A stretch of 64,000 nucleotides of DNA from Acidipila sp. EB88 (GTDB taxonomy: Bacteria; Acidobacteriota; Terriglobia; Terriglobales; Acidobacteriaceae). The stretch is from positions 2,356,001 to 2,420,000 of the forward strand of contig NZ_QWEV01000005.1 of the NCBI RefSeq assembly GCF_003858395.1. The letters are read 5' to 3'. Positions 1-64,000 of the stretch are shown one piece after another. Position numbers and translations under genes: made by a program. Position 1 is the first letter of the stretch. Each line of letters starts with the position of its first letter. Under the pieces are notes generated by a model, which was not told the origin of the DNA, searched no databases, and saw only the letters and a program-made list of their open reading frames with translations.

Positions 1-867
1 GCTCAGGTTTGCATACGGCACAACGCTGGGCGCGAGATATTCCCGCCCCGTCACGCAAAGGTTCGCCGTCGACACCACGTAGAAGGAATGCGTGCGCGTC
101 CCCACCACCACCGAGGCGCCATCCGCGCTGAGACTCAGTCCCATTGGCTGCGGCAGCGGGAGCCGCGCCACCACTGTCATCGTCTCCGGCGACAACACGT
201 CGATCCCATTGCGCGGAAAGTCCGTTGCCAGGATCTGGTTGTGCAGCGCATCGAAGACCACGGTCGGGTTTGCCGGGCTCCCCGTCGCCACAAAGCCCGA
301 GGCGCTGTTCGCCGGCTGCTTCTGGGGAAGTGGAGCAGCACAGGCATTGGCCACCGTGGGCGGCGGCGTCGTCCCGGGCGGTGGCGTCGACACGGGCGGC
401 GGCATGGGCGCAGAACCGCTCGCCGTGATCAACAGCTTTGTGGTCACCACGTGGCTCAGGCTCCCCGACGTCGCCGTAAATTGCACCGTCACCTGGCCGG
501 CCGCCGTCCCCGCCGGCACTGCAAACTGCAGCGCATTCGCAGCCGCGTTGCCCGCGATCACAACGCTGCACGCGGCCGGCGCGCAGGTGATGCCATCGGG
601 CGCCGCGCCTGTCACCGTCACAGCACCAGTGAACCCGTTCACGCGCGTAAGCACAAAGCTCTCCGCCGGCGCAGCCGTCCCGGCAACCACGGTCGACGCC
701 GTCGGTGTCACCGCGATCGCAAAGTCCGGCGCACTGTTGTCGACACGCGGAATGCGCACCACGCCACAGCCCGCCAGCAACAGCAGCAGCGATACGAGCC
801 ACAGTCGCCGAATCACGGCCAGTGAATCCCTCAGCACAGCAACACGCACAGCAACAGATACAGGCAT
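1..867 (-). CDS. Exported lipoprotein, N-terminal part only (runs off the left edge)
   Basis: The reading frame on the minus strand is open from position 867 to the window edge without a stop, so only the N-terminal 289 residues are present. A lipoprotein signal is visible: two arginines, a hydrophobic LLLLL stretch and the lipobox L-L-A-G-C. After it come an Ig-like/Ca-beta-like segment rich in V, T and A, a Pro-Thr linker (PPPVSTPPPGTTPPP), and the start of a region with phrases typical of YVTN/YncE beta-propellers (NPTVVFDALHNQILATD, LSADGASVVVG). A surface or periplasmic propeller protein is therefore likely, but the main domain is outside the window. The ATG at 867 gives a long n-region. 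A GTG at 816 would give a compact 17-residue signal peptide with a GAGGG about 11 nt upstream, and may be the true start. Confidence 0.7.
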   Translation of the reverse strand, partial: MPVSVAVRVAVLRDSLAVIRRLWLVSLLLLLAGCGVVRIPRVDNSAPDFAIAVTPTASTVVAGTAAPAESFVLTRVNGFTGAVTVTGAAPDGITCAPAACSVVIAGNAAANALQFAVPAGTAAGQVTVQFTATSGSLSHVVTTKLLITASGSAPMPPPVSTPPPGTTPPPTVANACAAPLPQKQPANSASGFVATGSPANPTVVFDALHNQILATDFPRNGIDVLSPETMTVVARLPLPQPMGLSLSADGASVVVGTRTHSFYVVSTANLCVTGREYLAPSVVPYANLS

Positions 868-1172
868 ACGCTCTCAGCGAGATCTTTCAGTAAAGTCCAT
901 GCAGGGCACGGAGGCATCGGCGCCGTGATTGGACCTGGTTCGATCCACCACCGTCAGCCCGGCGCCACGTCTCGTGTGTGGCAGTGTATCGCCGCGGCGG
1001 CGTGTTTGTACGCGGTGTCCTGTATTCGTACTGCGCGCGCGCAACTCCAAAGTGCACCTTGGCACGCTCGCCGTTGCGCAACGCCCAGCCATCTATGCAA
1101 GCGGCCCTGCGCACTCAAACCACGCAACATCTCTTTTCGAATCGCGCCCACACCACTTATCATCACCACACC
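868..1172. other. Divergent intergenic region between lipoprotein and M61 peptidase
   Basis: About 300 bases separate the two divergent genes and must carry both promoters. I see no RNA gene, no strong inverted repeat and no convincing -35/-10 pair. If the peptidase starts at the ATG at 1095 rather than at the GTG at 1173, the last 78 bases belong to that gene. Confidence 0.4.
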
Positions 1173-3044
1173 GTGACCGACCGCTTCGGAACCTTTCCCG
1201 CCCCGCGCCTGGCGCTTCTCGCCGCCGCACTGTTCGTGGCCGCTTCCGCCACCGCACAGTCACAGTCCTCCACCGAGTACCGCTTCTCCTTTCCCGATGC
1301 CGTGCACCACGTCATGCAGGTCGAAGCCACCTTCCACAACGTGCCCATCAAACCGCTGACGCTCACCGTGAGCCGCGCCTCGCCTGGTCGCTACGCCGCC
1401 TTTGAGTTCGCCTCCAACATCTTTGAAGAGCACTTCACCGACGGCAGCGGCCATCCCCTCGCAGCCACAAAGACCGATCCGCGCAACTGGTCCGTGCCCA
1501 ATCCCGATGGCACCGTGCACGTCTCCTACAAGCTCTTCGGCGACCGTGTCGATGGCACCTTCTTCGCCGTCGACACCACCCACGCCCATCTCAATTTTCC
1601 CGCGGTCCTTATGTACGCCCCCGCTCTCGACGACGACCCAACCCGCCTCACCTTCGCGCTGCCGCAGGGCTCCGACTGGAAGATCGCCACACAGCTCTAT
1701 CCCTCTGCCGACGCCCACACCTTCACCGCGCCTAACCTGCAATACCTCATGGACTCGCCCGTCGAGCTCAGCAACTTCCGCATGCGCACCTTTACCGTGC
1801 CCCCGCTCGTGCCCTCCGGCAAAACCGAAACCATCCGTGTCGTGGCACACTCCCAGGCTTCTGACTCCGAGTTCGACGCCTACTTCGCCAGCGTGCAGAA
1901 ACTCGTGCGCGAAGAGCAGGCCATCTTTGGCGAGCTCCCCGCCTACGAGCCCGGCTACTACACCTTTCTTGCCGACGCGCTGCCTTGGGATTCGGGCGAC
2001 GGGATGGAGCATCGCAACAGCACCGTCATGACCGGCCACCAGCTCTCCCTCTCCACCGTTGCGCATGAGTACTTCCACAACTGGAACGTCGAACGCATCC
2101 GTCCCGAAGGCCTAGAACCCTTCTCCTTCCGCGACACCAACATGTCCGGAGAAATGTTTCTCGCCGAGGGCTTTACGCAGTACTACGGCAACCTCGCCCT
2201 GCTGCGCAGCGGCATCACCTCTGCTAACGATTTAGGTGCCTTCGCCGACGACCTCACCTATGTCCTCGGCACGCCCGGCAGTTCGTACCGCTCCGCCATG
2301 GACATGAGCCGCCTCGCCCCGCTGGTCGACGGCAGCTCCGATGACTTTCCCAAGTACTGGACCAACGACTTCGTCTCCTACTACTCCTACGGCGATGTCA
2401 CCGCGCTCGGCCTCGACCTCACCCTGCGCGCCCGCTCCAACTCCGCCATCACGCTCGATGACTTTATGCGCGCCATGTGGCACGCCTACGGCAAGCCCGG
2501 TGGTCCTGCGCCCGGCCTCGTCGGCCACCCTTACACCATCGCCGACGTTGAGACACAACTCGCCACCGTCAGCCACGATCCCGCCTTTGCTGCCGACTTC
2601 GTCCGCCGCTACATGGCCGGCACCGAAAAGGTCGACTACGCGCCCCTTCTGCTGCGCGCAGGCTTTGTGCTGCGCAAACAAGACGGGCCGCCCACCCTCG
2701 GGCGCATGCGCCTCAAGGCAGCCGACCACGCCCTGCTCGTCGCCGACTCCACCCTCATCGGCACCCCGGCCTACAACGCAGGCATCGATCGCGACGACGA
2801 ACTGCTCGCCCTCGCCAACACCCCGCTGGCCACACCGGAAGACCTCCAGAAAGCCCTCGGCGCGCACAAGGCCGGCGACTCCGTCGCGATCCACCTCCGG
2901 CGCCGCGGCCAGGACGTGCACACCACTGCCATCCTTGCTGACCCAACCGACCTCGAGTTTGTCCCGGTCGAACGCACCGGTACCCCACTCACCCCGCAAC
3001 AGCAACAGTTCCGCGAAGCGTGGCTGGGCAGCAAGGCAAAGTAA
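1173..3044 (+). CDS. M61 family (glycyl aminopeptidase-like) metallopeptidase with C-terminal PDZ domain
   Basis: This is a probable exported zinc aminopeptidase of family M61. From the GTG at 1173 the protein has 623 residues and begins with a signal peptide (APRLALLAAALFVAASATAQ). An N-terminal beta domain precedes the gluzincin catalytic domain. The zinc site is visible as HEYFH at residues 298-302 and a downstream glutamate in EGFTQYY near residue 332, the expected spacing for HExxH-E peptidases. The C-terminal hundred residues read as a PDZ domain (TPAYNAGIDRDDELLALAN, then KAGDSVAIHLRRRG). Total length fits M61 proteins of Gram-negative bacteria, which trim peptides with N-terminal Gly or Ala in the periplasm. 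The start is uncertain: an in-frame ATG at 1095 would add 26 residues ahead of the signal peptide, and neither start has a clear Shine-Dalgarno sequence. Confidence 0.9.
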   Translation: MTDRFGTFPAPRLALLAAALFVAASATAQSQSSTEYRFSFPDAVHHVMQVEATFHNVPIKPLTLTVSRASPGRYAAFEFASNIFEEHFTDGSGHPLAATKTDPRNWSVPNPDGTVHVSYKLFGDRVDGTFFAVDTTHAHLNFPAVLMYAPALDDDPTRLTFALPQGSDWKIATQLYPSADAHTFTAPNLQYLMDSPVELSNFRMRTFTVPPLVPSGKTETIRVVAHSQASDSEFDAYFASVQKLVREEQAIFGELPAYEPGYYTFLADALPWDSGDGMEHRNSTVMTGHQLSLSTVAHEYFHNWNVERIRPEGLEPFSFRDTNMSGEMFLAEGFTQYYGNLALLRSGITSANDLGAFADDLTYVLGTPGSSYRSAMDMSRLAPLVDGSSDDFPKYWTNDFVSYYSYGDVTALGLDLTLRARSNSAITLDDFMRAMWHAYGKPGGPAPGLVGHPYTIADVETQLATVSHDPAFAADFVRRYMAGTEKVDYAPLLLRAGFVLRKQDGPPTLGRMRLKAADHALLVADSTLIGTPAYNAGIDRDDELLALANTPLATPEDLQKALGAHKAGDSVAIHLRRRGQDVHTTAILADPTDLEFVPVERTGTPLTPQQQQFREAWLGSKAK

Positions 3045-3360
3045 CAAGCAACCCATCCGCAAAGCAGCGCGCACAGTTCAGTGCGCGCCTGTTTTCCTGA
3101 TAAGCAATCGCCGCAGTTGCATGCAGCCTTATCTCTATCTATCCAGATCCCCACAAGCCGACCAACGGGAGGCCCACCCGACGGCCCCACCCGTCACGAA
3201 GTGACCGCCTCCCGCGCAGGGGGTCTTGCCGTGCTCAAACCGCGCAGGGAGTCTTGCCGCGCCTAAGCCCCGCGATGCCCAAGGTCACCAGCCCGCCAGC
3301 TTTCCCGCACAATCCGCCACAACCCCGGTGCTAAACTCAGCTCGCAAATCCTGAAAACCT
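3045..3360. other. Intergenic region with GC-rich repeat units
   Basis: The 316 bases between the M61 gene and comM hold no credible coding sequence. The notable content is a repeat with hairpin potential at 3203-3259, which has a relative in the rho intergenic region. The comM promoter should lie in the last 100 bases, but I cannot assign boxes. Confidence 0.4.
3203..3259. repeat. Intergenic GC-rich hairpin repeat, copies 1 and 2
   Basis: Two near-identical 20-base units, CCGCGCAGGGGGTCTTGCCG (3212-3231) and CCGCGCAGGGAGTCTTGCCG (3240-3259), lie in tandem. The first is preceded by GACCGCC (3203-3209), which can pair with GGGGGTC (3219-3225) with one mismatch. A third unit with the same core and a perfect stem occurs at 14547-14575, also between genes. 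This pattern suggests a small dispersed REP-like family. Confidence 0.55.
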
Positions 3361-4920
3361 ATGCTCGCGAAAACCCTCAGCGCTGCCGTCTACGGCATCG
3401 ACGCGCACCTCATCGACGTCGAGGTCGACTTCTCCGGCATCAAGCTGATGGAAGACCGCTTCTACATGGTCGGCCTGCCCGACTCCGCCGTGCGCGAGTC
3501 ACGCGAGCGGGTGCGCGCCGCCATCAAGAACTCCGGTTTCCAGATCCCGCCCACATCCATCACCATCAATCTCGCACCGGCTGACCTCAAGAAGGAAGGC
3601 TCCGGCTTTGACCTCGCGATCGCGATCAGCATCCTCCACGCGTCCGGCGCGATGCAGCTCAAAAACATGCAGGATGTTCTTCTGATCGGCGAGCTCGGTC
3701 TGGACGGCATGCTGCGCCCCGTGCCCGGCATGCTGCCCATCGCGATCCTGGCGCGTGACCGCGGTATCCGCACGCTGATCGTGCCCCGCGCCAACGCGCA
3801 GGAAGCCGCTGTTGTCGCCGGCGTCTCCGTCTACCCCGCCGAGTCGCTCAACTGCGTGCGCCAGTTACTCAATGAGCACGCCAGTGGCGCCATCCAGGCA
3901 GCCCCTCTGCAGGTCGAAGCCAGGCAGCTGCTCAGCGAAGAGCAGCAGTTCCACGTCGACTTCGCCGATGTCCGTGGCCAGACAGGCTCCAAGCGCGCAC
4001 TCGAGGTCGCCGCCGCCGGCGGCCACAACATCCTCATGATCGGCCCGCCCGGTTCCGGCAAGACCATGCTGGCCAAGCGCCTGCCCACCATCCTCGCGCC
4101 GCTCACCCTCGACGAAGCCCTTGAGACCACCAAAATTCACTCCGTCGCGAGCGTCCTCGCAGAGGGCGCAGGCCTGGTCACCGAGCGCCCGTTCCGCTCC
4201 CCGCACCACACCATCTCCGACGCCGGCCTCATCGGCGGCGGCGCCGTGCCGCGCCCCGGCGAAGTCTCCCTTGCGCACAATGGCGTGCTCTTCCTCGACG
4301 AGCTTCCGGAGTTCCCCCGCAACGTGCTCGAGGTCATGCGCCAGCCGCTTGAAGACGGCAATGTCGTCATCTCCCGCGCTGCCATGTCGCTCTCATTCCC
4401 CGCGCGCTTCATGCTCGCCGCCGCCATGAACCCGTGCCCCTGCGGCTATTTCAACGACAAGTCCCGCGAGTGCCACTGCACCCCGCCCATCATCCAGCGC
4501 TACGTCGCCAAGGTCTCCGGCCCGCTGCTCGACCGCATCGACATTCACATCGAAGTCCCTGCCGTGCAGTACCGCGAGCTCCGCTCCACCACCCCGGCCG
4601 AAAGCTCCCTCGCCATCCGCACCCGCGTGCTCGCCGCGCGCGAGCGCCAGCGCGCCCGCTTCACCGAGGCAAAGCAGAAAACCTACAGCAATGCGCACAT
4701 GGGTTCCCGCCAGATCCGTGCCTTCTGCGCGCTGCCGCCCGAGGCCGAGCGTCTGCTTGAGCGCGCCATGCAGCAGCAGGGCCTTACCGCCCGCGCCCAC
4801 GACCGCATCCTCAAAACCGCCCGCACCATCGCCGACCTCGAAGGAGCCGACCAGCTCGCCGTCCCGCATATCGCCGAGGCCATCCAGTACCGCACCCTCG
4901 ACCGCTCCTACTGGAACTAA
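3361..4920 (+). CDS. comM: YifB/ComM family Mg-chelatase-like AAA+ ATPase
   Basis: The 519-residue protein has the full ComM/YifB layout: an N-terminal Lon-protease-like fold (residues 1-170, with [13 protein letters not shown]), then an AAA+ Mg-chelatase domain with Walker A GPPGSGKT at 228-235, Walker B-like [11 protein letters not shown] near 305-315, a Cys-rich [18 protein letters not shown] segment near 352-369, and a C-terminal helical domain ([18 protein letters not shown]). In Vibrio, ComM is a hexameric branch-migration helicase that helps integrate incoming DNA during natural transformation. The family is widespread, and the role in this organism is inferred. The gene is convergent with the histidine kinase downstream (25 nt between stops). 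Confidence 0.93.
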
Positions 4921-4945
4921 CCGCCCTGCAGCCGATACCCGAGGC

Positions 4946-6541
4946 TCACGACCGGCTCACCGCCTCGAACGGCAGAAACAGCGTAAATACCGTACCGCTT
5001 GCAACACCACCCGCCCGCCGCTGCGAAGAGCGCACCCGCAGCCGTCCCGCGTGCCGGTGTACGATCTCCTGGCTCACCCACAAACCCAGCCCCGTTCCCG
5101 TCAGTCCCTTGGTCGTGTAAAACGCCTCGAAGATGCGCGCCAGCGTTCCCGCCGACATGCCCAGCCCGGAGTCCGCCACCGTGAACACCACGCCCTTCCG
5201 TCCGGTGCGCCAGTCATGTCCCTCCCGCGCGCGCAGGTGCAGGTGCCCCTCGCCGTCGCCGCCCATCGCATCGATGGCATTGCCCACCAGGTTGCTCAGT
5301 ACCTGGCGGACCTCCCCTTCAAAGCACAGGATCGTGCGACTCTCCCGTTGGCGCCAGGCCACTGCAATCCCTGCCTCCGCTACGCGCCCCTGGTAAATCG
5401 CCACCACGCCGCCCAGCAGGTCGGCCGGCACGTTCGCCGTCGGCTTGGTCGCCTGCTTGTGGAATCGCAGCGTCTGGCTCGCAATCTGCGCCACCCTCTG
5501 CAACTCCCGATCCGCCGATACAAGCAGCCCGCGCGTTTCCTCGAACGAGTCGCTGATCGTCGCCAGGTAGATCAGGTTGGTCACCGCCTCCAGCGGATTG
5601 TTGATCTCGTGCGCAATCGACGACGCCAAACGTCCCACCGCCGCCAGCTTCTCACTCTCGATCAGCGCATCGGCCGACTTCTTGCTCGCCGTAATGTCCC
5701 GGAAGAACACCGTGATCCCGTCCGGCGCAGGCCGGCTCAGCACCTGGAACCAGCCCTCCGGTTTCGGGTAGTAGGTTTCAAACTCGCCAGCAACTCCCTG
5801 CTCCATCGAACGCGTGTACTCCAGCACAAACGGCGAACCCTCATACTGCGCATCCGGAAACGTCTCCCAAAGGTTGCGCCCGATCAGCTCGCCATACGGC
5901 GACAGCAGCCGCCTTGCATTGCTGTTCAGGTACGTAAACGTCCACTGCCGGTCCAGGCTGAACACAGCGTCCGTGGTCGCATCCAGCACCTGCTGCAGTT
6001 GCCGCTGCGTATCGTGCAACTCCTGCTGCGCCCGCACCTTTTCCGTGTTGTTCTGGTACGGGTCGTAAATGCCCGCAACCCTGCCATCCTCGAACACGGG
6101 AATCAGGTAATACGTAAACCAGCAATCCTCCGGCACCCCGTTCCGGCTCAGCGGGATCAGCATGTTCTCGCGCACCACCGTCGCACCCCGGTAAAAGCAG
6201 GCCTCCATATCCGGACCTACCAGGTGCCAGACCTCCTTGTAGACCTCGCGGTATGGCGCACCCAGTGCCTGCGGGTGCATGCCCTGCAGCGCGGCAATCG
6301 CAGCCTCGTTGTAAAGCATCACCAGGGCGTCGCCCCACGCGAGAATCGCAGGCGTGGGCGAAAACAGCATCTGGTTCACACTGGCCACCAGCGTCGGGGA
6401 CCAGTGCTCAATCGCCCCGAGGGGCGTCTGCTCCCAGCGAAACTGGCGCACCATCTCCGGCATCAGGCCGGTGCCCATGATCGGGCTGGGCAACGGGGAG
6501 TTCTCGGCTTGCGGAACGGAGAAAGAGGGAAGCACGGTCAC
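4946..6541 (-). CDS. PAS-domain sensor histidine kinase (soluble)
   Basis: A 531-residue histidine kinase without obvious membrane segments. Two PAS-type sensory regions are seen, about residues 30-165 and 180-285; the second ends in ITVFFRDITASKK, a usual PAS/PAC ending. The HisKA domain has the H-box SSIAHEINNPLEAV with phospho-acceptor His311. The ATPase domain carries the N-box LSNLVGNAIDA (near 415-425), the G1 box DSGLG (457-461) and the G2 box GTGLGL (482-487). All catalytic boxes are intact. No response regulator lies next to it. It is transcribed divergently from a GAF-HisKA protein whose H-box region (INNPLQCLTNVLFLA) closely resembles its own (INNPLEAVTNLIYLA), so the two may form mixed dimers or share a partner; that is an inference. 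Confidence 0.93.
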   Translation of the reverse strand: MTVLPSFSVPQAENSPLPSPIMGTGLMPEMVRQFRWEQTPLGAIEHWSPTLVASVNQMLFSPTPAILAWGDALVMLYNEAAIAALQGMHPQALGAPYREVYKEVWHLVGPDMEACFYRGATVVRENMLIPLSRNGVPEDCWFTYYLIPVFEDGRVAGIYDPYQNNTEKVRAQQELHDTQRQLQQVLDATTDAVFSLDRQWTFTYLNSNARRLLSPYGELIGRNLWETFPDAQYEGSPFVLEYTRSMEQGVAGEFETYYPKPEGWFQVLSRPAPDGITVFFRDITASKKSADALIESEKLAAVGRLASSIAHEINNPLEAVTNLIYLATISDSFEETRGLLVSADRELQRVAQIASQTLRFHKQATKPTANVPADLLGGVVAIYQGRVAEAGIAVAWRQRESRTILCFEGEVRQVLSNLVGNAIDAMGGDGEGHLHLRAREGHDWRTGRKGVVFTVADSGLGMSAGTLARIFEAFYTTKGLTGTGLGLWVSQEIVHRHAGRLRVRSSQRRAGGVASGTVFTLFLPFEAVSRS

Positions 6542-6745
6542 ACACCTGAATTCCAGCTTGCTACACTTTTACGGGTCTGGGTCAGTAGGATGCAGAACAT
6601 TCAGGTCGATACAGTCACGGCGAAAACACGGGCACCCCGCCGTCACTACCCCGTCAAACCTACCCCAAAAGTTCACTCCTTCGGGAATGTCGCCGCCCCT
6701 AAATTGCTTTAGAGTGGTCTGGCAGCGACCCGGGACACGTAAACT

Positions 6746-7627
6746 ATGTACGGCATGGACCATTCGGTAGCAGAACTCGACGCAGTCGGTTTAGAAGTTG
6801 TGGATCTCGCGGACGAGTCCCTGATTGCCGGCAGAAAACTGCATGCGCGCAATGGCTCCACTCAGTTGCAGCGCCTCCAAAAGCTCGCCACCACCTTCGT
6901 CGAGCAGCCGGAAACCATCCTCCAGGAACTCGTCAACGCCGCCGTCTATCTCTGTGGCGCCGACAGTGCCGGCATCTCCATCGAGCGCGAAGACGGAACC
7001 CAACAGCACCACTACCAGTGGGTTGCCACCGCAGGTGAGTACAGCCGGTTCCTTGACGCGATGCTTCCCCGGTCTCCCAGCGCCTGCACCGTGTGTCTCG
7101 AGCGCAACCGCCCGCAACTGTTCCGCGTCGACCACCGCTTCTTCGACATCCTCGGCGTCGAAGCCGCGCCCGTCACCGACGGCATCCTTCTGCCCTGGCA
7201 GGCAGAGGAGATGCGCGGCACCATCTTCATCATTTCCCATAGCCACGCGGAAGCCTTCGACAGCGAGGACCTTCGCCTCATGCAGATCCTCGCGAACTTT
7301 GCCTCCATGGGCATTCGGCAGCAGCGCCAGCAGCAGAAGCTCATCGCTCACGCGCGCGCCAGCGCCGCCGCCGCCATGGCCAACGACCTGGCTCACCAGA
7401 TCAACAATCCCCTTCAGTGCCTTACCAATGTTCTCTTCCTGGCCCGCCAGGCGAGCGGCATCGGCGACGAGCGCTCACTCGCCCTTCGCCTCGAAACCGA
7501 CTTCAATCGCCTCTCCATTCTGGTCAAATCCCTGCTCGAGCTCCCTAAGCGCACCGCCGCCCTCAGCGGCGACGGCTTTGCCTGCTTGCCCGGCATCGCC
7601 CAGACCGAACAAGCCGCACACCGGTAA
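6746..7627 (+). CDS. GAF-HisKA protein lacking an ATPase domain
   Basis: The 293-residue product has a GAF-like sensory domain (about residues 43-190) followed by a HisKA-like dimerisation helix with the motif NDLAHQINNPLQC (candidate phospho-acceptor His217). The usual glutamate after the histidine is replaced by glutamine. The protein stops about 75 residues later with no N-, G1- or G2-box, so it cannot be an autonomous kinase. The downstream 48 bases before the next gene do not encode a continuation that I can see. It may act as a dimerisation partner, phosphotransfer protein or competitor of the divergent PAS kinase. The ATG at 6746 and the ATG at 6755 are both possible starts. Confidence 0.8.
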   Translation: MYGMDHSVAELDAVGLEVVDLADESLIAGRKLHARNGSTQLQRLQKLATTFVEQPETILQELVNAAVYLCGADSAGISIEREDGTQQHHYQWVATAGEYSRFLDAMLPRSPSACTVCLERNRPQLFRVDHRFFDILGVEAAPVTDGILLPWQAEEMRGTIFIISHSHAEAFDSEDLRLMQILANFASMGIRQQRQQQKLIAHARASAAAAMANDLAHQINNPLQCLTNVLFLARQASGIGDERSLALRLETDFNRLSILVKSLLELPKRTAALSGDGFACLPGIAQTEQAAHR

Positions 7628-7675
7628 TCTGCTCGTAACTCGCGCACGCCAACCGGCCGGCAACTCGGGCCACGC

Positions 7676-8929
7676 TCAAGCTGCCTGCGCCACCGCCTGC
7701 TGAAAGCGCGCAATCGCCCGCAGCCATCCCTCCAGCCGCCTGGTATCGGCGACCAGCGCATCAACCTTGATCGTCTTCCCATCGATATTGACAACCTGCG
7801 CATTGCCGGCCGGTGGGATTCTCACAGACGCTCCCGGAATAAGCGCTGCGACCTCCGCTAAGTATTGGCGGGCCTGCTCGACCAATCCCTTTTCTCTTGC
7901 GCGTACCGACAGGTAATCGAACCACACCTCGCCAGAACTCACGATGGTGCCAAGATTCCAACCCCTGATGTCATCTCCATACCAGCGGAGAATAATCGAC
8001 TTCGCTCCAAACTCAGGATCCACATCCGCTGCGGGGAGTTTGTCGATCATCGCGTTCAGGTTTGTTCCTATACCCGGGAACACATGCTCGACACCCTCAA
8101 GGTAATGCTGCTTCGTGATCGGCATCTTCCGCGTAGAGGTTGCCGTCGACGTACTTAGCGCGCTCGGTGAACTTATCTCGATGCGGGCATCATGAATCGT
8201 GACAATGCCGCGATCGATGTTCGTAGTTCTGGCGAACACACGCGGTTGCACCACGTAACCTCCTGTCGTGAGTCGGAACAACGCGATCTCTACAAGGCCA
8301 AGCGTGAAGTGCAGCCCGGCGTGCTGCTGCAGAAACTCGCTCATGCCGCGAACCCCCTCCTGGATGCCGTCGCCCACAATCAGCAGCAGAAATCGCCCTA
8401 GCCGAAGGTTGCGCGAAACGCGATCTACAAATTCTGCTTCTTCTATCTCACCTACAGCCGAAACGCGCTCGTAGAGACTGTTTCGACCACTCTCCTGCAG
8501 GGCCCCGACATAAGTTGAGCGGCTAATCGCTTCTTCCAGGTCGATGTATGACCACTTGGAAACCTGTGTGGCGTAGTCAATGATCTGCGCGACAACTTTG
8601 CGGCGCGCCTCGTAATTCCGCCATAACTTGCATTCCACCAGCACTATGTCGCCACCGGGTGTCACGAGCACGTTGTCCAGTGATCCTCCCTTCACAGGAA
8701 GTTCCATGCAGATTGGCACCAGGTCCGCAAACCCCTCTTCGATCTGCCCAGCCGGCAATAGGCTGGGCTGTTGCATGATCAACCGTTGAAGCCACGCTTC
8801 GTTATACGCGGCATTCTCTCCAGCACCCCTTTCGAATGGGACCCGGGTGAGCCCAACAGCCGGCGAACCGAGTGCGTCGATGAGAAAAGTCTGCCCGTAC
8901 TGCGATTGATTTGACATAGTGCTGAGCAT
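7676..8929 (-). CDS. PD-(D/E)xK nuclease-like protein (DUF91/NucS-like core), accessory
   Basis: The 417-residue protein contains a PD-(D/E)xK nuclease signature: a leading helix with NEAWLQRLIMQQPSLLP (Glu44), then Asp85 in SLDNVLVTP, the E-x-K core VECK with Glu99 and Lys101, and a following helix with VVAQIIDYA. This order matches the catalytic core of NucS/DUF91-like nucleases, although the overall sequence is not one I can name. The C-terminal 200 residues form a second region of unknown fold. Many such proteins are accessory DNA-cleaving or defence-associated proteins. It faces an unknown gene divergently across 138 bases. The ATG at 8917 (MSNQS...) is an alternative start; neither start has a clear ribosome-binding site. 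Confidence 0.65.
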   Translation of the reverse strand: MLSTMSNQSQYGQTFLIDALGSPAVGLTRVPFERGAGENAAYNEAWLQRLIMQQPSLLPAGQIEEGFADLVPICMELPVKGGSLDNVLVTPGGDIVLVECKLWRNYEARRKVVAQIIDYATQVSKWSYIDLEEAISRSTYVGALQESGRNSLYERVSAVGEIEEAEFVDRVSRNLRLGRFLLLIVGDGIQEGVRGMSEFLQQHAGLHFTLGLVEIALFRLTTGGYVVQPRVFARTTNIDRGIVTIHDARIEISSPSALSTSTATSTRKMPITKQHYLEGVEHVFPGIGTNLNAMIDKLPAADVDPEFGAKSIILRWYGDDIRGWNLGTIVSSGEVWFDYLSVRAREKGLVEQARQYLAEVAALIPGASVRIPPAGNAQVVNIDGKTIKVDALVADTRRLEGWLRAIARFQQAVAQAA

Positions 8930-9067
8930 AAATTGAAGTTAGGAGTGAGTAGGCTAGATGGTACCCATAAAGTGTTACTTGCGTGATCGCGCCAGGATAT
9001 AGCGGCACTCTTAGCTGGACGGATGATCCATTAGTCTTGCGTAGTCGGACAGGCCTACAGGGAGCGT

Positions 9068-9847
9068 ATGGGTAGACCAGCCAAGTTTAGAAAGTGGGTC
9101 GAAGGTCCGGTCGACTGCACAGGGGAGCACTTCAAGCTGCGTCACAATTCCCCGGACATCGCATCGGAGAACAATCCTGTAGTCGTGCTTGTAGGTGCTC
9201 CTGTGCGAGGCATAGTCAACGTGCAGGTGGTGCTGGCCCATGACCACCCGGATCGAGATGCGATCGTTCAAGAGGTTCTTCGGGAACTGAACTATTACCT
9301 CGTTGAACTTCAGGAACAAAACCCGTGGGGATACGCTCAGTATCACTGCAGCACCGCCTCAAACGTGTACAGCAGCGTGCACTGGTCCTTCTTCAAGGCC
9401 GGGATTGCTAAGTCCACCGCCCTGCTCGACCGGTTAAGAGGTGCGACTATCCTCGAGGTCGGCGGGGAAGGCGGCACCATTTCGCTGCTTGGAAACCGGG
9501 ACAAAGCCGGAGGTTGGTGGCTCTTCTGGCTGAGCATCGATGAGACGGCCCTGCTTGAAGATCTTCCCGAGAAGGTCACGACACGCTTCAGCAAGGCCGC
9601 CGCAACTCCCTCGCTCGCCCATCTTGACAAGCGAGACCTCACCGAGGGCATGACGCGCTCCATCTCGGAAGCCATGCTCCTGCTCGATCGATATCCTTGG
9701 ACGAGGCTAACGCCGCTTCAAGTCCGCTCCGAGTTCCATGCGTTCCTCCTGGACGAGGTCTGGCAGCGAGGCGGCCCCGCAGAAGCAGACCGCTGGACTC
9801 AGTACCTGCAGGACCGTACCCCACAAGTCCTGCGCCCAATGCTCTGA
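9068..9847 (+). CDS. Hypothetical protein divergent from the PD-(D/E)xK protein
   Basis: A 259-residue protein I do not recognise. It has no signal peptide or membrane segment. It contains a central beta-rich part (GATILEVGGEGGTISLLG; GGWWLFWLSIDE) and a helical, acidic C-terminus. The start at 9068 is preceded by GGGAG three to four bases upstream. The divergent arrangement with the nuclease-like gene and the somewhat more AT-rich start region suggest that the two genes are an accessory pair. Its stop lies nine bases from the stop of the convergent AlaX-like gene. No function can be assigned. Confidence 0.6.
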   Translation: MGRPAKFRKWVEGPVDCTGEHFKLRHNSPDIASENNPVVVLVGAPVRGIVNVQVVLAHDHPDRDAIVQEVLRELNYYLVELQEQNPWGYAQYHCSTASNVYSSVHWSFFKAGIAKSTALLDRLRGATILEVGGEGGTISLLGNRDKAGGWWLFWLSIDETALLEDLPEKVTTRFSKAAATPSLAHLDKRDLTEGMTRSISEAMLLLDRYPWTRLTPLQVRSEFHAFLLDEVWQRGGPAEADRWTQYLQDRTPQVLRPML

Positions 9848-9856
9848 GGCCAATCT

Positions 9857-11224
9857 TTACCCACCCACCAGCCGCATCCGCAAAGCCTCGGCCACATCTG
9901 CCACCATCTCGCCGGAAACCTGCGTCTGCGCAAGCTCCGCCGTGCCGCCGCCACGCAACCCCAGCGGTGTCAGCACCGCGCGCAACAACTCGCCACAGTG
10001 CCAGGCCAACGCCTCTTCCTGCTCAGGCACGCGCGCGCTCCCAGCCCTCCGGCCCGACGCAGCCGCATCCGCTCCTGCACCCAGTCCCGCTCGACCCGCC
10101 ACCGCACCGGACACAAGGTTCGACGCCACCACCAGCGTCGCAGGCTCCTCCGCCGTCGACACCAGCACCGCCACCGTGTGTGGCACCGCCTGCATCAGCC
10201 GCATCGCGAGCAGCTTTACATACTCCGCATCGCGATCCGCAAAGCTCCGGCACACCAGCCTTAAACCGTCCTCGATCCGCTCTTCCACCGCGAGCTGCAC
10301 CGCGTGCCGCGTCGTCACATCCTCGCGCAGCCTCTGCCGTTCTTTCGACAGCGCCTTGTTCTCTGCCTGCAGCCGCCGTACCGCTTCCTTGACGCCCAGG
10401 CTCCCCACCGACAGCGCCCCGGCCGCGGCCTCCAGCTCCTGCTGGTCCGCCCGCGCCGCGCGCACCGCGCGCAGCCCGCACACAAAGTGCAGCCGCACCG
10501 CCTTCTTCACGCGCTCCACCCCGCGCAGCAGCAGCCCACCGATCTCGCCCAGGGCGCGTACATGGGTTCCACCGCAGGCGTTCAGGTCCACCCCGGCCAT
10601 CTCTATCAGGCGAATCTCCCCCTCGCGCGGCGGCAGCTTGCGCACCGCGCCGCTCTCCAGCAAATGCTGTGCCTCACCCTGGCTCACCACCCGGTTGCTC
10701 ACGGGCAGGTCGCTTGCAATCAGCCGGTTCACCCGCTCTTCCACCGCTGCCAGCTCGCCTGCGAGCGCTTCCGGCGTCTCGCTCGCCACGTCGATCGTCG
10801 CGTCCTGCTCACCCAGGTGGAAGCTCACCGTCTGCAGTCCCCAGCCCTCCCACAGCACTGCCGACAACAAATGCTGCCCCGAGTGCTGCTGCATATGGTC
10901 CAGCCGGCGCGGCCAGTCCACTGACCCCTCGACTTCGGTGCCCGTCAGCACCGGCTTGCTTGTGGTGTGCCACACCTCGCCCGCGTCGTCCTCGCTCACG
11001 TCTTCCACCGTGAGCGCCAGCTCCGCACCTGAGCGGGCCCGGGCCCGCAGCGTCCCGCGGTCGCTTGGCTGCCCTCCACCCATCGGGTAAAACGCCGTCC
11101 GGTCCAGCGCGATCTGCCACACCTGCACGCCGTCCTTGCGGGCGTACTCGCGTATATCCGTTACGCGGGCGCGAAACTCAAGCAGCCCGGAATCCTCTAG
11201 GTAAAGGCGTGTTGCAATCGGCAT
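9857..11224 (-). CDS. AlaX-like alanyl-tRNA editing protein with DHHA1-type C-terminus
   Basis: The product (455 residues from the ATG at 11224) resembles the editing half of alanyl-tRNA synthetase without the catalytic synthetase domain. It starts with the beta-barrel segment (RTAFYPMGGGQPSDRGTL), followed by the editing-site zinc motif HSGQH with His114 and His118, and the second half of the site, CGGTH with Cys217 and His221. A coiled segment (about 260-320) and a C-terminal DHHA1-like domain follow, ending in the Gly-rich GLRGGGTAELAQ. This matches type-II AlaX proteins, which hydrolyse Ser- or Gly-mischarged tRNA-Ala in trans. All four zinc ligands are present, so activity is likely. A tRNA-Ala gene also lies in this window (17155-17230), but I attach no weight to that. 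Confidence 0.88.
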   Translation of the reverse strand: MPIATRLYLEDSGLLEFRARVTDIREYARKDGVQVWQIALDRTAFYPMGGGQPSDRGTLRARARSGAELALTVEDVSEDDAGEVWHTTSKPVLTGTEVEGSVDWPRRLDHMQQHSGQHLLSAVLWEGWGLQTVSFHLGEQDATIDVASETPEALAGELAAVEERVNRLIASDLPVSNRVVSQGEAQHLLESGAVRKLPPREGEIRLIEMAGVDLNACGGTHVRALGEIGGLLLRGVERVKKAVRLHFVCGLRAVRAARADQQELEAAAGALSVGSLGVKEAVRRLQAENKALSKERQRLREDVTTRHAVQLAVEERIEDGLRLVCRSFADRDAEYVKLLAMRLMQAVPHTVAVLVSTAEEPATLVVASNLVSGAVAGRAGLGAGADAAASGRRAGSARVPEQEEALAWHCGELLRAVLTPLGLRGGGTAELAQTQVSGEMVADVAEALRMRLVGG

Positions 11225-11312
11225 GGTCTCGCCAGTGTACTGACTTCGTCCCGACGTTTGCACGCCTCCGCACCCGCGTCCCGGTGACTGAGGTATCCTC
11301 GGCAGGGAAGGG

Positions 11313-11711
11313 GTGCCCGTGCCAGAAGAGATTCTCCCAACCGACCAGACCGGCCCCACGCCGGACTCCAGGCCCGCCAATATCCCGCGCAACCTCAAGC
11401 CCTACTTCCTTTGCTTCCTCGTCAAGGGCCCCAAATGGGATGAGCCCGAAGGCGCCGAAACCCTCATGCCCGCCCAGCTCGCCTTCCTGCGCGACCAGAT
11501 CGAGTGGCGCCGCTACAAGCTCGCCGGTCCAGTCACCGCCGCAGGCGACATCGTCGGGTTCTCCATCCTCGAAGCCGCTGATGCCGCGGCCGCCCTCGCT
11601 CTCGCCAACCAGGACCCGGCCGTCCTCGCGGGTCGCGTCAACGCCCAGATCCTGCCCGCGATCCTGCCCTCGCTCGACACCCTCAAGATCGAGTTCCCCA
11701 CCCGCCGCTAG
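11313..11711 (+). CDS. YciI-like small protein
   Basis: A 132-residue protein with a core of about 95 residues (residues 28-128) that fits the YCII-related dimeric alpha+beta barrel: PYFLCFLVKGPKWDEP, a helix MPAQLAFLRDQI, a strand LAGPVTAAGDIVGFSIL, then EAADAAAALALANQDPAVLAGRV. It starts with GTG at 11313 or, with better spacing to AGGGAAGG, at 11319. The biochemical role of YciI-like proteins is mostly unknown. The gene is divergent from the AlaX-like gene, with 88 bases between starts. Confidence 0.7.
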   Translation: MPVPEEILPTDQTGPTPDSRPANIPRNLKPYFLCFLVKGPKWDEPEGAETLMPAQLAFLRDQIEWRRYKLAGPVTAAGDIVGFSILEAADAAAALALANQDPAVLAGRVNAQILPAILPSLDTLKIEFPTRR

Positions 11712-11736
11712 TCGCGGGTGAGGGAGCTCGCTCCCG

Positions 11737-12981
11737 CTAGTACTGCGCCGTGCCCACCACCAGGTTCGCCGCCGGCTCCGGGTCGATCGACAGGAAGTAC
11801 AGCACGCCTCCCGAAGGCTTCGAGCCAAACACGCCCACCAGCTCCGTCACTGCGCCTGCCGCCGTGCCCGTGCCCTGCGAGTACAGAAACACGTTCGTCC
11901 CGCCCAGGCCCGTGCAGCCGATACACAGGTAGGGCGTCCCTGAAAATCCATCCGGCTCACCCGTCGCCAGCGCTCCCGTGTGCACCGTGGCCGTGCCCGT
12001 CATCCCCGTCACGTTGAACGCCATCGACCCGGCCCCCGGCGTGAACCGGTCCTCGCCCGCCACCTCGTCGAAAAACTGCGTGCTCGCCGACAGCACCGGG
12101 TAAGCCTCCGCGCTCGGTGCCGACGCCTGGAAGAAGCTGCCCGCCATCGAGATCTCCCCGCTGCCCGTCACCCCGCCTGTCGGGATCAGGCTGCTGTTCT
12201 GCAGCACCACCCCCGCTTGCCCCGGCGGCACAAAAAAGTCGAACCCCAGCTTCACCGGCTGGTTCTCGGCGTCCAGGCTCGCCAGTTGCATCGAGCCCCG
12301 GCCGGTCGCATCGATCTGGTACGTCCCCTGCAGCCCGTTGCCCGGCAGGTTGTACCCCGACACGCTCTTCAAAAACAGCTGCCCGTTGCTGATCCCGCCC
12401 TTGCCATCCGCGAAAAAGGTGCCAATCGCTGCCGCACCCGTCGGGACGCCTGCCGCGCCCGGCGTCTGTCCGCGAAACAGGAACGAGTACTCTCCCGTGA
12501 ACGCGCTGTTCGGGCTCACACTCTGCCCCGCAGCCGCGACCAGCAGGTTGAGCTGCCCGGTCCCGAGCGCGGCCAGCGGCAGCGGGTGGTAAAAGTTCAG
12601 TGCCGGCAGCTCCACCGACTCGAACGTGGCATCCACCGCCTGCGTCAGCTGGATCGCCAGCACCTCGGCTATCGTCGGCGCCGGGATCGCGATCGAAACC
12701 CTGTGATTCAGCGACACGCCCTCTGCCGTAAACAGGTCCACCGGCGGCTGCGAAACGCTGACCCGCGGCCCACTCGCCGTCACCACAAAGTGCGTGCCAT
12801 CCGCAACGGTGAGCGGCACCATGGCCGTCACCGTCAGTGGCTGCCCCACCACCGCCGGCAGCGGCGAGGCCGCAACCGAATACGTCGAGGACTGCGCCTC
12901 GACCCGCGCGCCCGGCCCGCAAAGCAGCACCACAATCCCACCTGCCGCCAACCCGTACACACCACATTTCCTGCTGATCAT
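11737..12981 (-). CDS. Secreted beta-rich protein of an Acidobacteriota paralogue family (copy A)
   Basis: The 414-residue product starts at the ATG at 12981, behind a G-rich leader, with a signal peptide (GLAAGGIVVLLCGPGARVEAQ). The mature part is rich in Gly, Thr, Ser and Ala. It contains two weakly repeated beta modules with the pattern GxYxFLxxG ... IGTFFADGKGGISNG ... GTYxIDATGRGSM, and later EDRFTPGAGSMAFNVTG. The same pattern occurs in the neighbouring gene upstream (copy B), so the two are diverged tandem paralogues. I infer an extracellular or outer-membrane-associated structural protein. No enzyme motif is visible. The gene is 80 bases downstream of copy B and probably co-transcribed with it. 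Confidence 0.7.
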   Translation of the reverse strand: MISRKCGVYGLAAGGIVVLLCGPGARVEAQSSTYSVAASPLPAVVGQPLTVTAMVPLTVADGTHFVVTASGPRVSVSQPPVDLFTAEGVSLNHRVSIAIPAPTIAEVLAIQLTQAVDATFESVELPALNFYHPLPLAALGTGQLNLLVAAAGQSVSPNSAFTGEYSFLFRGQTPGAAGVPTGAAAIGTFFADGKGGISNGQLFLKSVSGYNLPGNGLQGTYQIDATGRGSMQLASLDAENQPVKLGFDFFVPPGQAGVVLQNSSLIPTGGVTGSGEISMAGSFFQASAPSAEAYPVLSASTQFFDEVAGEDRFTPGAGSMAFNVTGMTGTATVHTGALATGEPDGFSGTPYLCIGCTGLGGTNVFLYSQGTGTAAGAVTELVGVFGSKPSGGVLYFLSIDPEPAANLVVGTAQY

Positions 12982-13061
12982 GCCACCCACCCTCGCGTCC
13001 ACTCTGCCGATTGTTGGCGTTCCACTTGCCCTGTTGCTCGATGCCCGCACGCGCGGGCCCA

Positions 13062-14228
13062 TTACTGGTTCGCCGTGGCCGTGCCTTCAATCAGCGGGTT
13101 GGCCGTGTGTGGCGACAGCGACAGGAACAGGAAACCCTGCTGCGCCGTCTCGTAGATCGCATACTCGATCACCGGCTGGCCGGGCGAGGCCAGCGTCATG
13201 GTGGCGCGTCCCGTGGTCGCGTCCACCGGCGTATACGTGCCCGCAACCCCCGCATAGTCCGCCGCGGTCCCATTCACGAGCAGCTTGCCCGCGCTCTGGA
13301 GCGTGCCGTTCGCGCTGAAGCGAAACTGCCCCGCCGTCGACAGCGGAAACCACTGCGGAAACGCCTCTCCATCCGCGGTGAACTGGTACGACGCTCCAAG
13401 GCTGGGCCCAAAGCCGGGGTTCACCGCTGTGGCACTCTGCAGCGTGCCGCTCTGGTTCACCAGTGTGCCGCTCCCCGCAAACGCGCTGCCCTTGGCCGAA
13501 ACCAGCGTCGCCACCGCCACGTTGCCCGCGGCCTGCGGCACCGGCACATATAGGGTGAAGCTCATGTTTCCCCTCGGCCCTTGCAGCGTCACACTACCTG
13601 TGCCATCGGCCCCCAGCTGGTAGCTGCCCGTCAGGGGCGCCGCAGTCTCCGTCCCGGCAGCGCCGTTCTGATCCATCACGCCCGCTGTGATGTGGCCTTG
13701 CCCATCCGCGGTAAAGCTTCCCGCCATTGCGGAGGCCGAGGCCTGCGAAGGGTCGCCCACCGTCGGCGTGGTGAGCAGGAACGCATACTGTCCCTGCAGC
13801 GCCGCGTTGCGGTTCGCTCCCGGCGCCGCGATCGTGAGGGCTTCCTGCACGTTCAGGTACTGTGTGCCGCCATTGGCGGCGCTCACGTAAAGCAGGTATG
13901 TCCCGGCCGGCGCGCGGCCCAGCACGCAACTGGCACCGCCATTGCTCTGCAACAGCTTGCACTGCCCCACCAGCGTGGTGGCGGCCAGGGGCTGCGCCGG
14001 GTTATACGTGGTCAACTGCACAAGCACAGCCTGCCCGTTCGGCACGTTGGGCGAGCGCTCTGACAGCGTGAACGGTTCCGTGCTCACCACCGTTGCAGGC
14101 GAAAACACAACATACTGGTTGTCGCCGGGGTTGCCCTGCGCGAAGGCGCAAGCGGCCCCGCCAAGCAGCAGCGCCAGGCTTGCGGGTTTCACGAGGGTCT
14201 TTAAGAGGGAGGCTGGAGCAGAAAACAT
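13062..14228 (-). CDS. Secreted beta-rich protein of an Acidobacteriota paralogue family (copy B)
   Basis: The 388-residue product starts at the ATG at 14228, six bases after AAGGT, and carries a signal peptide (SLALLLGGAACAFAQ). Two modules are seen: GQYAFLLTTPTVG ... AGSFTADGQGHITAG ... GSYQLGADGTGSVTL, and GASYQFTADGEAFPQW ... GQFRFSANGTLQSAG ... GTYTPVDATTGRATM. Modules like these recur in large secreted proteins of Acidobacteriota; their function is unknown. The N-terminal third looks like an Ig-like domain with a Cys pair (GQCKLL, ASCVLG). It is the first gene of a likely two-gene unit with copy A, transcribed from the long intergenic region downstream of rho. Confidence 0.7.
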   Translation of the reverse strand: MFSAPASLLKTLVKPASLALLLGGAACAFAQGNPGDNQYVVFSPATVVSTEPFTLSERSPNVPNGQAVLVQLTTYNPAQPLAATTLVGQCKLLQSNGGASCVLGRAPAGTYLLYVSAANGGTQYLNVQEALTIAAPGANRNAALQGQYAFLLTTPTVGDPSQASASAMAGSFTADGQGHITAGVMDQNGAAGTETAAPLTGSYQLGADGTGSVTLQGPRGNMSFTLYVPVPQAAGNVAVATLVSAKGSAFAGSGTLVNQSGTLQSATAVNPGFGPSLGASYQFTADGEAFPQWFPLSTAGQFRFSANGTLQSAGKLLVNGTAADYAGVAGTYTPVDATTGRATMTLASPGQPVIEYAIYETAQQGFLFLSLSPHTANPLIEGTATANQ

Positions 14229-14546
14229 CGGCACACCTTGCTGAACGTGAGGTCGGGTACAGCTCGATCCGGAAAGCCTGACGCCATCGCATCTGCCCGC
14301 GCATTCCGAGCCGATGCCGCAAGCCCATGCAACTTACAAAAGGGACACTATCATGGTGCGGCCGAAAAGGTTACCCATTTGTGTTACTTCGTTGCCCCGC
14401 CACAATCCACCTCACTGCCGTCCAACCCGCCCCATCCAGCCCCTCACCCGCCTTCCCAACAAAACCGGGTGCCCTGTGTCTCGCACCTGGAACGTGGAAA
14501 TCATCCCAACCTACCCACTTCTCCAAACGGGCACTTGTCCCGAAGA

Positions 14547-14575
14547 GACCGCCAGCCGCGCAGGCGGTCTTGCCG
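14547..14575. repeat. Intergenic GC-rich hairpin repeat, copy 3
   Basis: GACCGCC (14547-14553) and GGCGGTC (14563-14569) form a perfect seven-base-pair stem with a nine-base loop. The overlapping unit CCGCGCAGGCGGTCTTGCCG (14556-14575) differs at one or two positions from the units at 3212 and 3240. The conserved TTGCCG tail makes the repeat directional. Confidence 0.55.
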
Positions 14576-14796
14576 TCCTGCTGCCCGCTCAGATCTCAGC
14601 TATTCCAACGCCACCGCCGGCCACTTCCAGGTCACTTTCCCGAACCGGAAATCCATGCCATCAAAAAGTCCAGCCGATCGACAATCTCCCCAGTACCCAC
14701 TCTGAAGCGCCACAGGGCCCTGCCGAAGCCCGAAAAGGCTCTCCGGTACCGGCAGCGCACACGATACCAGTCCAGGCGCTAATTCTGCGCCAGGTA

Positions 14797-14933
14797 TAAA
14801 TATGCATACCGCAAAATCACTACTTCACTATCTGCGCGTTATTCCGTGCATACTTATGCACCGATCGCAAAATCACTGCATATTTATAAATTCGCATTTT
14901 CACCATGCACGCAAAATGCACGCCAAAAAAACC
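14797..14933. promoter_or_regulatory. AT-rich tract with operator-like palindromes and direct repeats
   Basis: The tract contains the palindrome GTGCATA-CT-TATGCAC (14846-14861), the octamer palindrome TATGCATA (14801-14808), and two direct copies of CGCAAAATCACT (14810-14821 and 14866-14877) 56 bases apart. It also has a tandem of ATGCACGC-type half-sites at 14904-14923. Base composition is sharply more AT-rich than the surroundings. This looks like a protein-binding array or a promoter for an unseen transcript; the assignment is an inference. Confidence 0.4.
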
Positions 14934-15016
14934 CTGAAACCGTCTCCGAACGCGTCTCTGATCGCGTTCCGCGGCACCCACGTCGTTGACCCTCCAGCGC
15001 CCCTTTTCCGGGCAGC

Positions 15017-15048
15017 AAAAAGGGGCAGAGCGCCTGGCGCTCTGCCCC
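15017..15048 (-). terminator. Intrinsic terminator of rho
   Basis: GGGGCAGAGCGCC (15022-15034) and GGCGCTCTGCCCC (15036-15048) form a perfect 13-base-pair inverted repeat around one base. On the minus strand it is followed by five T residues (15021-15017). It lies just 24 bases beyond the rho stop codon, so rho itself ends at a Rho-independent terminator. Confidence 0.85.
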
Positions 15049-15071
15049 CGTCCTGTAACTTCACCTGACCG

Positions 15072-16322
15072 CTACAACGAGCTCATGTTATGCAAAAACT
15101 CGGCGTTGTTACGCGTCTTCCCGAGCTTGTCCACCAGCAGTTCCATCGCCTCGGTCGGCGACAGCGGGTTCAGCACCTTGCGCAGCACCCACACCCGGCT
15201 CAGGTCTTCCTTGGTGATCAGCAGCTCTTCCTTGCGCGTGCCCGAGCGCTGAATATCGATGGCTGGGAACACCCGCTTGTCGATCAGCTTGCGGTCCAGG
15301 ATCACTTCCATGTTGCCCGTGCCCTTGAACTCTTCAAAGATCACTTCGTCCATGCGCGAGCCGGTATCCACGAGCGCCGTCGCAATGATCGTCAGCGAGC
15401 CGCCTTCCTCGATGTTGCGGGCCGCGCCGAAGAACCGCTTCGGGCGCTGCAGCGCATTCGAGTCCACACCACCCGACAGCACCTTGCCCGACGGCGGGAC
15501 GATCGTGTTGTAGGCGCGCGCCAGTCGCGTGATCGAGTCCAGCAGGATCACCACGTCGCGCTTGTGCTCCACCAGCCGCTTCGCCTTTTCGATCACCATC
15601 TCGGCAACCTGCACGTGGCGCGCCGCGGGCTCGTCAAACGTGGACGAGATGACTTCGCCCTTCACCGACCGCTGCATGTCCGTGACTTCTTCCGGCCGCT
15701 CATCGATCAGCAGCACGATCAGCGCAACTTCCGGGTGGTTCGACGTCACGGAGTTCGCAATCGCCTGCAGCAGCATCGTCTTGCCGGTGCGTGGCGGCGC
15801 CACGATCAGCCCGCGCTGCCCCTTGCCGATCGGCGTCAGCATGTCCATCACGCGGCCCGAAATTGACTCGCGCACCGTCTCCATCTTGATCCGCTCCTGC
15901 GGATACAAGGGAGTCAGGTTGTCGAACAGGATCTTGTTGCGTGTCTCTTCCGGCGACTCGAAGTTGATCGCCTCGATCTTGACCAGTGCAAAATACTTCT
16001 CGCCCTCATGCGGGGGGCGTACGTTGCCCGAGATCGTGTCGCCGGTCTTCAGGTCGAACTTGCGGATCTGCGAAGGCGAAACGTAAATATCATCCGGGCC
16101 GGGCAGGTAGTTGTAGTCAGGCGAACGCAGAAATCCATAGCCGTCCGGCAGAATTTCGAGGACCCCTTCGGCAAAAATATTGCCTTCTTTTTCGCTCTGC
16201 GCCTGCAGAATCTTGAAGATCAGGTCCTGCTTGCGAAGACCGCTGGCACCGGGAATGTCGAGCGAGCGCGCAATGCGGCTCAACTCCGTGATGTTCTTTT
16301 CTTTCAGTTCAAGGATGGTCAT
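15072..16322 (-). CDS. rho: Transcription termination factor Rho
   Basis: The 416-residue protein is a typical hexameric Rho helicase, which binds C-rich nascent RNA and releases RNA polymerase. Visible parts are the N-terminal helical domain ([20 protein letters not shown]), the cold-shock-like RNA-binding domain (residues 50-115, with [17 protein letters not shown]), Walker A APPRTGKT at 175-182, Walker [16 protein letters not shown], the Q-loop/R-loop region ([19 protein letters not shown]) and a complete C-terminus. The ATG at 16322 is preferred because AGG lies six bases upstream; an in-frame GTG at 16328 is less likely. It is transcribed in the same direction as rpoZ, 114 bases downstream of it. 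Confidence 0.98.
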
Positions 16323-16436
16323 TGTCACCTGGGCAGTACTGGGAAGGGGGTAAACGGGGCGCGCCGGAAGAAAACACAGGCTATCGCAGGAAGGGGGCAG
16401 TGCAGGAAGGGAGAGGAGAGGTGGTACAGGCCGCGC

Positions 16437-16655
16437 TTAAGCTGCGCGGCGCTGCTGGTCGTCTTGTTCCGCCAGAGAGGTCAACTTCTCCGACGCGGGG
16501 TTCTCTTCATGGAAGCGTAACAGGACTTCGTTGGTTGTGTCCTGCAAACGGGTGTTCGGCTTGTGCAGCTTGCGGGTGGCCTTGGAGGCTAGCTGACAGA
16601 GCTGATAGCGGTTTTCAAGGTGGGCCAATGCCCCAAAAATCAGATCAGAGCGCAT
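16437..16655 (-). CDS. rpoZ: DNA-directed RNA polymerase omega subunit
   Basis: A 72-residue protein with the omega signature NRYQLCQLASKATRKLHKPN near its centre, followed by the conserved helix with TTNEVLLRFHEE. Omega stabilises the beta-prime subunit in RNA polymerase. The ATG at 16655 is chosen because GAGGAG lies nine bases upstream; a TTG two codons earlier is too close to that site. Omega is often beside gmk or spoT in other phyla; here it precedes rho. Confidence 0.85.
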   Translation of the reverse strand: MRSDLIFGALAHLENRYQLCQLASKATRKLHKPNTRLQDTTNEVLLRFHEENPASEKLTSLAEQDDQQRRAA

Positions 16656-17154
16656 GCTCAAAAACTCCTCGATAAATTCATCCGGACCGGCGCCTGCCTA
16701 TCCACATGCACGGCAACGCAGAAGCGCGAATGTTGGCGACTACAGTGCGAGCTGCTCTACTTTGCGCGATAACTGGACTACTGCTTGTTAGACGCGAATT
16801 TAGCAAAGCCGACGCGCGCTTGTGTCACCGTTTTGAGCTGGTGGTATGACCCTGGTGTACTGCCCTCCCCGCCGCTTCATAAAACTAGAAGAAGAGCCTG
16901 AAAGAAGGGTAGGAACAGTGGCGCGCGAGCAAAACCACAAGCTGCATCGCCAAGGTAGCGCTATCGAAATGGCAGGTCAACACCTTTTTTCATAGATTTT
17001 GGCCGCCGCTCTATGGAAAAGAAGAAATGTGCCGCATAACGTACCCGCATCGCCGTATGAATCTGCACCGGGCGCAGGGCAATTTGGCTTCAGCGCAACC
17101 TCCTGCTACTATCAAATTCGTTCCCATCGGTGCACCCGCACCCGCGTGGTTGAT
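16656..17154. other. Intergenic region between rpoZ and tRNA-Ala
   Basis: This roughly 500-base gap is less GC-rich than the genes around it. It must hold the rpoZ promoter (minus strand) and the tRNA promoter (plus strand, 17084-17112). A hairpin of TTTTTCATAG (16986-16995) with CTATGGAAAA (17011-17020) is visible. No credible protein gene was found. Confidence 0.4.
17084..17112 (+). promoter_or_regulatory. Putative sigma-70 promoter of the tRNA-Ala gene
   Basis: TTGGCT (17084-17089) and TACTAT (17107-17112) are separated by 17 bases and lie about 42 bases upstream of the tRNA. Both boxes match the consensus at four of six positions. The spacing and placement fit a tRNA promoter. Confidence 0.5.
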
Positions 17155-17230
17155 GGGGCTGTAGCTCAGTTGGGAGAGCGCCTCGTTCGCAACGAGGAGG
17201 TCAGCGGTTCGATCCCGCTCAGCTCCACCA
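17155..17230 (+). tRNA. tRNA-Ala (anticodon CGC)
   Basis: The 76-base sequence folds as a complete cloverleaf. The acceptor stem GGGGCTG pairs with CAGCTCC and contains the G3:U70 wobble that identifies alanine tRNAs. The anticodon stem CCTCG/CGAGG encloses TTCGCAA with anticodon CGC at 17188-17190. The T-arm carries GGTTCGATCCC and the 3' CCA is encoded. Confidence 0.97.
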
Positions 17231-17261
17231 TCATCACCTTCCCCGGACAAGGCACATCCAT

Positions 17262-17747
17262 ATGGGCAGCCTCCAAGACGAGCTCAGGCAGAGCAAGCCC
17301 TTTCAAAGCCTGCGTCAGGAGCTTGTGCTCCAGATTGCCCGGACGTCTGCTGTGTTAATGCACGCCTGGGAGCAGTCCCTCCGCCTGTACGGCATTACCC
17401 TCACCCAGTACAACGTGCTGCGTATTCTCCGAGGCGCAGGCAATACGGGTCTGTCCCGGAACGACGTGGCCGACCGGCTGGTAACACAGGTTCCGGATGT
17501 TTCCCGACTCCTTGAACGCATGGTCCGCTCCGGCCTGGTGCTGCGAGTGCGCGACACGGTGGACCGCCGCATGGTGACTGCAACGATCACCGAGCGTGGC
17601 ATGGCCATCCTTGCCGAACTGGATACTCCGTCTTATCTCGTGGCGGATGAGCGACTGGCCCACATGCCTGATGCAGATGTCCAGACGTTGATCCGCCTGC
17701 TTGAGGTCGCTCGTACCTCCGCGCACTGCCCCGCCGCCAAGCGGTGA
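17262..17747 (+). CDS. MarR family transcriptional regulator
   Basis: A 161-residue winged-helix regulator. The MarR core is seen in [18 protein letters not shown] (H2), [30 protein letters not shown] (helix-turn-helix) and the wing [18 protein letters not shown]. MarR proteins are usually dimeric repressors that respond to phenolic ligands or oxidants. The gene lies 31 bases after tRNA-Ala and 169 bases before a YceI gene on the same strand, with superoxide dismutase next. Control of these stress genes is plausible but unproven. The protein is close to the usual family length (about 140-160). Confidence 0.9.
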
Positions 17748-17916
17748 CCCGATGCTGTCGCCGCTTTTCCTCAATGACGATGCTGTGCGCCTCTGCTTAG
17801 AATCCTGCGTGTGTTCGGCAGCATCAAAAGCGCGTTATAACATGCAGTCAGCCCTTGCTTTCTGCTGCGCAGAGGCGTCGCTGCTTGGAACAAACCTAAA
17901 TCTGCAGGAGATCCAC

Positions 17917-18516
17917 ATGACCCTTCGCCACACCGCCACCCTGCTCCTGGCTCCAATCGCCATGATCGCCATGGGGGCTCACGCCCAGTCTGCTGCCTAC
18001 AAGATCGACAAGGCACACTCCGAAGCCGATTTCTCGATCCGCCACATGGCGATCTCGAACGTGCATGGACGCTTCGGCAACATCGAAGGCGCCATCGTCT
18101 ATGACCCCTCGGATGTGACCAAGTCCACAGTGGAAGCCAAGATCGATATCAGCACCGTAGACACGGGTGTCGCGCAGCGCGATACGCACCTCAAGTCTGC
18201 TGATTTTTTCGACGTGGCCAAGTACCCCTCCATGACCTTCAAGAGCACATCGGTGAAGAAGGATGGTGATGGGTTTGACGTGGATGGCAACCTGACTCTC
18301 CACGGCGTCACCAAGATGGTCACACTCAAGGTCGATGCACCCAGCAAGGAGCAGCTCGGCATGGACGGAAAGACGCATGCACGCGGCTTTGAAGCGACCG
18401 CCACGCTCAACCGCAAGGACTTTGGCTTGAACTGGAACGGCACCCTCAAGTCCGGCGATGCCGCCCTGGGTGATGACGTGAAAATCTCGATCAGCATCGA
18501 GGCTGGCCGGGAATAA
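17917..18516 (+). CDS. YceI family periplasmic protein
   Basis: The 199-residue protein begins with a signal peptide (LLLAPIAMIAMGAHAQ) from the ATG at 17917, six bases after AGGAG. The mature part is a complete YceI lipocalin-like barrel: AYKIDKAHSEADFSIRHM, VEAKIDISTVDTGVAQRDTHLKS, DFFDVAKYPSMTFKST, GNLTLHGVTKMVTL and the C-terminal DFGLNWN. YceI proteins bind isoprenoid quinone-like lipids in the periplasm and are linked to acid or oxidative stress. The MarR gene upstream and sodC downstream fit a stress role. Confidence 0.95.
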   Translation: MTLRHTATLLLAPIAMIAMGAHAQSAAYKIDKAHSEADFSIRHMAISNVHGRFGNIEGAIVYDPSDVTKSTVEAKIDISTVDTGVAQRDTHLKSADFFDVAKYPSMTFKSTSVKKDGDGFDVDGNLTLHGVTKMVTLKVDAPSKEQLGMDGKTHARGFEATATLNRKDFGLNWNGTLKSGDAALGDDVKISISIEAGRE

Positions 18517-18643
18517 GCGCCCCAGCAATCCGGGGGAGCGAGCCTATCGATCAGCCGCCGGGGCAGCAATCTGCTCCGGTCGGCTTGTCTGTGCATCTCA
18601 GCTCGGGAAAGCGGGAGCACAGATGCTCGCCGAGGAGAATGAC

Positions 18644-19231
18644 ATGAAAATTGCGATGGCAGGGCTGCTGGTGCTGGTCGGCACAGGGATCGCACACGCA
18701 CAGCAGACGCCTAAAAGCGTCACGGTACAGATGGAAACAACCGATGGCAGGGATGCCGGTAAAGCGACCCTGATCGGCAGCAAGAACGAGGTCAAGGTCC
18801 AGGTGGACTTCAAGAACCTCAACCCCGGCGTGCATGCCATCCATATTCACCAATTCGCCAAGTGCGACACGCCCGACTTCAAGTCGGCTGGTCCGCACTT
18901 CAACCCGACCGGCAAGCAGCACGGCATTGACAATGCCATGGGCCACCACGCGGGTGACCTGCCCCTCAACCTGAACGTCGGGGACGATGGCATGGTCAAG
19001 AAGGACTTCACCACCAAAGACATCACGCTTGATCCGCATGCCGCAAACTCGGTGTTTGCCAATGGCGGCACCTCGCTGATGGTTCACATGGGCGCGGACG
19101 ATATGAAGTCAGACCCGGCAGGAAACGCAGGCGCCCGCGAGGCGTGCGGCGTGATCAGTATCGCCAACAGCTCGACCAAGGATGAGAGCGGGCACCAGCA
19201 CGGTGGCAAGGGAACGGCCAGCAACCATTAG
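18644..19231 (+). CDS. sodC: Periplasmic Cu/Zn superoxide dismutase
   Basis: The 195-residue product has a signal peptide (MKIAMAGLLVLVGTGIAHAQ) and starts at the ATG at 18644 after GAGGAG. All metal ligands can be placed: copper ligands His67 and His69 in AIHIHQF, bridging His85 in GPHFNP, zinc ligands His93, His102 and Asp105 in HHAGDLP, and the last copper ligand His148 in LMVHMG. The structural disulfide (Cys74, Cys168) and the guiding Arg165 in GNAGAREACGVI are also present. The enzyme should be active and dismutate superoxide in the periplasm. The C-terminus has a His-rich tail (SGHQHGG) that may buffer metal. Confidence 0.95.
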   Translation: MKIAMAGLLVLVGTGIAHAQQTPKSVTVQMETTDGRDAGKATLIGSKNEVKVQVDFKNLNPGVHAIHIHQFAKCDTPDFKSAGPHFNPTGKQHGIDNAMGHHAGDLPLNLNVGDDGMVKKDFTTKDITLDPHAANSVFANGGTSLMVHMGADDMKSDPAGNAGAREACGVISIANSSTKDESGHQHGGKGTASNH

Positions 19232-19285
19232 GCGTGGGCGAGGGCGGCTGTGGGCTTCTCAGCCACGGCCGTTTATGCCACTTAC

Positions 19286-19834
19286 TTACCTGCGCGTCAC
19301 CATGCCGGAGGGTGCTTCACCCTCCCGGCCAACTGGTGCATCCGTGCCGGCGGATACCTGTTCCATGAGCGGCTTGGACATCAGCACAAACGAGCAGGGA
19401 AGCTTCACTGGCATCTCGTCCGCGGGGAATGGCGCCGAGCCCGTGACCTGGTAGCCGAATTTGGCATAAATGGGCGGCAGTTCTGTGCGCAGGTTGACCA
19501 CGGATAGATCCATGAAGTGGCATCCCATCTCGCGGCAGAACTCTTCTCCCGCGGCCATGATGCGCGCGGCAATGCCTTGTCGCTGGTGTGCCGGCGACAC
19601 AGACAGCATGCCCACATACCCTCGTTCGCCACGCACTTCGAGGTAGACACAGGCCACCAGGTCGGTGGCGTTTTCAAACAGCAGGAAGCGGCCACGCGCA
19701 AGCAGGCCGCGGATCTCCCCCTCGTGGGTGCGCTCGCCGATCTTGAAAAACTTCTCCACCTGGTAGGCGACGTTGACCAGAGACGTGATGGCGGCGACGT
19801 CAGACTCCATGGCGAAACGAAACTCTGATTCCAT
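19286..19834 (-). CDS. GNAT family N-acetyltransferase
   Basis: The 182-residue protein has the GNAT fold: N-terminal FRFAMESDVAAITSLVNVAY, the central strand YVGMLSVSPAHQRQGIAARIM containing the acetyl-CoA-binding Q/R-x-x-G-x-A motif (QRQGIA), and the final RTELPPIYAKFGYQVTG typical of the substrate side. The substrate is unknown. The ATG at 19834 is chosen because GGGAG lies eight bases upstream. It is downstream of the S41 protease gene on the same strand but separated from it by a terminator hairpin. Confidence 0.85.
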   Translation of the reverse strand: MESEFRFAMESDVAAITSLVNVAYQVEKFFKIGERTHEGEIRGLLARGRFLLFENATDLVACVYLEVRGERGYVGMLSVSPAHQRQGIAARIMAAGEEFCREMGCHFMDLSVVNLRTELPPIYAKFGYQVTGSAPFPADEMPVKLPCSFVLMSKPLMEQVSAGTDAPVGREGEAPSGMVTRR

Positions 19835-19852
19835 CTGCTGCACTCCCGCAGG

Positions 19853-19886
19853 AAAACAGAAAGGCCGGGCATAGCCCGACCCTTCT
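19853..19886 (-). terminator. Intrinsic terminator of the S41 protease gene
   Basis: On the minus strand a 13-base-pair stem (arms 19886-19874 and 19870-19858, two G-U pairs, three-base loop) is followed by GTTTTCC. It lies about 20 bases beyond the protease stop codon and just upstream of the acetyltransferase start. Confidence 0.65.
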
Positions 19887-19904
19887 GCCTGCAATCTGTC
19901 CGAC

Positions 19905-21554
19905 CTACATTGTGGAGGGTAGGTTGCTGTGCGCCGCCTGCTTGGCTGCCGCCGCCTGCTCGGCTGCCTGCTCCAGTTGCGCTGCCTGGTTCATCACGGA
20001 AACCGCTTTCTTGATCTCCGGGTCGTACTGGGCGCGTGCCCGGGCGCCATCTTCCTCGGTGTAAGCGGTGTTCAGCAGTTCGGCAAGGATGCTGGCCTTG
20101 ACCCAGTCCAGTACCGGGTTCAGTTCCGCATCCGTGTACGCCACGTTCCGCTCGTGCAGGAACTGCTTGAACTCATCCACCATCGCCGGCGTGACCTGCG
20201 CATCCTTGGCTACCTGGTGCTTAGCCAGGTAGCGCTGCGCGAAGTCGAAGAAGGTATAGTGCGCCAGCAAGACGCGCTGGACATGCACCGGCTTCGGCTC
20301 TTCAAATGGAACATCCGGTGCGATGCCATCGCCGCCGTACTCGGTTCGTCCCGAGTCGGTCTGCTTGACCTCGCGATCCTTTTGATCCTGCGGCTTGCCG
20401 TGGTTGGAGTAGTAGTCGTACAGCGAAACGCCTTCGTAGTTGCGCTGAATCAACCGGCCGCTGGGCGTGTAGTAGTGGTAGGTCGTCAGCGTAAGGCCGG
20501 TGTTCTCGCTTAACTGGTACACGGTCTGCACCAGGCCCTTGCCGAAGGTGGTCGTACCCAGGATCAGTCCACGATCATGGTCCTGCAGCGCGCCTGAAAT
20601 GATCTCAGCCGCTGAAGCCGTTCCATGGTTGGTCAACACGACAATCGGATAGTTCTTGCCGCCATTGCCGTGGTTTGCCCGGTAAAGCTGCTCCGGGTAA
20701 GCACGGCCCCGCTGCGAGACGATCGTCTGCCCGCGCTGCAGGAACTGGTCGCATACCGCCACGGCCTGGTTCAGCAGGCCGCCCGGGTTGTCTCGCAGGT
20801 CGAGCACCAGTCCCTTGACGTCACCAAAGCTGTCGAGCGCATCGGAAACCTCTTTGCCGGTGGTCTCCTGGACAGCCTTGATGTGGATATAGCCCAGGCC
20901 GGGCTGGATCTGGTAGGCCAGATCGACCGAGTTGTTCGGGATCTCGGCGCGAACCAGGTCGAAGCTCAGGGTCTCTGCATTGCCGGGCGTAGCGCCGGCG
21001 CGCGCCACCGTCACCTTGACATGGGTGCCCTTGTCGCCCTTGAGCAGCCCGACAACGTCATCCGAGTTCAACCCGTCCGTGGTCTTGTCATCCACAGCCG
21101 TGATGATGTCGCCCGGGTGGATGCCCGCTTTATAGGAGGGAGTGCCGGCGAAGGGTTTGAGCACCACAGTCCGCTGCTTGTCCCCGATCAGCTGCGGCTG
21201 GATCATCATGCCGACGCCGTAATACCGGCCGCGCTGCTCCTCAAGGAGCTTGCTGTACGACTTGGGATCGAAGAAGTTGGAGTGCGGATCAAGCGTGCGC
21301 AGCATCGCGGGGATGGCGCCGTCATAGATTGCATCGCTCGGCTTGTCGCCCGTAAACGGATCTGCGTAGTTTTCGCTGACCGTGCTGTACACCGCGGCAA
21401 ACTGCTTGAGCGAATCGCGGAAGTCCCCGTCGCCGTTGCCACCCTGTGCGTGCATGCTGCGGCTGGCGACGATGCCGCCGAAGCCGCACGCCGTGAAGAA
21501 AAGAACGAGAGAAAACGCGGTACGGCGGGTGCCCGGGGTCATTTGTAGAGACAT
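19905..21554 (-). CDS. S41 family carboxy-terminal processing peptidase
   Basis: The 549-residue protein has an N-terminal signal/anchor segment (residues 12-37), a helical region, a PDZ domain (about 110-205, with YYGVGMMI and AGIHPGDIITAVDD) and an S41 protease domain. The catalytic serine is Ser314 in NHGTASAAEI and the general-base lysine is Lys339 in TTTFGKGLVQT. GLVLDLRDNPGGLL is the usual strand before the active site. Such CtpA/Prc-like proteases cut C-termini of periplasmic proteins. The C-terminal 150 residues form a helical extension common in diderms. Confidence 0.93.
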   Translation of the reverse strand: MSLQMTPGTRRTAFSLVLFFTACGFGGIVASRSMHAQGGNGDGDFRDSLKQFAAVYSTVSENYADPFTGDKPSDAIYDGAIPAMLRTLDPHSNFFDPKSYSKLLEEQRGRYYGVGMMIQPQLIGDKQRTVVLKPFAGTPSYKAGIHPGDIITAVDDKTTDGLNSDDVVGLLKGDKGTHVKVTVARAGATPGNAETLSFDLVRAEIPNNSVDLAYQIQPGLGYIHIKAVQETTGKEVSDALDSFGDVKGLVLDLRDNPGGLLNQAVAVCDQFLQRGQTIVSQRGRAYPEQLYRANHGNGGKNYPIVVLTNHGTASAAEIISGALQDHDRGLILGTTTFGKGLVQTVYQLSENTGLTLTTYHYYTPSGRLIQRNYEGVSLYDYYSNHGKPQDQKDREVKQTDSGRTEYGGDGIAPDVPFEEPKPVHVQRVLLAHYTFFDFAQRYLAKHQVAKDAQVTPAMVDEFKQFLHERNVAYTDAELNPVLDWVKASILAELLNTAYTEEDGARARAQYDPEIKKAVSVMNQAAQLEQAAEQAAAAKQAAHSNLPSTM

Positions 21555-21703
21555 AGATGTATCGACGAGGCCTCTTCTACGTCACTGCAGTATATCAAGC
21601 AGCGGTCTGTGCCGCCTGTCCAGCCGCGATGCAGTGAAACGTTGGGGTCAGACGCGGACCGGGAATGCGCCTTGTCCAGCCGGCTTGTGTCACCCCTGCG
21701 CTG

Positions 21704-22828
21704 CTAGCTCGGCACCTCGTCGATGGAAGCAGGCTCCACGGTGGCACGCGCATTGCGCTGTGCCCGGAACTTTGCAGCCTCCTCGTACGCCTTGAGCCTG
21801 GCGCGCATGATTCCGCCCAGCGGCTGGTGAGCGAGCAGGGCATGCCACGGGCTGAAGGAAAGCTGTTCATCTACAAAAAGCTGCCGCGCATCCGAATAGG
21901 AGTTCTGCGCCGGCACATGGATGCGCGCCACGGTTTGCCACGGACTTTGCTCCGCGTCCCAGGCGGTGTCGGCTTTCTCGATCGGGAACTTTTTCTTCTT
22001 GTCTGAAAGCGTCGGGTCCTCGGCAAGCGCGAGCTGCACGCGCACATCCCAGACAGCGTCCTCATGCCGGAAGAACTTCTTGATCAGCTCCTGCAGTGCG
22101 TTGTAGTCCGACTCCAGATCCACCGAGGTGCCGGTCAGCTTGCGCAGGTTCTCAGAGCCGGGTGCAAAACTCACCTTGGCCACGTAATCGCCAAAGCGCA
22201 CCGGGGTCAGGATCGAAAACGTCTCGCCCAGGATGTGGGTGGCCGGTGCGCCGATGCCTTCCAGCGTTGCCGACGAGAGATGCACCGCCTTGAGCACGGC
22301 ATTGGTAGCCCGCGCGGCGACCGACGCGGCGTGCTTCAGGCCTTCGGGCGTCTCCAGCGTCTTGTCGAACAGCTTGATCTGCTCAAGAAAACCCGCAGGG
22401 TCGGGCGCGGTAAAGGCCTCGCCGTTGATCGCCACGAAGTCTTGGGTCGTTTTGCCGGCATGGTTGGCGACCTTCTCGCCTTCCACATTCAAAATCTTGA
22501 TCGCGACTGCGCGTGGGCTGGACACATTGTCGGCCAGCAGGTCGCCGGGATTGGTCGAGAAGCGCAGGATCGCTGGAAAGCTGCGGTGCTCGGCAAACAG
22601 CCCCTGGCGAAGGTGCTCAGGCAGGTCCGCGAGCACCTCGAGTGTACCCACCACAACGCCGTGCGACTTGGCATGCACCGGGCGGTAGGCGTGGCGATAA
22701 CGGCTGGCCATGGTGCGGGTGATGTGCTGCATGGTGCGAGAGAGCTCGTCGAAAATCACCGGCTCATGGGGATCGATCGTCTCAACGTCAGCGCTGTAGC
22801 GGAGATAAGCAGGTGCATCAGCAGACAT
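21704..22828 (-). CDS. Catalase family (heme) protein
   Basis: The 374-residue protein is a short relative of heme catalases (SrpA-like length). It starts at the ATG at 22828, five bases after GGGAGGA. Landmarks are the distal histidine His52 in PVHAKSHG, ILRFSTNPGD, the asparagine region DFVAINGEAF (Asn135), and a C-terminal RLKAYEEAAKFR segment that matches the R-x-x-x-Y-x(6)-R pattern of the heme-tyrosine ligand. It lacks the full-length N- and C-terminal extensions of clade 1-3 catalases. Peroxidase or weak catalase activity is the likely role. It lies upstream of and codirectional with the S41 protease gene. Confidence 0.85.
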   Translation of the reverse strand: MSADAPAYLRYSADVETIDPHEPVIFDELSRTMQHITRTMASRYRHAYRPVHAKSHGVVVGTLEVLADLPEHLRQGLFAEHRSFPAILRFSTNPGDLLADNVSSPRAVAIKILNVEGEKVANHAGKTTQDFVAINGEAFTAPDPAGFLEQIKLFDKTLETPEGLKHAASVAARATNAVLKAVHLSSATLEGIGAPATHILGETFSILTPVRFGDYVAKVSFAPGSENLRKLTGTSVDLESDYNALQELIKKFFRHEDAVWDVRVQLALAEDPTLSDKKKKFPIEKADTAWDAEQSPWQTVARIHVPAQNSYSDARQLFVDEQLSFSPWHALLAHQPLGGIMRARLKAYEEAAKFRAQRNARATVEPASIDEVPS

Positions 22829-23134
22829 GCGGGTCCTCCCGTGCCGGTAAGACTCGGCTCGTATTGCACCTGATGCGATGCCCAGCCGGGCAGTTGTACC
22901 CTGTGTCTGCGACCGCCCGCCCAGGCAGGGGCATCCGGGCAGATCTGTGGGGCTTGCCAGGAAAGCGCTCGTCGACCGCGCTTCGGCCTCTGGCACAACC
23001 CCTTTCCCTGCCGCCACATCCCGGGTCTGACATTCCGTCGATTCCACGAGTACAATCATCACTACGCCTGTGTGCCGCTTGTGCTCGCAACTTCTCTGTG
23101 CCGGCCGCCAGAGGCTCGTTGAGACCTTATATTG
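22829..23134. other. Divergent intergenic region, catalase-like / SurA-like genes
   Basis: About 300 bases separate the divergent starts. The Shine-Dalgarno sequence of the catalase-like gene is at its left end. A TATATT hexamer just before the SurA-like start codon looks like a -10 box, but its position would leave almost no leader. Nothing else was seen. Confidence 0.35.
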
Positions 23135-25255
23135 ATGATTTCTCGGATTCCTCTGTTTCAGGCCTCGCTGCTCGCCGCTGCCACCATCGCGCTTGCTGCT
23201 GTTGTGGTTCCAAGCCGGCCTGCCCTTGCGCAGTCTGTTTCGCCCGTCAGCAAGAATGCTGCTGCTGCCGCCCCTGAGTCTCCCTACCATGGCACCGTCG
23301 TGGCGGATATCGTCGCGCGCGTCAACGACCAGGTCATCAGCTCTGCCGACTTTGCGCGTGCCGAGCAGGAGCTTGAGTCGCAGGCCCGCCAGCGCAACAT
23401 GTCTCCTTCTGAGCTTGAAGACCAGAAGAAGCAGCTGCTGCGCGACCTGATCGATAACCAGCTGCTGCTCTCCAAGGGAAAACAGCTCGGCATCACCGGC
23501 GAAGCCGAAACGATCCGCCAGCTTGATGACCTGCGCAAGCAGAACAACCTCGACTCGATGGAAGCGCTGGAAAAGGCTGCCGAACAGCAGGGTGTGTCCT
23601 TCGCCGATTTCAAGGCCAGCATCCAGAATCGCGTCATTACCTCGCAGGTGATCCGCGACGAGGTGGGCCGCCGTATTTCCATCACCCAGGGTGATGAGCA
23701 GCAGTATTACGACGCGCACAAAGACCAGTTCATGACGCCTGAGCAGGTCAAGCTCAGCGAGATCCTCGTGCCGACCGCCGATGCCGACAACGCAGCGGAC
23801 GTAGCCAAGGCACAGAGCAAAGCCGACGACCTCGAAACCCAGCTCAAGGGCGGCAAGGACTTTGCCGAGCTGGCCAAGGCCAGCTCGGGAGGGTCGACCG
23901 CTGCGCAGGGTGGCGAGCTTGGCGACTATAAGCGCGGGCAGCTCCCCAAGGTGCTCGAGGACGACACCTTCTCGCTCAAAACCGGTGAGTACACCGCGCC
24001 TATCCGCACCAAGCAGGGGTTCGTGATTCTCAAGGTGAACGCGCACACCGATGCGGGCCAGCAGCCTTTCTCGGCGGTGCAGCCGCAGGTGGAGGACGCG
24101 ATCGGCATGCAGAAGATGCAGCCCGCCCTGCGCTCCTACCTCACCCGTTTGCGCGAAGAAGCCTATATCGACATCAAGCCCGGCTTTGTGGATGCCTCTT
24201 CCAGTGGCAACGAAACGCGGCCGATTTTCAGCGCATACCAGCCGCCGGTGCCTAAAAAGAAGAAGAAGCAGGAGCGCACCCGCTTTGCCGGTCGCGGTCG
24301 CACCCGCAACTCCGTATTGCGCGCCAAGTCCGCACCGGCTCCCGCGGCGCAGCCTGCGCCCCCGGTCGGCGTGCCTTCCCTGGCGGATGTAAACAGCCAG
24401 AATGCCGCGACTCCGGCAGTCGGAGCGACGCCCGGCGCCGCGATGGCCAGTGGCACCAACGGCGCGGCAGCGACCCCAGGCAATACGGCCGCTGCTCCTG
24501 CCACGACTACCACCCCGACAACAACCACGCAGACAGCCAGCGCCAAGACGGCGAAGCCCGGCAAGCGGGAAAAGGTTCGCTTCGGCCAGGCGCCACGCGA
24601 AACGCTGCCAGCCGCTGACACGCGCGCGCAGGACGCCGGCGCCTCCACTGCAAACGGCAATGCTTCTAACGCGGAAACAGCAGCAGTGAGCCAGCCCGGC
24701 GCCCCTGCCGGTGCTGTGGGTCAGAACGTGCGTTACGGCACGGGTGAGAGCGCAGCCGAGGAACAGGCACCCGAGGCGAAGAAGCAGAAGACCCGCTTCT
24801 CGTCCCGCGTGGAGACCCGGAAGCAGAAGGCGGAGAAGAAGCGCCTGGCCAAGGCTGATCCCTATCCCGCGCCTGCGCCTGACTCCCAGGAGATCGCGGA
24901 CAAGTCAGTCCAGAGCAAGCCGCTTGGGCTGGCCGGCACCACCAAGCCCGCGCCCAAGCCCAAGCCGACCACCAAGACCCGCTACTCCGACGAGGCCGCC
25001 AAGAAAAACCAGGTACCCGCGGACTCGCAGGGTGGCGGTACGCTCAGCACGGGCGACAACTCCAGGAACGCCGGCACGTCCGATGCCCAGGCACCGGTTT
25101 CCGCCGTGCCGTACAAGGAACCCTCGCCCCAGAACCCTCCGGGCTCCGACGCTCCGCACAGCACGCAGACCACGCCAACCGGCAGCGGCGACCCGATCAA
25201 CCCGGTGACCCCGGCGCCCTCGTCGACGCAGCCCCCGACGCAGCCGCAACGCTAG
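23135..25255 (+). CDS. SurA-like periplasmic chaperone/parvulin PPIase with long disordered tail
   Basis: The 706-residue protein begins with a signal peptide (residues 1-33). It then has a SurA N-terminal chaperone region (about 55-200, VADIVARVNDQVISSADF) and a parvulin peptidyl-prolyl isomerase domain (about 205-303, with LSEILVPT, FAELAKASSGGSTAAQGGEL and TKQGFVILKV). Residues 360-706 are a Pro/Ala/Thr/Lys-rich, probably disordered tail, far longer than in SurA or PpiD. It contains five short motifs: RTRFA (381), KVRFG (480), NVRYG (531), KTRFS (552) and KTRYS (614). The tail may dock client proteins or peptidoglycan; this is an inference. The ATG at 23135 is used (a TTG lies directly before it). 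The stop is one base from the yhaM start. Confidence 0.88.
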   Translation: MISRIPLFQASLLAAATIALAAVVVPSRPALAQSVSPVSKNAAAAAPESPYHGTVVADIVARVNDQVISSADFARAEQELESQARQRNMSPSELEDQKKQLLRDLIDNQLLLSKGKQLGITGEAETIRQLDDLRKQNNLDSMEALEKAAEQQGVSFADFKASIQNRVITSQVIRDEVGRRISITQGDEQQYYDAHKDQFMTPEQVKLSEILVPTADADNAADVAKAQSKADDLETQLKGGKDFAELAKASSGGSTAAQGGELGDYKRGQLPKVLEDDTFSLKTGEYTAPIRTKQGFVILKVNAHTDAGQQPFSAVQPQVEDAIGMQKMQPALRSYLTRLREEAYIDIKPGFVDASSSGNETRPIFSAYQPPVPKKKKKQERTRFAGRGRTRNSVLRAKSAPAPAAQPAPPVGVPSLADVNSQNAATPAVGATPGAAMASGTNGAAATPGNTAAAPATTTTPTTTTQTASAKTAKPGKREKVRFGQAPRETLPAADTRAQDAGASTANGNASNAETAAVSQPGAPAGAVGQNVRYGTGESAAEEQAPEAKKQKTRFSSRVETRKQKAEKKRLAKADPYPAPAPDSQEIADKSVQSKPLGLAGTTKPAPKPKPTTKTRYSDEAAKKNQVPADSQGGGTLSTGDNSRNAGTSDAQAPVSAVPYKEPSPQNPPGSDAPHSTQTTPTGSGDPINPVTPAPSSTQPPTQPQR

Positions 25256-25256
25256 C

Positions 25257-26258
25257 ATGAAGGAGCTTTTCGCAACCGACCTGGCGCGTTTCGAAAACCA
25301 GACTGTGACCGCGTTCTTCGCAGCAGCCAGCCGTCAGCTTCGCACCAAGGCCGATGGCTCGGGCTACCTTTGCATAACGCTCGCGGACTGCACCGGCCAG
25401 CTCGAAGGCCGCATGTGGGAGATCAAGGACGACGCCGGTGAGTTCGAAGCCGGCGACATCCTCAAGGTGCGCGGCCTTGTCTCCCGCTACCAGGAAAAGC
25501 TGCAGATCAAGCTGGATCGGGTACGACGCGCGGACCCTGTGGCCGACGCGGGGGAGTACGACCTCGGCGACTTCGTTCCCAAGACTTCGTTTGACATCGA
25601 CGACCTGTGGTCCAGGCTCACAGCCTACGTCGCCAGTTTTGTCGATCCGCACCTGCGGGCACTGCTCGAACTGTTCCTCGGCGACCCCACGATCGCCACG
25701 GCCATGCGCGAGGCCCCGGCTGCAAAAGCCCTGCACCACGCGTGGATTGGTGGACTGCTGGAGCACATCGTGTCGCTGCTCGACGTATGCGACAGCACTG
25801 CCAGGCACTACCCGGAAGTGAACCGCGACCTCCTGCTCGCCGGCGCCATGCTGCACGACATCGGCAAACTGCACGAGTTGAGCTGGGGCACCAACTTCGC
25901 CTACACGGTGGAAGGCCAGCTGCTTGGGCATATCTCGATCGGCGCCAGCATGATCGACCAGAAGCTCGCACAGTTGCCCGACTTTCCTCCGCGTCTCCGG
26001 ACCTTGCTGCTTCACCTGGTGCTGTCGCACCATGGACGGCTCGAGTTCGGCTCTCCCAAGCTGCCGATGACCGCCGAAGCCTTGCTCCTGCACTACCTCG
26101 ACGACCTTGAAGCCAAGATGCAGACCTTTCGAAGCGAATTCAAGCGGGCCGTGGCAAATGGAGCACGCGCCGGGGAGCCAACGGATTACATCCGCTCCAT
26201 GGAACGGCCGCTGCTGGATTCGCGCGCTTTCCTTGCAGGCGAGAACAAGCAGGGCTGA
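25257..26258 (+). CDS. YhaM-like 3'-5' exoribonuclease (OB fold + HD domain)
   Basis: The 333-residue protein has an N-terminal OB-fold (residues 10-105, GYLCITLADCTGQLEGRMW and VRGLVSRYQEKLQIKL) and a metal-dependent HD domain. Metal-binding residues are seen in HHAWIGGLLEHI and AMLHDIGKLHEL, with downstream GQLLGHISIGASMID and LVLSHHGRLEFGSP. The layout equals YhaM, a 3'-5' exonuclease acting on RNA and single-stranded DNA, best known in Firmicutes. The gene starts one base after the stop of the SurA-like gene, so the two are translationally linked. Confidence 0.85.
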   Translation: MKELFATDLARFENQTVTAFFAAASRQLRTKADGSGYLCITLADCTGQLEGRMWEIKDDAGEFEAGDILKVRGLVSRYQEKLQIKLDRVRRADPVADAGEYDLGDFVPKTSFDIDDLWSRLTAYVASFVDPHLRALLELFLGDPTIATAMREAPAAKALHHAWIGGLLEHIVSLLDVCDSTARHYPEVNRDLLLAGAMLHDIGKLHELSWGTNFAYTVEGQLLGHISIGASMIDQKLAQLPDFPPRLRTLLLHLVLSHHGRLEFGSPKLPMTAEALLLHYLDDLEAKMQTFRSEFKRAVANGARAGEPTDYIRSMERPLLDSRAFLAGENKQG

Positions 26259-26294
26259 CCCTGCTCTGGACCACAGCGTTCCTGCCGCGCGCCA

Positions 26295-26768
26295 TCACGC
26301 CTGTTTGCTTTTCGACTCCCGCAGACGCCGCGCTTCCATGATTGCCTTCTTGCGCTCAGCCGCCGGCATGGCCAGCACGCGCCCTGTACGGGCAGGAAGC
26401 TTCGCGGCGACTCCGGCATGGGCCGCCCGCAGCAAGTCTTCAAGCTCCGCAGTGGAGAAAACATTCCACCGCTCCAACGCGACCCAGTAGGCCCGGGCAA
26501 GATACGGGGCGGGCACCGTGCCTTCGTTCTCCAGCAGCTCGTTGTAGCGCTCGGGCCCCGCGTAGAACGAGAGCACCAGGCCATGAACAGCCAGCTGCTG
26601 TGAGCGCTCCGCTCCCGCGCGACTCTGCGTATCCAGGTTGATCAGCGCGAACATCTTGCCGCCGATGGCCTTGTCCGCCGCCCAGTACACAAGGTTTGCG
26701 CCCCACTGCATGGTTTCAGTTGCATAGGGGAGTCGCTTCAGAAACGCGCGTGCCTGCTCCAGATGCAT
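26295..26768 (-). CDS. MmcQ/YjbR family protein
   Basis: The 157-residue product reads as a YjbR/CyaY-like fold: [42 protein letters not shown], then a central part ending in [15 protein letters not shown] and a Lys/Arg-rich C-terminus ([20 protein letters not shown]). MmcQ/YjbR proteins are small putative DNA-binding proteins of unclear role. The ATG at 26768 gives the family length; longer frames upstream would run into the aroC promoter. It is divergent from aroC with 76 bases between starts. Confidence 0.75.
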
Positions 26769-26844
26769 ACCGCAGTATGCGACGCCACCCGGAACCGGGC
26801 AAGACGCTTGCCCCTCGGCCATCGCCGGTACAATCAAAGACGAT

Positions 26845-28041
26845 ATGTTACGGTTTGCAACTGCAGGAGAGTCGCACGGCGAAAGCCTCGTTGCGCTGGT
26901 CTCCGGCATGCCCGCGGGTGTGCCGGTCGATGCAGCGTTGATCAATCGGGAACTATGGCGTCGCCAGCAGGGCTACGGCCGCGGCGGCCGCATGAAGATC
27001 GAGACCGATACCGCCCACATCCTTTCGGGTGTTCGCCACGGCGCCACCATCGGGGCGCCTATCTCGATGGTCATTGCCAACCGCGACTGGGAAAACTGGC
27101 GCGAGATCCTGCCGGTCGAAGCCGGAGACGTTTCCAAGCACAAGGCGGTCGCTTCTCCGCGGCCCGGACATGCGGACCTTGCCGGTTCGCTCAAGTACGA
27201 CTTCGCCGACGCCCGCTACGTACTCGAACGGGCCTCGGCGCGCGAAAGCACGTCGCGGGTCGCTGCCGGCGCTATTGCCAAGCTCCTGCTGGCAGAGCTC
27301 GGCATCGAGGTCCTTTCCCACGTGGTGCGTGTAGGCCGCGCCGAGCTTGAGCGCGATGCCACCTGGCCGGAGATCGCCGCGCTTGCCCGCAAGCAGGAGG
27401 TCGTGCTCGGCTGCGTCGATGAGGAAGCCGAAGCGCGCATGAAGGCCGAGGTCGATCTGGCACTGCGTACCGGTGATTCCATCGGCGGCGTCTTCGAGGT
27501 GGTTATCCATGGGGCGCCAGCAGGTATCGGCACCTACGCGAACTGGGATGAACGGCTTGACGGCATCCTCGCGCAGGCAGTGATGAGCCTGCAGGCAGTC
27601 AAGGCAGTCGAGCTTGGCCGGGGCGTCACCGCTGCCGAGTCGCTCGGTTCCGAGGTGCACGACGCCATCAGCTATGCGGGACTCGACAGCAGCGAAGCCG
27701 AGGACCCGGCACGCCACACACGCTTCACCCGCGAGCGCAACAACGCCGGCGGCGTGGAAGGCGGCATCTCAAACGGAGAAGACATCGTGGTGCGCGGGTA
27801 TCTCAAACCGATCTCCACCCTGCGGCGGCCTCTCGCATCCGTGACCTACGCGGGCAGGGAAGAGACCAAGGCAGCGTACGAGCGGTCCGATGTCTGCGTG
27901 GTCCCGGCGGCTGGGGTCGCGGCAGAGGCGATGGTGGCCCTGGCCTTCGCACGGCTGCTGCTGGAGAAGTTTGGCGGCGACTCCCTGCGCGAGCTGAAAC
28001 GCAACTACAACGGGTACATCGACCAGATCCGCGCGTACTGA
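26845..28041 (+). CDS. aroC: Chorismate synthase
   Basis: The 398-residue enzyme converts 5-enolpyruvylshikimate-3-phosphate to chorismate with reduced FMN, the last step of the shikimate pathway. Signatures are GESHG at residues 8-12, [12 protein letters not shown], the ERASARES motif, [12 protein letters not shown] and the C-terminal NNAGG/KPISTL region. Length is normal for the bacterial monofunctional enzyme. The only other shikimate gene in the window is aroB at 34950, on the opposite strand. Confidence 0.97.
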
Positions 28042-28097
28042 ACGCACTGCATCCTCCCCCTTCTTTTTCGAGGGCGCTAGCAAGAGCTGAAAAGAAA

Positions 28098-28607
28098 ATG
28101 ATTCGAGAAATCGTAAAGTACCCTGACCCGGTGCTGCAGCGTGTCGCCGACAAGGTGACCGAGTTCGATAGCGAGCTGCAGCGCCTGGTCGATGACATGT
28201 TCGAGTCGATGTACGCGGCCAAAGGCATCGGTCTTGCCGCGCCGCAGATCGGCGTGTCCCGGCAGATCACCATTATTGACCTGTCCTTCAACAAGAACCC
28301 GGACGATCGCATCGTCCTGATCAATCCCGAGATCATCTCGCGCGAAGGCCGCCAGTACGAGGAAGAGGGCTGCCTTTCGCTGCCCGACATCCGCGAGAAG
28401 GTCTCTCGCTCCGCGCTGGTGCGCGTGCGCGCGCAGAATGCCAGCGGCGAGTGGTTTGAGCTGGACGGGGAAGAGTTGCTGGCCCGTGCGTTCCAGCACG
28501 AGATCGACCACCTGCACGGCATCCTGTTTTTCGCGCGCGTCTCTGCCTTGAAGCGCGACCTCCTGCTGCGCCGCATTCGCAAGCTGCAGCGAGACGGCGA
28601 TTGGTAG
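28098..28607 (+). CDS. def: Peptide deformylase
   Basis: The 169-residue enzyme removes the N-formyl group from nascent proteins. All three metal-site motifs are intact: GIGLAAPQ (43-50), EGCLS (90-94, Cys92 ligand) and HEIDH (134-138). It is followed by fmt with 32 bases between the stop and the preferred fmt start, a common pairing since Fmt adds the group that Def removes. Confidence 0.97.
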   Translation: MIREIVKYPDPVLQRVADKVTEFDSELQRLVDDMFESMYAAKGIGLAAPQIGVSRQITIIDLSFNKNPDDRIVLINPEIISREGRQYEEEGCLSLPDIREKVSRSALVRVRAQNASGEWFELDGEELLARAFQHEIDHLHGILFFARVSALKRDLLLRRIRKLQRDGDW

Positions 28608-28639
28608 AGCCCTTACACACTCCAGAAGCCAGCGACACA

Positions 28640-29611
28640 ATGGCGCGCGCGAGCAGCGCGCCATTGCGACTGGTCTTATGCGGCACGCCCGAGTTTGCCG
28701 TGCCTACGCTGGAGGCTCTCAGCACCGCCGGGCATGAGGTGCAGCTTGTATTGACGCAGCCCGATCGCCCCAGCGGCCGCGGCATGCAGTTGCTCGCCTC
28801 GCCTGTGAAGCAATGGGCGCTCGCGCATGGGATTCCCGTGGATCAGCCGTCCAAGATCCGCAACAACACGGAGCTGCGCGCCCACCTCGAAGTGCTTGCT
28901 CCTGACGCCATCGTGGTGGTGGCCTACGGGCGCATCCTGCCCCTGTGGATGCTGGAGCTGCCGCGGCTCGGCTGCATCAACCTCCACGGTTCGCTGCTGC
29001 CGAAATACCGTGGCGCTGCACCAATTCAGTGGGCCGTCGCCCGTGGCGAGCCGTGCACCGGCGTGACCACCATGCTGCTTGAGGAAGGGCTCGATACCGG
29101 CCCGATGCTTGAGCGCGCAGAGCTGCCGATCCCGAACAACGCAACGGCTGCCGAACTGTTCCCGGAGCTGGCGACGCTTGGTGCGCCTCTTGTGCTTTCC
29201 ACCCTGGCTGGACTGGCCGAAAGCACCCTCCACCCACAGCCACAGGACCATACCCACGCAACGCACGCTCCGATCCTTACCCGTGAAGACGGCCGCGTCG
29301 ACTGCAGCCTGCCTGCGGCCGAGGTGTACAACCGGTGGCGCGGCTTTTACCCGTGGCCGGGCGCATGGGCCATGCTCGATAGCAAGAAGTTCAGCATCAC
29401 CCGTATGCTGCCTGCAGAGGACGCTTATGGCTTCGCTCTGCAGGATGCAGCGCCGGGCGAAATCCTTGCGCAGCGCGACCAGGTGCTCCTGGTCTGTGCT
29501 CAGGGAACAGCCGTGGTCCTTGCGGAGGTGCAGCTTGAAGGCAAGCGGAGCACTGCGGCGGCTGACTTTTTCCGGGGACACCCGCAGCTCCTCGGCATGC
29601 GTCTCGCCTGA
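28640..29611 (+). CDS. fmt: Methionyl-tRNA formyltransferase
   Basis: The 323-residue enzyme transfers a formyl group from 10-formyltetrahydrofolate to initiator Met-tRNA. The N-terminal Rossmann part (RLVLCGTPEFAVPTLEAL), the catalytic region (INLHGSLLPKYRGAAPIQWA, with Asn114 and His116), Asp152 in GLDTGPM, and the C-terminal OB-like domain (YNRWRGFYPWPGAW) are all present. The ATG at 28640 matches the usual N-terminus; a TTG at 28601 overlapping def is possible but less likely. It is part of the def-fmt-rsmB run. Confidence 0.96.
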   Translation: MARASSAPLRLVLCGTPEFAVPTLEALSTAGHEVQLVLTQPDRPSGRGMQLLASPVKQWALAHGIPVDQPSKIRNNTELRAHLEVLAPDAIVVVAYGRILPLWMLELPRLGCINLHGSLLPKYRGAAPIQWAVARGEPCTGVTTMLLEEGLDTGPMLERAELPIPNNATAAELFPELATLGAPLVLSTLAGLAESTLHPQPQDHTHATHAPILTREDGRVDCSLPAAEVYNRWRGFYPWPGAWAMLDSKKFSITRMLPAEDAYGFALQDAAPGEILAQRDQVLLVCAQGTAVVLAEVQLEGKRSTAAADFFRGHPQLLGMRLA

Positions 29612-29700
29612 TTGCTCTCGTTTTCTCCCCTGCGAGTGTGCGTCCCCTCCACCGCACGCGGATCCCTTACACGTAGTTCCTGCCCATACCAAGAAGTGAA

Positions 29701-31245
29701 ATGACGCCCATGCCTGAACAGTCTCCTTTGTCTTCCTCCGCGCCCGGCCCTGCCAAGCCGTCGCTGATCGCGCCCGCCCGTATCGCCGCAGCGCACGTGC
29801 TGCTCGCCGTGGAGCGGGGCACCGCGCACTCCGATGACCAGCTTCGCTCCCCGCGCGTAGAGGCTCTTTCGCGCCAGGATCGGGACCTCGCAACCGAACT
29901 GGTGCGTGGAGTGCTGCGCTGGCAGCTCGTGCTGGACCGCGAGATCGCGGCGCGCCTTCGCTATCCCGAGTCCGACATGCATTTCGGCGTGATCATCGCC
30001 TTGCGCCTGGGCGTCTACCAGCTGTTATTCCTGGATCGCATCCCGCCGCATGCCGCCATCAACGAGAGCGTGGAGCTCGCCAAGCAGGCCGATGGGACAC
30101 AGATGGCGAGCCTCACCAACGCCGTGCTGCGGCGCATCCAGCGAGAGCAGCTTACCCTGCGCAGCCTAAGAACTGATCCCGCGGCCGCTTACCCCAGGTG
30201 GCTGGTGAGCCGCTGGACGCAGCGCTTCGGCCCGAGCGCAGCCCAGGCCGTCTGCGCTTTCGGGCAGCAGCCGCCGCCGGCCTCCATCCGCATGCTCCAG
30301 GCAGGCGCGGCAGGCACTCCGGTGCAGAGTGAAGCCGTGCTGCCGACGCCAGCGGATCTTTCGCTGATATCGGATGCTACTCCCGAACCGGGCCATGCTC
30401 TGCCGGCCGAGACAGAGAGCGACACCTCGTCAGAACGTGCCGAGTCGCCGGCTGCCTCGTTGCTACCAGCAGGTACGGAGCCGAGCAGCCACACCTCCAC
30501 CGAGCCGGGAGCTTTTCTGACCATGGTGCGCCACGTGCTCCGGGGTGACCCCGCCGCCATAGCCGGCACGCGGATACAGGACGAAGCTTCCCAACTCGTA
30601 GGCGAACTCGCCGCGCTGCAGGGTGGATCCAACATTCTCGATGCCTGCGCCGCTCCCGGCGGCAAAACCGCGATCCTCGCCGAGCGCAACGCCGACGCCA
30701 CGATCACGGCCATGGATGTCAGCGCGCCACGCCTCCGCATCATGCAGCGCCGTTTGCCGTGGAACGCGGATGGCCGCGAGCAGGTGCGCTTCGTCGCGGG
30801 CGACGCTTCCATGGTGGTGCCGGACAAGAACTTCGATACGATTCTCTGCGATGTGCCGTGCTCCGGCACCGGCACGCTCGCGCGCAATCCCGAGATCCGC
30901 CACCGGCTCGACGAGGAGGCGCTGGGCCGGCAGGCTGAGCGCCAGCGCTCGATCCTCTCGGCTGCCCTGCGGGCACTGCGCCCGGGTGGCCGCCTTGTGT
31001 ACTCCACCTGTTCGCTTGAAGCGGAGGAGAACGAGCAGGTCGTCGCGGCTGTGCTGGCCAGTGTGCCCGGCGCAGAGGTCCTGCCCATCTCCGCAGCACT
31101 GGATGAGCTGCTTCAACTCGGCAGATTGCACGAAGCCGGTCATGCCCGCCTGCTGGAGACAGCCCTGAGCGGAAATTACCTGCGCACCATCCCGGGCGTG
31201 CACCCCTGTGACGGCTTCTTTGCTGCGCTGCTCACCATCGCCTAG
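29701..31245 (+). CDS. rsmB: 16S rRNA (cytosine-967-C5) methyltransferase RsmB with an inserted linker
   Basis: The 514-residue protein joins an N-terminal NusB-like RNA-binding domain (about 25-165: ARIAAAHVLLAVERG, LDRIPPHAAINESVELAK) to a SAM-dependent m5C methyltransferase. The SAM motif is ILDACAAPGGKTAIL (near 313), the release cysteine is Cys387 in DVPCSGTGT, and the nucleophile is Cys437 in YSTCSLEAEENEQ. Between the domains, residues about 203-266 form a Ser/Pro/Glu/Thr-rich insertion absent from E. coli RsmB. Both catalytic cysteines remain, so the enzyme should be active. Confidence 0.94.
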   Translation: MTPMPEQSPLSSSAPGPAKPSLIAPARIAAAHVLLAVERGTAHSDDQLRSPRVEALSRQDRDLATELVRGVLRWQLVLDREIAARLRYPESDMHFGVIIALRLGVYQLLFLDRIPPHAAINESVELAKQADGTQMASLTNAVLRRIQREQLTLRSLRTDPAAAYPRWLVSRWTQRFGPSAAQAVCAFGQQPPPASIRMLQAGAAGTPVQSEAVLPTPADLSLISDATPEPGHALPAETESDTSSERAESPAASLLPAGTEPSSHTSTEPGAFLTMVRHVLRGDPAAIAGTRIQDEASQLVGELAALQGGSNILDACAAPGGKTAILAERNADATITAMDVSAPRLRIMQRRLPWNADGREQVRFVAGDASMVVPDKNFDTILCDVPCSGTGTLARNPEIRHRLDEEALGRQAERQRSILSAALRALRPGGRLVYSTCSLEAEENEQVVAAVLASVPGAEVLPISAALDELLQLGRLHEAGHARLLETALSGNYLRTIPGVHPCDGFFAALLTIA

Positions 31246-31286
31246 GTTGGTTCTTCAGTTGTAAGCGAAGCCCGGAACCCCAGGGC

Positions 31287-32090
31287 TCAGCGCCCGGGCG
31301 TGCCAGCCGTGACGACGGCCGCGGCAGTCCCGGGCGAACTGCCCGGCGCACTGCCGCCGGCTACCCACAACACCACGTGCGTGCTCGCATCGATCCGCGC
31401 GCCGGCAGGCGGAGCCTGCACCACCACTGTGCCCGCGGCAGTCGCCGGGCTCAGCGTGATCTGCGCACCGGGTGGCGCGCCCGCAGCGCTTTCCACCTGC
31501 AGACCGGCTTTGCTCAGCGCCTCGGCTGCCTCAGCGTAGGGCTTCCCCTGCTCGTCCGGCATGACCCAGGCGGGCGCATCTGCCGGTTGCGGCGCTGCGA
31601 CCAGCAGGCTCATGCTTGGCCGTTCCGCGCCTTTTGCCTCCGGGGCGGGGTCCTGGGCCAGCACGCTGCCGGGCGGCACGCGTGCATCGGGCAGGTGGGC
31701 CACCGCGCCCAGCTCCAACCCCTGCTGCCGGATCAACAGCAGCGCATCGCGCTCGCTCTTGCCCACCACGTCAGGAATGGCGATCTTCTGCGCACCCAGG
31801 CTCTCCGCGACCGCAAGGTTCCAGCCGCGGCGAACACTCGCACCGGCGCCGGGTGTTTGCAGCAGCACGCGCCCGGCCGGCAGTGCCGTCGAGTAGAACC
31901 GCTCCGTCACTGATACGTCCAGACCGCGCTCCGCAGCCTTGCTGATGGCAGCGTCCAGCGACAGGCCTTTCAGGTCGGGCACCGCCACCTCGGCGCGATG
32001 CACCGCAAACTGCATCGTCACAATCGCCGAGACGCCCGCGATCACGGCCAGCAGCATGGCGATCAGCGCGAAGCGGAAGTAAGCGATCAA
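31287..32090 (-). CDS. Membrane-anchored protein with three PASTA domains
   Basis: The 267-residue protein has a short N-terminal cytoplasmic part, one transmembrane helix (residues 5-28) and three PASTA repeats: about 36-100 (VAVPDLKGLSLDAAISKAAE), 101-168 (IAIPDVVGKSERDALLLIRQ) and 172-244 (WVMPDEQGKPYAEAAEALSK). PASTA domains bind muropeptides or beta-lactams and usually sit on Ser/Thr kinases or penicillin-binding proteins; no kinase or transpeptidase domain is attached here. The start is a TTG overlapping the OsmC stop as TTGA, suggesting coupled translation. An ATG at 32057 is an alternative but would cut the membrane helix. Confidence 0.85.
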   Translation of the reverse strand: MIAYFRFALIAMLLAVIAGVSAIVTMQFAVHRAEVAVPDLKGLSLDAAISKAAERGLDVSVTERFYSTALPAGRVLLQTPGAGASVRRGWNLAVAESLGAQKIAIPDVVGKSERDALLLIRQQGLELGAVAHLPDARVPPGSVLAQDPAPEAKGAERPSMSLLVAAPQPADAPAWVMPDEQGKPYAEAAEALSKAGLQVESAAGAPPGAQITLSPATAAGTVVVQAPPAGARIDASTHVVLWVAGGSAPGSSPGTAAAVVTAGTPGR

Positions 32091-32560
32091 TCGCCGCCGC
32101 CACCCTCGTCGGCGCTTGCTTCGTCAGCCAGCTCATCTTCGGGTGGATCGAGATACGCGATCGACGAGGTGATCTCAACCGCCTCCTGAAGCATGATCGA
32201 AACGGAGCAGTACTTCTCCTTCGAGAGCGCCACCGCATCCTCCACGGCCTTGCGGCTGGGCATCACGCCATGCTGCGGAGCACCCACCGTGTAGGTCACG
32301 TGAATCCTGGTGAAAACGCGTGGCGCTTCGCTGGCCTGCTCTGCCTCCGCACTTACCAGCAGCGAGCCGAGCGGCTGCCGCTTCTTCGCAAGAATACCCA
32401 CCACATCGACCGAGGTGCAGGCACACAGCGCGGTCAGCACTGCCTCCATCGGCGAGGGCCCCTGGGTGTGGGCTGCATCGGTGTCAAACAGCAGGGTGTG
32501 ATTGCTTTCGCTCCGGCCTTTGTACTGCGTATCGCCCAGCCACTCCGCACTTGCTTTCAT
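32087..32560 (-). CDS. OsmC family protein (peroxiredoxin-like)
   Basis: A 157-residue OsmC-fold protein. Cysteine candidates for thiol peroxidase activity are Cys46/Cys48 in TALCACTSVDVV and Cys118 in KEKYCSVS, at the usual places in OsmC/Ohr proteins. GPSPMEAVLTAL and the Asp/Glu-rich C-terminus (DPPEDELADE) are also typical of the YhfA-like subgroup. It may reduce organic hydroperoxides, though YhfA-like members are less well defined. It overlaps the PASTA gene downstream by four bases and lies 23 bases after the CDF transporter gene. Confidence 0.88.
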   Translation of the reverse strand: MKASAEWLGDTQYKGRSESNHTLLFDTDAAHTQGPSPMEAVLTALCACTSVDVVGILAKKRQPLGSLLVSAEAEQASEAPRVFTRIHVTYTVGAPQHGVMPSRKAVEDAVALSKEKYCSVSIMLQEAVEITSSIAYLDPPEDELADEASADEGGGGD

Positions 32561-32583
32561 TGCCTGTCGGTTCCTGTCCTTGT

Positions 32584-34044
32584 TTAGTGATGGTGGTTAT
32601 CGGTCACCGGCTCGGGGTGAATCAGCACCCGATCGACCTCGGGACAGTCACTCTTGAAACGATCCTCGAGCACGGTCATGACCTGGTGCACCCGGTGCAT
32701 CGCGAGATTGTCCGGCATGGTGCAGTGGCACGAAAGCTGGAAGCGATCGCCCATCCGGCGAACCACCACCTCGTGCACGTCGAGTATTTCAGGTAGCAGC
32801 GCCGCGGCATGGCGCAACTGCTCTTCCATGGCGACGTCCTGGGCACGCATCTCCGGCTTTTCGATCGTTGCCGGCTCGCTCTCAATATGTGTCAGAACAC
32901 TCAGCACGCGGGGCAGTTCGGTGCAGATCTCGTCCTCGATCCGCCGCACAAAGCTGTGTGCCTGCAGCAGTGGCAGATCCTCGTCCACCTCGATGTGCTG
33001 CTCGATCCGGAAGCCCTCGCCATACGTCTGCACCGACACATCGTGCAACACCACGTTGTTGCGCAGCGCCACGGCGCGCACCCGGTCGAAGATGCTCTCG
33101 GTCTGTGTCTCGCGGGGTACCGTGCGGATCACCACGTCGGCATCCGGAAGCACACGCTGTACCGCTGCGGTGGCCTCCTTTACCAGCTGCTCCGTGCGTT
33201 GAAAGGTGAGCTGGCGAGACATCGACAGCGTCAGGTCGGCAAAGTGCGAGCCGCCCGCGCTGCGCATCCGCGCCTGATCCACGGCAAGCACGCCATCCAC
33301 CTGCCGCACTTCGTGCAGCACATGCCTGCGTGTATCGCGGGGGGTCGCGTCCACCAGCGTGCTCACCGTGCGGCGACCCACGTTCCACGCAAACAGCAGG
33401 ATCATCAGCGAGACCAGCAACGCGGTGACGGAGTCGGCATAGCGCAGCGACGGCACGTGGAAGCGGATGCCGCCCCACGAAAGCGCAAGACCCAGCAGAA
33501 CGGCCGCGCTGGCCCAAATGTCGGAGGAAAAGTGTGCCGCGTCGGCCTCAAGCGCTGCGCTCTTGGTGCGGAGTGCCACCGCTTTCAACGAGCGGGACCG
33601 CCACAGGTCTACGCCAATTGAAAGCAACAGGACGGCCATGGGCCAGCCCACGTCGCGTACCCCGGTCTTGTGGCGCAGCATGCGCTCGATCGCTTCCGCC
33701 CCGATCCAGACCGAGGACGCAAGCATCAGGAACACTTCCACGAATGCGGAAAGGTTTTCGACCTTGGCGTGCCCATACGGGTGGTCTTCGTCGGCAGGCT
33801 TGTCGGCGATCTGCACCGACATATAGGTGAGCCCGGCCCCGACAAGATCCAGGCCGGAATGCGCCGCATCGGAAAGCACGCCGAGCGAACCGCTGAGCAG
33901 GCCCGTGGTGAGCTTCAGCAGCGTCACCACCAGGGCGGCAAGCGCCGACAGCATGGCGACCGCAGCCTTGTCGTGGCTGGCCTGCCGGCTGGCAAGTTGC
34001 CTGGCTTTTTCCGCCGCACCCGGTGCTGTCAGCTGCGCACTCAT
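32584..34044 (-). CDS. Cation diffusion facilitator (CDF) transporter with extended C-terminal domain
   Basis: The 486-residue protein has a six-helix CDF core (residues 25-210). Metal-site motifs are SDAAHSGLD in helix 2 and ADAAHFSSD in helix 5, both in the H-x-x-x-D form of Zn/Co/Fe exporters. After it comes a cytoplasmic part of about 275 residues, much longer than the normal 80-residue dimerisation domain. It appears to hold two or three related units (VRQVDGVLAVDQARMRSAG; VALRNNVVLHDVSVQTYGEG; ILDVHEVVVRRMGDRF). It ends in HHH. It probably exports divalent metal with proton exchange. Confidence 0.9.
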   Translation of the reverse strand: MSAQLTAPGAAEKARQLASRQASHDKAAVAMLSALAALVVTLLKLTTGLLSGSLGVLSDAAHSGLDLVGAGLTYMSVQIADKPADEDHPYGHAKVENLSAFVEVFLMLASSVWIGAEAIERMLRHKTGVRDVGWPMAVLLLSIGVDLWRSRSLKAVALRTKSAALEADAAHFSSDIWASAAVLLGLALSWGGIRFHVPSLRYADSVTALLVSLMILLFAWNVGRRTVSTLVDATPRDTRRHVLHEVRQVDGVLAVDQARMRSAGGSHFADLTLSMSRQLTFQRTEQLVKEATAAVQRVLPDADVVIRTVPRETQTESIFDRVRAVALRNNVVLHDVSVQTYGEGFRIEQHIEVDEDLPLLQAHSFVRRIEDEICTELPRVLSVLTHIESEPATIEKPEMRAQDVAMEEQLRHAAALLPEILDVHEVVVRRMGDRFQLSCHCTMPDNLAMHRVHQVMTVLEDRFKSDCPEVDRVLIHPEPVTDNHHH

Positions 34045-34182
34045 CTCCCTAAGGTATACCCGGGTCGTTCCCGTTGGAGGTGCGGACCACGCCGCGTCGC
34101 ACGAACGGCGTCAAGCACTGGCGTTGCCCCGGCGCGGCTGCCAGGTGCATGAGAGAGATTTGGAACCTGCGCTGCCGAGCGC

Positions 34183-34953
34183 TTATGCGCGCGGCTTGCG
34201 CGCCACGTACAGCCCGGCGATCCCAAAGCTGTAGCGTGTCCAGGTGACCTCGCCGAAGCCGATCTCGCGCATCTGCTGCATCAGCGCGGGAGGCGCGGGG
34301 AACCCGCCTACCGAGGCCGGCAGGTAGGCATACGGACCGCTCGCACCCGAAATGCGGGTTCCGATCCTGGGCAGCACATGCCGGAAGTAGAAGCGATAGA
34401 GCGCGCCAAGCAAGCCTCCGGGCTCCGCGAAGTCCAGGATGCCGAGCTGGCCGCCGGGCGCAAGCACGCGATAGAACTCGGCCAGCCCTGCCTGGTAGTT
34501 GCGGAGGTTGCGGAAGCCGAATGCCGTGGTGAGCAGGTCGAGCGAGCCATCCGCAAGGGGCAGTTGCATCGCATCTGCCTCGATCGCGACGGCGCCATGG
34601 CGGGTGAACTTGCGGGCTCCGCGCACCAGCATGCCGTGCGAGAAATCGGCCGCCAGCACCGGCACTGCTCCCTTCGGGCGATGCCGCAGCAGTGCCATGG
34701 TCATATCGCCGGTGCCGCAGCACAGGTCCAGGACCCGCGCGTCACCGCGCCGCAGCACCGTGCGGAACCGCCGCGCCGTGCGCCACCACCAAAGCCGGTC
34801 AATGTTAAGTGAGAGCACGTGGTTCAGCAGGTCGTAGCGGGGAGCGATCGCGTCAAACATCGCCTGCACCGCCGCCGCGGCATCCTGCTCGCTCGCGGCC
34901 CCCTGTGGCCGTGCGCCCGTGTTCGACTTTGCCCCGCTCAAAGCCCGGCTCAT
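34183..34953 (-). CDS. ubiE: Demethylmenaquinone/ubiquinone C-methyltransferase
   Basis: The 256-residue SAM-dependent methyltransferase shows the MenG/UbiE signatures: [19 protein letters not shown], the SAM loop LDLCCGTGD (75-83), ADFSHGML, and the second conserved block [23 protein letters not shown]. It performs the last C-methylation of menaquinone (and ubiquinone where present). Acidobacteriota use menaquinone, so menG is the likelier role. It overlaps the upstream aroB gene by four bases (ATGA), coupling quinone and shikimate biosynthesis, since chorismate is the menaquinone precursor. Confidence 0.94.
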
Positions 34954-36191
34954 GGACGGACCCCGACACGGCTGCTGCGCACGTGGGGTTTGCCCGGGAC
35001 TGGTGCGGCGGCAGGCTTCTTCGGCTTCGTCGGTGCGCTCACAGCGGAAGCATCGGAGCCGCCCCGCGCTGGACCGCCGCGAAGCGCGTCCGCAACGAGC
35101 GCCAGCACCGCTTCCACGGCTTCCAGCAGTTCCTGGTCGCCCACGTCTTCCACGATCACGGCCCCGCCGATACCCGTCGGCAGAACAAATCGGCGCGTGC
35201 TGCCAGCGTTCTTCTTGTCCCGACCAGCGGCTTCCAGCAACTGGGCTGCTTTTGCCTTAAAGCCGGGCAGTGGACCACACGCGTGGATCAGCGCCGTCGC
35301 GCGGTTCTGCTCGTCAACCCGCATCAGTCCGCGTGCGGCGGCGATCCGGATGGCCACCAGCATGCCCCAGCCCACGGCTTCTCCATGCAGCAGGACGCGG
35401 TAGCGCGTGACCGCCTCGATGGCATGGCCGATGGTGTGGCCGAGGTTCAGGATCATGCGCAGGCCGCCTTCGCGCTCATCAGCGCCCACGACCCCGGCCT
35501 TCATGGCAACCGAGCGCGCGACCACCTCGGTCAATAGCGCAGGGTCCGGCGCGGCGGCGAGCAGGTCGCCAACACGCCGCTCCAGCAACCGGAACAGTTT
35601 CGGATCACGGATGATGCCGGCCTTGACGCTCTCCATCAACCCCGCGCGCAGCTCGTTGGACGGCAGCGTCTGCAGCAGGTCCACATCGGCAAACACGGCC
35701 TGCGGATGGTGAAACGCACCCACCAGGTTCTTGCCGGCAGCCAGGTTTGCGCCGGTCTTGCCGCCAACCGACGAGTCCACCTGCGCGAGCAGCGTCGTCG
35801 GCACCTGCACGTAGGGGAGCCCGCGCATGTAGATCGCCGCCAGAAAGCCGCCAACATCGCCCACGATGCCGCCGCCAAACGCAATCAGCAGCGCAGACCG
35901 GTCGGCCCCCGCGCGCGCGAGCTCTTCCAGCAGCCGTTCCACTTCGGAAAGTCGTTTCGCCTGCTCACCGGGCGGCAGGAACAGGATCGTAGGCTGTTGC
36001 TCGGGCTTGTGTGTCTGGCGGAACGACGCGAGAAACCGCTCTCCCCAAAGCGCCCAGACAGGCGGCGAGGTCAGTACAAAGACGCGGCCTCGGGTGTACG
36101 GGGCGACGCGCCGTGCCAGAGTAGGCAACAAGGCCGGGCCCACATACACTTTGTAGTGGGCGGAAGGGGTGTCTACCGGTATCGTGCGCAT
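34950..36191 (-). CDS. aroB: 3-Dehydroquinate synthase
   Basis: The 413-residue enzyme makes 3-dehydroquinate from DAHP, the second step of the shikimate pathway. Visible motifs are the NAD-binding [11 protein letters not shown] (106-116), [19 protein letters not shown] (129-147), and the zinc-site helices with [11 protein letters not shown] and [11 protein letters not shown]. The C-terminal 50 residues are a Pro/Ala/Lys-rich extension ([17 protein letters not shown]) not needed for the fold. It is transcribed first in an aroB-ubiE unit and divergently from nadB across 53 bases. Confidence 0.96.
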
Positions 36192-36244
36192 GCTGCTTTC
36201 ATCGTACCCTGCACCCTGCGCACACTCTCGGAGCTCTAAAAGCT

Positions 36245-37984
36245 ATGGGCCGATCCTCCGATGCAAACCCGGCTGGCGTGACCCCCGAAGCTGCCTCGCT
36301 GAGCCGTATCCCTTTCTCTATGGTTGAGACCAAAGAAGTCGACTTTCTTGTCATCGGTGCCGGCATCGCCGGTCTGCGCGCGGCCATTACTCTGGCCGGG
36401 CATGGCCGCGTGCTCGCCATCACCAAGGAGCAGCTCGGGGAATCCAACACCAGCTACGCGCAGGGCGGCATCGCCGTCGCGATGAGCGGTGCCGACGACA
36501 TCGCCGAGCACTGGGCCGACACCCGCTCTGCCGGAGATGGCCTGGTGGATCGCGAAGCCGCGGAGATCCTGGTCGCCGAAGGCCCACCCCGCGTCGGGGA
36601 GTTGTTGCAGTGGGGAACCAGTTTCGACCGCAGCGCGGCCACGGGCGAGCTCCAGCGAACACGCGAAGGGGCGCACAGCCGTCACCGCATCCTGCATGCC
36701 AATGGCGATGCCACCGGCGCCGAGATCGGCCGGGCGCTGCTGGCCCGTGCACAAACCGAGCCGGCCATCGAACTGATGGACTGGTGTACCTGCACCGACC
36801 TTGTACAGAACGATCATGGCCGGGTCATCGGCGTTCGCCTGCTGCATCGCGATGGAGCCCGCCTCACCGTTCTGGCCCGGGCCGTTCTGCTCGCGAGCGG
36901 TGGCGCAGGCGAGGTGTACAGCGACACCACCAACCCATCGGTCGCGACCGGCGACGGCATTGCGGCGGCCTGGCGTGCCGGGGCCGCCATCGCCGACATG
37001 GAGTTCTATCAGTTCCACCCCACCGCCTTTTCGCTCGCGGGCGCGCCCCGCTTCCTGTTGTCCGAGGCGCTGCGCGGCGAAGGTGCCTGGCTCCGCAACG
37101 ATCAGGGCGAGCGCTTCATGGAGCGCTACCACCCCCTCCTGGAGCTCGCTCCGCGGGATGTGGTGGCGAGGGCGATCACGCGCGAAGGCATGCCGCTTCC
37201 ATCCCCCGCGGGCGGACCCCCGGGAGTTGGTCGGCCCGTTTATCTGGACCTGCGGCATCTCGCCCAGGCGCAGCCTGAGCTTGAACTCGCGGCCCGGTTT
37301 CCCGGCATCTCGGCGTTCCTCGCCCGCTACGGGCTTCTGCTCAGCCGCGACCTGATTCCGGTCCGACCAGCCGCGCACTACCTGATGGGCGGCGTGGAAA
37401 CGGATCGGCACGGACGCACCACGCTGCCCGGGCTGTTTGCCGCCGGCGAGGTGGCCTGCACCGGGGTCCATGGTGCGAATCGCCTGGCCAGCAACTCGCT
37501 GCTCGAAGGGCTGGTATTCGGGGCGCGCGCGGCGGAAGCCATGCTGGCCGAGCCGCCTCTCGACCTAACGCACGTTGCGCCGGCCAGCGGCGGAGTCCAG
37601 GCCAGCGGCGGAGTCCAGGCCAGTGCTGACCCGCTGCGCCCGGACGCTGCCTCCATCGCCTCCATTCGGCGCACCCTGCAGGCCGAGATGTGGCGGGACG
37701 CCGGGTTGCTGCGCGATGCCGCCGGACTCAACCGCGCGCTCACCTGTATCGATGAACTCGCCCTGCGTGCGCGCCCGATTGACGCCTCGTCGAGCCGCGA
37801 AGCGACCGAGCTGGCCAACCTGCTCGTGCTTGCCCGGCTGATTACCCGTGCCGCTCTTGCCAGGGAAGAAAGCCGGGGCGCGCACTTCCGCAACGATTTT
37901 CCGCAGCGGGACGATCAGAACTTCTCGAAGCACTCCGTGTGTGTGGGTGACGAGCCCGTGCGCTTTGCGGAGCGAGTGCTGTAA
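36245..37984 (+). CDS. nadB: L-aspartate oxidase
   Basis: The 579-residue flavoenzyme oxidises L-aspartate to iminoaspartate for de novo NAD synthesis. It has the FAD-binding VIGAGIAGL (36-44), ESNTSYAQGGIA, LASGGAGEVYSDTTNP, MEFYQFHPT, the succinate-dehydrogenase-like capping region, HYLMGGVETDRHGRT, and HGANRLASNSLLEGLVFG. The C-terminal helical domain follows a short Ala-Ser-Gly-Gly-Val-Gln tandem repeat. The partner gene nadA is 3.9 kb downstream on the same strand. A GGAG site upstream supports the ATG at 36245; an ATG at 36320 is the other option. Confidence 0.96.
   Translation: MGRSSDANPAGVTPEAASLSRIPFSMVETKEVDFLVIGAGIAGLRAAITLAGHGRVLAITKEQLGESNTSYAQGGIAVAMSGADDIAEHWADTRSAGDGLVDREAAEILVAEGPPRVGELLQWGTSFDRSAATGELQRTREGAHSRHRILHANGDATGAEIGRALLARAQTEPAIELMDWCTCTDLVQNDHGRVIGVRLLHRDGARLTVLARAVLLASGGAGEVYSDTTNPSVATGDGIAAAWRAGAAIADMEFYQFHPTAFSLAGAPRFLLSEALRGEGAWLRNDQGERFMERYHPLLELAPRDVVARAITREGMPLPSPAGGPPGVGRPVYLDLRHLAQAQPELELAARFPGISAFLARYGLLLSRDLIPVRPAAHYLMGGVETDRHGRTTLPGLFAAGEVACTGVHGANRLASNSLLEGLVFGARAAEAMLAEPPLDLTHVAPASGGVQASGGVQASADPLRPDAASIASIRRTLQAEMWRDAGLLRDAAGLNRALTCIDELALRARPIDASSSREATELANLLVLARLITRAALAREESRGAHFRNDFPQRDDQNFSKHSVCVGDEPVRFAERVL
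37583..37618 (+). repeat. Two 18-base tandem repeats inside nadB
   Basis: GCCAGCGGCGGAGTCCAG occurs twice in direct tandem (37583-37600, 37601-37618), followed by a partial unit. In frame it codes for Ala-Ser-Gly-Gly-Val-Gln repeats in the linker before the C-terminal domain. Copy number may vary between strains. Confidence 0.8.
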
Positions 37985-38028
37985 ACGAACGACTGCAGGT
38001 AGGGCGCTTGAGCGCCGGAGGTTCTGAG

Positions 38029-38241
38029 TTGGAAAGCGGATGGAAGTTCCCTGAGCAGCAGGCGCTCGCCCAACAGGCGGAAGCCATGTTGCAGATCGGC
38101 GATGATCATGAAAGCGTGCTGCGCTTTCTGCGAAACGGCGGCCTGAGCAAGATCGACTCTATGCGCGTTCTGTCGCAGGCCACCGGCATCCCGCTTCTGA
38201 AGGCGCGCGACATTGTGCAGAGCAGTCAAGCCTGGCGCTAG
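38029..38241 (+). CDS. Small helical hypothetical protein
   Basis: A 70-residue protein starting at a TTG seven bases after GGAGG (38017-38021). The second half, SKIDSMRVLSQATGIPLLKARDIVQSS, resembles the helix-turn-helix part of the ribosomal protein L7/L12 C-terminal domain (KxDAIKxVRExTGLxLKEAK), a fold also seen in small stand-alone proteins. This similarity is by eye only. It follows nadB by 44 bases on the same strand and may be co-transcribed. A TTG at 38008 would add seven residues. Confidence 0.6.
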   Translation: MESGWKFPEQQALAQQAEAMLQIGDDHESVLRFLRNGGLSKIDSMRVLSQATGIPLLKARDIVQSSQAWR

Positions 38242-38347
38242 CAGCGTCGCTTCCGGTTGTTGAGTTAAGTATGCAAGGGCCGCAAGCCGGTTGCTGCTGT
38301 TCCCATATCCGCGCGTGCCTGCCGTCTCAAGACCGGCGTGTAGCTGT

Positions 38348-39277
38348 TCAGCCGCGCGGCGGGTGCGCCACAGGTCGGAAGGATGCCGCGGCGAAGACGC
38401 CCAGGATCACCAGGATCACCAGCAGCGAGATCGACGCCGGCACTTCAATCCAGCGCACCAGTAGCATCTTGGCCGCCACAAAAATCAGGATCACGGCCAG
38501 GCCGTAATGCAGGAGGCGGAGCCGGTCCAGCATGCCTGCCAGGCCAAAGTACAGCGAACGCAATCCCAGGATCGCGAAGATGTTGGACGTGTACACGATG
38601 AAGGTGTCGCGCGTGATGGCCAGCACCGCCGGGATCGAATCGAGCGCGAACAGCAGGTCGGTCGCCTCGACCGCGATGACCAGCAGCAGAAACGCCGAGC
38701 CTTCCAAAACCCCGCTGTCGCTCTGGTCAATCCGGCGCCGCAGCCACTTGATCGGGCCTGGCTGCTGGTGATCTCCCTGGTCTCCATGCTTTGCCTTAAG
38801 CAACCGGATTCCGGCGTACAGCAGGATCGCGCCGAAAACATACTCAACCCAAGTGAAGCGCTCCAGCAGCGCCACGCCGGCGAAGATGCACATCGCCCGC
38901 AACACGATCGCGCCCAGCACGCCCCACAGCAGCACGCGCCGCTGGTCTTCAACCGTAAGCCGCAGCGACCGAAACAACAGCAGAAACACGAACAGGTTGT
39001 CGATCGAGAGAGACCCCTCGACGAGGTATCCCGAAACGAACTCGATGGCTCTCTGGTGTCCCTGCTGCTTGGAAACGGAGATGGCGAACAGGAAAGCTAC
39101 CGCCGCAAGCACCGCCGTCCAGGCCCAGGCACGCCGCACGCCTGACTGCCGGCTCGCCTCCTTGGCGCGGCCCAGGATCAGGAGATCGACCAGCAACAAT
39201 ACGGCCACTACCGCGTGGAAGCTCAGCCAGAAGCCGAGAGACGCCCCGGCAAATTGCAGATGCGTCCAGCGTTCCAC
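38348..39277 (-). CDS. TerC/Alx family integral membrane protein
   Basis: The 309-residue protein has about eight or nine hydrophobic helices and TerC-family motifs: LVEGSLSIDNLFVFLLLF with acidic residues in the membrane, and VEATDLLFALDSIPAVLAITRD. Alx/TerC proteins export manganese and have been linked to metal loading of exported proteins. It starts with GTG at 39277, which overlaps the stop codon of the upstream gene by one base (TAGTG). It is the last gene of a tatB-tatC-cyclase-terC unit. Confidence 0.92.
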   Translation of the reverse strand: MERWTHLQFAGASLGFWLSFHAVVAVLLLVDLLILGRAKEASRQSGVRRAWAWTAVLAAVAFLFAISVSKQQGHQRAIEFVSGYLVEGSLSIDNLFVFLLLFRSLRLTVEDQRRVLLWGVLGAIVLRAMCIFAGVALLERFTWVEYVFGAILLYAGIRLLKAKHGDQGDHQQPGPIKWLRRRIDQSDSGVLEGSAFLLLVIAVEATDLLFALDSIPAVLAITRDTFIVYTSNIFAILGLRSLYFGLAGMLDRLRLLHYGLAVILIFVAAKMLLVRWIEVPASISLLVILVILGVFAAASFRPVAHPPRG

Positions 39278-40245
39278 TAGCGTGTGCCAGCAGGACTGCC
39301 GGATGACGCGCCATTGTCGAGCAGCCGGATGGTCTGCTCGATCACCGTGCCTGAGATTGTGAGGCTGTGCGCGCTGAGCTTGTCCAGGGTGTCCTGGGCG
39401 GTGTGGTGATAGCTGTCATTCGGGCCATAGTCGATGTCGATGATGTCGACGCAGGGCACGCCGCGCTTCACAAACGGCATGTGATCATCGCTGACGGTGT
39501 TGGTTTCCTTGAAGAAGTACGCGCCATTGCCGGTCTGGCCCGCGGCTTTCTGCACCGTGTCGACGAGCCATGGGGTGGAGTTGGTATCGCGCTGGATGTC
39601 GAGGCTCTTGTCGCCGATCATGTCAGTCAGCAGGAATGCCTTGACCTTGCTCAGCGTGCCATCCGCCTGCCACTTGGCCGCGAGATGCCGCGAGCCATAG
39701 AGCGAGTCAGCGTCGGTCCACTGCGAGCCCACCGACTCCTCGCCATCGAAGAACACCAGCCAGACGCTCATGCCCTGGGGCGGGTGTGCGCGGAGGTCGC
39801 TTGCGATCTGCATCAGCAGACCGGTCGTGGCGCCGCCGTCGTTGGCGCCCACAAACGGAATGTCCCTGAGCCAGTAGTTGGTCTCGTAGTGCGTAGCCAG
39901 CACGATCACCCCGTCACGCTTGCCAGGAAATCGCACGATGAAGTTATGCATCAGCTGCGGGCCGGCCGGCGTGGTGGAGGTAAAGGTGTCGTCCTGCAGC
40001 TGGTCCTTGGCGAAGTAGCTTTTGAGAAAGCTCTGCGCCTTTGCCAGCCCCGGGCTCCCGTTGAAGCGCGGGCCCGTCTCGGTCACAAAGCTGTGGGTGT
40101 AGGCCAGTGCCTTGGCTCCGTCAAACGTTGCGTGCGGCGTGGTCGTTTGTGCCGGCAGAGCGATGCAGCCCGCGCCCAGCCCAACCAGCAACGCCAACGC
40201 GCTCGAACGCACCCGCTTCAGCACTTTCCCATTGACACACAGCAT
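39277..40245 (-). CDS. M28 family zinc peptidase, glutaminyl-peptide cyclotransferase-like
   Basis: The 322-residue exported protein has a signal region with LGAGC, possibly a lipobox. The M28 metal ligands can be read in order: THYETN, GANDGGA, FDGEES, LTDMIGD and YHHTAQD. The spelling WTDADSLYGSRHLA and DDHMPFVKRGVPCVDIIDID is closer to glutaminyl cyclases (which form N-terminal pyroglutamate) than to aminopeptidases. It starts at the ATG at 40245 eight bases after GGAGGA, 27 bases after tatC. Confidence 0.88.
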   Translation of the reverse strand: MLCVNGKVLKRVRSSALALLVGLGAGCIALPAQTTTPHATFDGAKALAYTHSFVTETGPRFNGSPGLAKAQSFLKSYFAKDQLQDDTFTSTTPAGPQLMHNFIVRFPGKRDGVIVLATHYETNYWLRDIPFVGANDGGATTGLLMQIASDLRAHPPQGMSVWLVFFDGEESVGSQWTDADSLYGSRHLAAKWQADGTLSKVKAFLLTDMIGDKSLDIQRDTNSTPWLVDTVQKAAGQTGNGAYFFKETNTVSDDHMPFVKRGVPCVDIIDIDYGPNDSYHHTAQDTLDKLSAHSLTISGTVIEQTIRLLDNGASSGSPAGTR

Positions 40246-40272
40246 GCGAACGATCCTCCTGAGAACCGGGTA

Positions 40273-41085
40273 CTACTTGGCGGCCGAGTCCAGCGCGCGA
40301 CGGCGACGTCCCGGGTGCACCATGTACGACACGCCGATACTGACCAGGTAGAGCACCAGCATGGGCGAAGCGAACAGGCACATCATGATAATGTCCGGTG
40401 TCGGGGTGATGATCGCCGCGATCACAAAGATGATCAGGATCGCGTAGCGGATGTTGGTCCAGAGGAATCGCGGACTCACGATGCCGAACAGCGAAAGAAA
40501 CATCACCAGGATGGGCAGCTCAAAGGTGGCGCCCAGGCCCAGGATCACCGTGAGAAACAGCCCTGTGTACTCGTTGATCTCGATCAGTGGCCGGAACTTG
40601 TCGCTGTAGGAGAGCAGGAAATCGAGCGAGCCGGGAAACACAAACCGGTACCCGAAGAACGCGCCGCCAAAAAACAGCGAAACCGTGGCCAGCATGAACG
40701 GCCAGACGTAGCGGCGCTCATGCTTGTAGAGCCCCGGCGAGATAAACAGCCAGATCTGGAACAGGATGTACGGCGCTGCCAGGATCGCCCCGACCATGAA
40801 CGACAGCTTGAGGTAGAGGTTAAAGCCGTCGACTGGGTTGTGGTACACCAGTTGCGTATCGAGGTGGTGCCGCTTCAGCGCGACCGTAATGGGCTGCTGC
40901 ATGAAGACGAAAATGCGCTCGTGAAAGCCGTAGGCGACAAAAAAGCCAAGCACCAGGGCGACGATGCTGTGGACGAAACGCTTGCGCAGCTCGTTCAGGT
41001 GCTCGAGCAGACTCATGCCCGGCAGTTCCACCCGCTCGGTCACGGCGGTACGGGCTCGGTCTACGGCCTCGGCGGCATCAGCCAT
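40273..41085 (-). CDS. tatC: Twin-arginine translocase subunit TatC
   Basis: The 270-residue membrane protein has six hydrophobic helices and the TatC signatures MSLLEHLNELRKRFVHSI, LKLSFMVGAILAAPYILFQIW and LFISPGLYKHERRYVWPF. It forms the signal-peptide receptor of the Tat pathway, which exports folded proteins. Its start overlaps the tatB stop by eight bases. Confidence 0.97.
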   Translation of the reverse strand: MADAAEAVDRARTAVTERVELPGMSLLEHLNELRKRFVHSIVALVLGFFVAYGFHERIFVFMQQPITVALKRHHLDTQLVYHNPVDGFNLYLKLSFMVGAILAAPYILFQIWLFISPGLYKHERRYVWPFMLATVSLFFGGAFFGYRFVFPGSLDFLLSYSDKFRPLIEINEYTGLFLTVILGLGATFELPILVMFLSLFGIVSPRFLWTNIRYAILIIFVIAAIITPTPDIIMMCLFASPMLVLYLVSIGVSYMVHPGRRRRALDSAAK

Positions 41086-41590
41086 GGTGCGCGCCCTGCT
41101 GGAGTTCCTGCTTGTTTTCCGTAGGCGTTTCGCTCGTGGTGGAGGTCTGGTCTGTGGGCGAGCCGTCCATGGGTGGAATCACGTCCACGCGCAGGAGCGG
41201 ATGGTCTTCAATCGAATGCTCTTCGCCCGTGGTAGCCGAGATCGCCGAGATAGCGTACGGCACCGTGACCGATGCTTCATCGGCTGCCGCAGGGCTGCCG
41301 GGTACCTCGGCGGCCAACGGGGGCAGGATCGTGTTCTCGTCGGAGCCTGCCGGCAGGGCGGCCGGGGCGGCGGATGCAGCCAGCGCCGCGCGCTCCGCTT
41401 CCTGCTTCTTCTGCTGCTCCAACTGCTCGGCAACGCGCATTTCTTCGTTGAACTGGTACTTGAAGTCGTTGGAGGCTTTGCGGAACTCGGCCATTAACTT
41501 GCCGACCTGGCGTGCCAGGTCAGACGTCCTCTTGGGTCCCAGCAGGATGAACGCGAGTATGAAGATGAAGATTGGTTCGCCAAGGTTCAT
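41078..41590 (-). CDS. tatB: Twin-arginine translocase subunit TatB/TatA
   Basis: The 170-residue protein starts at the ATG at 41590 with one short membrane helix (EPIFIFILAFILLGPKR), the usual Gly-Pro hinge and an amphipathic helix (LARQVGKLMAEFRKASNDF). The EFRKA/NDFKY segment and long charged tail are more TatB-like than TatA-like. Residues 75-170 are an acidic, Pro/Ser/Thr-rich tail. It is the first gene of the tat unit. No further tatA is present nearby. Confidence 0.88.
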   Translation of the reverse strand: MNLGEPIFIFILAFILLGPKRTSDLARQVGKLMAEFRKASNDFKYQFNEEMRVAEQLEQQKKQEAERAALAASAAPAALPAGSDENTILPPLAAEVPGSPAAADEASVTVPYAISAISATTGEEHSIEDHPLLRVDVIPPMDGSPTDQTSTTSETPTENKQELQQGAHHG

Positions 41591-41842
41591 CGCCCTACGA
41601 TCATACCCGATAGCGGCAGGCGCCCGAGAGGCAGCCCCACATGGTATCGACCCTGTATTAAACTCCTCGTAACAGGAGCCAGCCGCAAGTTTGCGTACGT
41701 CGCAAAGTATCGTCTTGCCCGCTGCTGCATCTGTTACGTAAGGCGGCAACATCCCCGGGGCTTGGATCCACGCGAAGCCTCTGCAGCCGGAAATGCTTTC
41801 AACATCCCCGCTCGCCCTCGCGAGCTGAAGGCGGAACCACCT

Positions 41843-43060
41843 GTGAGTGCACTGATTGAAGACGTACCAGAAGTCCTCGACCTCGCCCCTGTGCAAAATA
41901 CATCGGCTGAGGCCTGCTCTCTCGACAACTATCTCGTCCTCCCGGATCATTCGATGGACGACCGCATCGCCGCGGCCCGACGAAAGCTTGGCTCAACCGC
42001 CATTCTGCTCGGACACCACTACCAGCGCGATGAGGTGATCCGCTTCGCCGACTACACCGGCGACAGCTACAAGTTGTCCAAGATTGCTGCCGAAACCGCT
42101 GCGAAGTACCTGGTCTTCTGCGGCGTCCATTTCATGGCAGAGAGCGCCGATGTGCTGGGTCGTCCGGACCAGCAGGTGATTTTGCCTGACATCAATGCAG
42201 GCTGCTCCATGGCCGACATGGCCGAGATCGGCCAGGTCGAAGACTGCTGGGATGCGCTGCTTGCCTCCGGCCTCACCGCGTCCAGCGCGGCGGATGCGTC
42301 GCTCGCTGCCGGCAGTGCTCCTGCAGGGGCTGTCATCCCGGGCAGCATCCTCCCGCTCACCTATATGAACTCCACGGCAGCCATCAAGGCTTTCTGCGGA
42401 GAGCGCGGCGGCCTGGTCTGCACTTCATCAAATGCCCGGTCGGCTTTTGAGTGGGCATTCCAGCGGGCAGAGAAGATCCTGTTCCTGCCAGACCAGCACC
42501 TGGGTCGCAACACCGCCCATGCCATGGGCATTCCGCTGAGCGACATGGTGGTCTACGACCCATATCAGATAAATGGTGGCCTCACCCCGGCCCGGCTGAA
42601 GGCGGCCAAGGTCATCCTCTGGAAGGGGCATTGCTCCGTGCACCAGCGCTTTCTGCCCGACCATGTCGATCAGGTCCGCGCCAAGTACCCCGGCATCCAG
42701 GTGGTGGTGCATCCCGAGTGTCGCTGGGAGGTCTGCCAGAAAGCGGATGCCCTGGGCTCCACCGAGCGCATCATCCAGCTGGTCGAGCAGGCTCCCGTCG
42801 GCTCCACCTTCGCCATCGGCACCGAGATCCACCTGGTCAACCGGCTGGCTCGACGCTTCGCGGAGCAGGGCAAGAAGATCATCACGCTCGATGACACCGG
42901 CTGCCTGTGCACCACGATGTTCCGGATCAGCCCGCAGCACCTCTGCTGGGTGCTGGAGAACCTCATCGAAGGCCGCGTGGTCAACCAGATCAGCGTGCGG
43001 GATGATGTGAAGCACTGGGCCAAGGTGGCGCTCGACCGCATGCTGGACGTCAAGGTGTAG
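41843..43060 (+). CDS. nadA: Quinolinate synthase
   Basis: The enzyme condenses iminoaspartate and dihydroxyacetone phosphate to quinolinate using a [4Fe-4S] cluster. Motifs include LGHHYQRDEVIRFADYTGDS, the cluster cysteines in VFCGVHFMAESAD, in VHPECRWEVC and in DDTGCLCTTMF, and LILWKGHCSVH-like KVILWKGHCSVH. The start is uncertain: GTG at 41843 gives 405 residues and has AAGGCGG upstream, while a TTG at 41762 would add 27 residues. It is divergent from tatB. nadC is not in the window. Confidence 0.93.
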   Translation: MSALIEDVPEVLDLAPVQNTSAEACSLDNYLVLPDHSMDDRIAAARRKLGSTAILLGHHYQRDEVIRFADYTGDSYKLSKIAAETAAKYLVFCGVHFMAESADVLGRPDQQVILPDINAGCSMADMAEIGQVEDCWDALLASGLTASSAADASLAAGSAPAGAVIPGSILPLTYMNSTAAIKAFCGERGGLVCTSSNARSAFEWAFQRAEKILFLPDQHLGRNTAHAMGIPLSDMVVYDPYQINGGLTPARLKAAKVILWKGHCSVHQRFLPDHVDQVRAKYPGIQVVVHPECRWEVCQKADALGSTERIIQLVEQAPVGSTFAIGTEIHLVNRLARRFAEQGKKIITLDDTGCLCTTMFRISPQHLCWVLENLIEGRVVNQISVRDDVKHWAKVALDRMLDVKV

Positions 43061-43098
43061 CGAAGGATTCGTACAGCATTGGTCATCGATTGCGGCAG

Positions 43099-43122
43099 AC
43101 GCGCTCCCCGGGGGCGCGTTTG
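43099..43122 (+). terminator. Putative terminator of nadA
   Basis: ACGCGCTCCCC and GGGGGCGCGT form a stem 38 bases after the nadA stop, followed by a short T run (TTTGC). The T tract is weak. Confidence 0.45.
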
Positions 43123-43241
43123 CTGTTGCGGGCCCCTTTGCGGTACAGGCGGGTGTATCCCTTTCGACTCCATCGGCAGAGAGCCGAGGCGGCCCGTTTC
43201 GGATTGACGCTGCCTGCTGCTGCCGTTAGCCTAATGAGTTG

Positions 43242-43709
43242 ATGGCACACAGCGAGGCAAACCAGTTCAGGAAGGTCTGTGAGCAGGCTGGCCTGGCAGT
43301 GACCCACCAGCGGCAGGTGATCTACGACGTGCTTTGCTCGGTCGAGGGACACCCCAGTCCCGAGGAAGTGTATGCGCGCGTAAAGCGGCGAATTCCTTCC
43401 ATCTCACTGGCAACGGTGTACAAGAACCTGCATCTGTTCATTGACTCCGGCATCTTCAAGCAGGTCTCCCTGCATCACGGCTCCATGCGTGTCGAGACCA
43501 ACCACAGCCGCCATTACCACCTGTTGTGCACGCATTGCAAAACCATTCACGACATCGACCCCGAGCTTCTGGGTCTGTCGGCGACACCGACAGAGCTGCC
43601 GGGCGGGTTTGTGGTGGAGCGGCTGGCGGTCGATGTTCTGGGAATCTGCAAGGATTGCCAGCAGGCCACGCCCGTGTCTGTGACCCGGCAACCCGCAGCC
43701 ATCCAGTAG
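43242..43709 (+). CDS. Fur family metal-responsive regulator (PerR-like)
   Basis: The 155-residue protein has the winged-helix part with VTHQRQVIYDVLCSVEGHPSPEEVY and ISLATVYKNLHLF, and the regulatory metal site HYHLLCTHC (His91, His93). Two structural zinc pairs are present: Cys96-x-x-Cys99 and Cys136-x-x-Cys139. The residue set resembles PerR/Fur proteins of Gram-negative soil bacteria. The start is the ATG at 43242 (a TTG precedes it directly); no clear ribosome-binding site is visible. Its targets are unknown. Confidence 0.9.
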   Translation: MAHSEANQFRKVCEQAGLAVTHQRQVIYDVLCSVEGHPSPEEVYARVKRRIPSISLATVYKNLHLFIDSGIFKQVSLHHGSMRVETNHSRHYHLLCTHCKTIHDIDPELLGLSATPTELPGGFVVERLAVDVLGICKDCQQATPVSVTRQPAAIQ

Positions 43710-43833
43710 AGAATCGGCAGCAGCCAATGCTGCGGCCCGCGCGATGCTGCAGCTCGCGTTTGGTACACCGCCCTCCGCGGTGGCCATCTCCTGTTGCGGG
43801 AACCATTTGCCTCGCGGTTGCGTATAGCTGCAT

Positions 43834-44700
43834 ATGAGCGCGGCAATCGGTACACTTTCACCATTCGGCAACTGGGATCTGGGTCTGGCCCGTGTACTTC
43901 CGGGCGCGGACCGGGTCTCCCGGGTGCACTCCGAGACGATCCCCCCGGTTTCCGTGTCCGCCCAGAACAGAAGCGAGCGCATCCGTGCGAAACTTTGGCC
44001 TGCGATGGTACCGGTGCGCCGCTCGATGGGCGGGCATGAGGCGCAGGCTGCGGGCGCGCACCTTCCCGTGGGAGCCGTGATCGGGGCATCTGGTACGAGG
44101 GGGCAGGTGGAACAGGATTGGATCGTTGTGGTTGGGCGCTGCCTGCAGGGCGATTCACTCGCCTGGACGGAGCTTGTGCGCGCCCATCATGGACGGGTCT
44201 ACAGCCTCTGTTACCGCTTCACCAACTCCTCGCACGACGCGGAAGACCTTTGCCAGGACATCTTCCTCAAGGTGTACGGCAGCCTCAAGAGCTTCGACCC
44301 GGGGCGCGGTTCACTCACCGTCTGGGTCACCACCATGACCCGCAACCACCTGGTTGACCACTATCGGCGCTCGCGCCTTGAGCGTGCCTCGGACTCACTC
44401 GATGCGGGGTGGGACGAAACAGGCGAAGAGCAACGTGGCGGCGTGCGGCTGGAAGATACGCGGCCCGGCCCGCATGAGAATGTGCTGCAGCGGGAGCTGG
44501 CGCAGGAGGTGCAGGCTGCCCTTGCTCAGGTTTCGCCGGAGCTGCGCGAGGCTGTCATCCTCCGGGACTTGCAGGATCTGGATTACAAAGAGATCGCTAC
44601 GGTGCTGCGGGTTCCGGAAGGAACCGTGAAGTCGCGCATCAGCCGTGGACGAGCCGAACTTGCGCGCGTGTTGAGCCGCAAGGGAAAGCAGGTGAGCTGA
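43834..44700 (+). CDS. ECF-type RNA polymerase sigma factor
   Basis: The protein has sigma region 2 (ELVRAHHGRVYSLCYRFTNS, HDAEDLCQDIFLKVYGSLKSF, TVWVTTMTRNHLVDHYRR) and region 4 (LREAVILRDLQDLDYKEIATVLRVPEGTVKSRISRGRAEL), with nothing between them, so it is a group IV (ECF) sigma. From the ATG at 43834 it has 288 residues and an unusual 90-residue N-terminal extension. A GTG at 44107, three to four bases after GAGGGGG, would give the normal 197 residues and may be the real start. It overlaps the anti-sigma gene by one base, and that gene is its likely antagonist. Confidence 0.9.
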   Translation: MSAAIGTLSPFGNWDLGLARVLPGADRVSRVHSETIPPVSVSAQNRSERIRAKLWPAMVPVRRSMGGHEAQAAGAHLPVGAVIGASGTRGQVEQDWIVVVGRCLQGDSLAWTELVRAHHGRVYSLCYRFTNSSHDAEDLCQDIFLKVYGSLKSFDPGRGSLTVWVTTMTRNHLVDHYRRSRLERASDSLDAGWDETGEEQRGGVRLEDTRPGPHENVLQRELAQEVQAALAQVSPELREAVILRDLQDLDYKEIATVLRVPEGTVKSRISRGRAELARVLSRKGKQVS

Positions 44701-45479
44701 TGGACCCGAACCGGAAACCGGACGTATTCGGCAAAGAGGGAGAGCCGCAACATGCGGAAGACCTCGATTGCATGCGCTGGGAAGCAGCACTGGTTGACCT
44801 GCTGGACGGCACGCTTTCGCCGGAGGAAGCCGCGGCGTTTACCCGCCACGCGGAGAGCTGCGAACCGTGCCGGGTGTTGCTTGAAGAGACCACCCGGGGT
44901 CGGGACTGGGCCAAGCTGCTCCACGAGGAGCCGCCAGTCGTGCCGGAGGCGCTGCTGGGCAAGATCCTGGCGCGCACCGGCCCCGCCGCCGGTCCTGTCT
45001 CGCTGAGCGGTGAACACGCTCTGCCCCTCGTGGTCGATGGATCGGCCATGCCGGGCGGGAACGTGATGGCGATGCCGGCGCCGGGCTGGCACGTGCGCGG
45101 GCAGAGGGAAGCGCGCGTGCTGATGACCGCGGCAATGGCCTTCTTCTCGATTGGGCTGACGCTTTCATTTTCAGGATTCCGGCCAGCCGACCTTGGCAGT
45201 GCCATCCACGCGCCGTCCTCCATTGGCGCGATTGCGTCACGGCACTTCTTCGATACCAAGAAGCAGGTAGTGGCGTTTTACGACAATCTGCGCCTGGTGC
45301 GGGAGATGGAGTCCACAGTGCAGGACCTCCGCCAGAGTGCTGATCAACAGCTGGACCAGATCCAAAAGAACAAGGGCGTGCGCAAAGGCACGCCAACCGC
45401 GCAAGGCGATGCGGCGGATACTCCGCTCCTGGCCCATAGCGACTTTGTTTCCCAGGCCGAGGAAAGGACCACCCTATGA
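44700..45479 (+). CDS. Zinc-containing transmembrane anti-sigma factor
   Basis: The 259-residue protein starts with a ZAS-type anti-sigma domain: LVDLLDGTLSPEEAAAFTRH and the zinc motif His50-x3-Cys54-x2-Cys57. A single transmembrane helix follows (about 140-158, VLMTAAMAFFSIGLTLSF). The outer part is helical (MESTVQDLRQSADQQLDQI). It should hold the sigma factor at the membrane until an envelope signal releases it. It overlaps the sigma gene (TGATG) and the next gene (ATGA). Confidence 0.88.
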   Translation: MDPNRKPDVFGKEGEPQHAEDLDCMRWEAALVDLLDGTLSPEEAAAFTRHAESCEPCRVLLEETTRGRDWAKLLHEEPPVVPEALLGKILARTGPAAGPVSLSGEHALPLVVDGSAMPGGNVMAMPAPGWHVRGQREARVLMTAAMAFFSIGLTLSFSGFRPADLGSAIHAPSSIGAIASRHFFDTKKQVVAFYDNLRLVREMESTVQDLRQSADQQLDQIQKNKGVRKGTPTAQGDAADTPLLAHSDFVSQAEERTTL

Positions 45480-46675
45480 ATTGCGCAAATCACCCTGAGC
45501 GCACGGCCACCGCCTTTTGCCAGAACTGCGGCAAGCCTCTTTGTTCTGAATGCACCCGCCATGCGGGCAACCTGATCCTGTGTGAGCCGTGCCTCGAAGC
45601 ACGCAACGCCGCTGCCGGGCAAACCGCCGCTACGCCCTCCAGCGCGCAGGGCTGGACGCCCATCCCGCCTTCGGCTGCCCCACGGTATGCGGCGCAGCCC
45701 GGCGCCCCCATGCCACCCTATGCTTCGGGTCGCCCCAAGCCGGTGGTGGCTGCACTGCTGGGGTTCATTCCGGGCGTGGGCGCCATGTACAACGGGCAGT
45801 TTGTGAAAGCCCTGCTGCACGTCGTGATCTTTATCGTCCTGATCGGCGCCACCGAGCACTTTGACCTGATCGGCATCCTGATCCCCGCGTGGATCTTCTA
45901 CCAGGTCTTCGACGCAGCACAGACAGCCGCGGCGCGCCGGGATGGCCGCCCGCTTCCGGACCCTTTCGGCATTCTCGACATGAGCCAGCGTCTGGGTCCG
46001 CAGGGCTTCCACGGAGCGCCGGGCGGCTACCGTGGACCCATGGCCGGCGGCTATCGACCCAGCACGGCGCCCCCCACTCGTCCGCTCGCAGCGGACGAGG
46101 ACCCTTCCGCGCCGCGTACGGCATCGTCGGATCCATACGCCAATGTGTCCGGACAGGCTGCGCAGGGGGGCTTCAGCCAGGCTGCCTGGACTGCGCCGGG
46201 TGCTGCTCCTCCGGGGGCTGCTTACGACCGGCCAGCCGGCTGGAATGTGCCCCCGGTGAGTGCCCCGGCCAGCCAGCCTTTCGAGCCGACGTTTGGTGCG
46301 CAGTCGCGCACACCCATGCCTACACCGTACGGCGAGCCGGCACCACCCGCTCGCCGGGGTGAGCCCATCGGGGCGATCGTGCTCATCATCGTGGGGCTGC
46401 TCTTTCTGCTCAGTACGCTGGGTGTGCTGCAGGTGGAGTGGATTACCCGCGGCTGGCCCGTGCTGCTGCTGCTGCTCGGGGTTTGGCTCCTGATCCGCAG
46501 AGCCAAGACCCCGGCTTTGCACCACCCCGCCTCGCCGCCCATGCCTCCAGCTCCTCATACCACTACCTCGCTTACCAGGAGTTCGCTCAGCATCGCCCCG
46601 GAGCCGCTTCGGGGTACCGATCAAAGCAGCGATCAACGCACCGGCAACAACGGTGGTGAGGAGGACGCGCGATGA
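45476..46675 (+). CDS. B-box zinc-finger membrane protein with LiaI/DUF5668-like C-terminus
   Basis: The 399-residue protein opens with a B-box-like zinc finger (Cys3, His6, Cys15, Cys18, Cys23, Cys26, His29, Cys36, Cys39). Then come a TM2/DUF-like pair of helices (about 90-145, ALLGFIPGVGAMYNGQFVKA), a long Pro/Ala/Gly-rich linker (about 165-305), and two C-terminal helices with WPVLLLLLGVWLLI as in LiaI/LiaF-type proteins. It is the third gene of the sigma operon, overlapping on both sides by four bases. A role in sensing or tuning envelope stress is inferred. Confidence 0.8.
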   Translation: MNCANHPERTATAFCQNCGKPLCSECTRHAGNLILCEPCLEARNAAAGQTAATPSSAQGWTPIPPSAAPRYAAQPGAPMPPYASGRPKPVVAALLGFIPGVGAMYNGQFVKALLHVVIFIVLIGATEHFDLIGILIPAWIFYQVFDAAQTAAARRDGRPLPDPFGILDMSQRLGPQGFHGAPGGYRGPMAGGYRPSTAPPTRPLAADEDPSAPRTASSDPYANVSGQAAQGGFSQAAWTAPGAAPPGAAYDRPAGWNVPPVSAPASQPFEPTFGAQSRTPMPTPYGEPAPPARRGEPIGAIVLIIVGLLFLLSTLGVLQVEWITRGWPVLLLLLGVWLLIRRAKTPALHHPASPPMPPAPHTTTSLTRSSLSIAPEPLRGTDQSSDQRTGNNGGEEDAR

Positions 46676-48387
46676 ACCCCTTTTTGTTCCGTCGTATTCG
46701 TGGACCAGTGTTCCTGCTTTGCTTCGCTGTAACCGCCATCCTGGCGCAGTGGGGCATCCTCAACTTCGCTCAGAGCTGGCCGCTCTATCTCATCGTTGCG
46801 GGCCTGCTGCGGTTCTGCGAAGCCGTTTTTGGCAGTGTTCTGTTGCAGGGATACAACGCCGTGCCCGGCGCCCCGCTGGTGCGGCGCCCCTCGATCACAC
46901 TGGCCGTGTCGGAGATTCTGATCGGCATCCTGCTGCTGCTGATCATGGCGAACTCGCTGCCGTTTGCGACCTTCTGGCAGGCGTACGCCCGGTGGTGGCC
47001 GCTGCTGCTGATCGTCATCGGTGTGCTGCTCCTGCTGGAACGCACGCTGGACACATCGCTCAACCGCCGGGCTGCCGAGCGCTTCGGCCCTGGCGGCTTC
47101 TATATCCCCCGTCGGCGGCGTTCCGGCGGACTGGTGATCCTGGTGCTGATCCTGATCGCGACCGGCGCGCTGGGGCGCTGGGCCTCGTTTGTTCCATCGA
47201 ATGACTTTCACTGGGATCCCGACTGGAACTGGAACTGGTCTCTCACGGGCGAGACCCACGAGAACGATGTTGCCTTGGAGGAGCCGTTTGTGGCTAACGG
47301 CACAATCACGATCGACAATGGACGCGGAGATGTGGAGATCTCGCCATCCACGGATGACAGGATCCACGTCACGGCGCACCAACTGGCGCACGTCGCCGAT
47401 CGTGACAAGGACAAGGCGTTCCAGAACACCCGCCCCGTACTGGCTGTGCATGGTTCATCGGCAACCGTGACCGTGCCCGAGCGGTCAGGCGTGGAGGTGA
47501 AGCTCGTGGTCCTGGTGCCGGACAGCGCGGCGTGCACGGTCAGCACGCATCACGGCGACCTGTCGGTCTCTGGCTTGCGCAAGGCGCTTACCGTCAACCA
47601 GGACCATGGCAGCGTTGCACTGGACAGCCTCGGCGGCCCCGTGCGCCTGAAGATGGATCACGGAGATGTGCATGCCCGGGCGCTCACCAGCGACCTTGCC
47701 ATCGAGGGCTGGGCAGATGACGTGACCGCGTCCGATATCGGCGGCAGGGTGACGCTGAATGGTGATTTCATGGGCGACACCGAGCTCGACACGGTCAAGG
47801 GCTCGGTCGGCTTTCACTCCCACCGCACGGATCTGGACCTGGCTCATATGGACGGCCACTTCTCGCTGGACTCAGACAATCTGAAGATTGATGGTGCGAG
47901 TGGCGGCGTCAAGCTCAAGACGCGCTCCAAGGATGTCGAGGTCACCGGACTGAGTGGGGATGCGACGATCGTCGACAGCAACAGCGATGTGTCGGTGACC
48001 GGGCGGAAGCCCCTGGGTACAGTCACCATCGAGAACAATACAGGGGATGTCACGCTTGCGGTGCCTGCAGCCGTCGGTTTCTCGATCCATGGGCAGACGG
48101 GACAAGACGATGAACTGTCCTCAGAGTTCCCGCTGACGCAAAGCGTGGAAGGCGGCAGGAAGCAGATCGCCGGCCAGGTCGGAGCGGGAGGACCGCACAT
48201 CGAGTTGTCAACGCTGCACGGCGACCTGCGGATCCAACGCTCCAGCGGGGAGGGGATTGCAGTTCCAACTCCACCCACCCCGCCGACGCCTCCGGATACC
48301 GGCAATCTCCCCGGCACGGAGAAGAGGTCCGGCCACATCCGGCACCTCGAGACCAAGGGTGAGCCGCCGGTGCCGGTGGCTCAGTAG
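46672..48387 (+). CDS. Membrane protein with DUF4097 beta-strand repeat domain
   Basis: The 571-residue protein has about five N-terminal membrane helices (to residue 165, LiaF-like with WPLLLIVIGVLLLLERT). A large extracytoplasmic DUF4097 right-handed beta region follows (about 190-520: TITIDNGRGDVEISPS, SVALDSLGGPVRLKMDHGDV, VTLNGDFMGDTELDTVKG). The end is Pro-rich. DUF4097 proteins often follow ECF sigma or two-component systems for the cell envelope; their biochemical role is unknown. The stop is eight bases from that of convergent cmk. Confidence 0.85.
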   Translation: MNPFLFRRIRGPVFLLCFAVTAILAQWGILNFAQSWPLYLIVAGLLRFCEAVFGSVLLQGYNAVPGAPLVRRPSITLAVSEILIGILLLLIMANSLPFATFWQAYARWWPLLLIVIGVLLLLERTLDTSLNRRAAERFGPGGFYIPRRRRSGGLVILVLILIATGALGRWASFVPSNDFHWDPDWNWNWSLTGETHENDVALEEPFVANGTITIDNGRGDVEISPSTDDRIHVTAHQLAHVADRDKDKAFQNTRPVLAVHGSSATVTVPERSGVEVKLVVLVPDSAACTVSTHHGDLSVSGLRKALTVNQDHGSVALDSLGGPVRLKMDHGDVHARALTSDLAIEGWADDVTASDIGGRVTLNGDFMGDTELDTVKGSVGFHSHRTDLDLAHMDGHFSLDSDNLKIDGASGGVKLKTRSKDVEVTGLSGDATIVDSNSDVSVTGRKPLGTVTIENNTGDVTLAVPAAVGFSIHGQTGQDDELSSEFPLTQSVEGGRKQIAGQVGAGGPHIELSTLHGDLRIQRSSGEGIAVPTPPTPPTPPDTGNLPGTEKRSGHIRHLETKGEPPVPVAQ

Positions 48388-48395
48388 TCGCTGGC

Positions 48396-49175
48396 TTAGC
48401 GCAACTGTGGAGTAATCTGCCAGCGCTCGCATACCAGGGCGCTGGCACGCTCGATCACCTCGTCGAGCGACAAGCGGGTGGAGTCGATCTCCACCGCATC
48501 CGCCGCTGGTCGCAATGGGCTCTCCGCGCGGGAGCTGTCTCGCAGGTCGCGCGCGCGCATGGCTTCAAGCAGGTTAGCTGCATCGGCCGCGCTGCCCTGG
48601 ACCCCGGCATGCTCCTGGGCTAAACGACGCTCGGTACGGGCCTCTGGTGTTGCGGAAAGATAGATCTTGAGGCTGGCCTGCGGAAACACCACGGTGCCGA
48701 TATCCCGGCCTTCCATGACGATGCCCTGCGGGATGCGCGCGCCAAGCTGCTGCTGTAAGTCGACCATCCACGCCCGGATCGGGCCGTGCACGCTGACTCG
48801 CGATGCGGCTTCTGAAATCTCCGTGGTGCGGAGCTGCGCAGTGACATCTGAGCCATCAAGCAGCACGCGGTTGCCGGTCTCGGCTGGAAGCAGCTCGATG
48901 CGGGTGTGCTGACTCAGGCGGGTGAGCGCCGGCTCGTCCTCCAGGTCCACGTGGTTCTGCAAGGCCTTGAGGGCGAATGCGCGGTACATGGCGCCGGTTT
49001 CGATCTTGAGCAGCCCGAACCGTTGCGCCATCCGGGCGGCTACCGTGCTTTTTCCTGCGCCGGCCGGCCCATCAATGGCCAGGATGCGGTTGTCGGGAGG
49101 CGTGCCTCCCGACGTTTGTGTAACCGCGTGATCCGCCGAGGGGGCGGATGATGAGCTTTGTGAAGGCTGCGTCAT
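48396..49175 (-). CDS. cmk: Cytidylate kinase
   Basis: The 259-residue enzyme phosphorylates CMP and dCMP. The P-loop is GPAGAGKST at 36-44 after a 28-residue Ser/Gln/Thr-rich N-terminal extension; KIETGAMYRAFALKAL, VSVHGPIRAWMVDLQQQLG and GIVMEGRDIGTVVFPQASLKIYL are the expected CMP-binding and lid regions. The ATG overlaps the stop of the repeat-protein gene (ATGA), and AGGA within that gene serves as the ribosome-binding site. In many bacteria cmk precedes rpsA; here it ends a mutL-repeat protein-cmk unit. Confidence 0.95.
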   Translation of the reverse strand: MTQPSQSSSSAPSADHAVTQTSGGTPPDNRILAIDGPAGAGKSTVAARMAQRFGLLKIETGAMYRAFALKALQNHVDLEDEPALTRLSQHTRIELLPAETGNRVLLDGSDVTAQLRTTEISEAASRVSVHGPIRAWMVDLQQQLGARIPQGIVMEGRDIGTVVFPQASLKIYLSATPEARTERRLAQEHAGVQGSAADAANLLEAMRARDLRDSSRAESPLRPAADAVEIDSTRLSLDEVIERASALVCERWQITPQLR

Positions 49176-51811
49176 CCGTCCTTCCTTGGACCTTTGCCTC
49201 CTGGCTTGCGAGGCGGCGCGCCTGGTTTACGGCCGCTCGCGGGCTTGCCGGGGCGACCTGCGCGCGGGCCGGGCCGTCCGGTGGCGCCAACGCCGGCGCG
49301 TGGCTTGCCGGAGGACGTAAACGGCGTGCTGCGGGGGCGCTTGCCAGGCTTGCCGGCACCCGCGGGTGCGCCGGGCCGAGCCGGGCGACCATCTTCCGGG
49401 GAGAAGCGCTTGGGCGCCGTGCCCGGTGCACCGGTGCGACGCGGAGTGCTGGCTCCACCTATGAAGCTGGGGCGACCACCTTCACGCGGGGTAAAGGGTT
49501 TGCGATCTCCACCACCGAATGCCGGACGGCCACCTTCACGCGGAGTGAACGGCTTGCGATCCCCACCGCCGAAGCTGGGACGACCACCTTCACGCGGGGT
49601 AAAGGGCTTGCGATCACCACCACCGAAGCTGGGGCGGCCACCTTCACGCGGGGTAAACGGCTTGCGATCTCCACCACCCAACGCCGGGCGACCACCTTCA
49701 CGTGGGGTAAACGGCTTGCGATCGCCACCACCGAAGCTGGGTCGGCCACCTTCGCGCGGGGTAAAGGGCTTGCGATCCCCACCACCGAAGCTGGGGCGAC
49801 CACCTTCACGGGGGGTAAAGGGCTTGCGATCCCCTCCACCTGTGAAGCTGGGACGACCACCTTCACGCGGGGTAAAGGGCTTGCGATCGCCACCACCGAA
49901 GCTGGGGCGACCACCTTCACGCGGGGTAAAGGGCTTGCGATCTCCACCACCGAAGCTGGGGCGGCCGCCTTCACGCGGGGTGAAAGGCTTGCGATCTCCA
50001 CCACCGAAGCTGGGACGGCCGCCTTCACGCGGGGTGAAGGGCTTGCGATCGCCACCACCGAAGCTGGGACGGCCACCTTCACGCGGGGTAAAGGGCTCGC
50101 GATCCCCACCACCGAAGCTGGGGCGGCCGCCTTCACGCGGGGTGAACGGCTTGCGATCGCCACCACCGAGGCTGGGACGGCCACCTTCACGCGGGGTGAA
50201 CGGCTTGCGATCGCCACCACCGAACGCCGGGCGACCACCTTCACGCGGGGTGAAGGGTTTGCGATCCCCACCGCCGAAGCTGGGGCGACCACCTTCACGC
50301 GGGGTGAACGGCTTGCGATCCCCTCCACCTGTGAAGCTGGGACGACCACCTTCACGCGGGGTAAAGGGCTTGCGGTCGCCAGCACCAAAGCTGGGACGGC
50401 CACCTTCACGCGGGGTGAACGGCTTGCGATCTCCTCCACCTGTGAAGCTGGGACGGCCACCTTCACGCGGGGTGAACGGCTTATGATCTTCCTTCCACGG
50501 CTCCTGCGCATGGAACGGCTTCTGCTCACCCGGAGCAGCATCGCCGCCCGCACTGGCTGTGCGCGTGAATGGCTTGCGCTCGCCGCCGAAGGTTTTGCCG
50601 GGGCCATACGGACGGCTTGTGGACTGCTTACGATCGCCAAAGCTCGATCGACCGGCACCGTAGCTCTTGCGCTCGCCGCCTCGATCCGCACCACGCTCGC
50701 TTCCGGGCCGCGCGCCAAAACCGCGCCGGTCGCCGGCGCTGCCACTGCGCTGTGCCACGAAGCGCTTGCGCCCTTCGCCGATGGTGCGCTCCTGCTCGGT
50801 TTCTGTGTCGGAAAGTGCCTCGATCCGGAAGCTGCCTTCTTCGCCATGCACGACAACTGCTGCAGGCGCCTCGGTCTCCGGCAGCATGTCGGCAAGGGGA
50901 GAGCTTCTGGGAGCAGGTGCATTGGTGAAAGCGGCCGGGGCCTGCTCGCGATCCTCTGCAAAGCTCGCGGTCGCGGGTTCTGCGAACGCAGGCAGCGTTC
51001 CTTCCACGTAGAAGTGCTCATGCGCACCCAGGTTGCGAATGCTGATCTGGCGTGTCGCCGTCAGCCCGCGCACTGCCTCGCGAATGCGGGAACGCGACGC
51101 CACGGGCGAGAGATATGCCTCGATCTCGTCGCCGGTTGCAGCCACCGCCGTCTGCAGGTAGAGCGAAACCAGCGCGGACAGAGCCATGCCCTGCGCCATC
51201 GCCGACCCTGCGGTCATGGCCTTCTCGTGGTTGCCTTCGAGCAGCTGCCAGCGGGTGCCTTCGGCCTCGGAGTACACCGGCTCGACGCGCAGCGCGGTCC
51301 ACAGCTCGGAGATGGCGCGCAATGTCGCCGACTCGGTAAGGTGCCGTCCAAGCTTAGTGGTGATCTCTTCCGAGGTCACAGCGCCGTCGCGGTCCAGGAT
51401 CTTCCAGACCTCCACAACCAGGGGAGAGCTCTTGCCGCGCGGTCCGCGCTTCCACTCCCGGTCGCCACGCAGGGCAAACAGGAAGGGCAGGGTGTCCTCG
51501 GTAGCCAGGAAATCCGGCTGATCGCCGGGGATGCCGAGCAGGTTCAGGGCAAGTACGTCGCCTGACGCCAGGAGCCGCCGCAACAGGTGCGTCGCGCTTT
51601 CAATGGCAGTAGGCTTGGGCGTGGCATTGTTTTCGCCGAGCGTGGCTTCAACAAACGAGGCGGCAGGAGCTTTGATCTGCGCAGTACGAGGAAGAAAAAG
51701 CGTGAAGCCGGCTTCGCGGAGCCATGCTGCGGCGTCCTCGGCTGTGAGCAGGGCATTGCCCTGCTGGCGCCATGCCGAAGCGCGCGCGTCTTGGAGCTGT
51801 TGTGCTGTCAA
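49172..51811 (-). CDS. Winged-helix-like protein with a 19-unit tandem repeat and basic tail
   Basis: The start is a TTG at 51811, seven bases after AAGGA, giving 879 residues. Residues 1-300 are ordered and contain a winged-helix-like segment (VVEVWKILDRDGAVTSEEITTKLGRHLTESATLRAISELW). This recalls AlkZ/YcaQ-type DNA-binding proteins, but I cannot name the family with confidence. Residues about 340-443 are a low-complexity Gly/Arg/Ser linker with decayed repeats. Residues 444-783 hold 19 copies of KPFTPREGGRPSFGGGDR, and 784-879 are a Lys/Arg/Pro/Gly tail. The repeats are strongly basic and RGG-like, suggesting nucleic-acid binding. It lies between mutL and cmk. Confidence 0.85.
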   Translation of the reverse strand: MTAQQLQDARASAWRQQGNALLTAEDAAAWLREAGFTLFLPRTAQIKAPAASFVEATLGENNATPKPTAIESATHLLRRLLASGDVLALNLLGIPGDQPDFLATEDTLPFLFALRGDREWKRGPRGKSSPLVVEVWKILDRDGAVTSEEITTKLGRHLTESATLRAISELWTALRVEPVYSEAEGTRWQLLEGNHEKAMTAGSAMAQGMALSALVSLYLQTAVAATGDEIEAYLSPVASRSRIREAVRGLTATRQISIRNLGAHEHFYVEGTLPAFAEPATASFAEDREQAPAAFTNAPAPRSSPLADMLPETEAPAAVVVHGEEGSFRIEALSDTETEQERTIGEGRKRFVAQRSGSAGDRRGFGARPGSERGADRGGERKSYGAGRSSFGDRKQSTSRPYGPGKTFGGERKPFTRTASAGGDAAPGEQKPFHAQEPWKEDHKPFTPREGGRPSFTGGGDRKPFTPREGGRPSFGAGDRKPFTPREGGRPSFTGGGDRKPFTPREGGRPSFGGGDRKPFTPREGGRPAFGGGDRKPFTPREGGRPSLGGGDRKPFTPREGGRPSFGGGDREPFTPREGGRPSFGGGDRKPFTPREGGRPSFGGGDRKPFTPREGGRPSFGGGDRKPFTPREGGRPSFGGGDRKPFTPREGGRPSFTGGGDRKPFTPREGGRPSFGGGDRKPFTPREGGRPSFGGGDRKPFTPREGGRPALGGGDRKPFTPREGGRPSFGGGDRKPFTPREGGRPSFGGGDRKPFTPREGGRPAFGGGDRKPFTPREGGRPSFIGGASTPRRTGAPGTAPKRFSPEDGRPARPGAPAGAGKPGKRPRSTPFTSSGKPRAGVGATGRPGPRAGRPGKPASGRKPGAPPRKPGGKGPRKDG
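49463..50482 (-). repeat. 19-copy 54-base coding tandem repeat
   Basis: I count 19 units, mostly of 54 bases, with the three that read SFT (units 1, 3 and 12) being 57. Protein variation is confined to a few places: S/A and F/L after GGRP, the inserted T, GAG for GGG in unit 2, and E for K in unit 8. Many changes are synonymous (CGG/CGC, GGT/GGG), so the array is old enough to have diverged yet held at protein level. It is a coding array without unique spacers, not CRISPR. Confidence 0.97.
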
Positions 51812-51890
51812 AAGAAGGTCCTTGCTCCAATACGGGCAGCGAGCTCTTTGTTTCTGCCTGGGCAGCGTCGAATGCAACGGAAAGAGCGAG

Positions 51891-53891
51891 CTAAATGCGC
51901 TGAAACGCCCGCTGGATGTCTTTCCAAGAATACCGCAATGCGATCGGACGTCCATGCGGACAGCTCGTTGGATGCTCGGTTTTACCTAACTCAGACAAAA
52001 GCCACCGCATTCGCTCGGGATCAAGCGGCATATTGACCTTGATTGCGGCATGGCAGGCGATCGATGCGGCGATGCGCGTGCGTGCCGCTTCGAGGTTTTC
52101 TGTCTGCTCGTGCTCGGCCTGCTCGAGCACCTCGGCCACCATGCGCTCGAGCGAGCGACCTTCGAGGCCGATCGGGGCTGCCTTGATCGCGATGGTGCGC
52201 GGGCCAAATGGCTCCGCTTCGAACCCGTTGCGCTCCAGTTCGCGGGCAATCCCCGCAAACAGCACCATCTGATGCGGCTGCAAATCGATCAGCAGGGGCA
52301 TCAGGAGGCGCTGGCGCTGCACCTTCTCGACAGCACGCTCGCGCAGGATCTTCTCAAACAGAACCCGCTCGTGGGCAACGTGCTGGTCGATGATCCAGAG
52401 TCCCTCGTCATTTGTCGCGAGGATGAAGCTTTCTCGCAGCTGTCCGAGCGGCTTGAGCGAGGCAAGCGCGTTCAGGTTCTCCTGGGGCTCGGCTTCGGCC
52501 TGCTGCGGCAGCACTGGCTGCCCGTTTGGCCCTGTGTGGCCCACGGCTCCTGCCGCGAACGCGGACAGCGCGGCAGCCGCCGCTGCGAACGGCAGGTGCA
52601 CAGCTTCGGCCGGCAAAATGGGCGCGGCCAGCGTGAATGGCTCCGCGCCCGCGCTGAACGAACGGGCCCCGGCAGATCCGGCTTCCGCCTGGGCCGATGG
52701 AGGTTCGGAGTCCAGGTACTCGGACGGCGGCGTGATCTCGGTCAGGTGCTCGTGCTCGCTTTGCCCCGGCATCAACGCCTGGCTTGCCGTGGGACTGGCG
52801 CCAAGCGCGGACAAGAACGAGGCCGCCGGGCGCGCTTTCATCAGCGTGTAGCGAATCGAGTCCCGCACGAAATCGTGGATCAGCGACGGCTGCCGGAACC
52901 TGACCTCGGTCTTGGCTGGGTGCACATTGACGTCGACCTCGGCCGGCGGCATCTCCAGAAACAGGAGCATCACCGGGTAAGAGGTCGGCGGCATGACATT
53001 GCGGTAAGCCTCCGAGATCGCATGGAGGATGAGGCGGTCGCGAATCAGCCGCTGGTTCACAAACACATAGATGGAGTTGCGGTTGAGCTTCTGCAGCTCC
53101 GGCTTGGCGGTAAAGCCCGACAGGCGCAGGTGGCCCGGCGTGGGCGGCTCGTAGTGCTCGTCGCGCTTCCACGGCGGCGGCTCCGGGAGCCCGCCATGGT
53201 CAAAAGGGCGCTCTGCAGCCATGGGCAGCAACTGATCCAGCGTGTCGCGGCCGAAGATCTGGTAGATCCGCTCTTCGGGCTTCGCCACGGGTGGCGCGTT
53301 GAGCAGGGTATGCGTGCTCGAGAGCAGCTCGAAGTGCCGGTCAGGATGCGCCAGCGCATAGTGGGTGACGAGTGCGGTGACGTGCGAGGTCTCGGTCTGC
53401 TCGGACTTGAGGAACTTGCGCCGAGCCGGGGTGTTGAAGAACAGGTCCTGGATCGTAAAGGTGGTGCCGGCGGGCCCACCCGCGTCCTCGACCCGCGTGA
53501 GCTTGCCGCCCACGATCTCGATGCGCGTGCCGCTGGGTTCATCGTCGGCGCGCGTCAGCAGTTCCAAACGGCTGATCGAGGCGATCGAGGCCAGTGCCTC
53601 GCCACGAAAGCCCAGGGTTGCGATCTGCAGGAGGTCGTCGGAGGTACGAAGCTTCGAGGTGGCATGCCGCTCAAAGGCGAGCATGGCATCGTCGCTGCCC
53701 ATGCCATGACCGTTGTCGGTCATGCGGATGAGCTTGCGGCCCCCGCCTTCAATCTCGATGCGGATGCGCGTGGCTCCAGCATCGATCGCGTTTTCGAGCA
53801 GCTCTTTGACCACCGAGGCGGGCCGGTCCACCACTTCGCCCGCGGCGATCTGGTTGGCGACCTGGTCAGACAGGATGCGGATGCGGCCCAT
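51891..53891 (-). CDS. mutL: DNA mismatch repair protein MutL
   Basis: The 666-residue protein has a GHKL ATPase head (VANQIAAGEVVDRPASVVKE, ENAIDAGA, DNGHGM at 59-64, GFRGEAL at 94-100). A Pro/Ala/Ser-rich linker follows (about 355-475), then a C-terminal dimerisation domain. The endonuclease motif DQHVAHERVLFE begins at Asp502 and differs from the DQHAxxE consensus only by Val for Ala. ACHAAIK and the C-terminal CPHGRP are also present. It is therefore probably a nicking MutL, as in bacteria without MutH. mutS is not in the window. GGAG precedes the ATG closely. Confidence 0.97.
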   Translation of the reverse strand: MGRIRILSDQVANQIAAGEVVDRPASVVKELLENAIDAGATRIRIEIEGGGRKLIRMTDNGHGMGSDDAMLAFERHATSKLRTSDDLLQIATLGFRGEALASIASISRLELLTRADDEPSGTRIEIVGGKLTRVEDAGGPAGTTFTIQDLFFNTPARRKFLKSEQTETSHVTALVTHYALAHPDRHFELLSSTHTLLNAPPVAKPEERIYQIFGRDTLDQLLPMAAERPFDHGGLPEPPPWKRDEHYEPPTPGHLRLSGFTAKPELQKLNRNSIYVFVNQRLIRDRLILHAISEAYRNVMPPTSYPVMLLFLEMPPAEVDVNVHPAKTEVRFRQPSLIHDFVRDSIRYTLMKARPAASFLSALGASPTASQALMPGQSEHEHLTEITPPSEYLDSEPPSAQAEAGSAGARSFSAGAEPFTLAAPILPAEAVHLPFAAAAAALSAFAAGAVGHTGPNGQPVLPQQAEAEPQENLNALASLKPLGQLRESFILATNDEGLWIIDQHVAHERVLFEKILRERAVEKVQRQRLLMPLLIDLQPHQMVLFAGIARELERNGFEAEPFGPRTIAIKAAPIGLEGRSLERMVAEVLEQAEHEQTENLEAARTRIAASIACHAAIKVNMPLDPERMRWLLSELGKTEHPTSCPHGRPIALRYSWKDIQRAFQRI

Positions 53892-54012
53892 GGCTCCAGC
53901 TTAACGGATGGCGCCGGGGCGCTGCGCCGCACTCAGCGTGGTTGTCTCGCGTTCGGTGGTGCCGCCTCGGCCATGACGGATCGTGTTCCGCGGTGCCGTT
54001 TCGCGCCTGCGA

Positions 54013-54150
54013 TCAGCAGTCCGGCTTGATGAAGCAGGTGCCGTGAATCACGACCACCAGGAGAGAACCGGCCACAAGCCCGACGAGCGGCCATGCCCAG
54101 CCCGGAAGGGGCGAGTTGTTGCGGGTGCGCGGAAGGGTAGCGATGGTCAT
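54013..54150 (-). CDS. Small single-pass membrane protein (hypothetical)
   Basis: A 45-residue frame starting at the ATG at 54150 encodes one hydrophobic helix (AWPLVGLVAGSLLVVVIHG) after a short Arg-containing N-terminus and ends in TCFIKPDC. It lies between pyk and mutL on the same strand. No strong ribosome-binding site is seen, so it is only a probable gene. No function can be proposed. Confidence 0.45.
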   Translation of the reverse strand: MTIATLPRTRNNSPLPGWAWPLVGLVAGSLLVVVIHGTCFIKPDC

Positions 54151-54248
54151 GGCGGGATCATACGACCACTCTCCGTGCGCCGAGGCAGGTAACAGCCCCG
54201 CACCCAAGAGGCTTTCCCGCTCCATCAACAAACCGGGTAAACCGCAGC

Positions 54249-54277
54249 AAAAATGCAGCGCCATCGGCGCTGCATTT
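54249..54277 (-). terminator. Intrinsic terminator of pyk
   Basis: AAATGCAGCGCC (54251-54262) and GGCGCTGCATTT (54266-54277) form a perfect 12-base-pair stem with a three-base loop. On the minus strand it runs into a T tract (54253-54249). It lies 22 bases after the pyk stop. Confidence 0.85.
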
Positions 54278-54299
54278 CGGGACTGCAATCTCGTGTGAC

Positions 54300-55811
54300 T
54301 CAGGCGTGCGTTTCTTCCTTCTTCGCCGCGGGGGCAGTCTCGACCAGATCGCCGAGCACATGCATCCGCATGAAGTTGGTGGAGCCGGAGTTGGTGCGCG
54401 TCCCGGCAACGATGCCGACAATGTCGCCCCGCCGCGCAAACTGGCTGGCTTCGAGCGCGCTTTCCACGGTTTCGATCATGCGTTCCGTGGTCGCTGCCTT
54501 GCCGCAGGCGATTGGGAAAACGCCGCGCAGAAGGCTCATGCGGCGCAGCACAGAGGGCTGCGACGACAGGGCGCAGATGGGAGGCTTGGGCATGCGCTTG
54601 GATAGGAGCCGCGCGGTGCCGCCGGTTTCGGTAAAAACCGCGATGGCGCGAATGTCCAAGTCATTGGCAGCGTGTGCCATGGACTCGCAGATGGACTCGG
54701 GTACCGTGGAGGCATGATGCATGGTGCGCAGCGGGTACTGGAGCGGCAGGTCGCGCATCTGCGCTTCCGTCTCGAGCACGATCTTGCTCATCATCTTGAC
54801 CGCTTCCACCGGGTACTTGCCGGCGGCGCTTTCGGCCGAAAGCATCACGGCATCGGTGCCGTCGTAGACGGCGTTGGCAACGTCGGAGGCCTCGGCGCGA
54901 GTCGGGCGCGGGTTGTCGATCATCGACTCGAGCATCTGCGTGGCGGTGATCACCGGCTTGCGGTACTCCGCCGCTCGGCGGATGATCAGCTTCTGCATCG
55001 CCGGCACCTTCTCAGGCGGCACTTCCACACCCAGATCGCCACGCGCCACCATGACGCCGTCCGCAATCTCCAGGATCTCGTCCACATTGTCGATGGCCTG
55101 TGGCTTTTCGAGCTTGGCGATGATCCAGATGTCTGCGCCGAATGCGGTAATGCGGTCCTTCACGAGGCGTACATCTTCAGCGTTGCGCACGAAGGAGAGC
55201 GCAATCGCGTCGACCCCGGCGCCCATAACGAACTCGAGATCCTCGGCGTCCTTGTCGGTCAGCGACGGGACCTTGGCTGCGATGCCGGGCAGGTTAATGC
55301 CCTTGTTTTCGCCCAGGAGGCCGCCGTTGATCACCGTACACTCCACGTCTTCGCCATCGATGCGCAGCACGTGCAGCTCGATTAAGCCGTCCGACAGCAG
55401 GATGCGATCGCCGGACTCGAGGTTCTCGGCCAGGGTCAAAAACGTGGTGGCGATCAGGTCCTTGGTGCCCGCAATCTCACGCGGTGTGATGCGCAGCATC
55501 TGCCCGGCCTCAAGAAGCACAGGGGTGCGGTTCTCAAGCTTGCCGGTGCGGATCTTGGGACCCTGCAGGTCGGCGAGGATGCAGATGTGCTTGCCCTCTT
55601 CTTCCGAAACCTTGCGGATCATGTCGATCAGGATCTGCTTGTCCGCCTGCGTGCCGTGCGAGAAGTTGAGCCGGGCGACATCGAGGCCTGCCCGTACCAG
55701 GGTGCGAAAGGTGGCTTCGGTGTTGGAGGCCGGTCCCAGGGTGGCAACGATCTTGGCGCGGCGCAGTTCGCCAGTTGCGGAAAACGGATTGTGGATCTGT
55801 GCTGCTGTCAT
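54300..55811 (-). CDS. pyk: Pyruvate kinase
   Basis: The 503-residue enzyme makes pyruvate and ATP from phosphoenolpyruvate. Motifs are RRAKIVATLGPAS, ARLNFSHG, ADLQGPKIRTG, the catalytic-site IIAKLEKPQAIDNVDEI, ADGVMVARGDLGVEVP, and ATQMLESMI. The C-terminal regulatory domain is present (RAIAVFTETGGTARLLSKRMP, GSTNFMRMHVLGD). It is 47 bases downstream of yihY on the same strand. Confidence 0.97.
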   Translation of the reverse strand: MTAAQIHNPFSATGELRRAKIVATLGPASNTEATFRTLVRAGLDVARLNFSHGTQADKQILIDMIRKVSEEEGKHICILADLQGPKIRTGKLENRTPVLLEAGQMLRITPREIAGTKDLIATTFLTLAENLESGDRILLSDGLIELHVLRIDGEDVECTVINGGLLGENKGINLPGIAAKVPSLTDKDAEDLEFVMGAGVDAIALSFVRNAEDVRLVKDRITAFGADIWIIAKLEKPQAIDNVDEILEIADGVMVARGDLGVEVPPEKVPAMQKLIIRRAAEYRKPVITATQMLESMIDNPRPTRAEASDVANAVYDGTDAVMLSAESAAGKYPVEAVKMMSKIVLETEAQMRDLPLQYPLRTMHHASTVPESICESMAHAANDLDIRAIAVFTETGGTARLLSKRMPKPPICALSSQPSVLRRMSLLRGVFPIACGKAATTERMIETVESALEASQFARRGDIVGIVAGTRTNSGSTNFMRMHVLGDLVETAPAAKKEETHA

Positions 55812-55858
55812 ACTCTCGGTCCCATCCTGTCTAGCTTTCCAAAGTGCTTCACGTCGTT

Positions 55859-56788
55859 CTAACTTCCAGCAAGCCCGGTGTCCGGGTGGTGGAAAGCCGG
55901 AGTACTATCCGGATACTCCAGCACATCATCCTCGGCCATGGTAGAGGCACCCTGTTCATCCCACATGGGATACACCTGTGCGTTGAATTCTGCGCCCACC
56001 AGGGTCGCAATGGAAACGAAATACAGCCAGACCATGGTGGCGATGCCGGCGCCCAGCGAACCATAGACCCGCGAGTAGTCGGCGAAGCGGGTGACATACC
56101 AGCCGTAAGCCATGGTAGAGCCAAACCATGTTGTGGTGGCAAGCAGCGCCCCCGGAATCGTGCGGAGCCAGGGCGGTCGCACCGCCGTGCTGAAGTGAAA
56201 GATCACCTGCAGCACCGCCACGCTGGTGGCCAGCGCGATGAGCCACCGCACGAATCGCCACGCCAGCAAAACCCAGTCGCGCAGGGCGTGATCGCTGTGC
56301 TCAATCATCCAGAGTTCGATCTGGTGTCCGAAGACCACGAAGGTGGTAGCGAACAACATGGGCAGCAGGGTGGAGGGGATCAGCAGCAAGGCCACCATCC
56401 GCTCCTTCCAGAAGCCGAACTGGCCGCGGGGCAGGCGATACGCGCGGCGGAAGCCTTCCATCAGCGAGAGCATTACGCCCATGGACGCGGCCACGGCCAC
56501 GATGCCGGCCGAGATCACCACGCGGTGCGAGTTCTGCGAGTTCGGCTTGAAGTAGGTGTCAGCCAGGCTCATCGTGTCCGACGGCAGAACGTCGAAGAGC
56601 AGGGCGCGCACATCATCCCGCACCGCGGAACTGGTGGGTGTCGCGGACAGGAGCTTGGCGGCTACGAGCAGCGCAGGAAACAGGCTTAAAAGCTGGGAAT
56701 ACGCGGCTGCTTTGGCAATGGTGAATGCATTGTGGCCAAAGGCTTTCCAAAGAGCGCGTCGAAGATCCTGGAGAATCACTCCAAGCAT
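55859..56788 (-). CDS. YihY/virulence factor BrkB family membrane protein
   Basis: The 309-residue protein has about six hydrophobic helices and the YihY family signatures AKAAAYSQLLSLFPALLVAA, VAASMGVMLSLMEGFRRAYRLP, and the C-terminal VYGSLGAGIATMVWLYFVSIATLVGAEFNAQ. It was once annotated as RNase BN but has no nuclease function; its role is unknown. It precedes pyk and is divergent from the ribH fusion gene. Confidence 0.92.
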   Translation of the reverse strand: MLGVILQDLRRALWKAFGHNAFTIAKAAAYSQLLSLFPALLVAAKLLSATPTSSAVRDDVRALLFDVLPSDTMSLADTYFKPNSQNSHRVVISAGIVAVAASMGVMLSLMEGFRRAYRLPRGQFGFWKERMVALLLIPSTLLPMLFATTFVVFGHQIELWMIEHSDHALRDWVLLAWRFVRWLIALATSVAVLQVIFHFSTAVRPPWLRTIPGALLATTTWFGSTMAYGWYVTRFADYSRVYGSLGAGIATMVWLYFVSIATLVGAEFNAQVYPMWDEQGASTMAEDDVLEYPDSTPAFHHPDTGLAGS

Positions 56789-56841
56789 ATGACAGAGCTT
56801 ACCGTGAATAAGAGACGCGAGCGAGTGGATGCCGCCCTCGC

Positions 56842-56857
56842 AGGAGCACCATGGTGC
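56842..56857. promoter_or_regulatory. 16-base perfect palindrome in the yihY/ribH intergenic region
   Basis: GAGCACCATGGTGCTC is fully self-complementary and extends with one mismatch to a 26-base near-palindrome. It lies between divergent start codons (56788 and 56934). An operator or dyad-binding site is possible; no regulator is evident. Confidence 0.4.
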
Positions 56858-56933
56858 TCTTGCCCTGCTGTTGCTGGGAGCGCGGGCAGCCGTGGCGTTC
56901 GTTTAGCTTCTGGCTTGCTGGTATTCTTTAGGG

Positions 56934-57842
56934 ATGATCAAGGGGCTTACTCTCCTGCGTTCGGCGAGCACGCCCGCAGCATTCGACCGGCTTGGCAGCT
57001 TTTTTGCGGCGCTTGGCTTTGAGCCTGGACCAGGCTGGGTCAATGGTGCAAACCGCGGCTCCAGCTTTCGCGCACCACTCGCAACAATCGAGTGGATCGA
57101 CGGCGCGGCGGACACCCCCGCCGACCTGCTGATTGAGGTGACATCGCTTGGCGCCGTACGCGACGCGGCGGAAGCATGGCTGCGCGCCCATGCGGCAGAG
57201 GGAGCGACCGAAGCGGAGACCCTCCAGAGCCTGCAGGCAACGCTCAGCAGGATCGAGCCCACCGTTTGGAAAACGGAACTGTTTACTGCGGAGCCCGTGC
57301 CCGGAATCCGGATAGCGTTCTGGGAGTGGGCCGAGCCGCTTAAGGGCAAACCGGCCGCCATGGAAGGCGATCTGGTTGTGACGGGCATGCGCTTTGCCAT
57401 CGTGGTAGCGCGCTGGAATGCCGTGATCACGGACCGGCTCCTGCAGGGTTCGCTGGATGCACTGCTCCGCTCCGGCGCCAGGCGTGAGGATATCGAGATC
57501 GTGCGTGTTCCCGGCGCATGGGAGATTCCGGACGCGGCGCGCACCCTGGCCGAGACCGGCCGCATCGACGGCATCATCACGCTCGGTGTGTTGCTACGCG
57601 GCGAAACCGCGCATTACGAAGCGATCTACAACGAAGTCTCCCGGGGCATCGGGCAGTCCCAGCAGGAGACGGGGATTCCGCATGCGTTTGGCGTGCTGAC
57701 CTGCGAAACCCTTGAGCAGGCGTTGGACCGGGCTGGCCTGAAAGCCGGCAACAAGGGGTTTGAAGCTGCTTCGGCGGCGATTGAAATGGTTTCGTTGAAG
57801 CGCAAGATCAAGGCCGCGCCTGTGCAAGGGAGCGCGCTGTGA
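56934..57842 (+). CDS. ribH: VOC-like domain fused to 6,7-dimethyl-8-ribityllumazine synthase
   Basis: The 302-residue protein is twice the normal RibH length. Residues 150-292 are a complete lumazine synthase: FAIVVARWNAVITDRLL, VRVPGAWEIPDAA, the catalytic histidine His227 in GETAHYEAIYNEVSRGI, GIPHAFGVLTCETLEQA and NKGFEAASAAIEM. Residues 1-140 look like one glyoxalase/VOC-type half (GLTLLRSASTPAAFDRLGSFFAALGFEPGPG, and the final strand VPGIRIAFWEWAEP). RibH condenses 5-amino-6-ribitylamino-uracil with a C4 sugar in riboflavin synthesis. The role of the extra domain is unknown. It overlaps nusB by four bases (GTGA), a frequent ribH-nusB pairing. Confidence 0.9.
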   Translation: MIKGLTLLRSASTPAAFDRLGSFFAALGFEPGPGWVNGANRGSSFRAPLATIEWIDGAADTPADLLIEVTSLGAVRDAAEAWLRAHAAEGATEAETLQSLQATLSRIEPTVWKTELFTAEPVPGIRIAFWEWAEPLKGKPAAMEGDLVVTGMRFAIVVARWNAVITDRLLQGSLDALLRSGARREDIEIVRVPGAWEIPDAARTLAETGRIDGIITLGVLLRGETAHYEAIYNEVSRGIGQSQQETGIPHAFGVLTCETLEQALDRAGLKAGNKGFEAASAAIEMVSLKRKIKAAPVQGSAL

Positions 57843-58291
57843 GCGCGCCCACTGGCAAACGACGCAAGAGCCGCGAACTCGCCATGCAGATGCTGTTCCA
57901 GGCAGATGTGGGCAAGCAGACGCCGGAGCAGGTGCGGAAGAGCTTCTGGGAAGCACGCGATGCGGTTGAGCCGGACGTGCGTGGCTTTGCCGAGGACCTA
58001 TACCGGGTGGCCACGGTCAAGGAAGAGGAGATCTCGGACCTGATCACGAAGCACGCGCAGAACTGGAGGCTGGAACGGATGCCTGCGGTGGATCGCAGCG
58101 TGCTCCGCATGGCCATCGCCGAGATGCTCGGTTTCTCAGCGACACCGCCGCCCATCGTGATCAACGAGGCATTGGAGATCGCGCGCCGCTTCTCAGCGCC
58201 CGAGTCCATCAATTTCCTGAATGGCGTTCTGGACGCCGTGGCCCGCTCGCGCCGCGAACCGTGGCAACCCACAGAGCGGCAGCGCACGTAA
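57839..58291 (+). CDS. nusB: Transcription antitermination factor NusB
   Basis: The 150-residue helical protein has the NusB signatures RRKSRELAMQMLFQADVG, the central VDRSVLRMAIAEML, and PPIVINEALEIARRFSAPESINFLNGVLDAVA. NusB binds boxA RNA together with NusE for rRNA antitermination. The start is a GTG that overlaps the ribH stop. Confidence 0.96.
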   Translation: MSAPTGKRRKSRELAMQMLFQADVGKQTPEQVRKSFWEARDAVEPDVRGFAEDLYRVATVKEEEISDLITKHAQNWRLERMPAVDRSVLRMAIAEMLGFSATPPPIVINEALEIARRFSAPESINFLNGVLDAVARSRREPWQPTERQRT

Positions 58292-58359
58292 CCGACATGG
58301 CATGGCAACCAGGCGAAGCAGGCAGGATGAGTAAGGTAGATAGCGGGCGCGGGCGAACG

Positions 58360-58956
58360 ATGCTCCCCATGTACAGGCAGGTGCTGGCAGCATGCACCAT
58401 GGGAGCCCTGCTGACGCTTGGCGGCTGCACCCAGCATGCCAGCGAGCAGGACAAGGCAGACGCGGCGGAGCGTGCCGCGGTCCGTCAGCAGCAGGCGGAC
58501 GATGCCATCGCGGCCCGCAAGGGCATCAGCGCAGCCGAGGGTCAGCTCGCGCAGTTGCCGCCGCCTTCCAAGGGCCGCTACCTGCAGGTGCATACCTCGG
58601 AAAACTGGGGCAACCCGTTCGTGATCGTGGGCCGCAAGACCCTGACGCTACGCGTTCTGTTGAGCGATGCGGATGCCGAGAGCGTTTCCAAACAGCCCAA
58701 GAGCGTCTTCACCGGCAAGCTGCGGGTGGTGAACGGCAGCCGGCGGGAACTGACGCTGCGGCTCATCGATCTACCCGAGGCGCTTGCCGCTCTGCCTGAA
58801 AGCAGCTGGCAGTATGGGCGCGTCGTGGCGGTTGACGAGGACCCGGCGACCGGGAAGCGCGAGCGGCCGCAGGTGCGCCGCAACGTGGAAGCCGTAATGG
58901 CGATGTTGAATGACCTGGACGTGGTTGTGAACGAATGGCCCTACGGACTGCGGTAA
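58360..58956 (+). CDS. Putative exported lipoprotein
   Basis: From the ATG at 58360 the product has 198 residues and a lipoprotein signal (MYRQVLAACTMGALLTLGGC). The mature part begins with a charged helical stretch (EQDKADAAERAAVRQQQADDA) and continues with a beta-rich domain (GRYLQVHTSENWGNPFVIVGRK; SVFTGKLRVVNGSRRELTLRLI). No known family is recognised. ATG codons at 58327 (with GCAGGCAGG just upstream) and 58369 are alternatives. It follows nusB by about 70 bases on the same strand. Confidence 0.7.
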   Translation: MLPMYRQVLAACTMGALLTLGGCTQHASEQDKADAAERAAVRQQQADDAIAARKGISAAEGQLAQLPPPSKGRYLQVHTSENWGNPFVIVGRKTLTLRVLLSDADAESVSKQPKSVFTGKLRVVNGSRRELTLRLIDLPEALAALPESSWQYGRVVAVDEDPATGKRERPQVRRNVEAVMAMLNDLDVVVNEWPYGLR

Positions 58957-58983
58957 CTTCGCGATAACCATGATGTGCAAGTG

Positions 58984-59015
58984 AAATGGGGTGCGCTGAC
59001 CAGGCGCACCCCGTT
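58984..59015. terminator. Bidirectional terminator between lipoprotein and TonB receptor genes
   Basis: GGGGTGCGC (58988-58996) and GCGCACCCC (59004-59012) pair around a seven-base loop. The stem is flanked by AAAT on the left and GTTT on the right, giving short T tracts for both strands. It lies between two convergent stop codons. Confidence 0.7.
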
Positions 59016-59031
59016 TCTCGTTCCGCCTAGG

Positions 59032-61803
59032 TTAGAAGTGCAAGCCGACCTGCGCTGTAAGCGCGCGCGGCGTGACGTAGTGCGTGCCGCTGAACGTGGA
59101 CAGGAAATTGTACAGCGCGTAGTTATTCGCGATGTTGATGCCGGTAAGCTGGGCGCTCCACTTGTAGCGATCGCCGTGAAACAGGTCATCCTCTCCAATA
59201 GAAAGGTCGAACAGGTTGCGTGCGGCGATGCGCGGAGGGTTCTTGTCGTCATCCTCGGTGTTGGGTGCGGGAATACTGATCAGGGAAGAGGCCAGTTGCG
59301 TGGCGAGGCACTGCGAAGGCAAAGCCTGCGATGGGGTAGCGCGCACCCCGTTGCAGCTAAGCCCGGCTTCAAACTGCTGGTCCGCGGTAAGACCGCTCAG
59401 CACCACGTACTGCTGTCCCCCGGGGCCTACAACGCTGGTGGCGCCGCAGCCTGTGTTTGCGCCCGGGATGTCGTTGAAGCAGGGTGCGGCTCCCGCCACT
59501 TCGCCGCTGTCGTAGCGCCAGTTAAACCCGAACCACGGGGAAAACTTGCCGGGTATCTGGTATTGAAGGTGCGTAGTTTGGTTGAACTTTTCATCGTGAT
59601 CGATGCGGAAGGGCAGGTTGCTGCCGGCGGTGCCGGGTGTTGCGCCAGCCCCTGCCTGCTGCGGATTGAAGAAGCGCGCAGCCACCGACGAGAGGGATAC
59701 ATACGCGGTGAGGTTATGCAGGTCGAGTAAGTCGGCGCGGATCGCATAGCCGGGAATCTTGGAGTTATGCCAGTCGATCGGAAAGGTAATGGGCGTGTTG
59801 CCGAGCACGCTGAAGTCGAACGCGTTGTGCGTGTACTTCCAGATGTAGTCGCCGGTGAACACAAAGTGGCGGCCCAGGGCCTGCGTCAGGCCCGCATGAA
59901 ACTCGTTGCGGAAGCCCGGCTGCTCCACTGTGTTGGTGACCCCGGGAGCACATGCGAGCAAAGGGTTCAGCACGGCATCGCCGCAGCCCACGCTCGAGAG
60001 CACAAGGTTTTCGTTGAACGGCGTTTCCAGCGTGCGCGCATAGGAGACGCGCAGCACCGTGTTCGTCCGCTTCACGTTGTACGACACGCCAAGCCGCGGC
60101 TCGGCCTGCCGCGCCACCGCAAGCCCGTTGTAAAGATCTCCGCGGATGCCGAGGTTCAGGTTCCAGTTCCCGGCCTTGATCTGGTCTTCGATGTAAAGCG
60201 CCAGCTCCTTCACATCGGTGTGCCCGTTGAAGAGATAGTTGGTGCCGCCACGGGTCAGATCATAGGGCGCGAGCACCGGGTTGAACGGGGTGACACTGTT
60301 CGGGTTGGCCACGGTGTTGGGCAGGAGGCCAGCCGCGGCACACTGCGCGGGATCGGTAAAGCCGCTGACCGGGTCGCCGGCCGCGTCGAGGCAGGGTGCG
60401 TTGAGCGTCGGGTCCACAACACCGAGCGCGTCGTGTTCACGCAGGAACGTCTGCTCATAGACCGCGCCGGCCTTGATGGTATTGACTCCGCGCGCGACCG
60501 AGATATCCGAGTGCACACCGGTGTTCAACAGCGTGCGCTGCTGCGCGATGCTTTCACGCTGCAGGTTTACGGGGCCGAGGTCGGCGAAGGCGTCGTGGCT
60601 CGGATAGTAGTTGTACGCGTCCTTGCGTACGAACGGTGCGAAGTTGAACACGGCGTCGCTGCCAAGCACACGCGTGTAGGTGGGCGCGATGTTGAACGTT
60701 TCGATCTTGGAGTGCTGATCGGTGGGAGCAAGCGCCGCGCCGGTCAGCGGATCGAGCTTGCCTGCGTTCAGGTTGTCGAACGTGTCGGGCGTCTGGAACC
60801 ACGAGCGGCTGTACGTCAGGTCGAGATGAATCGAGTCGGCCGCGGTGAACTGGCGATCGATGCGGTCGAAGATGTTCTGCTCGTTGCCTCGGTCATGCAT
60901 GACCGAGAACTCCGGCGCATCGAGAAATCGCCCGGTGTTGAGCCCGTCTGTTTCGAAGAAGTTGCCGAAGGTGCTCGTGCCGTAACCAAGATCGATGCCC
61001 GCGGTGGCGGTGCCGAACGAGCCGTACGAAGTGGTGATGCTGCCGGTCGGCCTGGTGAGCCCGAGGCCCGAGCGCGTGGTGACCTGGATCACGAGCGAGG
61101 TCTTGTCGCCGTACTCGGCGGGCGGCGCGCCATCAATCACCTGCACCGACTGCACCACGTTTGAAGGCAGCTGGTTGGAGAATGCCTTGCTCTGCTGATC
61201 GCTGATGGACTGCCCGTCAATTGCGAACGTGTTGGAGGCGTGGTCGCCGAGCCCATGCAGCAGGCCGTTTGAGTCCGCGGAAACGCCAGGCGTGGTGAGC
61301 GTCACCAGCGAAGAAAGCCCGGAGGTTGCACTTTCAAGCGGCAGCTTGGCCAGCGTGTTCCGGTCCACATTGGTCTGCATGCCGGTACCGGTGTCCACCA
61401 GGTCGGAGCTTTCCACCGTGATGCTTTGCGCGGCGACCCCGACCTGCAACTGCGCCGTGAGCGAGGCGGGAATGCCGGAGGTGATCGAGGCATCCCGGGT
61501 GACCGCACCGAAGCCCTGTGCCGTGATCACCACGTGGTAGTTGTTGTACGGCAGATTATTGAAGCTGAAAGCGCCGCTCGCATCCGCTGTGGTTGTGCGG
61601 GTGAAGCCGCTGACCGGGTTGGTCACCGTAATGGATGCGCCCGGCACAATGGCGCCCGTGGTGTCGGACACGGTGCCGTTGAGGCTGCCTGTGTGGCTTG
61701 CACTCTGCGCGAGCATCGTGGTTGTTTGGGCTGCAAGAGCGAACGCGAAAGCGATGGCGGTGCTGTGGAAACGTGGCGACACGAATCGCCTGGAAAACAA
61801 CAT
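59032..61803 (-). CDS. TonB-dependent outer-membrane receptor with carboxypeptidase-regulatory-like N-domain
   Basis: The 923-residue protein starts at the ATG at 61803, seven bases after GGAGG, with a signal peptide ending near TTTMLAQ. Residues 36-115 are a CarboxypepD_reg-like beta-sandwich (GSLNGTVSDTTGAIVPGASITV). A plug domain follows (about 120-240, VVQSVQVIDGAPPAEYGDKTS), and the rest is a 22-strand type barrel ending in phenylalanine (TAQVGLHF). The build is characteristic of Acidobacteriota. Neighbouring Zur-like and ZIP genes suggest transport of a zinc complex; that is an inference. It lies 92 bases after a small His/Cys-rich membrane protein gene on the same strand. Confidence 0.92.
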   Translation of the reverse strand: MLFSRRFVSPRFHSTAIAFAFALAAQTTTMLAQSASHTGSLNGTVSDTTGAIVPGASITVTNPVSGFTRTTTADASGAFSFNNLPYNNYHVVITAQGFGAVTRDASITSGIPASLTAQLQVGVAAQSITVESSDLVDTGTGMQTNVDRNTLAKLPLESATSGLSSLVTLTTPGVSADSNGLLHGLGDHASNTFAIDGQSISDQQSKAFSNQLPSNVVQSVQVIDGAPPAEYGDKTSLVIQVTTRSGLGLTRPTGSITTSYGSFGTATAGIDLGYGTSTFGNFFETDGLNTGRFLDAPEFSVMHDRGNEQNIFDRIDRQFTAADSIHLDLTYSRSWFQTPDTFDNLNAGKLDPLTGAALAPTDQHSKIETFNIAPTYTRVLGSDAVFNFAPFVRKDAYNYYPSHDAFADLGPVNLQRESIAQQRTLLNTGVHSDISVARGVNTIKAGAVYEQTFLREHDALGVVDPTLNAPCLDAAGDPVSGFTDPAQCAAAGLLPNTVANPNSVTPFNPVLAPYDLTRGGTNYLFNGHTDVKELALYIEDQIKAGNWNLNLGIRGDLYNGLAVARQAEPRLGVSYNVKRTNTVLRVSYARTLETPFNENLVLSSVGCGDAVLNPLLACAPGVTNTVEQPGFRNEFHAGLTQALGRHFVFTGDYIWKYTHNAFDFSVLGNTPITFPIDWHNSKIPGYAIRADLLDLHNLTAYVSLSSVAARFFNPQQAGAGATPGTAGSNLPFRIDHDEKFNQTTHLQYQIPGKFSPWFGFNWRYDSGEVAGAAPCFNDIPGANTGCGATSVVGPGGQQYVVLSGLTADQQFEAGLSCNGVRATPSQALPSQCLATQLASSLISIPAPNTEDDDKNPPRIAARNLFDLSIGEDDLFHGDRYKWSAQLTGINIANNYALYNFLSTFSGTHYVTPRALTAQVGLHF

Positions 61804-61895
61804 GGGCACTCCTCCGGAACAGCGAGAACACAGCGGGGGGTGAAGCTTGAGGCCACTGCAACGTTCCCGGGTCGTGCTTCAGGAAGGGTGCGGCG

Positions 61896-62204
61896 CTAAG
61901 CGGCAGACCAGGCGATGCGAGCAGGCGCTGCGGGTGGCGGCCGGATGCATGGCGTATCGCGCGGGGCGCACGCTCCTTGAACAGCGCCTGCATGGCGAAC
62001 CCTGCCGAACGCGACCACCCGGAGACTTGCGGCGAGGAGCACAAACACCTGCAACGCCAAGTGCGCAGCCACACACCACTGGCAGTGCGTTGCATCCGGC
62101 ATGCCGGTCGCGTGGCTGTGCACCACCTCTGCCGACAGGAACACCAGCAGCAGGCAGCACAGCCCGAGCACCAGGAGCCTCACGAGTTTTGAATAGGGCC
62201 GCAT
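61896..62204 (-). CDS. Small membrane protein with His/Cys metal-binding-like motif
   Basis: The 102-residue product, from the ATG at 62204, has two hydrophobic helices (about 8-24 and 46-66). Between them lies the segment HSH (29-31), HCQWC (40-44) and His48, well suited to bind a metal ion at the periplasmic face. It is somewhat like DUF2946 proteins found next to TonB/metal uptake genes; that link is by eye. It is divergent from the Zur-like regulator, 86 bases between starts, and upstream of the TonB receptor gene, so a metal-regulated unit is likely. No clear ribosome-binding site is visible. Confidence 0.6.
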   Translation of the reverse strand: MRPYSKLVRLLVLGLCCLLLVFLSAEVVHSHATGMPDATHCQWCVAAHLALQVFVLLAASLRVVAFGRVRHAGAVQGACAPRDTPCIRPPPAAPARIAWSAA

Positions 62205-62290
62205 GGGTTCGGAGGCAGAGAGGAAGCTTATTGAGAAAAGTATAGCAGTAAGGATTGCGGAGGCCGCAGCGCTTATAAGATAAGAACGGT

Positions 62291-62680
62291 ATGGCAATAC
62301 AGGTACGCGACACCCGGCAGAAAAAGGCAATCCGTGCGGCTTTCTCGAGTGCGGCCCGGCCGCTTTCTCCGGAAGAGGCCTTGCAGGAAGCAGCCGCGCA
62401 TGTGCGCGGCATCAGCGTCGCTACAATTTACCGCAACATCCACGCACTGATTGCGGAGTCATGGCTTTCGCCTGTTGAGATACCCGGCGAGCCGGCGCGC
62501 TACGAGGTTGCTGGCAAGGGCCACCATCATCACTTTCAGTGCGAGCGCTGTGACCGGATCTATGACCTTCCAGGCTGCACGCTGCAACCGATTCCCGGGC
62601 TGCCAGGTGGCTTCGCGCTGACGGGCCATGAGCTATTTCTCTATGGCCTGTGCGCGGCGTGCAACCAGTCGCCAGCCTGA
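62291..62680 (+). CDS. Fur family regulator, probably Zur-like
   Basis: The 129-residue protein is a short Fur-family member: the winged-helix part with RDTRQKKAIRAAFSSAARPLSPEEAL and ISVATIYRNIHAL, then HHHH (78-81), CxxC at 84-87 and CxxC at 121-124. Shortness, the HHHHFQCERC sequence and the genomic link to a ZIP transporter point to zinc sensing. It is convergent with the ZIP gene (13 bases between stops) and divergent from the His/Cys-rich membrane protein. Confidence 0.88.
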   Translation: MAIQVRDTRQKKAIRAAFSSAARPLSPEEALQEAAAHVRGISVATIYRNIHALIAESWLSPVEIPGEPARYEVAGKGHHHHFQCERCDRIYDLPGCTLQPIPGLPGGFALTGHELFLYGLCAACNQSPA

Positions 62681-62693
62681 CGGCAGGTTTTCT

Positions 62694-63593
62694 TTAGCCG
62701 GCGTGCAAGCCGGTAATCAGCATCACGATAAGGCTGCCGGCGCAGAGACACACCAGTTGCAGGTACACCGCGCGTGGAGTGGCGGCCTCGGCCAGTTCGG
62801 GCAGCAGGTTGACCCCGGCGATATAGAGGAAGCTGCCTGCGCTCACCGGCAGAAGCCAGCGAAACACTGAAGCTCCGCCTGCTCCCAGGGCCAGCACAGC
62901 CAGTGCCCCGGCAACGGCGGGCAGGGCGGCAACCACGGCGAAGCGCATGGCGCGCGGCGCAGGTACGCCCAGGTGCAGCAGCACGGCTACGTCGCCCAGG
63001 CGGTGCGGCACCTCGTGCAGGGCCACGGCGAACGCGGTAAGCAGCCCCAGGTTCGGGCGAATGGCAAAGGCAGTCGCGATCGCCGTGCCATCCACGAAGC
63101 TATGGAGGCAGCTGCCCAGCATCAGGTTGAGCGGGCGCATGCCCTGCTTGGCGCCCGCAAGGTGGGCACATGGCTGGTGGGCGCAGTCGGCGCCGGGGGC
63201 GTGCGCCGGGTCTTGCTGCGCAGGTATCGTTGCCGGGGCTTCTGCGTAGCTGTGGAAGACGCGCTCCACGGCAAAGAGCACGAGCAGGGTCAAACCCACC
63301 GCAAGCCAGGTTCCACGGCCATTGCCCAGCGCATCCACTGCTTCGGGCAGAAGATGCAGGATCGCCGTGGCAAGCAGCACTCCGACTGCCAGCGACAGCA
63401 GGTAGGGCAGCTGGCGCTGCAGCTGCTGCTCCCGCGAACGCAGGAGCCACGCGGCCGCGACCGCAACCACCTGGACGGCAAGAACCGTGCCGAGCATCAG
63501 CACGGGAAAACAACATCCTGGTCGTGCTGAGTGTGGGTGCCGAGACGGCCCTCGAGGCTGCCCGGCGTGTGCTTGTTGCGAATGCGCATTCAA
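62694..63593 (-). CDS. ZIP family metal transporter
   Basis: The 299-residue membrane protein has about seven helices. Metal-site motifs are HSFVDGTAIATAF in one helix and HEVPHRLGDVAVLL in the next, as in ZIP zinc importers (GufA/ZupT-like). A His/Cys-rich loop with ADCAHQPCAHLAG lies between helices 3 and 4. The start is a TTG at 63593 with no ribosome-binding site; GTG at 63503 or ATG at 63497 would remove a His-rich N-terminus and are equally possible. It lies 48 bases after the end of a second TonB receptor gene on the same strand. Confidence 0.9.
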   Translation of the reverse strand: MNAHSQQAHAGQPRGPSRHPHSARPGCCFPVLMLGTVLAVQVVAVAAAWLLRSREQQLQRQLPYLLSLAVGVLLATAILHLLPEAVDALGNGRGTWLAVGLTLLVLFAVERVFHSYAEAPATIPAQQDPAHAPGADCAHQPCAHLAGAKQGMRPLNLMLGSCLHSFVDGTAIATAFAIRPNLGLLTAFAVALHEVPHRLGDVAVLLHLGVPAPRAMRFAVVAALPAVAGALAVLALGAGGASVFRWLLPVSAGSFLYIAGVNLLPELAEAATPRAVYLQLVCLCAGSLIVMLITGLHAG

Positions 63594-63641
63594 TTAGGAT
63601 GGCACATCGGGCGGCAACTGGAAAGCTCTTCGACCCAGCGG

Positions 63642-64000
63642 CTAACGAGAGTGAAACCGGTAACGCAGCTCGGCGAAGATCTCACGCGGATCGTTGTAGT
63701 GGAAGCCGCCAAACGTAACGCTGTTGTCGAGCAGCACCCTGCGATTGGCCACGTTGAGGGCGCTGACCGAAAGGCTCGCCTGCTCGCCCAGCGCTTTGCC
63801 TAGGCGGAGATCAAAGGTGGTGTGCTGCGGCAGGTACGCGTCAGGGTAGGGAGTGGCCGGGTCCGGGTCGCCATTCGTGAAGCCTGACCCGTAGTAGACG
63901 TTGGTCGATACCGTGGTGCTCCACGGAAGTGCCGTCTCGAAACCGACGTTGAGGGTGTTGCGCTGGTCGTGGTCGACTGGGGTGTAACCCGGCTCGACGT
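63642..64000 (-). CDS. TonB-dependent receptor, C-terminal part (runs off the right edge)
   Basis: The minus-strand frame is open from the window edge to the TAG at 63642 and encodes the last 119 residues of an outer-membrane receptor. HDQRNTLNVGFETALPW, FTNGDP, TTFDLRLGKALGEQASLSVSALNVAN and the final REIFAELRYRF are typical of the last strands of Acidobacteriota TonB barrels. Arrangement before a ZIP gene suggests an outer- plus inner-membrane metal import unit. Confidence 0.85.
   Translation of the reverse strand, partial: VEPGYTPVDHDQRNTLNVGFETALPWSTTVSTNVYYGSGFTNGDPDPATPYPDAYLPQHTTFDLRLGKALGEQASLSVSALNVANRRVLLDNSVTFGGFHYNDPREIFAELRYRFHSR

Follow-up and report, generated by a model that had tools for sequence, protein, structure and literature searches.

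A protein of Acidipila sp. EB88 that joins a predicted AlkZ/AlkX-fold head, probably non-catalytic, to a long basic tail carrying a 19-unit repeat array

A gene of the soil bacterium Acidipila sp. EB88 encodes, between mutL and cmk, a protein in which a head of predicted glycosylase fold is followed by a tail of about 600 residues. As the sequence-only reading of the window (the whole stretch of 64,000 nucleotides analysed here) had described, this tail is a basic chain rich in Gly and Arg; it is rich in Pro and Phe, too. With a confidence that stays somewhat short of even, we propose that a glycosylase-fold protein has been turned into a non-catalytic binder or tether of nucleic acid, the tail replacing a lost DNA clamp; both the binding and the function are what we infer here. 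The array first drew attention to the gene, but the head-tail architecture is of more interest than the array itself. What the sequence-only reading had observed is confirmed here, and its interpretation is supported in part. The features discussed below are collected in Table 1.

Table 1. Features of the gene and its neighbours (positions in the window)
Feature	Position	Strand	Remarks
Whole gene, 879 aa	49172..51811	(-)	probable TTG start 51811, stop TGA 49172-49174
Head, three predicted winged helices, AlkZ/AlkX (HTH_42) fold, without catalytic QxD/QxQ or C-terminal beta-subdomain	50978..51811	(-)	
Residues L38-F39-L40, aligned to AlkX catalytic QxD (Tfu Q56, D58)	51692..51700	(-)	inferred register
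Tail motif GEGRKRFVAQR, about residues 345-355	50749..50779	(-)	41/121 sequences scanned; mostly invariant in 19 aligned
Tail motif with EPWKED, about residues 433-442, immediately preceding the array	50486..50513	(-)	29/121; nearly invariant in 19 aligned
Array, 19 units KPFTPREGGRPSFGGGDR	49448..50482	(-)	residues 444-788, as whole units
C-terminal block KRPRSTPFTSSGKPRAGVGATGRPG	49268..49342	(-)	PRT-FTSSGKPR pattern in 32/121; many invariant columns in 19 aligned
mutL, upstream neighbour	51891..53891	(-)	
cmk, downstream neighbour	48396..49175	(-)	start overlaps gene stop by 4 bases

The gene probably starts at the TTG, which is preceded by AAGGA, and not at the ATG at 51955, a position that falls within mutL. 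At the aligned start position, TTG is present in 28 of the 42 named relatives (the others comprise one GTG, two sequences cut off and 11 without a start codon), and in a set of 29 loci TTG starts occur in 8/11 long-tailed loci versus ATG in 17/18 short-tailed ones. The position after mutL and the four-base overlap with cmk (ATGA), both pointed out from the sequence alone, recur in relatives, the overlap in 26 of the 39 named relatives with a closed frame. Open frames also run antisense through the gene (49148-51565 (+), 805 aa; 49194-50486 (+), 430 aa), and one of them also looks conserved because of the wobble pattern of the array. Downstream of cmk, the region 43834-48387 (+) encodes sigma-factor-like, zinc-finger-like and membrane proteins; the last of the group, which we take from its look to be beta-helical adhesin-like or of the DUF4097 type, adjoins cmk in a second genome of the genus (G001) too.

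The sequence-only reading had raised the possibility that close relatives lack the gene. Defining the family by the first 280 residues (the head), we found it in 48 of the 61 related genomes, in most cases close to mutL and cmk: in the genome itself, in 34 of the 36 others of its family, in 13 of the 14 from another family of the order and in 0 of the 10 from other families of the class. Named members belong to the Acidobacteriaceae (e.g. Acidipila, Paracidobacterium, Edaphobacter, Granulicella). Within flanks of 1.5 kb, 23 of 29 loci have both mutL and cmk, four mutL only, one cmk only and one neither; both neighbours accompany 37 of the 42 named loci, the remaining five being cut by contig ends, and in some Edaphobacter loci mutL lies a few kb off. 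One of the two misses within the family is G001, where the head search was empty. There, cmk stands at a contig start behind an open frame of 356 residues that carries the same C-terminal block, and a further contig edge truncates mutL; given these contig breaks, we reject absence of the gene and consider that the head was merely not assembled. No second gene of the family was found in the window genome, the sole other match being the antisense of the array.

The winged-helix-like character that had been attributed to the N-terminal part is recovered in the structure model of the head (pLDDT 92.8), which contains three tandem winged helices. Its best matches among solved structures are AlkX/YcaQ with DNA (9zd6), AlkZ (5uuj) and the C-terminal region of Lhr (7lhl), spanning 238-243 residues each, the next rows covering about 70. 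These matches to the model support the prediction that the head folds like the DNA-crosslink glycosylases AlkZ and AlkX/YcaQ, with their three winged helices. The profile search that the sequence-only reading had recommended agrees for the relatives but not for the window protein: among 29 relatives' heads, AlkZ-rel (PF24741) matched 24 and AlkZ-like (PF06224) 10 at E <= 1, four picked relatives exceeding the curated Pfam cut-offs, whereas the window's own head matched 0 Pfam families at that threshold. An NCBIfam search of the window protein and the relatives' heads gave nothing useful, hhalign gave no significant match between head profiles and YcaQ, whether the latter was used singly or together with 16 relatives, and searching the sequences of solved structures returned nothing at E <= 10 with the head alignment and a chance match only with one relative. 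The window head is slightly acidic (net charge -5), while the DNA face of AlkX is positive; across the family the head is near neutral (median -0.014 per residue). In some relatives (L012, P0156, P0165, P0218, P0222) the head contains a strongly acidic insertion, as though to offset the basic tail, with head net charges of -53 (L012), -47 (P0222) and -34 (P0218). The window genome contains no full AlkZ-like gene, only an Lhr-like frame that is a separate gene, and among the 15 same-family genomes listed a full AlkZ-like gene at E <= 1e-20 occurs in one (G007).

An RNA role is the main rival to the DNA-binder reading, and we judge it rather unlikely. The Arg/Gly-rich tail would bind RNA and the winged helices structured RNA, the protein serving in ribosome assembly or RNA turnover. 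Basic low-complexity tails are indeed common among RNA-binding proteins, and many family members in databases (JGI) are named 23S rRNA pseudouridine2605 synthase. However, Pfam and NCBIfam matched no pseudouridine-synthase domain in the window protein or in the 29 relatives' heads, three PseudoU_synth_2 proteins sit elsewhere in the window genome, and the nearest folds are those of DNA-repair proteins; the database name is likely a propagated misannotation.

On this common head, tail length differs by clade, from 2-67 residues in one to 118-662 in another. Net charge is positive in 72/72 long tails (median +0.12 per residue, 5-95% 0.09-0.17), of which Gly plus Pro make up about 30%. In 10/10 ortholog pairs, dN/dS of the tail (0.12-0.30) was higher than that of the head (0.01-0.14) and below 1, some dS values being saturated. 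Near the window, GEGRKRFVA, EPWKED and PRT..FTSSGKPR flank a variable middle; more distant long tails are without them. From these comparisons, the tail sequence appears to turn over fast, while net charge, composition and, near the window, the three short motifs persist. The tails of P0141, P0143 and L064 shift character midway or have an odd composition, probably through frameshifts, either genuine or due to sequencing errors, after which the frame remains open in the GC-rich sequence. In a full-length structure model the tail has a pLDDT of 30-52; as the head was also poor in the same run, this is weak proof of disorder, and the tail may be disordered.

After 9 of 109 rows had been dropped as duplicates, fragments or suspect frames, the tree of the remaining 100 heads places the 71 long-tailed rows on one side of a fully supported branch, and one further long-tailed row, L016, among 28 short-tailed ones; as many rows were gathered with long-tailed queries, the ratio of long to short is no census. 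A single origin of all long tails is disfavoured, the tree requiring two changes, though its well-supported branches force only one, and a second gain of a long tail in L016 is likely on this phylogeny. The linker that joins the first winged helix to the second has Trp at position 120 in 161/172 long-tailed and 0/137 short-tailed rows, 135 of the latter having Pro; L016 has Tyr. AlkX W124, which is reported to clamp the lesion from the major groove (PMC13303869), sits in the equivalent linker, the two residues having been matched by eye. That Trp120 ties the head to a long tail is suggestive only, one clade supplying nearly all cases.

Within the tail, TRF (49463-50482, period 54, 18.7 copies, 87% matches) and the minus-strand translation agree on the 19-unit array announced by the sequence-only reading; three units are 19 residues long and the last diverges at its end. 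Compared with one another in the gene frame, the 18 whole units give a pS of 0.35 and a pN of 0.028, hence a pN/pS of 0.08, against 5.7, 5.3, 4.1, 2.4 and 0.18 in the other five frames; the 0.18 of one antisense frame arises because its wobble positions are common with those of the gene frame. The synonymous differences had been read as selection for the peptide, and these ratios are a strong sign of it, although the units are not independent samples and the comparison is not a calibrated test. A recent DNA expansion had been envisaged as well. At the DNA level, 17 of the 18 whole units are distinct, with units 3 and 12 as the sole identical pair, and the units fall into 7 peptide types; adjacent units are no closer than after random reordering (equally low in 1525 of 5000 shuffles). 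The array therefore has no look of a fresh tandem expansion, a reading that we reject. It appears old and maintained at the peptide level, with the reservation that units within one array are not independent.

The number of units, which was to be compared in related genomes, showed that the array as such is not conserved. No other copy of the unit occurs in the window genome (the pattern GDRKPF has 17 matches, every one inside the array), and the unit is absent from the 356 tail residues visible in G001. Close relatives carry 2-13 [KR]PF.PR units, frequently of other length: the stretch from EPWKED to PRT..FTSSGKPR covers 134-403 residues with these 2-13 units in 17 relatives, and 383 residues in the window. 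In other genera the same tail holds arrays of 63 residues x 4.2 (Acidipila rosea), 44 x 3.8 (L068) and 33 x 3.1 (L048). The 63-residue array of Acidipila rosea (L033) contains a run of undetermined residues. We consider the window array, by this comparison, to be a lineage-specific expansion or state of a fast-changing tail.

Such turnover might suggest that the tail is nearly neutral filler, in which GC-rich slippage makes repeats and selection removes only stops and harmful residues. Unit type and length do turn over rapidly, and antisense and shifted frames remain open in the GC-rich repeats. We nevertheless find this improbable in view of the low pN/pS among units and the tail dN/dS given above, of the conserved motifs and of the charge kept in every long tail; moreover, no short-tailed row lies within the 71-row long clade (rows partly picked with long-tailed queries).

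Turning to the active site, the reported catalytic residues of AlkX are Q56 and D58 (Tfu numbering), and its beta-subdomain is reported to bear a DNA-binding loop (F319-Y336) that takes hold of the minor groove and is required for tight binding, its removal leaving binding severely curtailed (PMC13303869). E. coli YcaQ and 16 full AlkZ-like sequences of the phylum, the latter from 20 fetched loci, make up 17 comparison rows; all 17 have QxD at the catalytic site, within G-x-x-Q-x-D or a pattern near it, where the family reads G-F-C-L-M-Y-P or G-x-x-L-F-L-P. In the alignment of this site, 293 of the 312 sequences submitted fill the columns: under the inferred register, position 38 is Leu in 260, Gln in 0 and His in 1 (L055), and position 40 is Tyr in 134, Leu in 131 and Asp, Glu or Gln in 0. 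The profile comparison being non-significant, this register rests on structure, the relatives' Pfam matches and the local pattern. The structural alignment of the head with AlkX reaches no further than AlkX residue 293 and stops short of the loop, and the Pfam matches stop at 221 (P0006) and 244 (P0008) of 329 model positions, all of which (1-329) YcaQ spans. The catalytic residues of AlkZ/AlkX have thus likely been lost from the head, and the beta-subdomain with its DNA-binding loop appears to be missing from the family, with the basic tail in its place. The AlkZ/YcaQ assignment guessed from the sequence holds for the fold, by structure matches and relatives' Pfam, but does not extend to the catalytic residues or to the DNA-binding subdomain, and the head would be no glycosylase by the AlkZ/AlkX mechanism. 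Glycosylase activity may survive the loss of QxQ, since E. coli Lhr, whose AlkZ-like region lacks it, is reported to be a uracil glycosylase (PMC10953399), and the head has conserved Arg and Trp residues; but that it excises damaged bases via other residues, as for Lhr, with a tail that only raises local DNA affinity, is the least probable of the readings, the active residue of Lhr being Asp1536 of 1538, at the extreme C-terminal end, a part absent from the family, and no Gln or acid standing at the AlkX catalytic positions.

We therefore return to the non-catalytic binder. The head, as a relative of the crosslink glycosylases, would have a weak grip on nucleic acid, to which the positively charged, predicted disordered tail would add many weak charged and aromatic contacts, standing in for the lost clamp. 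Head and tail would jointly bind nucleic acid, most likely DNA because of the fold and the mutL neighbourhood, and the protein may tether or gather DNA strands without cutting bases, perhaps at damage. Such contacts would be governed by charge and composition, whatever the precise order of residues, which would leave the central part of the tail free to gain and lose repeats. A bolder version, which we hold to be unlikely, has a repair-glycosylase fold converted into a DNA organiser that is non-catalytic and forms condensates. The conversion would have happened once at the root of a large clade of acidobacteria and probably a second time in another lineage; the folded clamp would have given way to a composition-selected, repeat-generating tail, and the protein, produced together with MutL, would collect DNA that is mismatched or damaged.

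Described systems differ from this build in several ways. The interstrand-crosslink glycosylases AlkX/YcaQ (YQL; PDB 9zd6; PMC13303869) are matched at about 16% identity; the family lacks their QxD and has a long basic tail instead of the beta-subdomain and DNA-binding loop. Compared with the AlkZ and AlkZ-like self-resistance glycosylases (AZL; PDB 5uuj; PMC9040887), the family lacks QxQ/HxQ, and the window gene stands beside mutL and cmk and not in a biosynthetic cluster. The Pfam model AlkZ-rel, although several relatives pass its cut-off, has no tail, and the window's own head falls short of it; the Lhr region (7lhl) belongs to a helicase. Among described proteins, AlgP comes nearest as a working analogue without being a relative: according to PMC9239181, the histone H1-like AlgP/PhaF proteins have a folded N-terminal part and a disordered basic tandem-repeat tail that varies in unit number and binds DNA, the repeats of AlgP being of the KPAA type. 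The window protein would share this build. No relation was found, however: AlgP/PhaF combine KPAA repeats with a helical head, and the window protein a Gly/Pro/Arg/Phe-rich tail, in which Lys/Ala/Pro repeats of the KPAA type are absent, with winged helices. No paper on this head-tail build was found in a limited open-access library.

If the binder reading is right, a repair-enzyme fold has been turned into a binder, its ordered clamp swapped for a disordered tail kept for its charge and composition, and this would account for a family whose members are listed in databases as hypothetical or, wrongly, as pseudouridine synthase. The dozens of relatives that share the head but differ in tail length, from 2 to 662 residues, constitute a natural series for testing tail function in bacteria.
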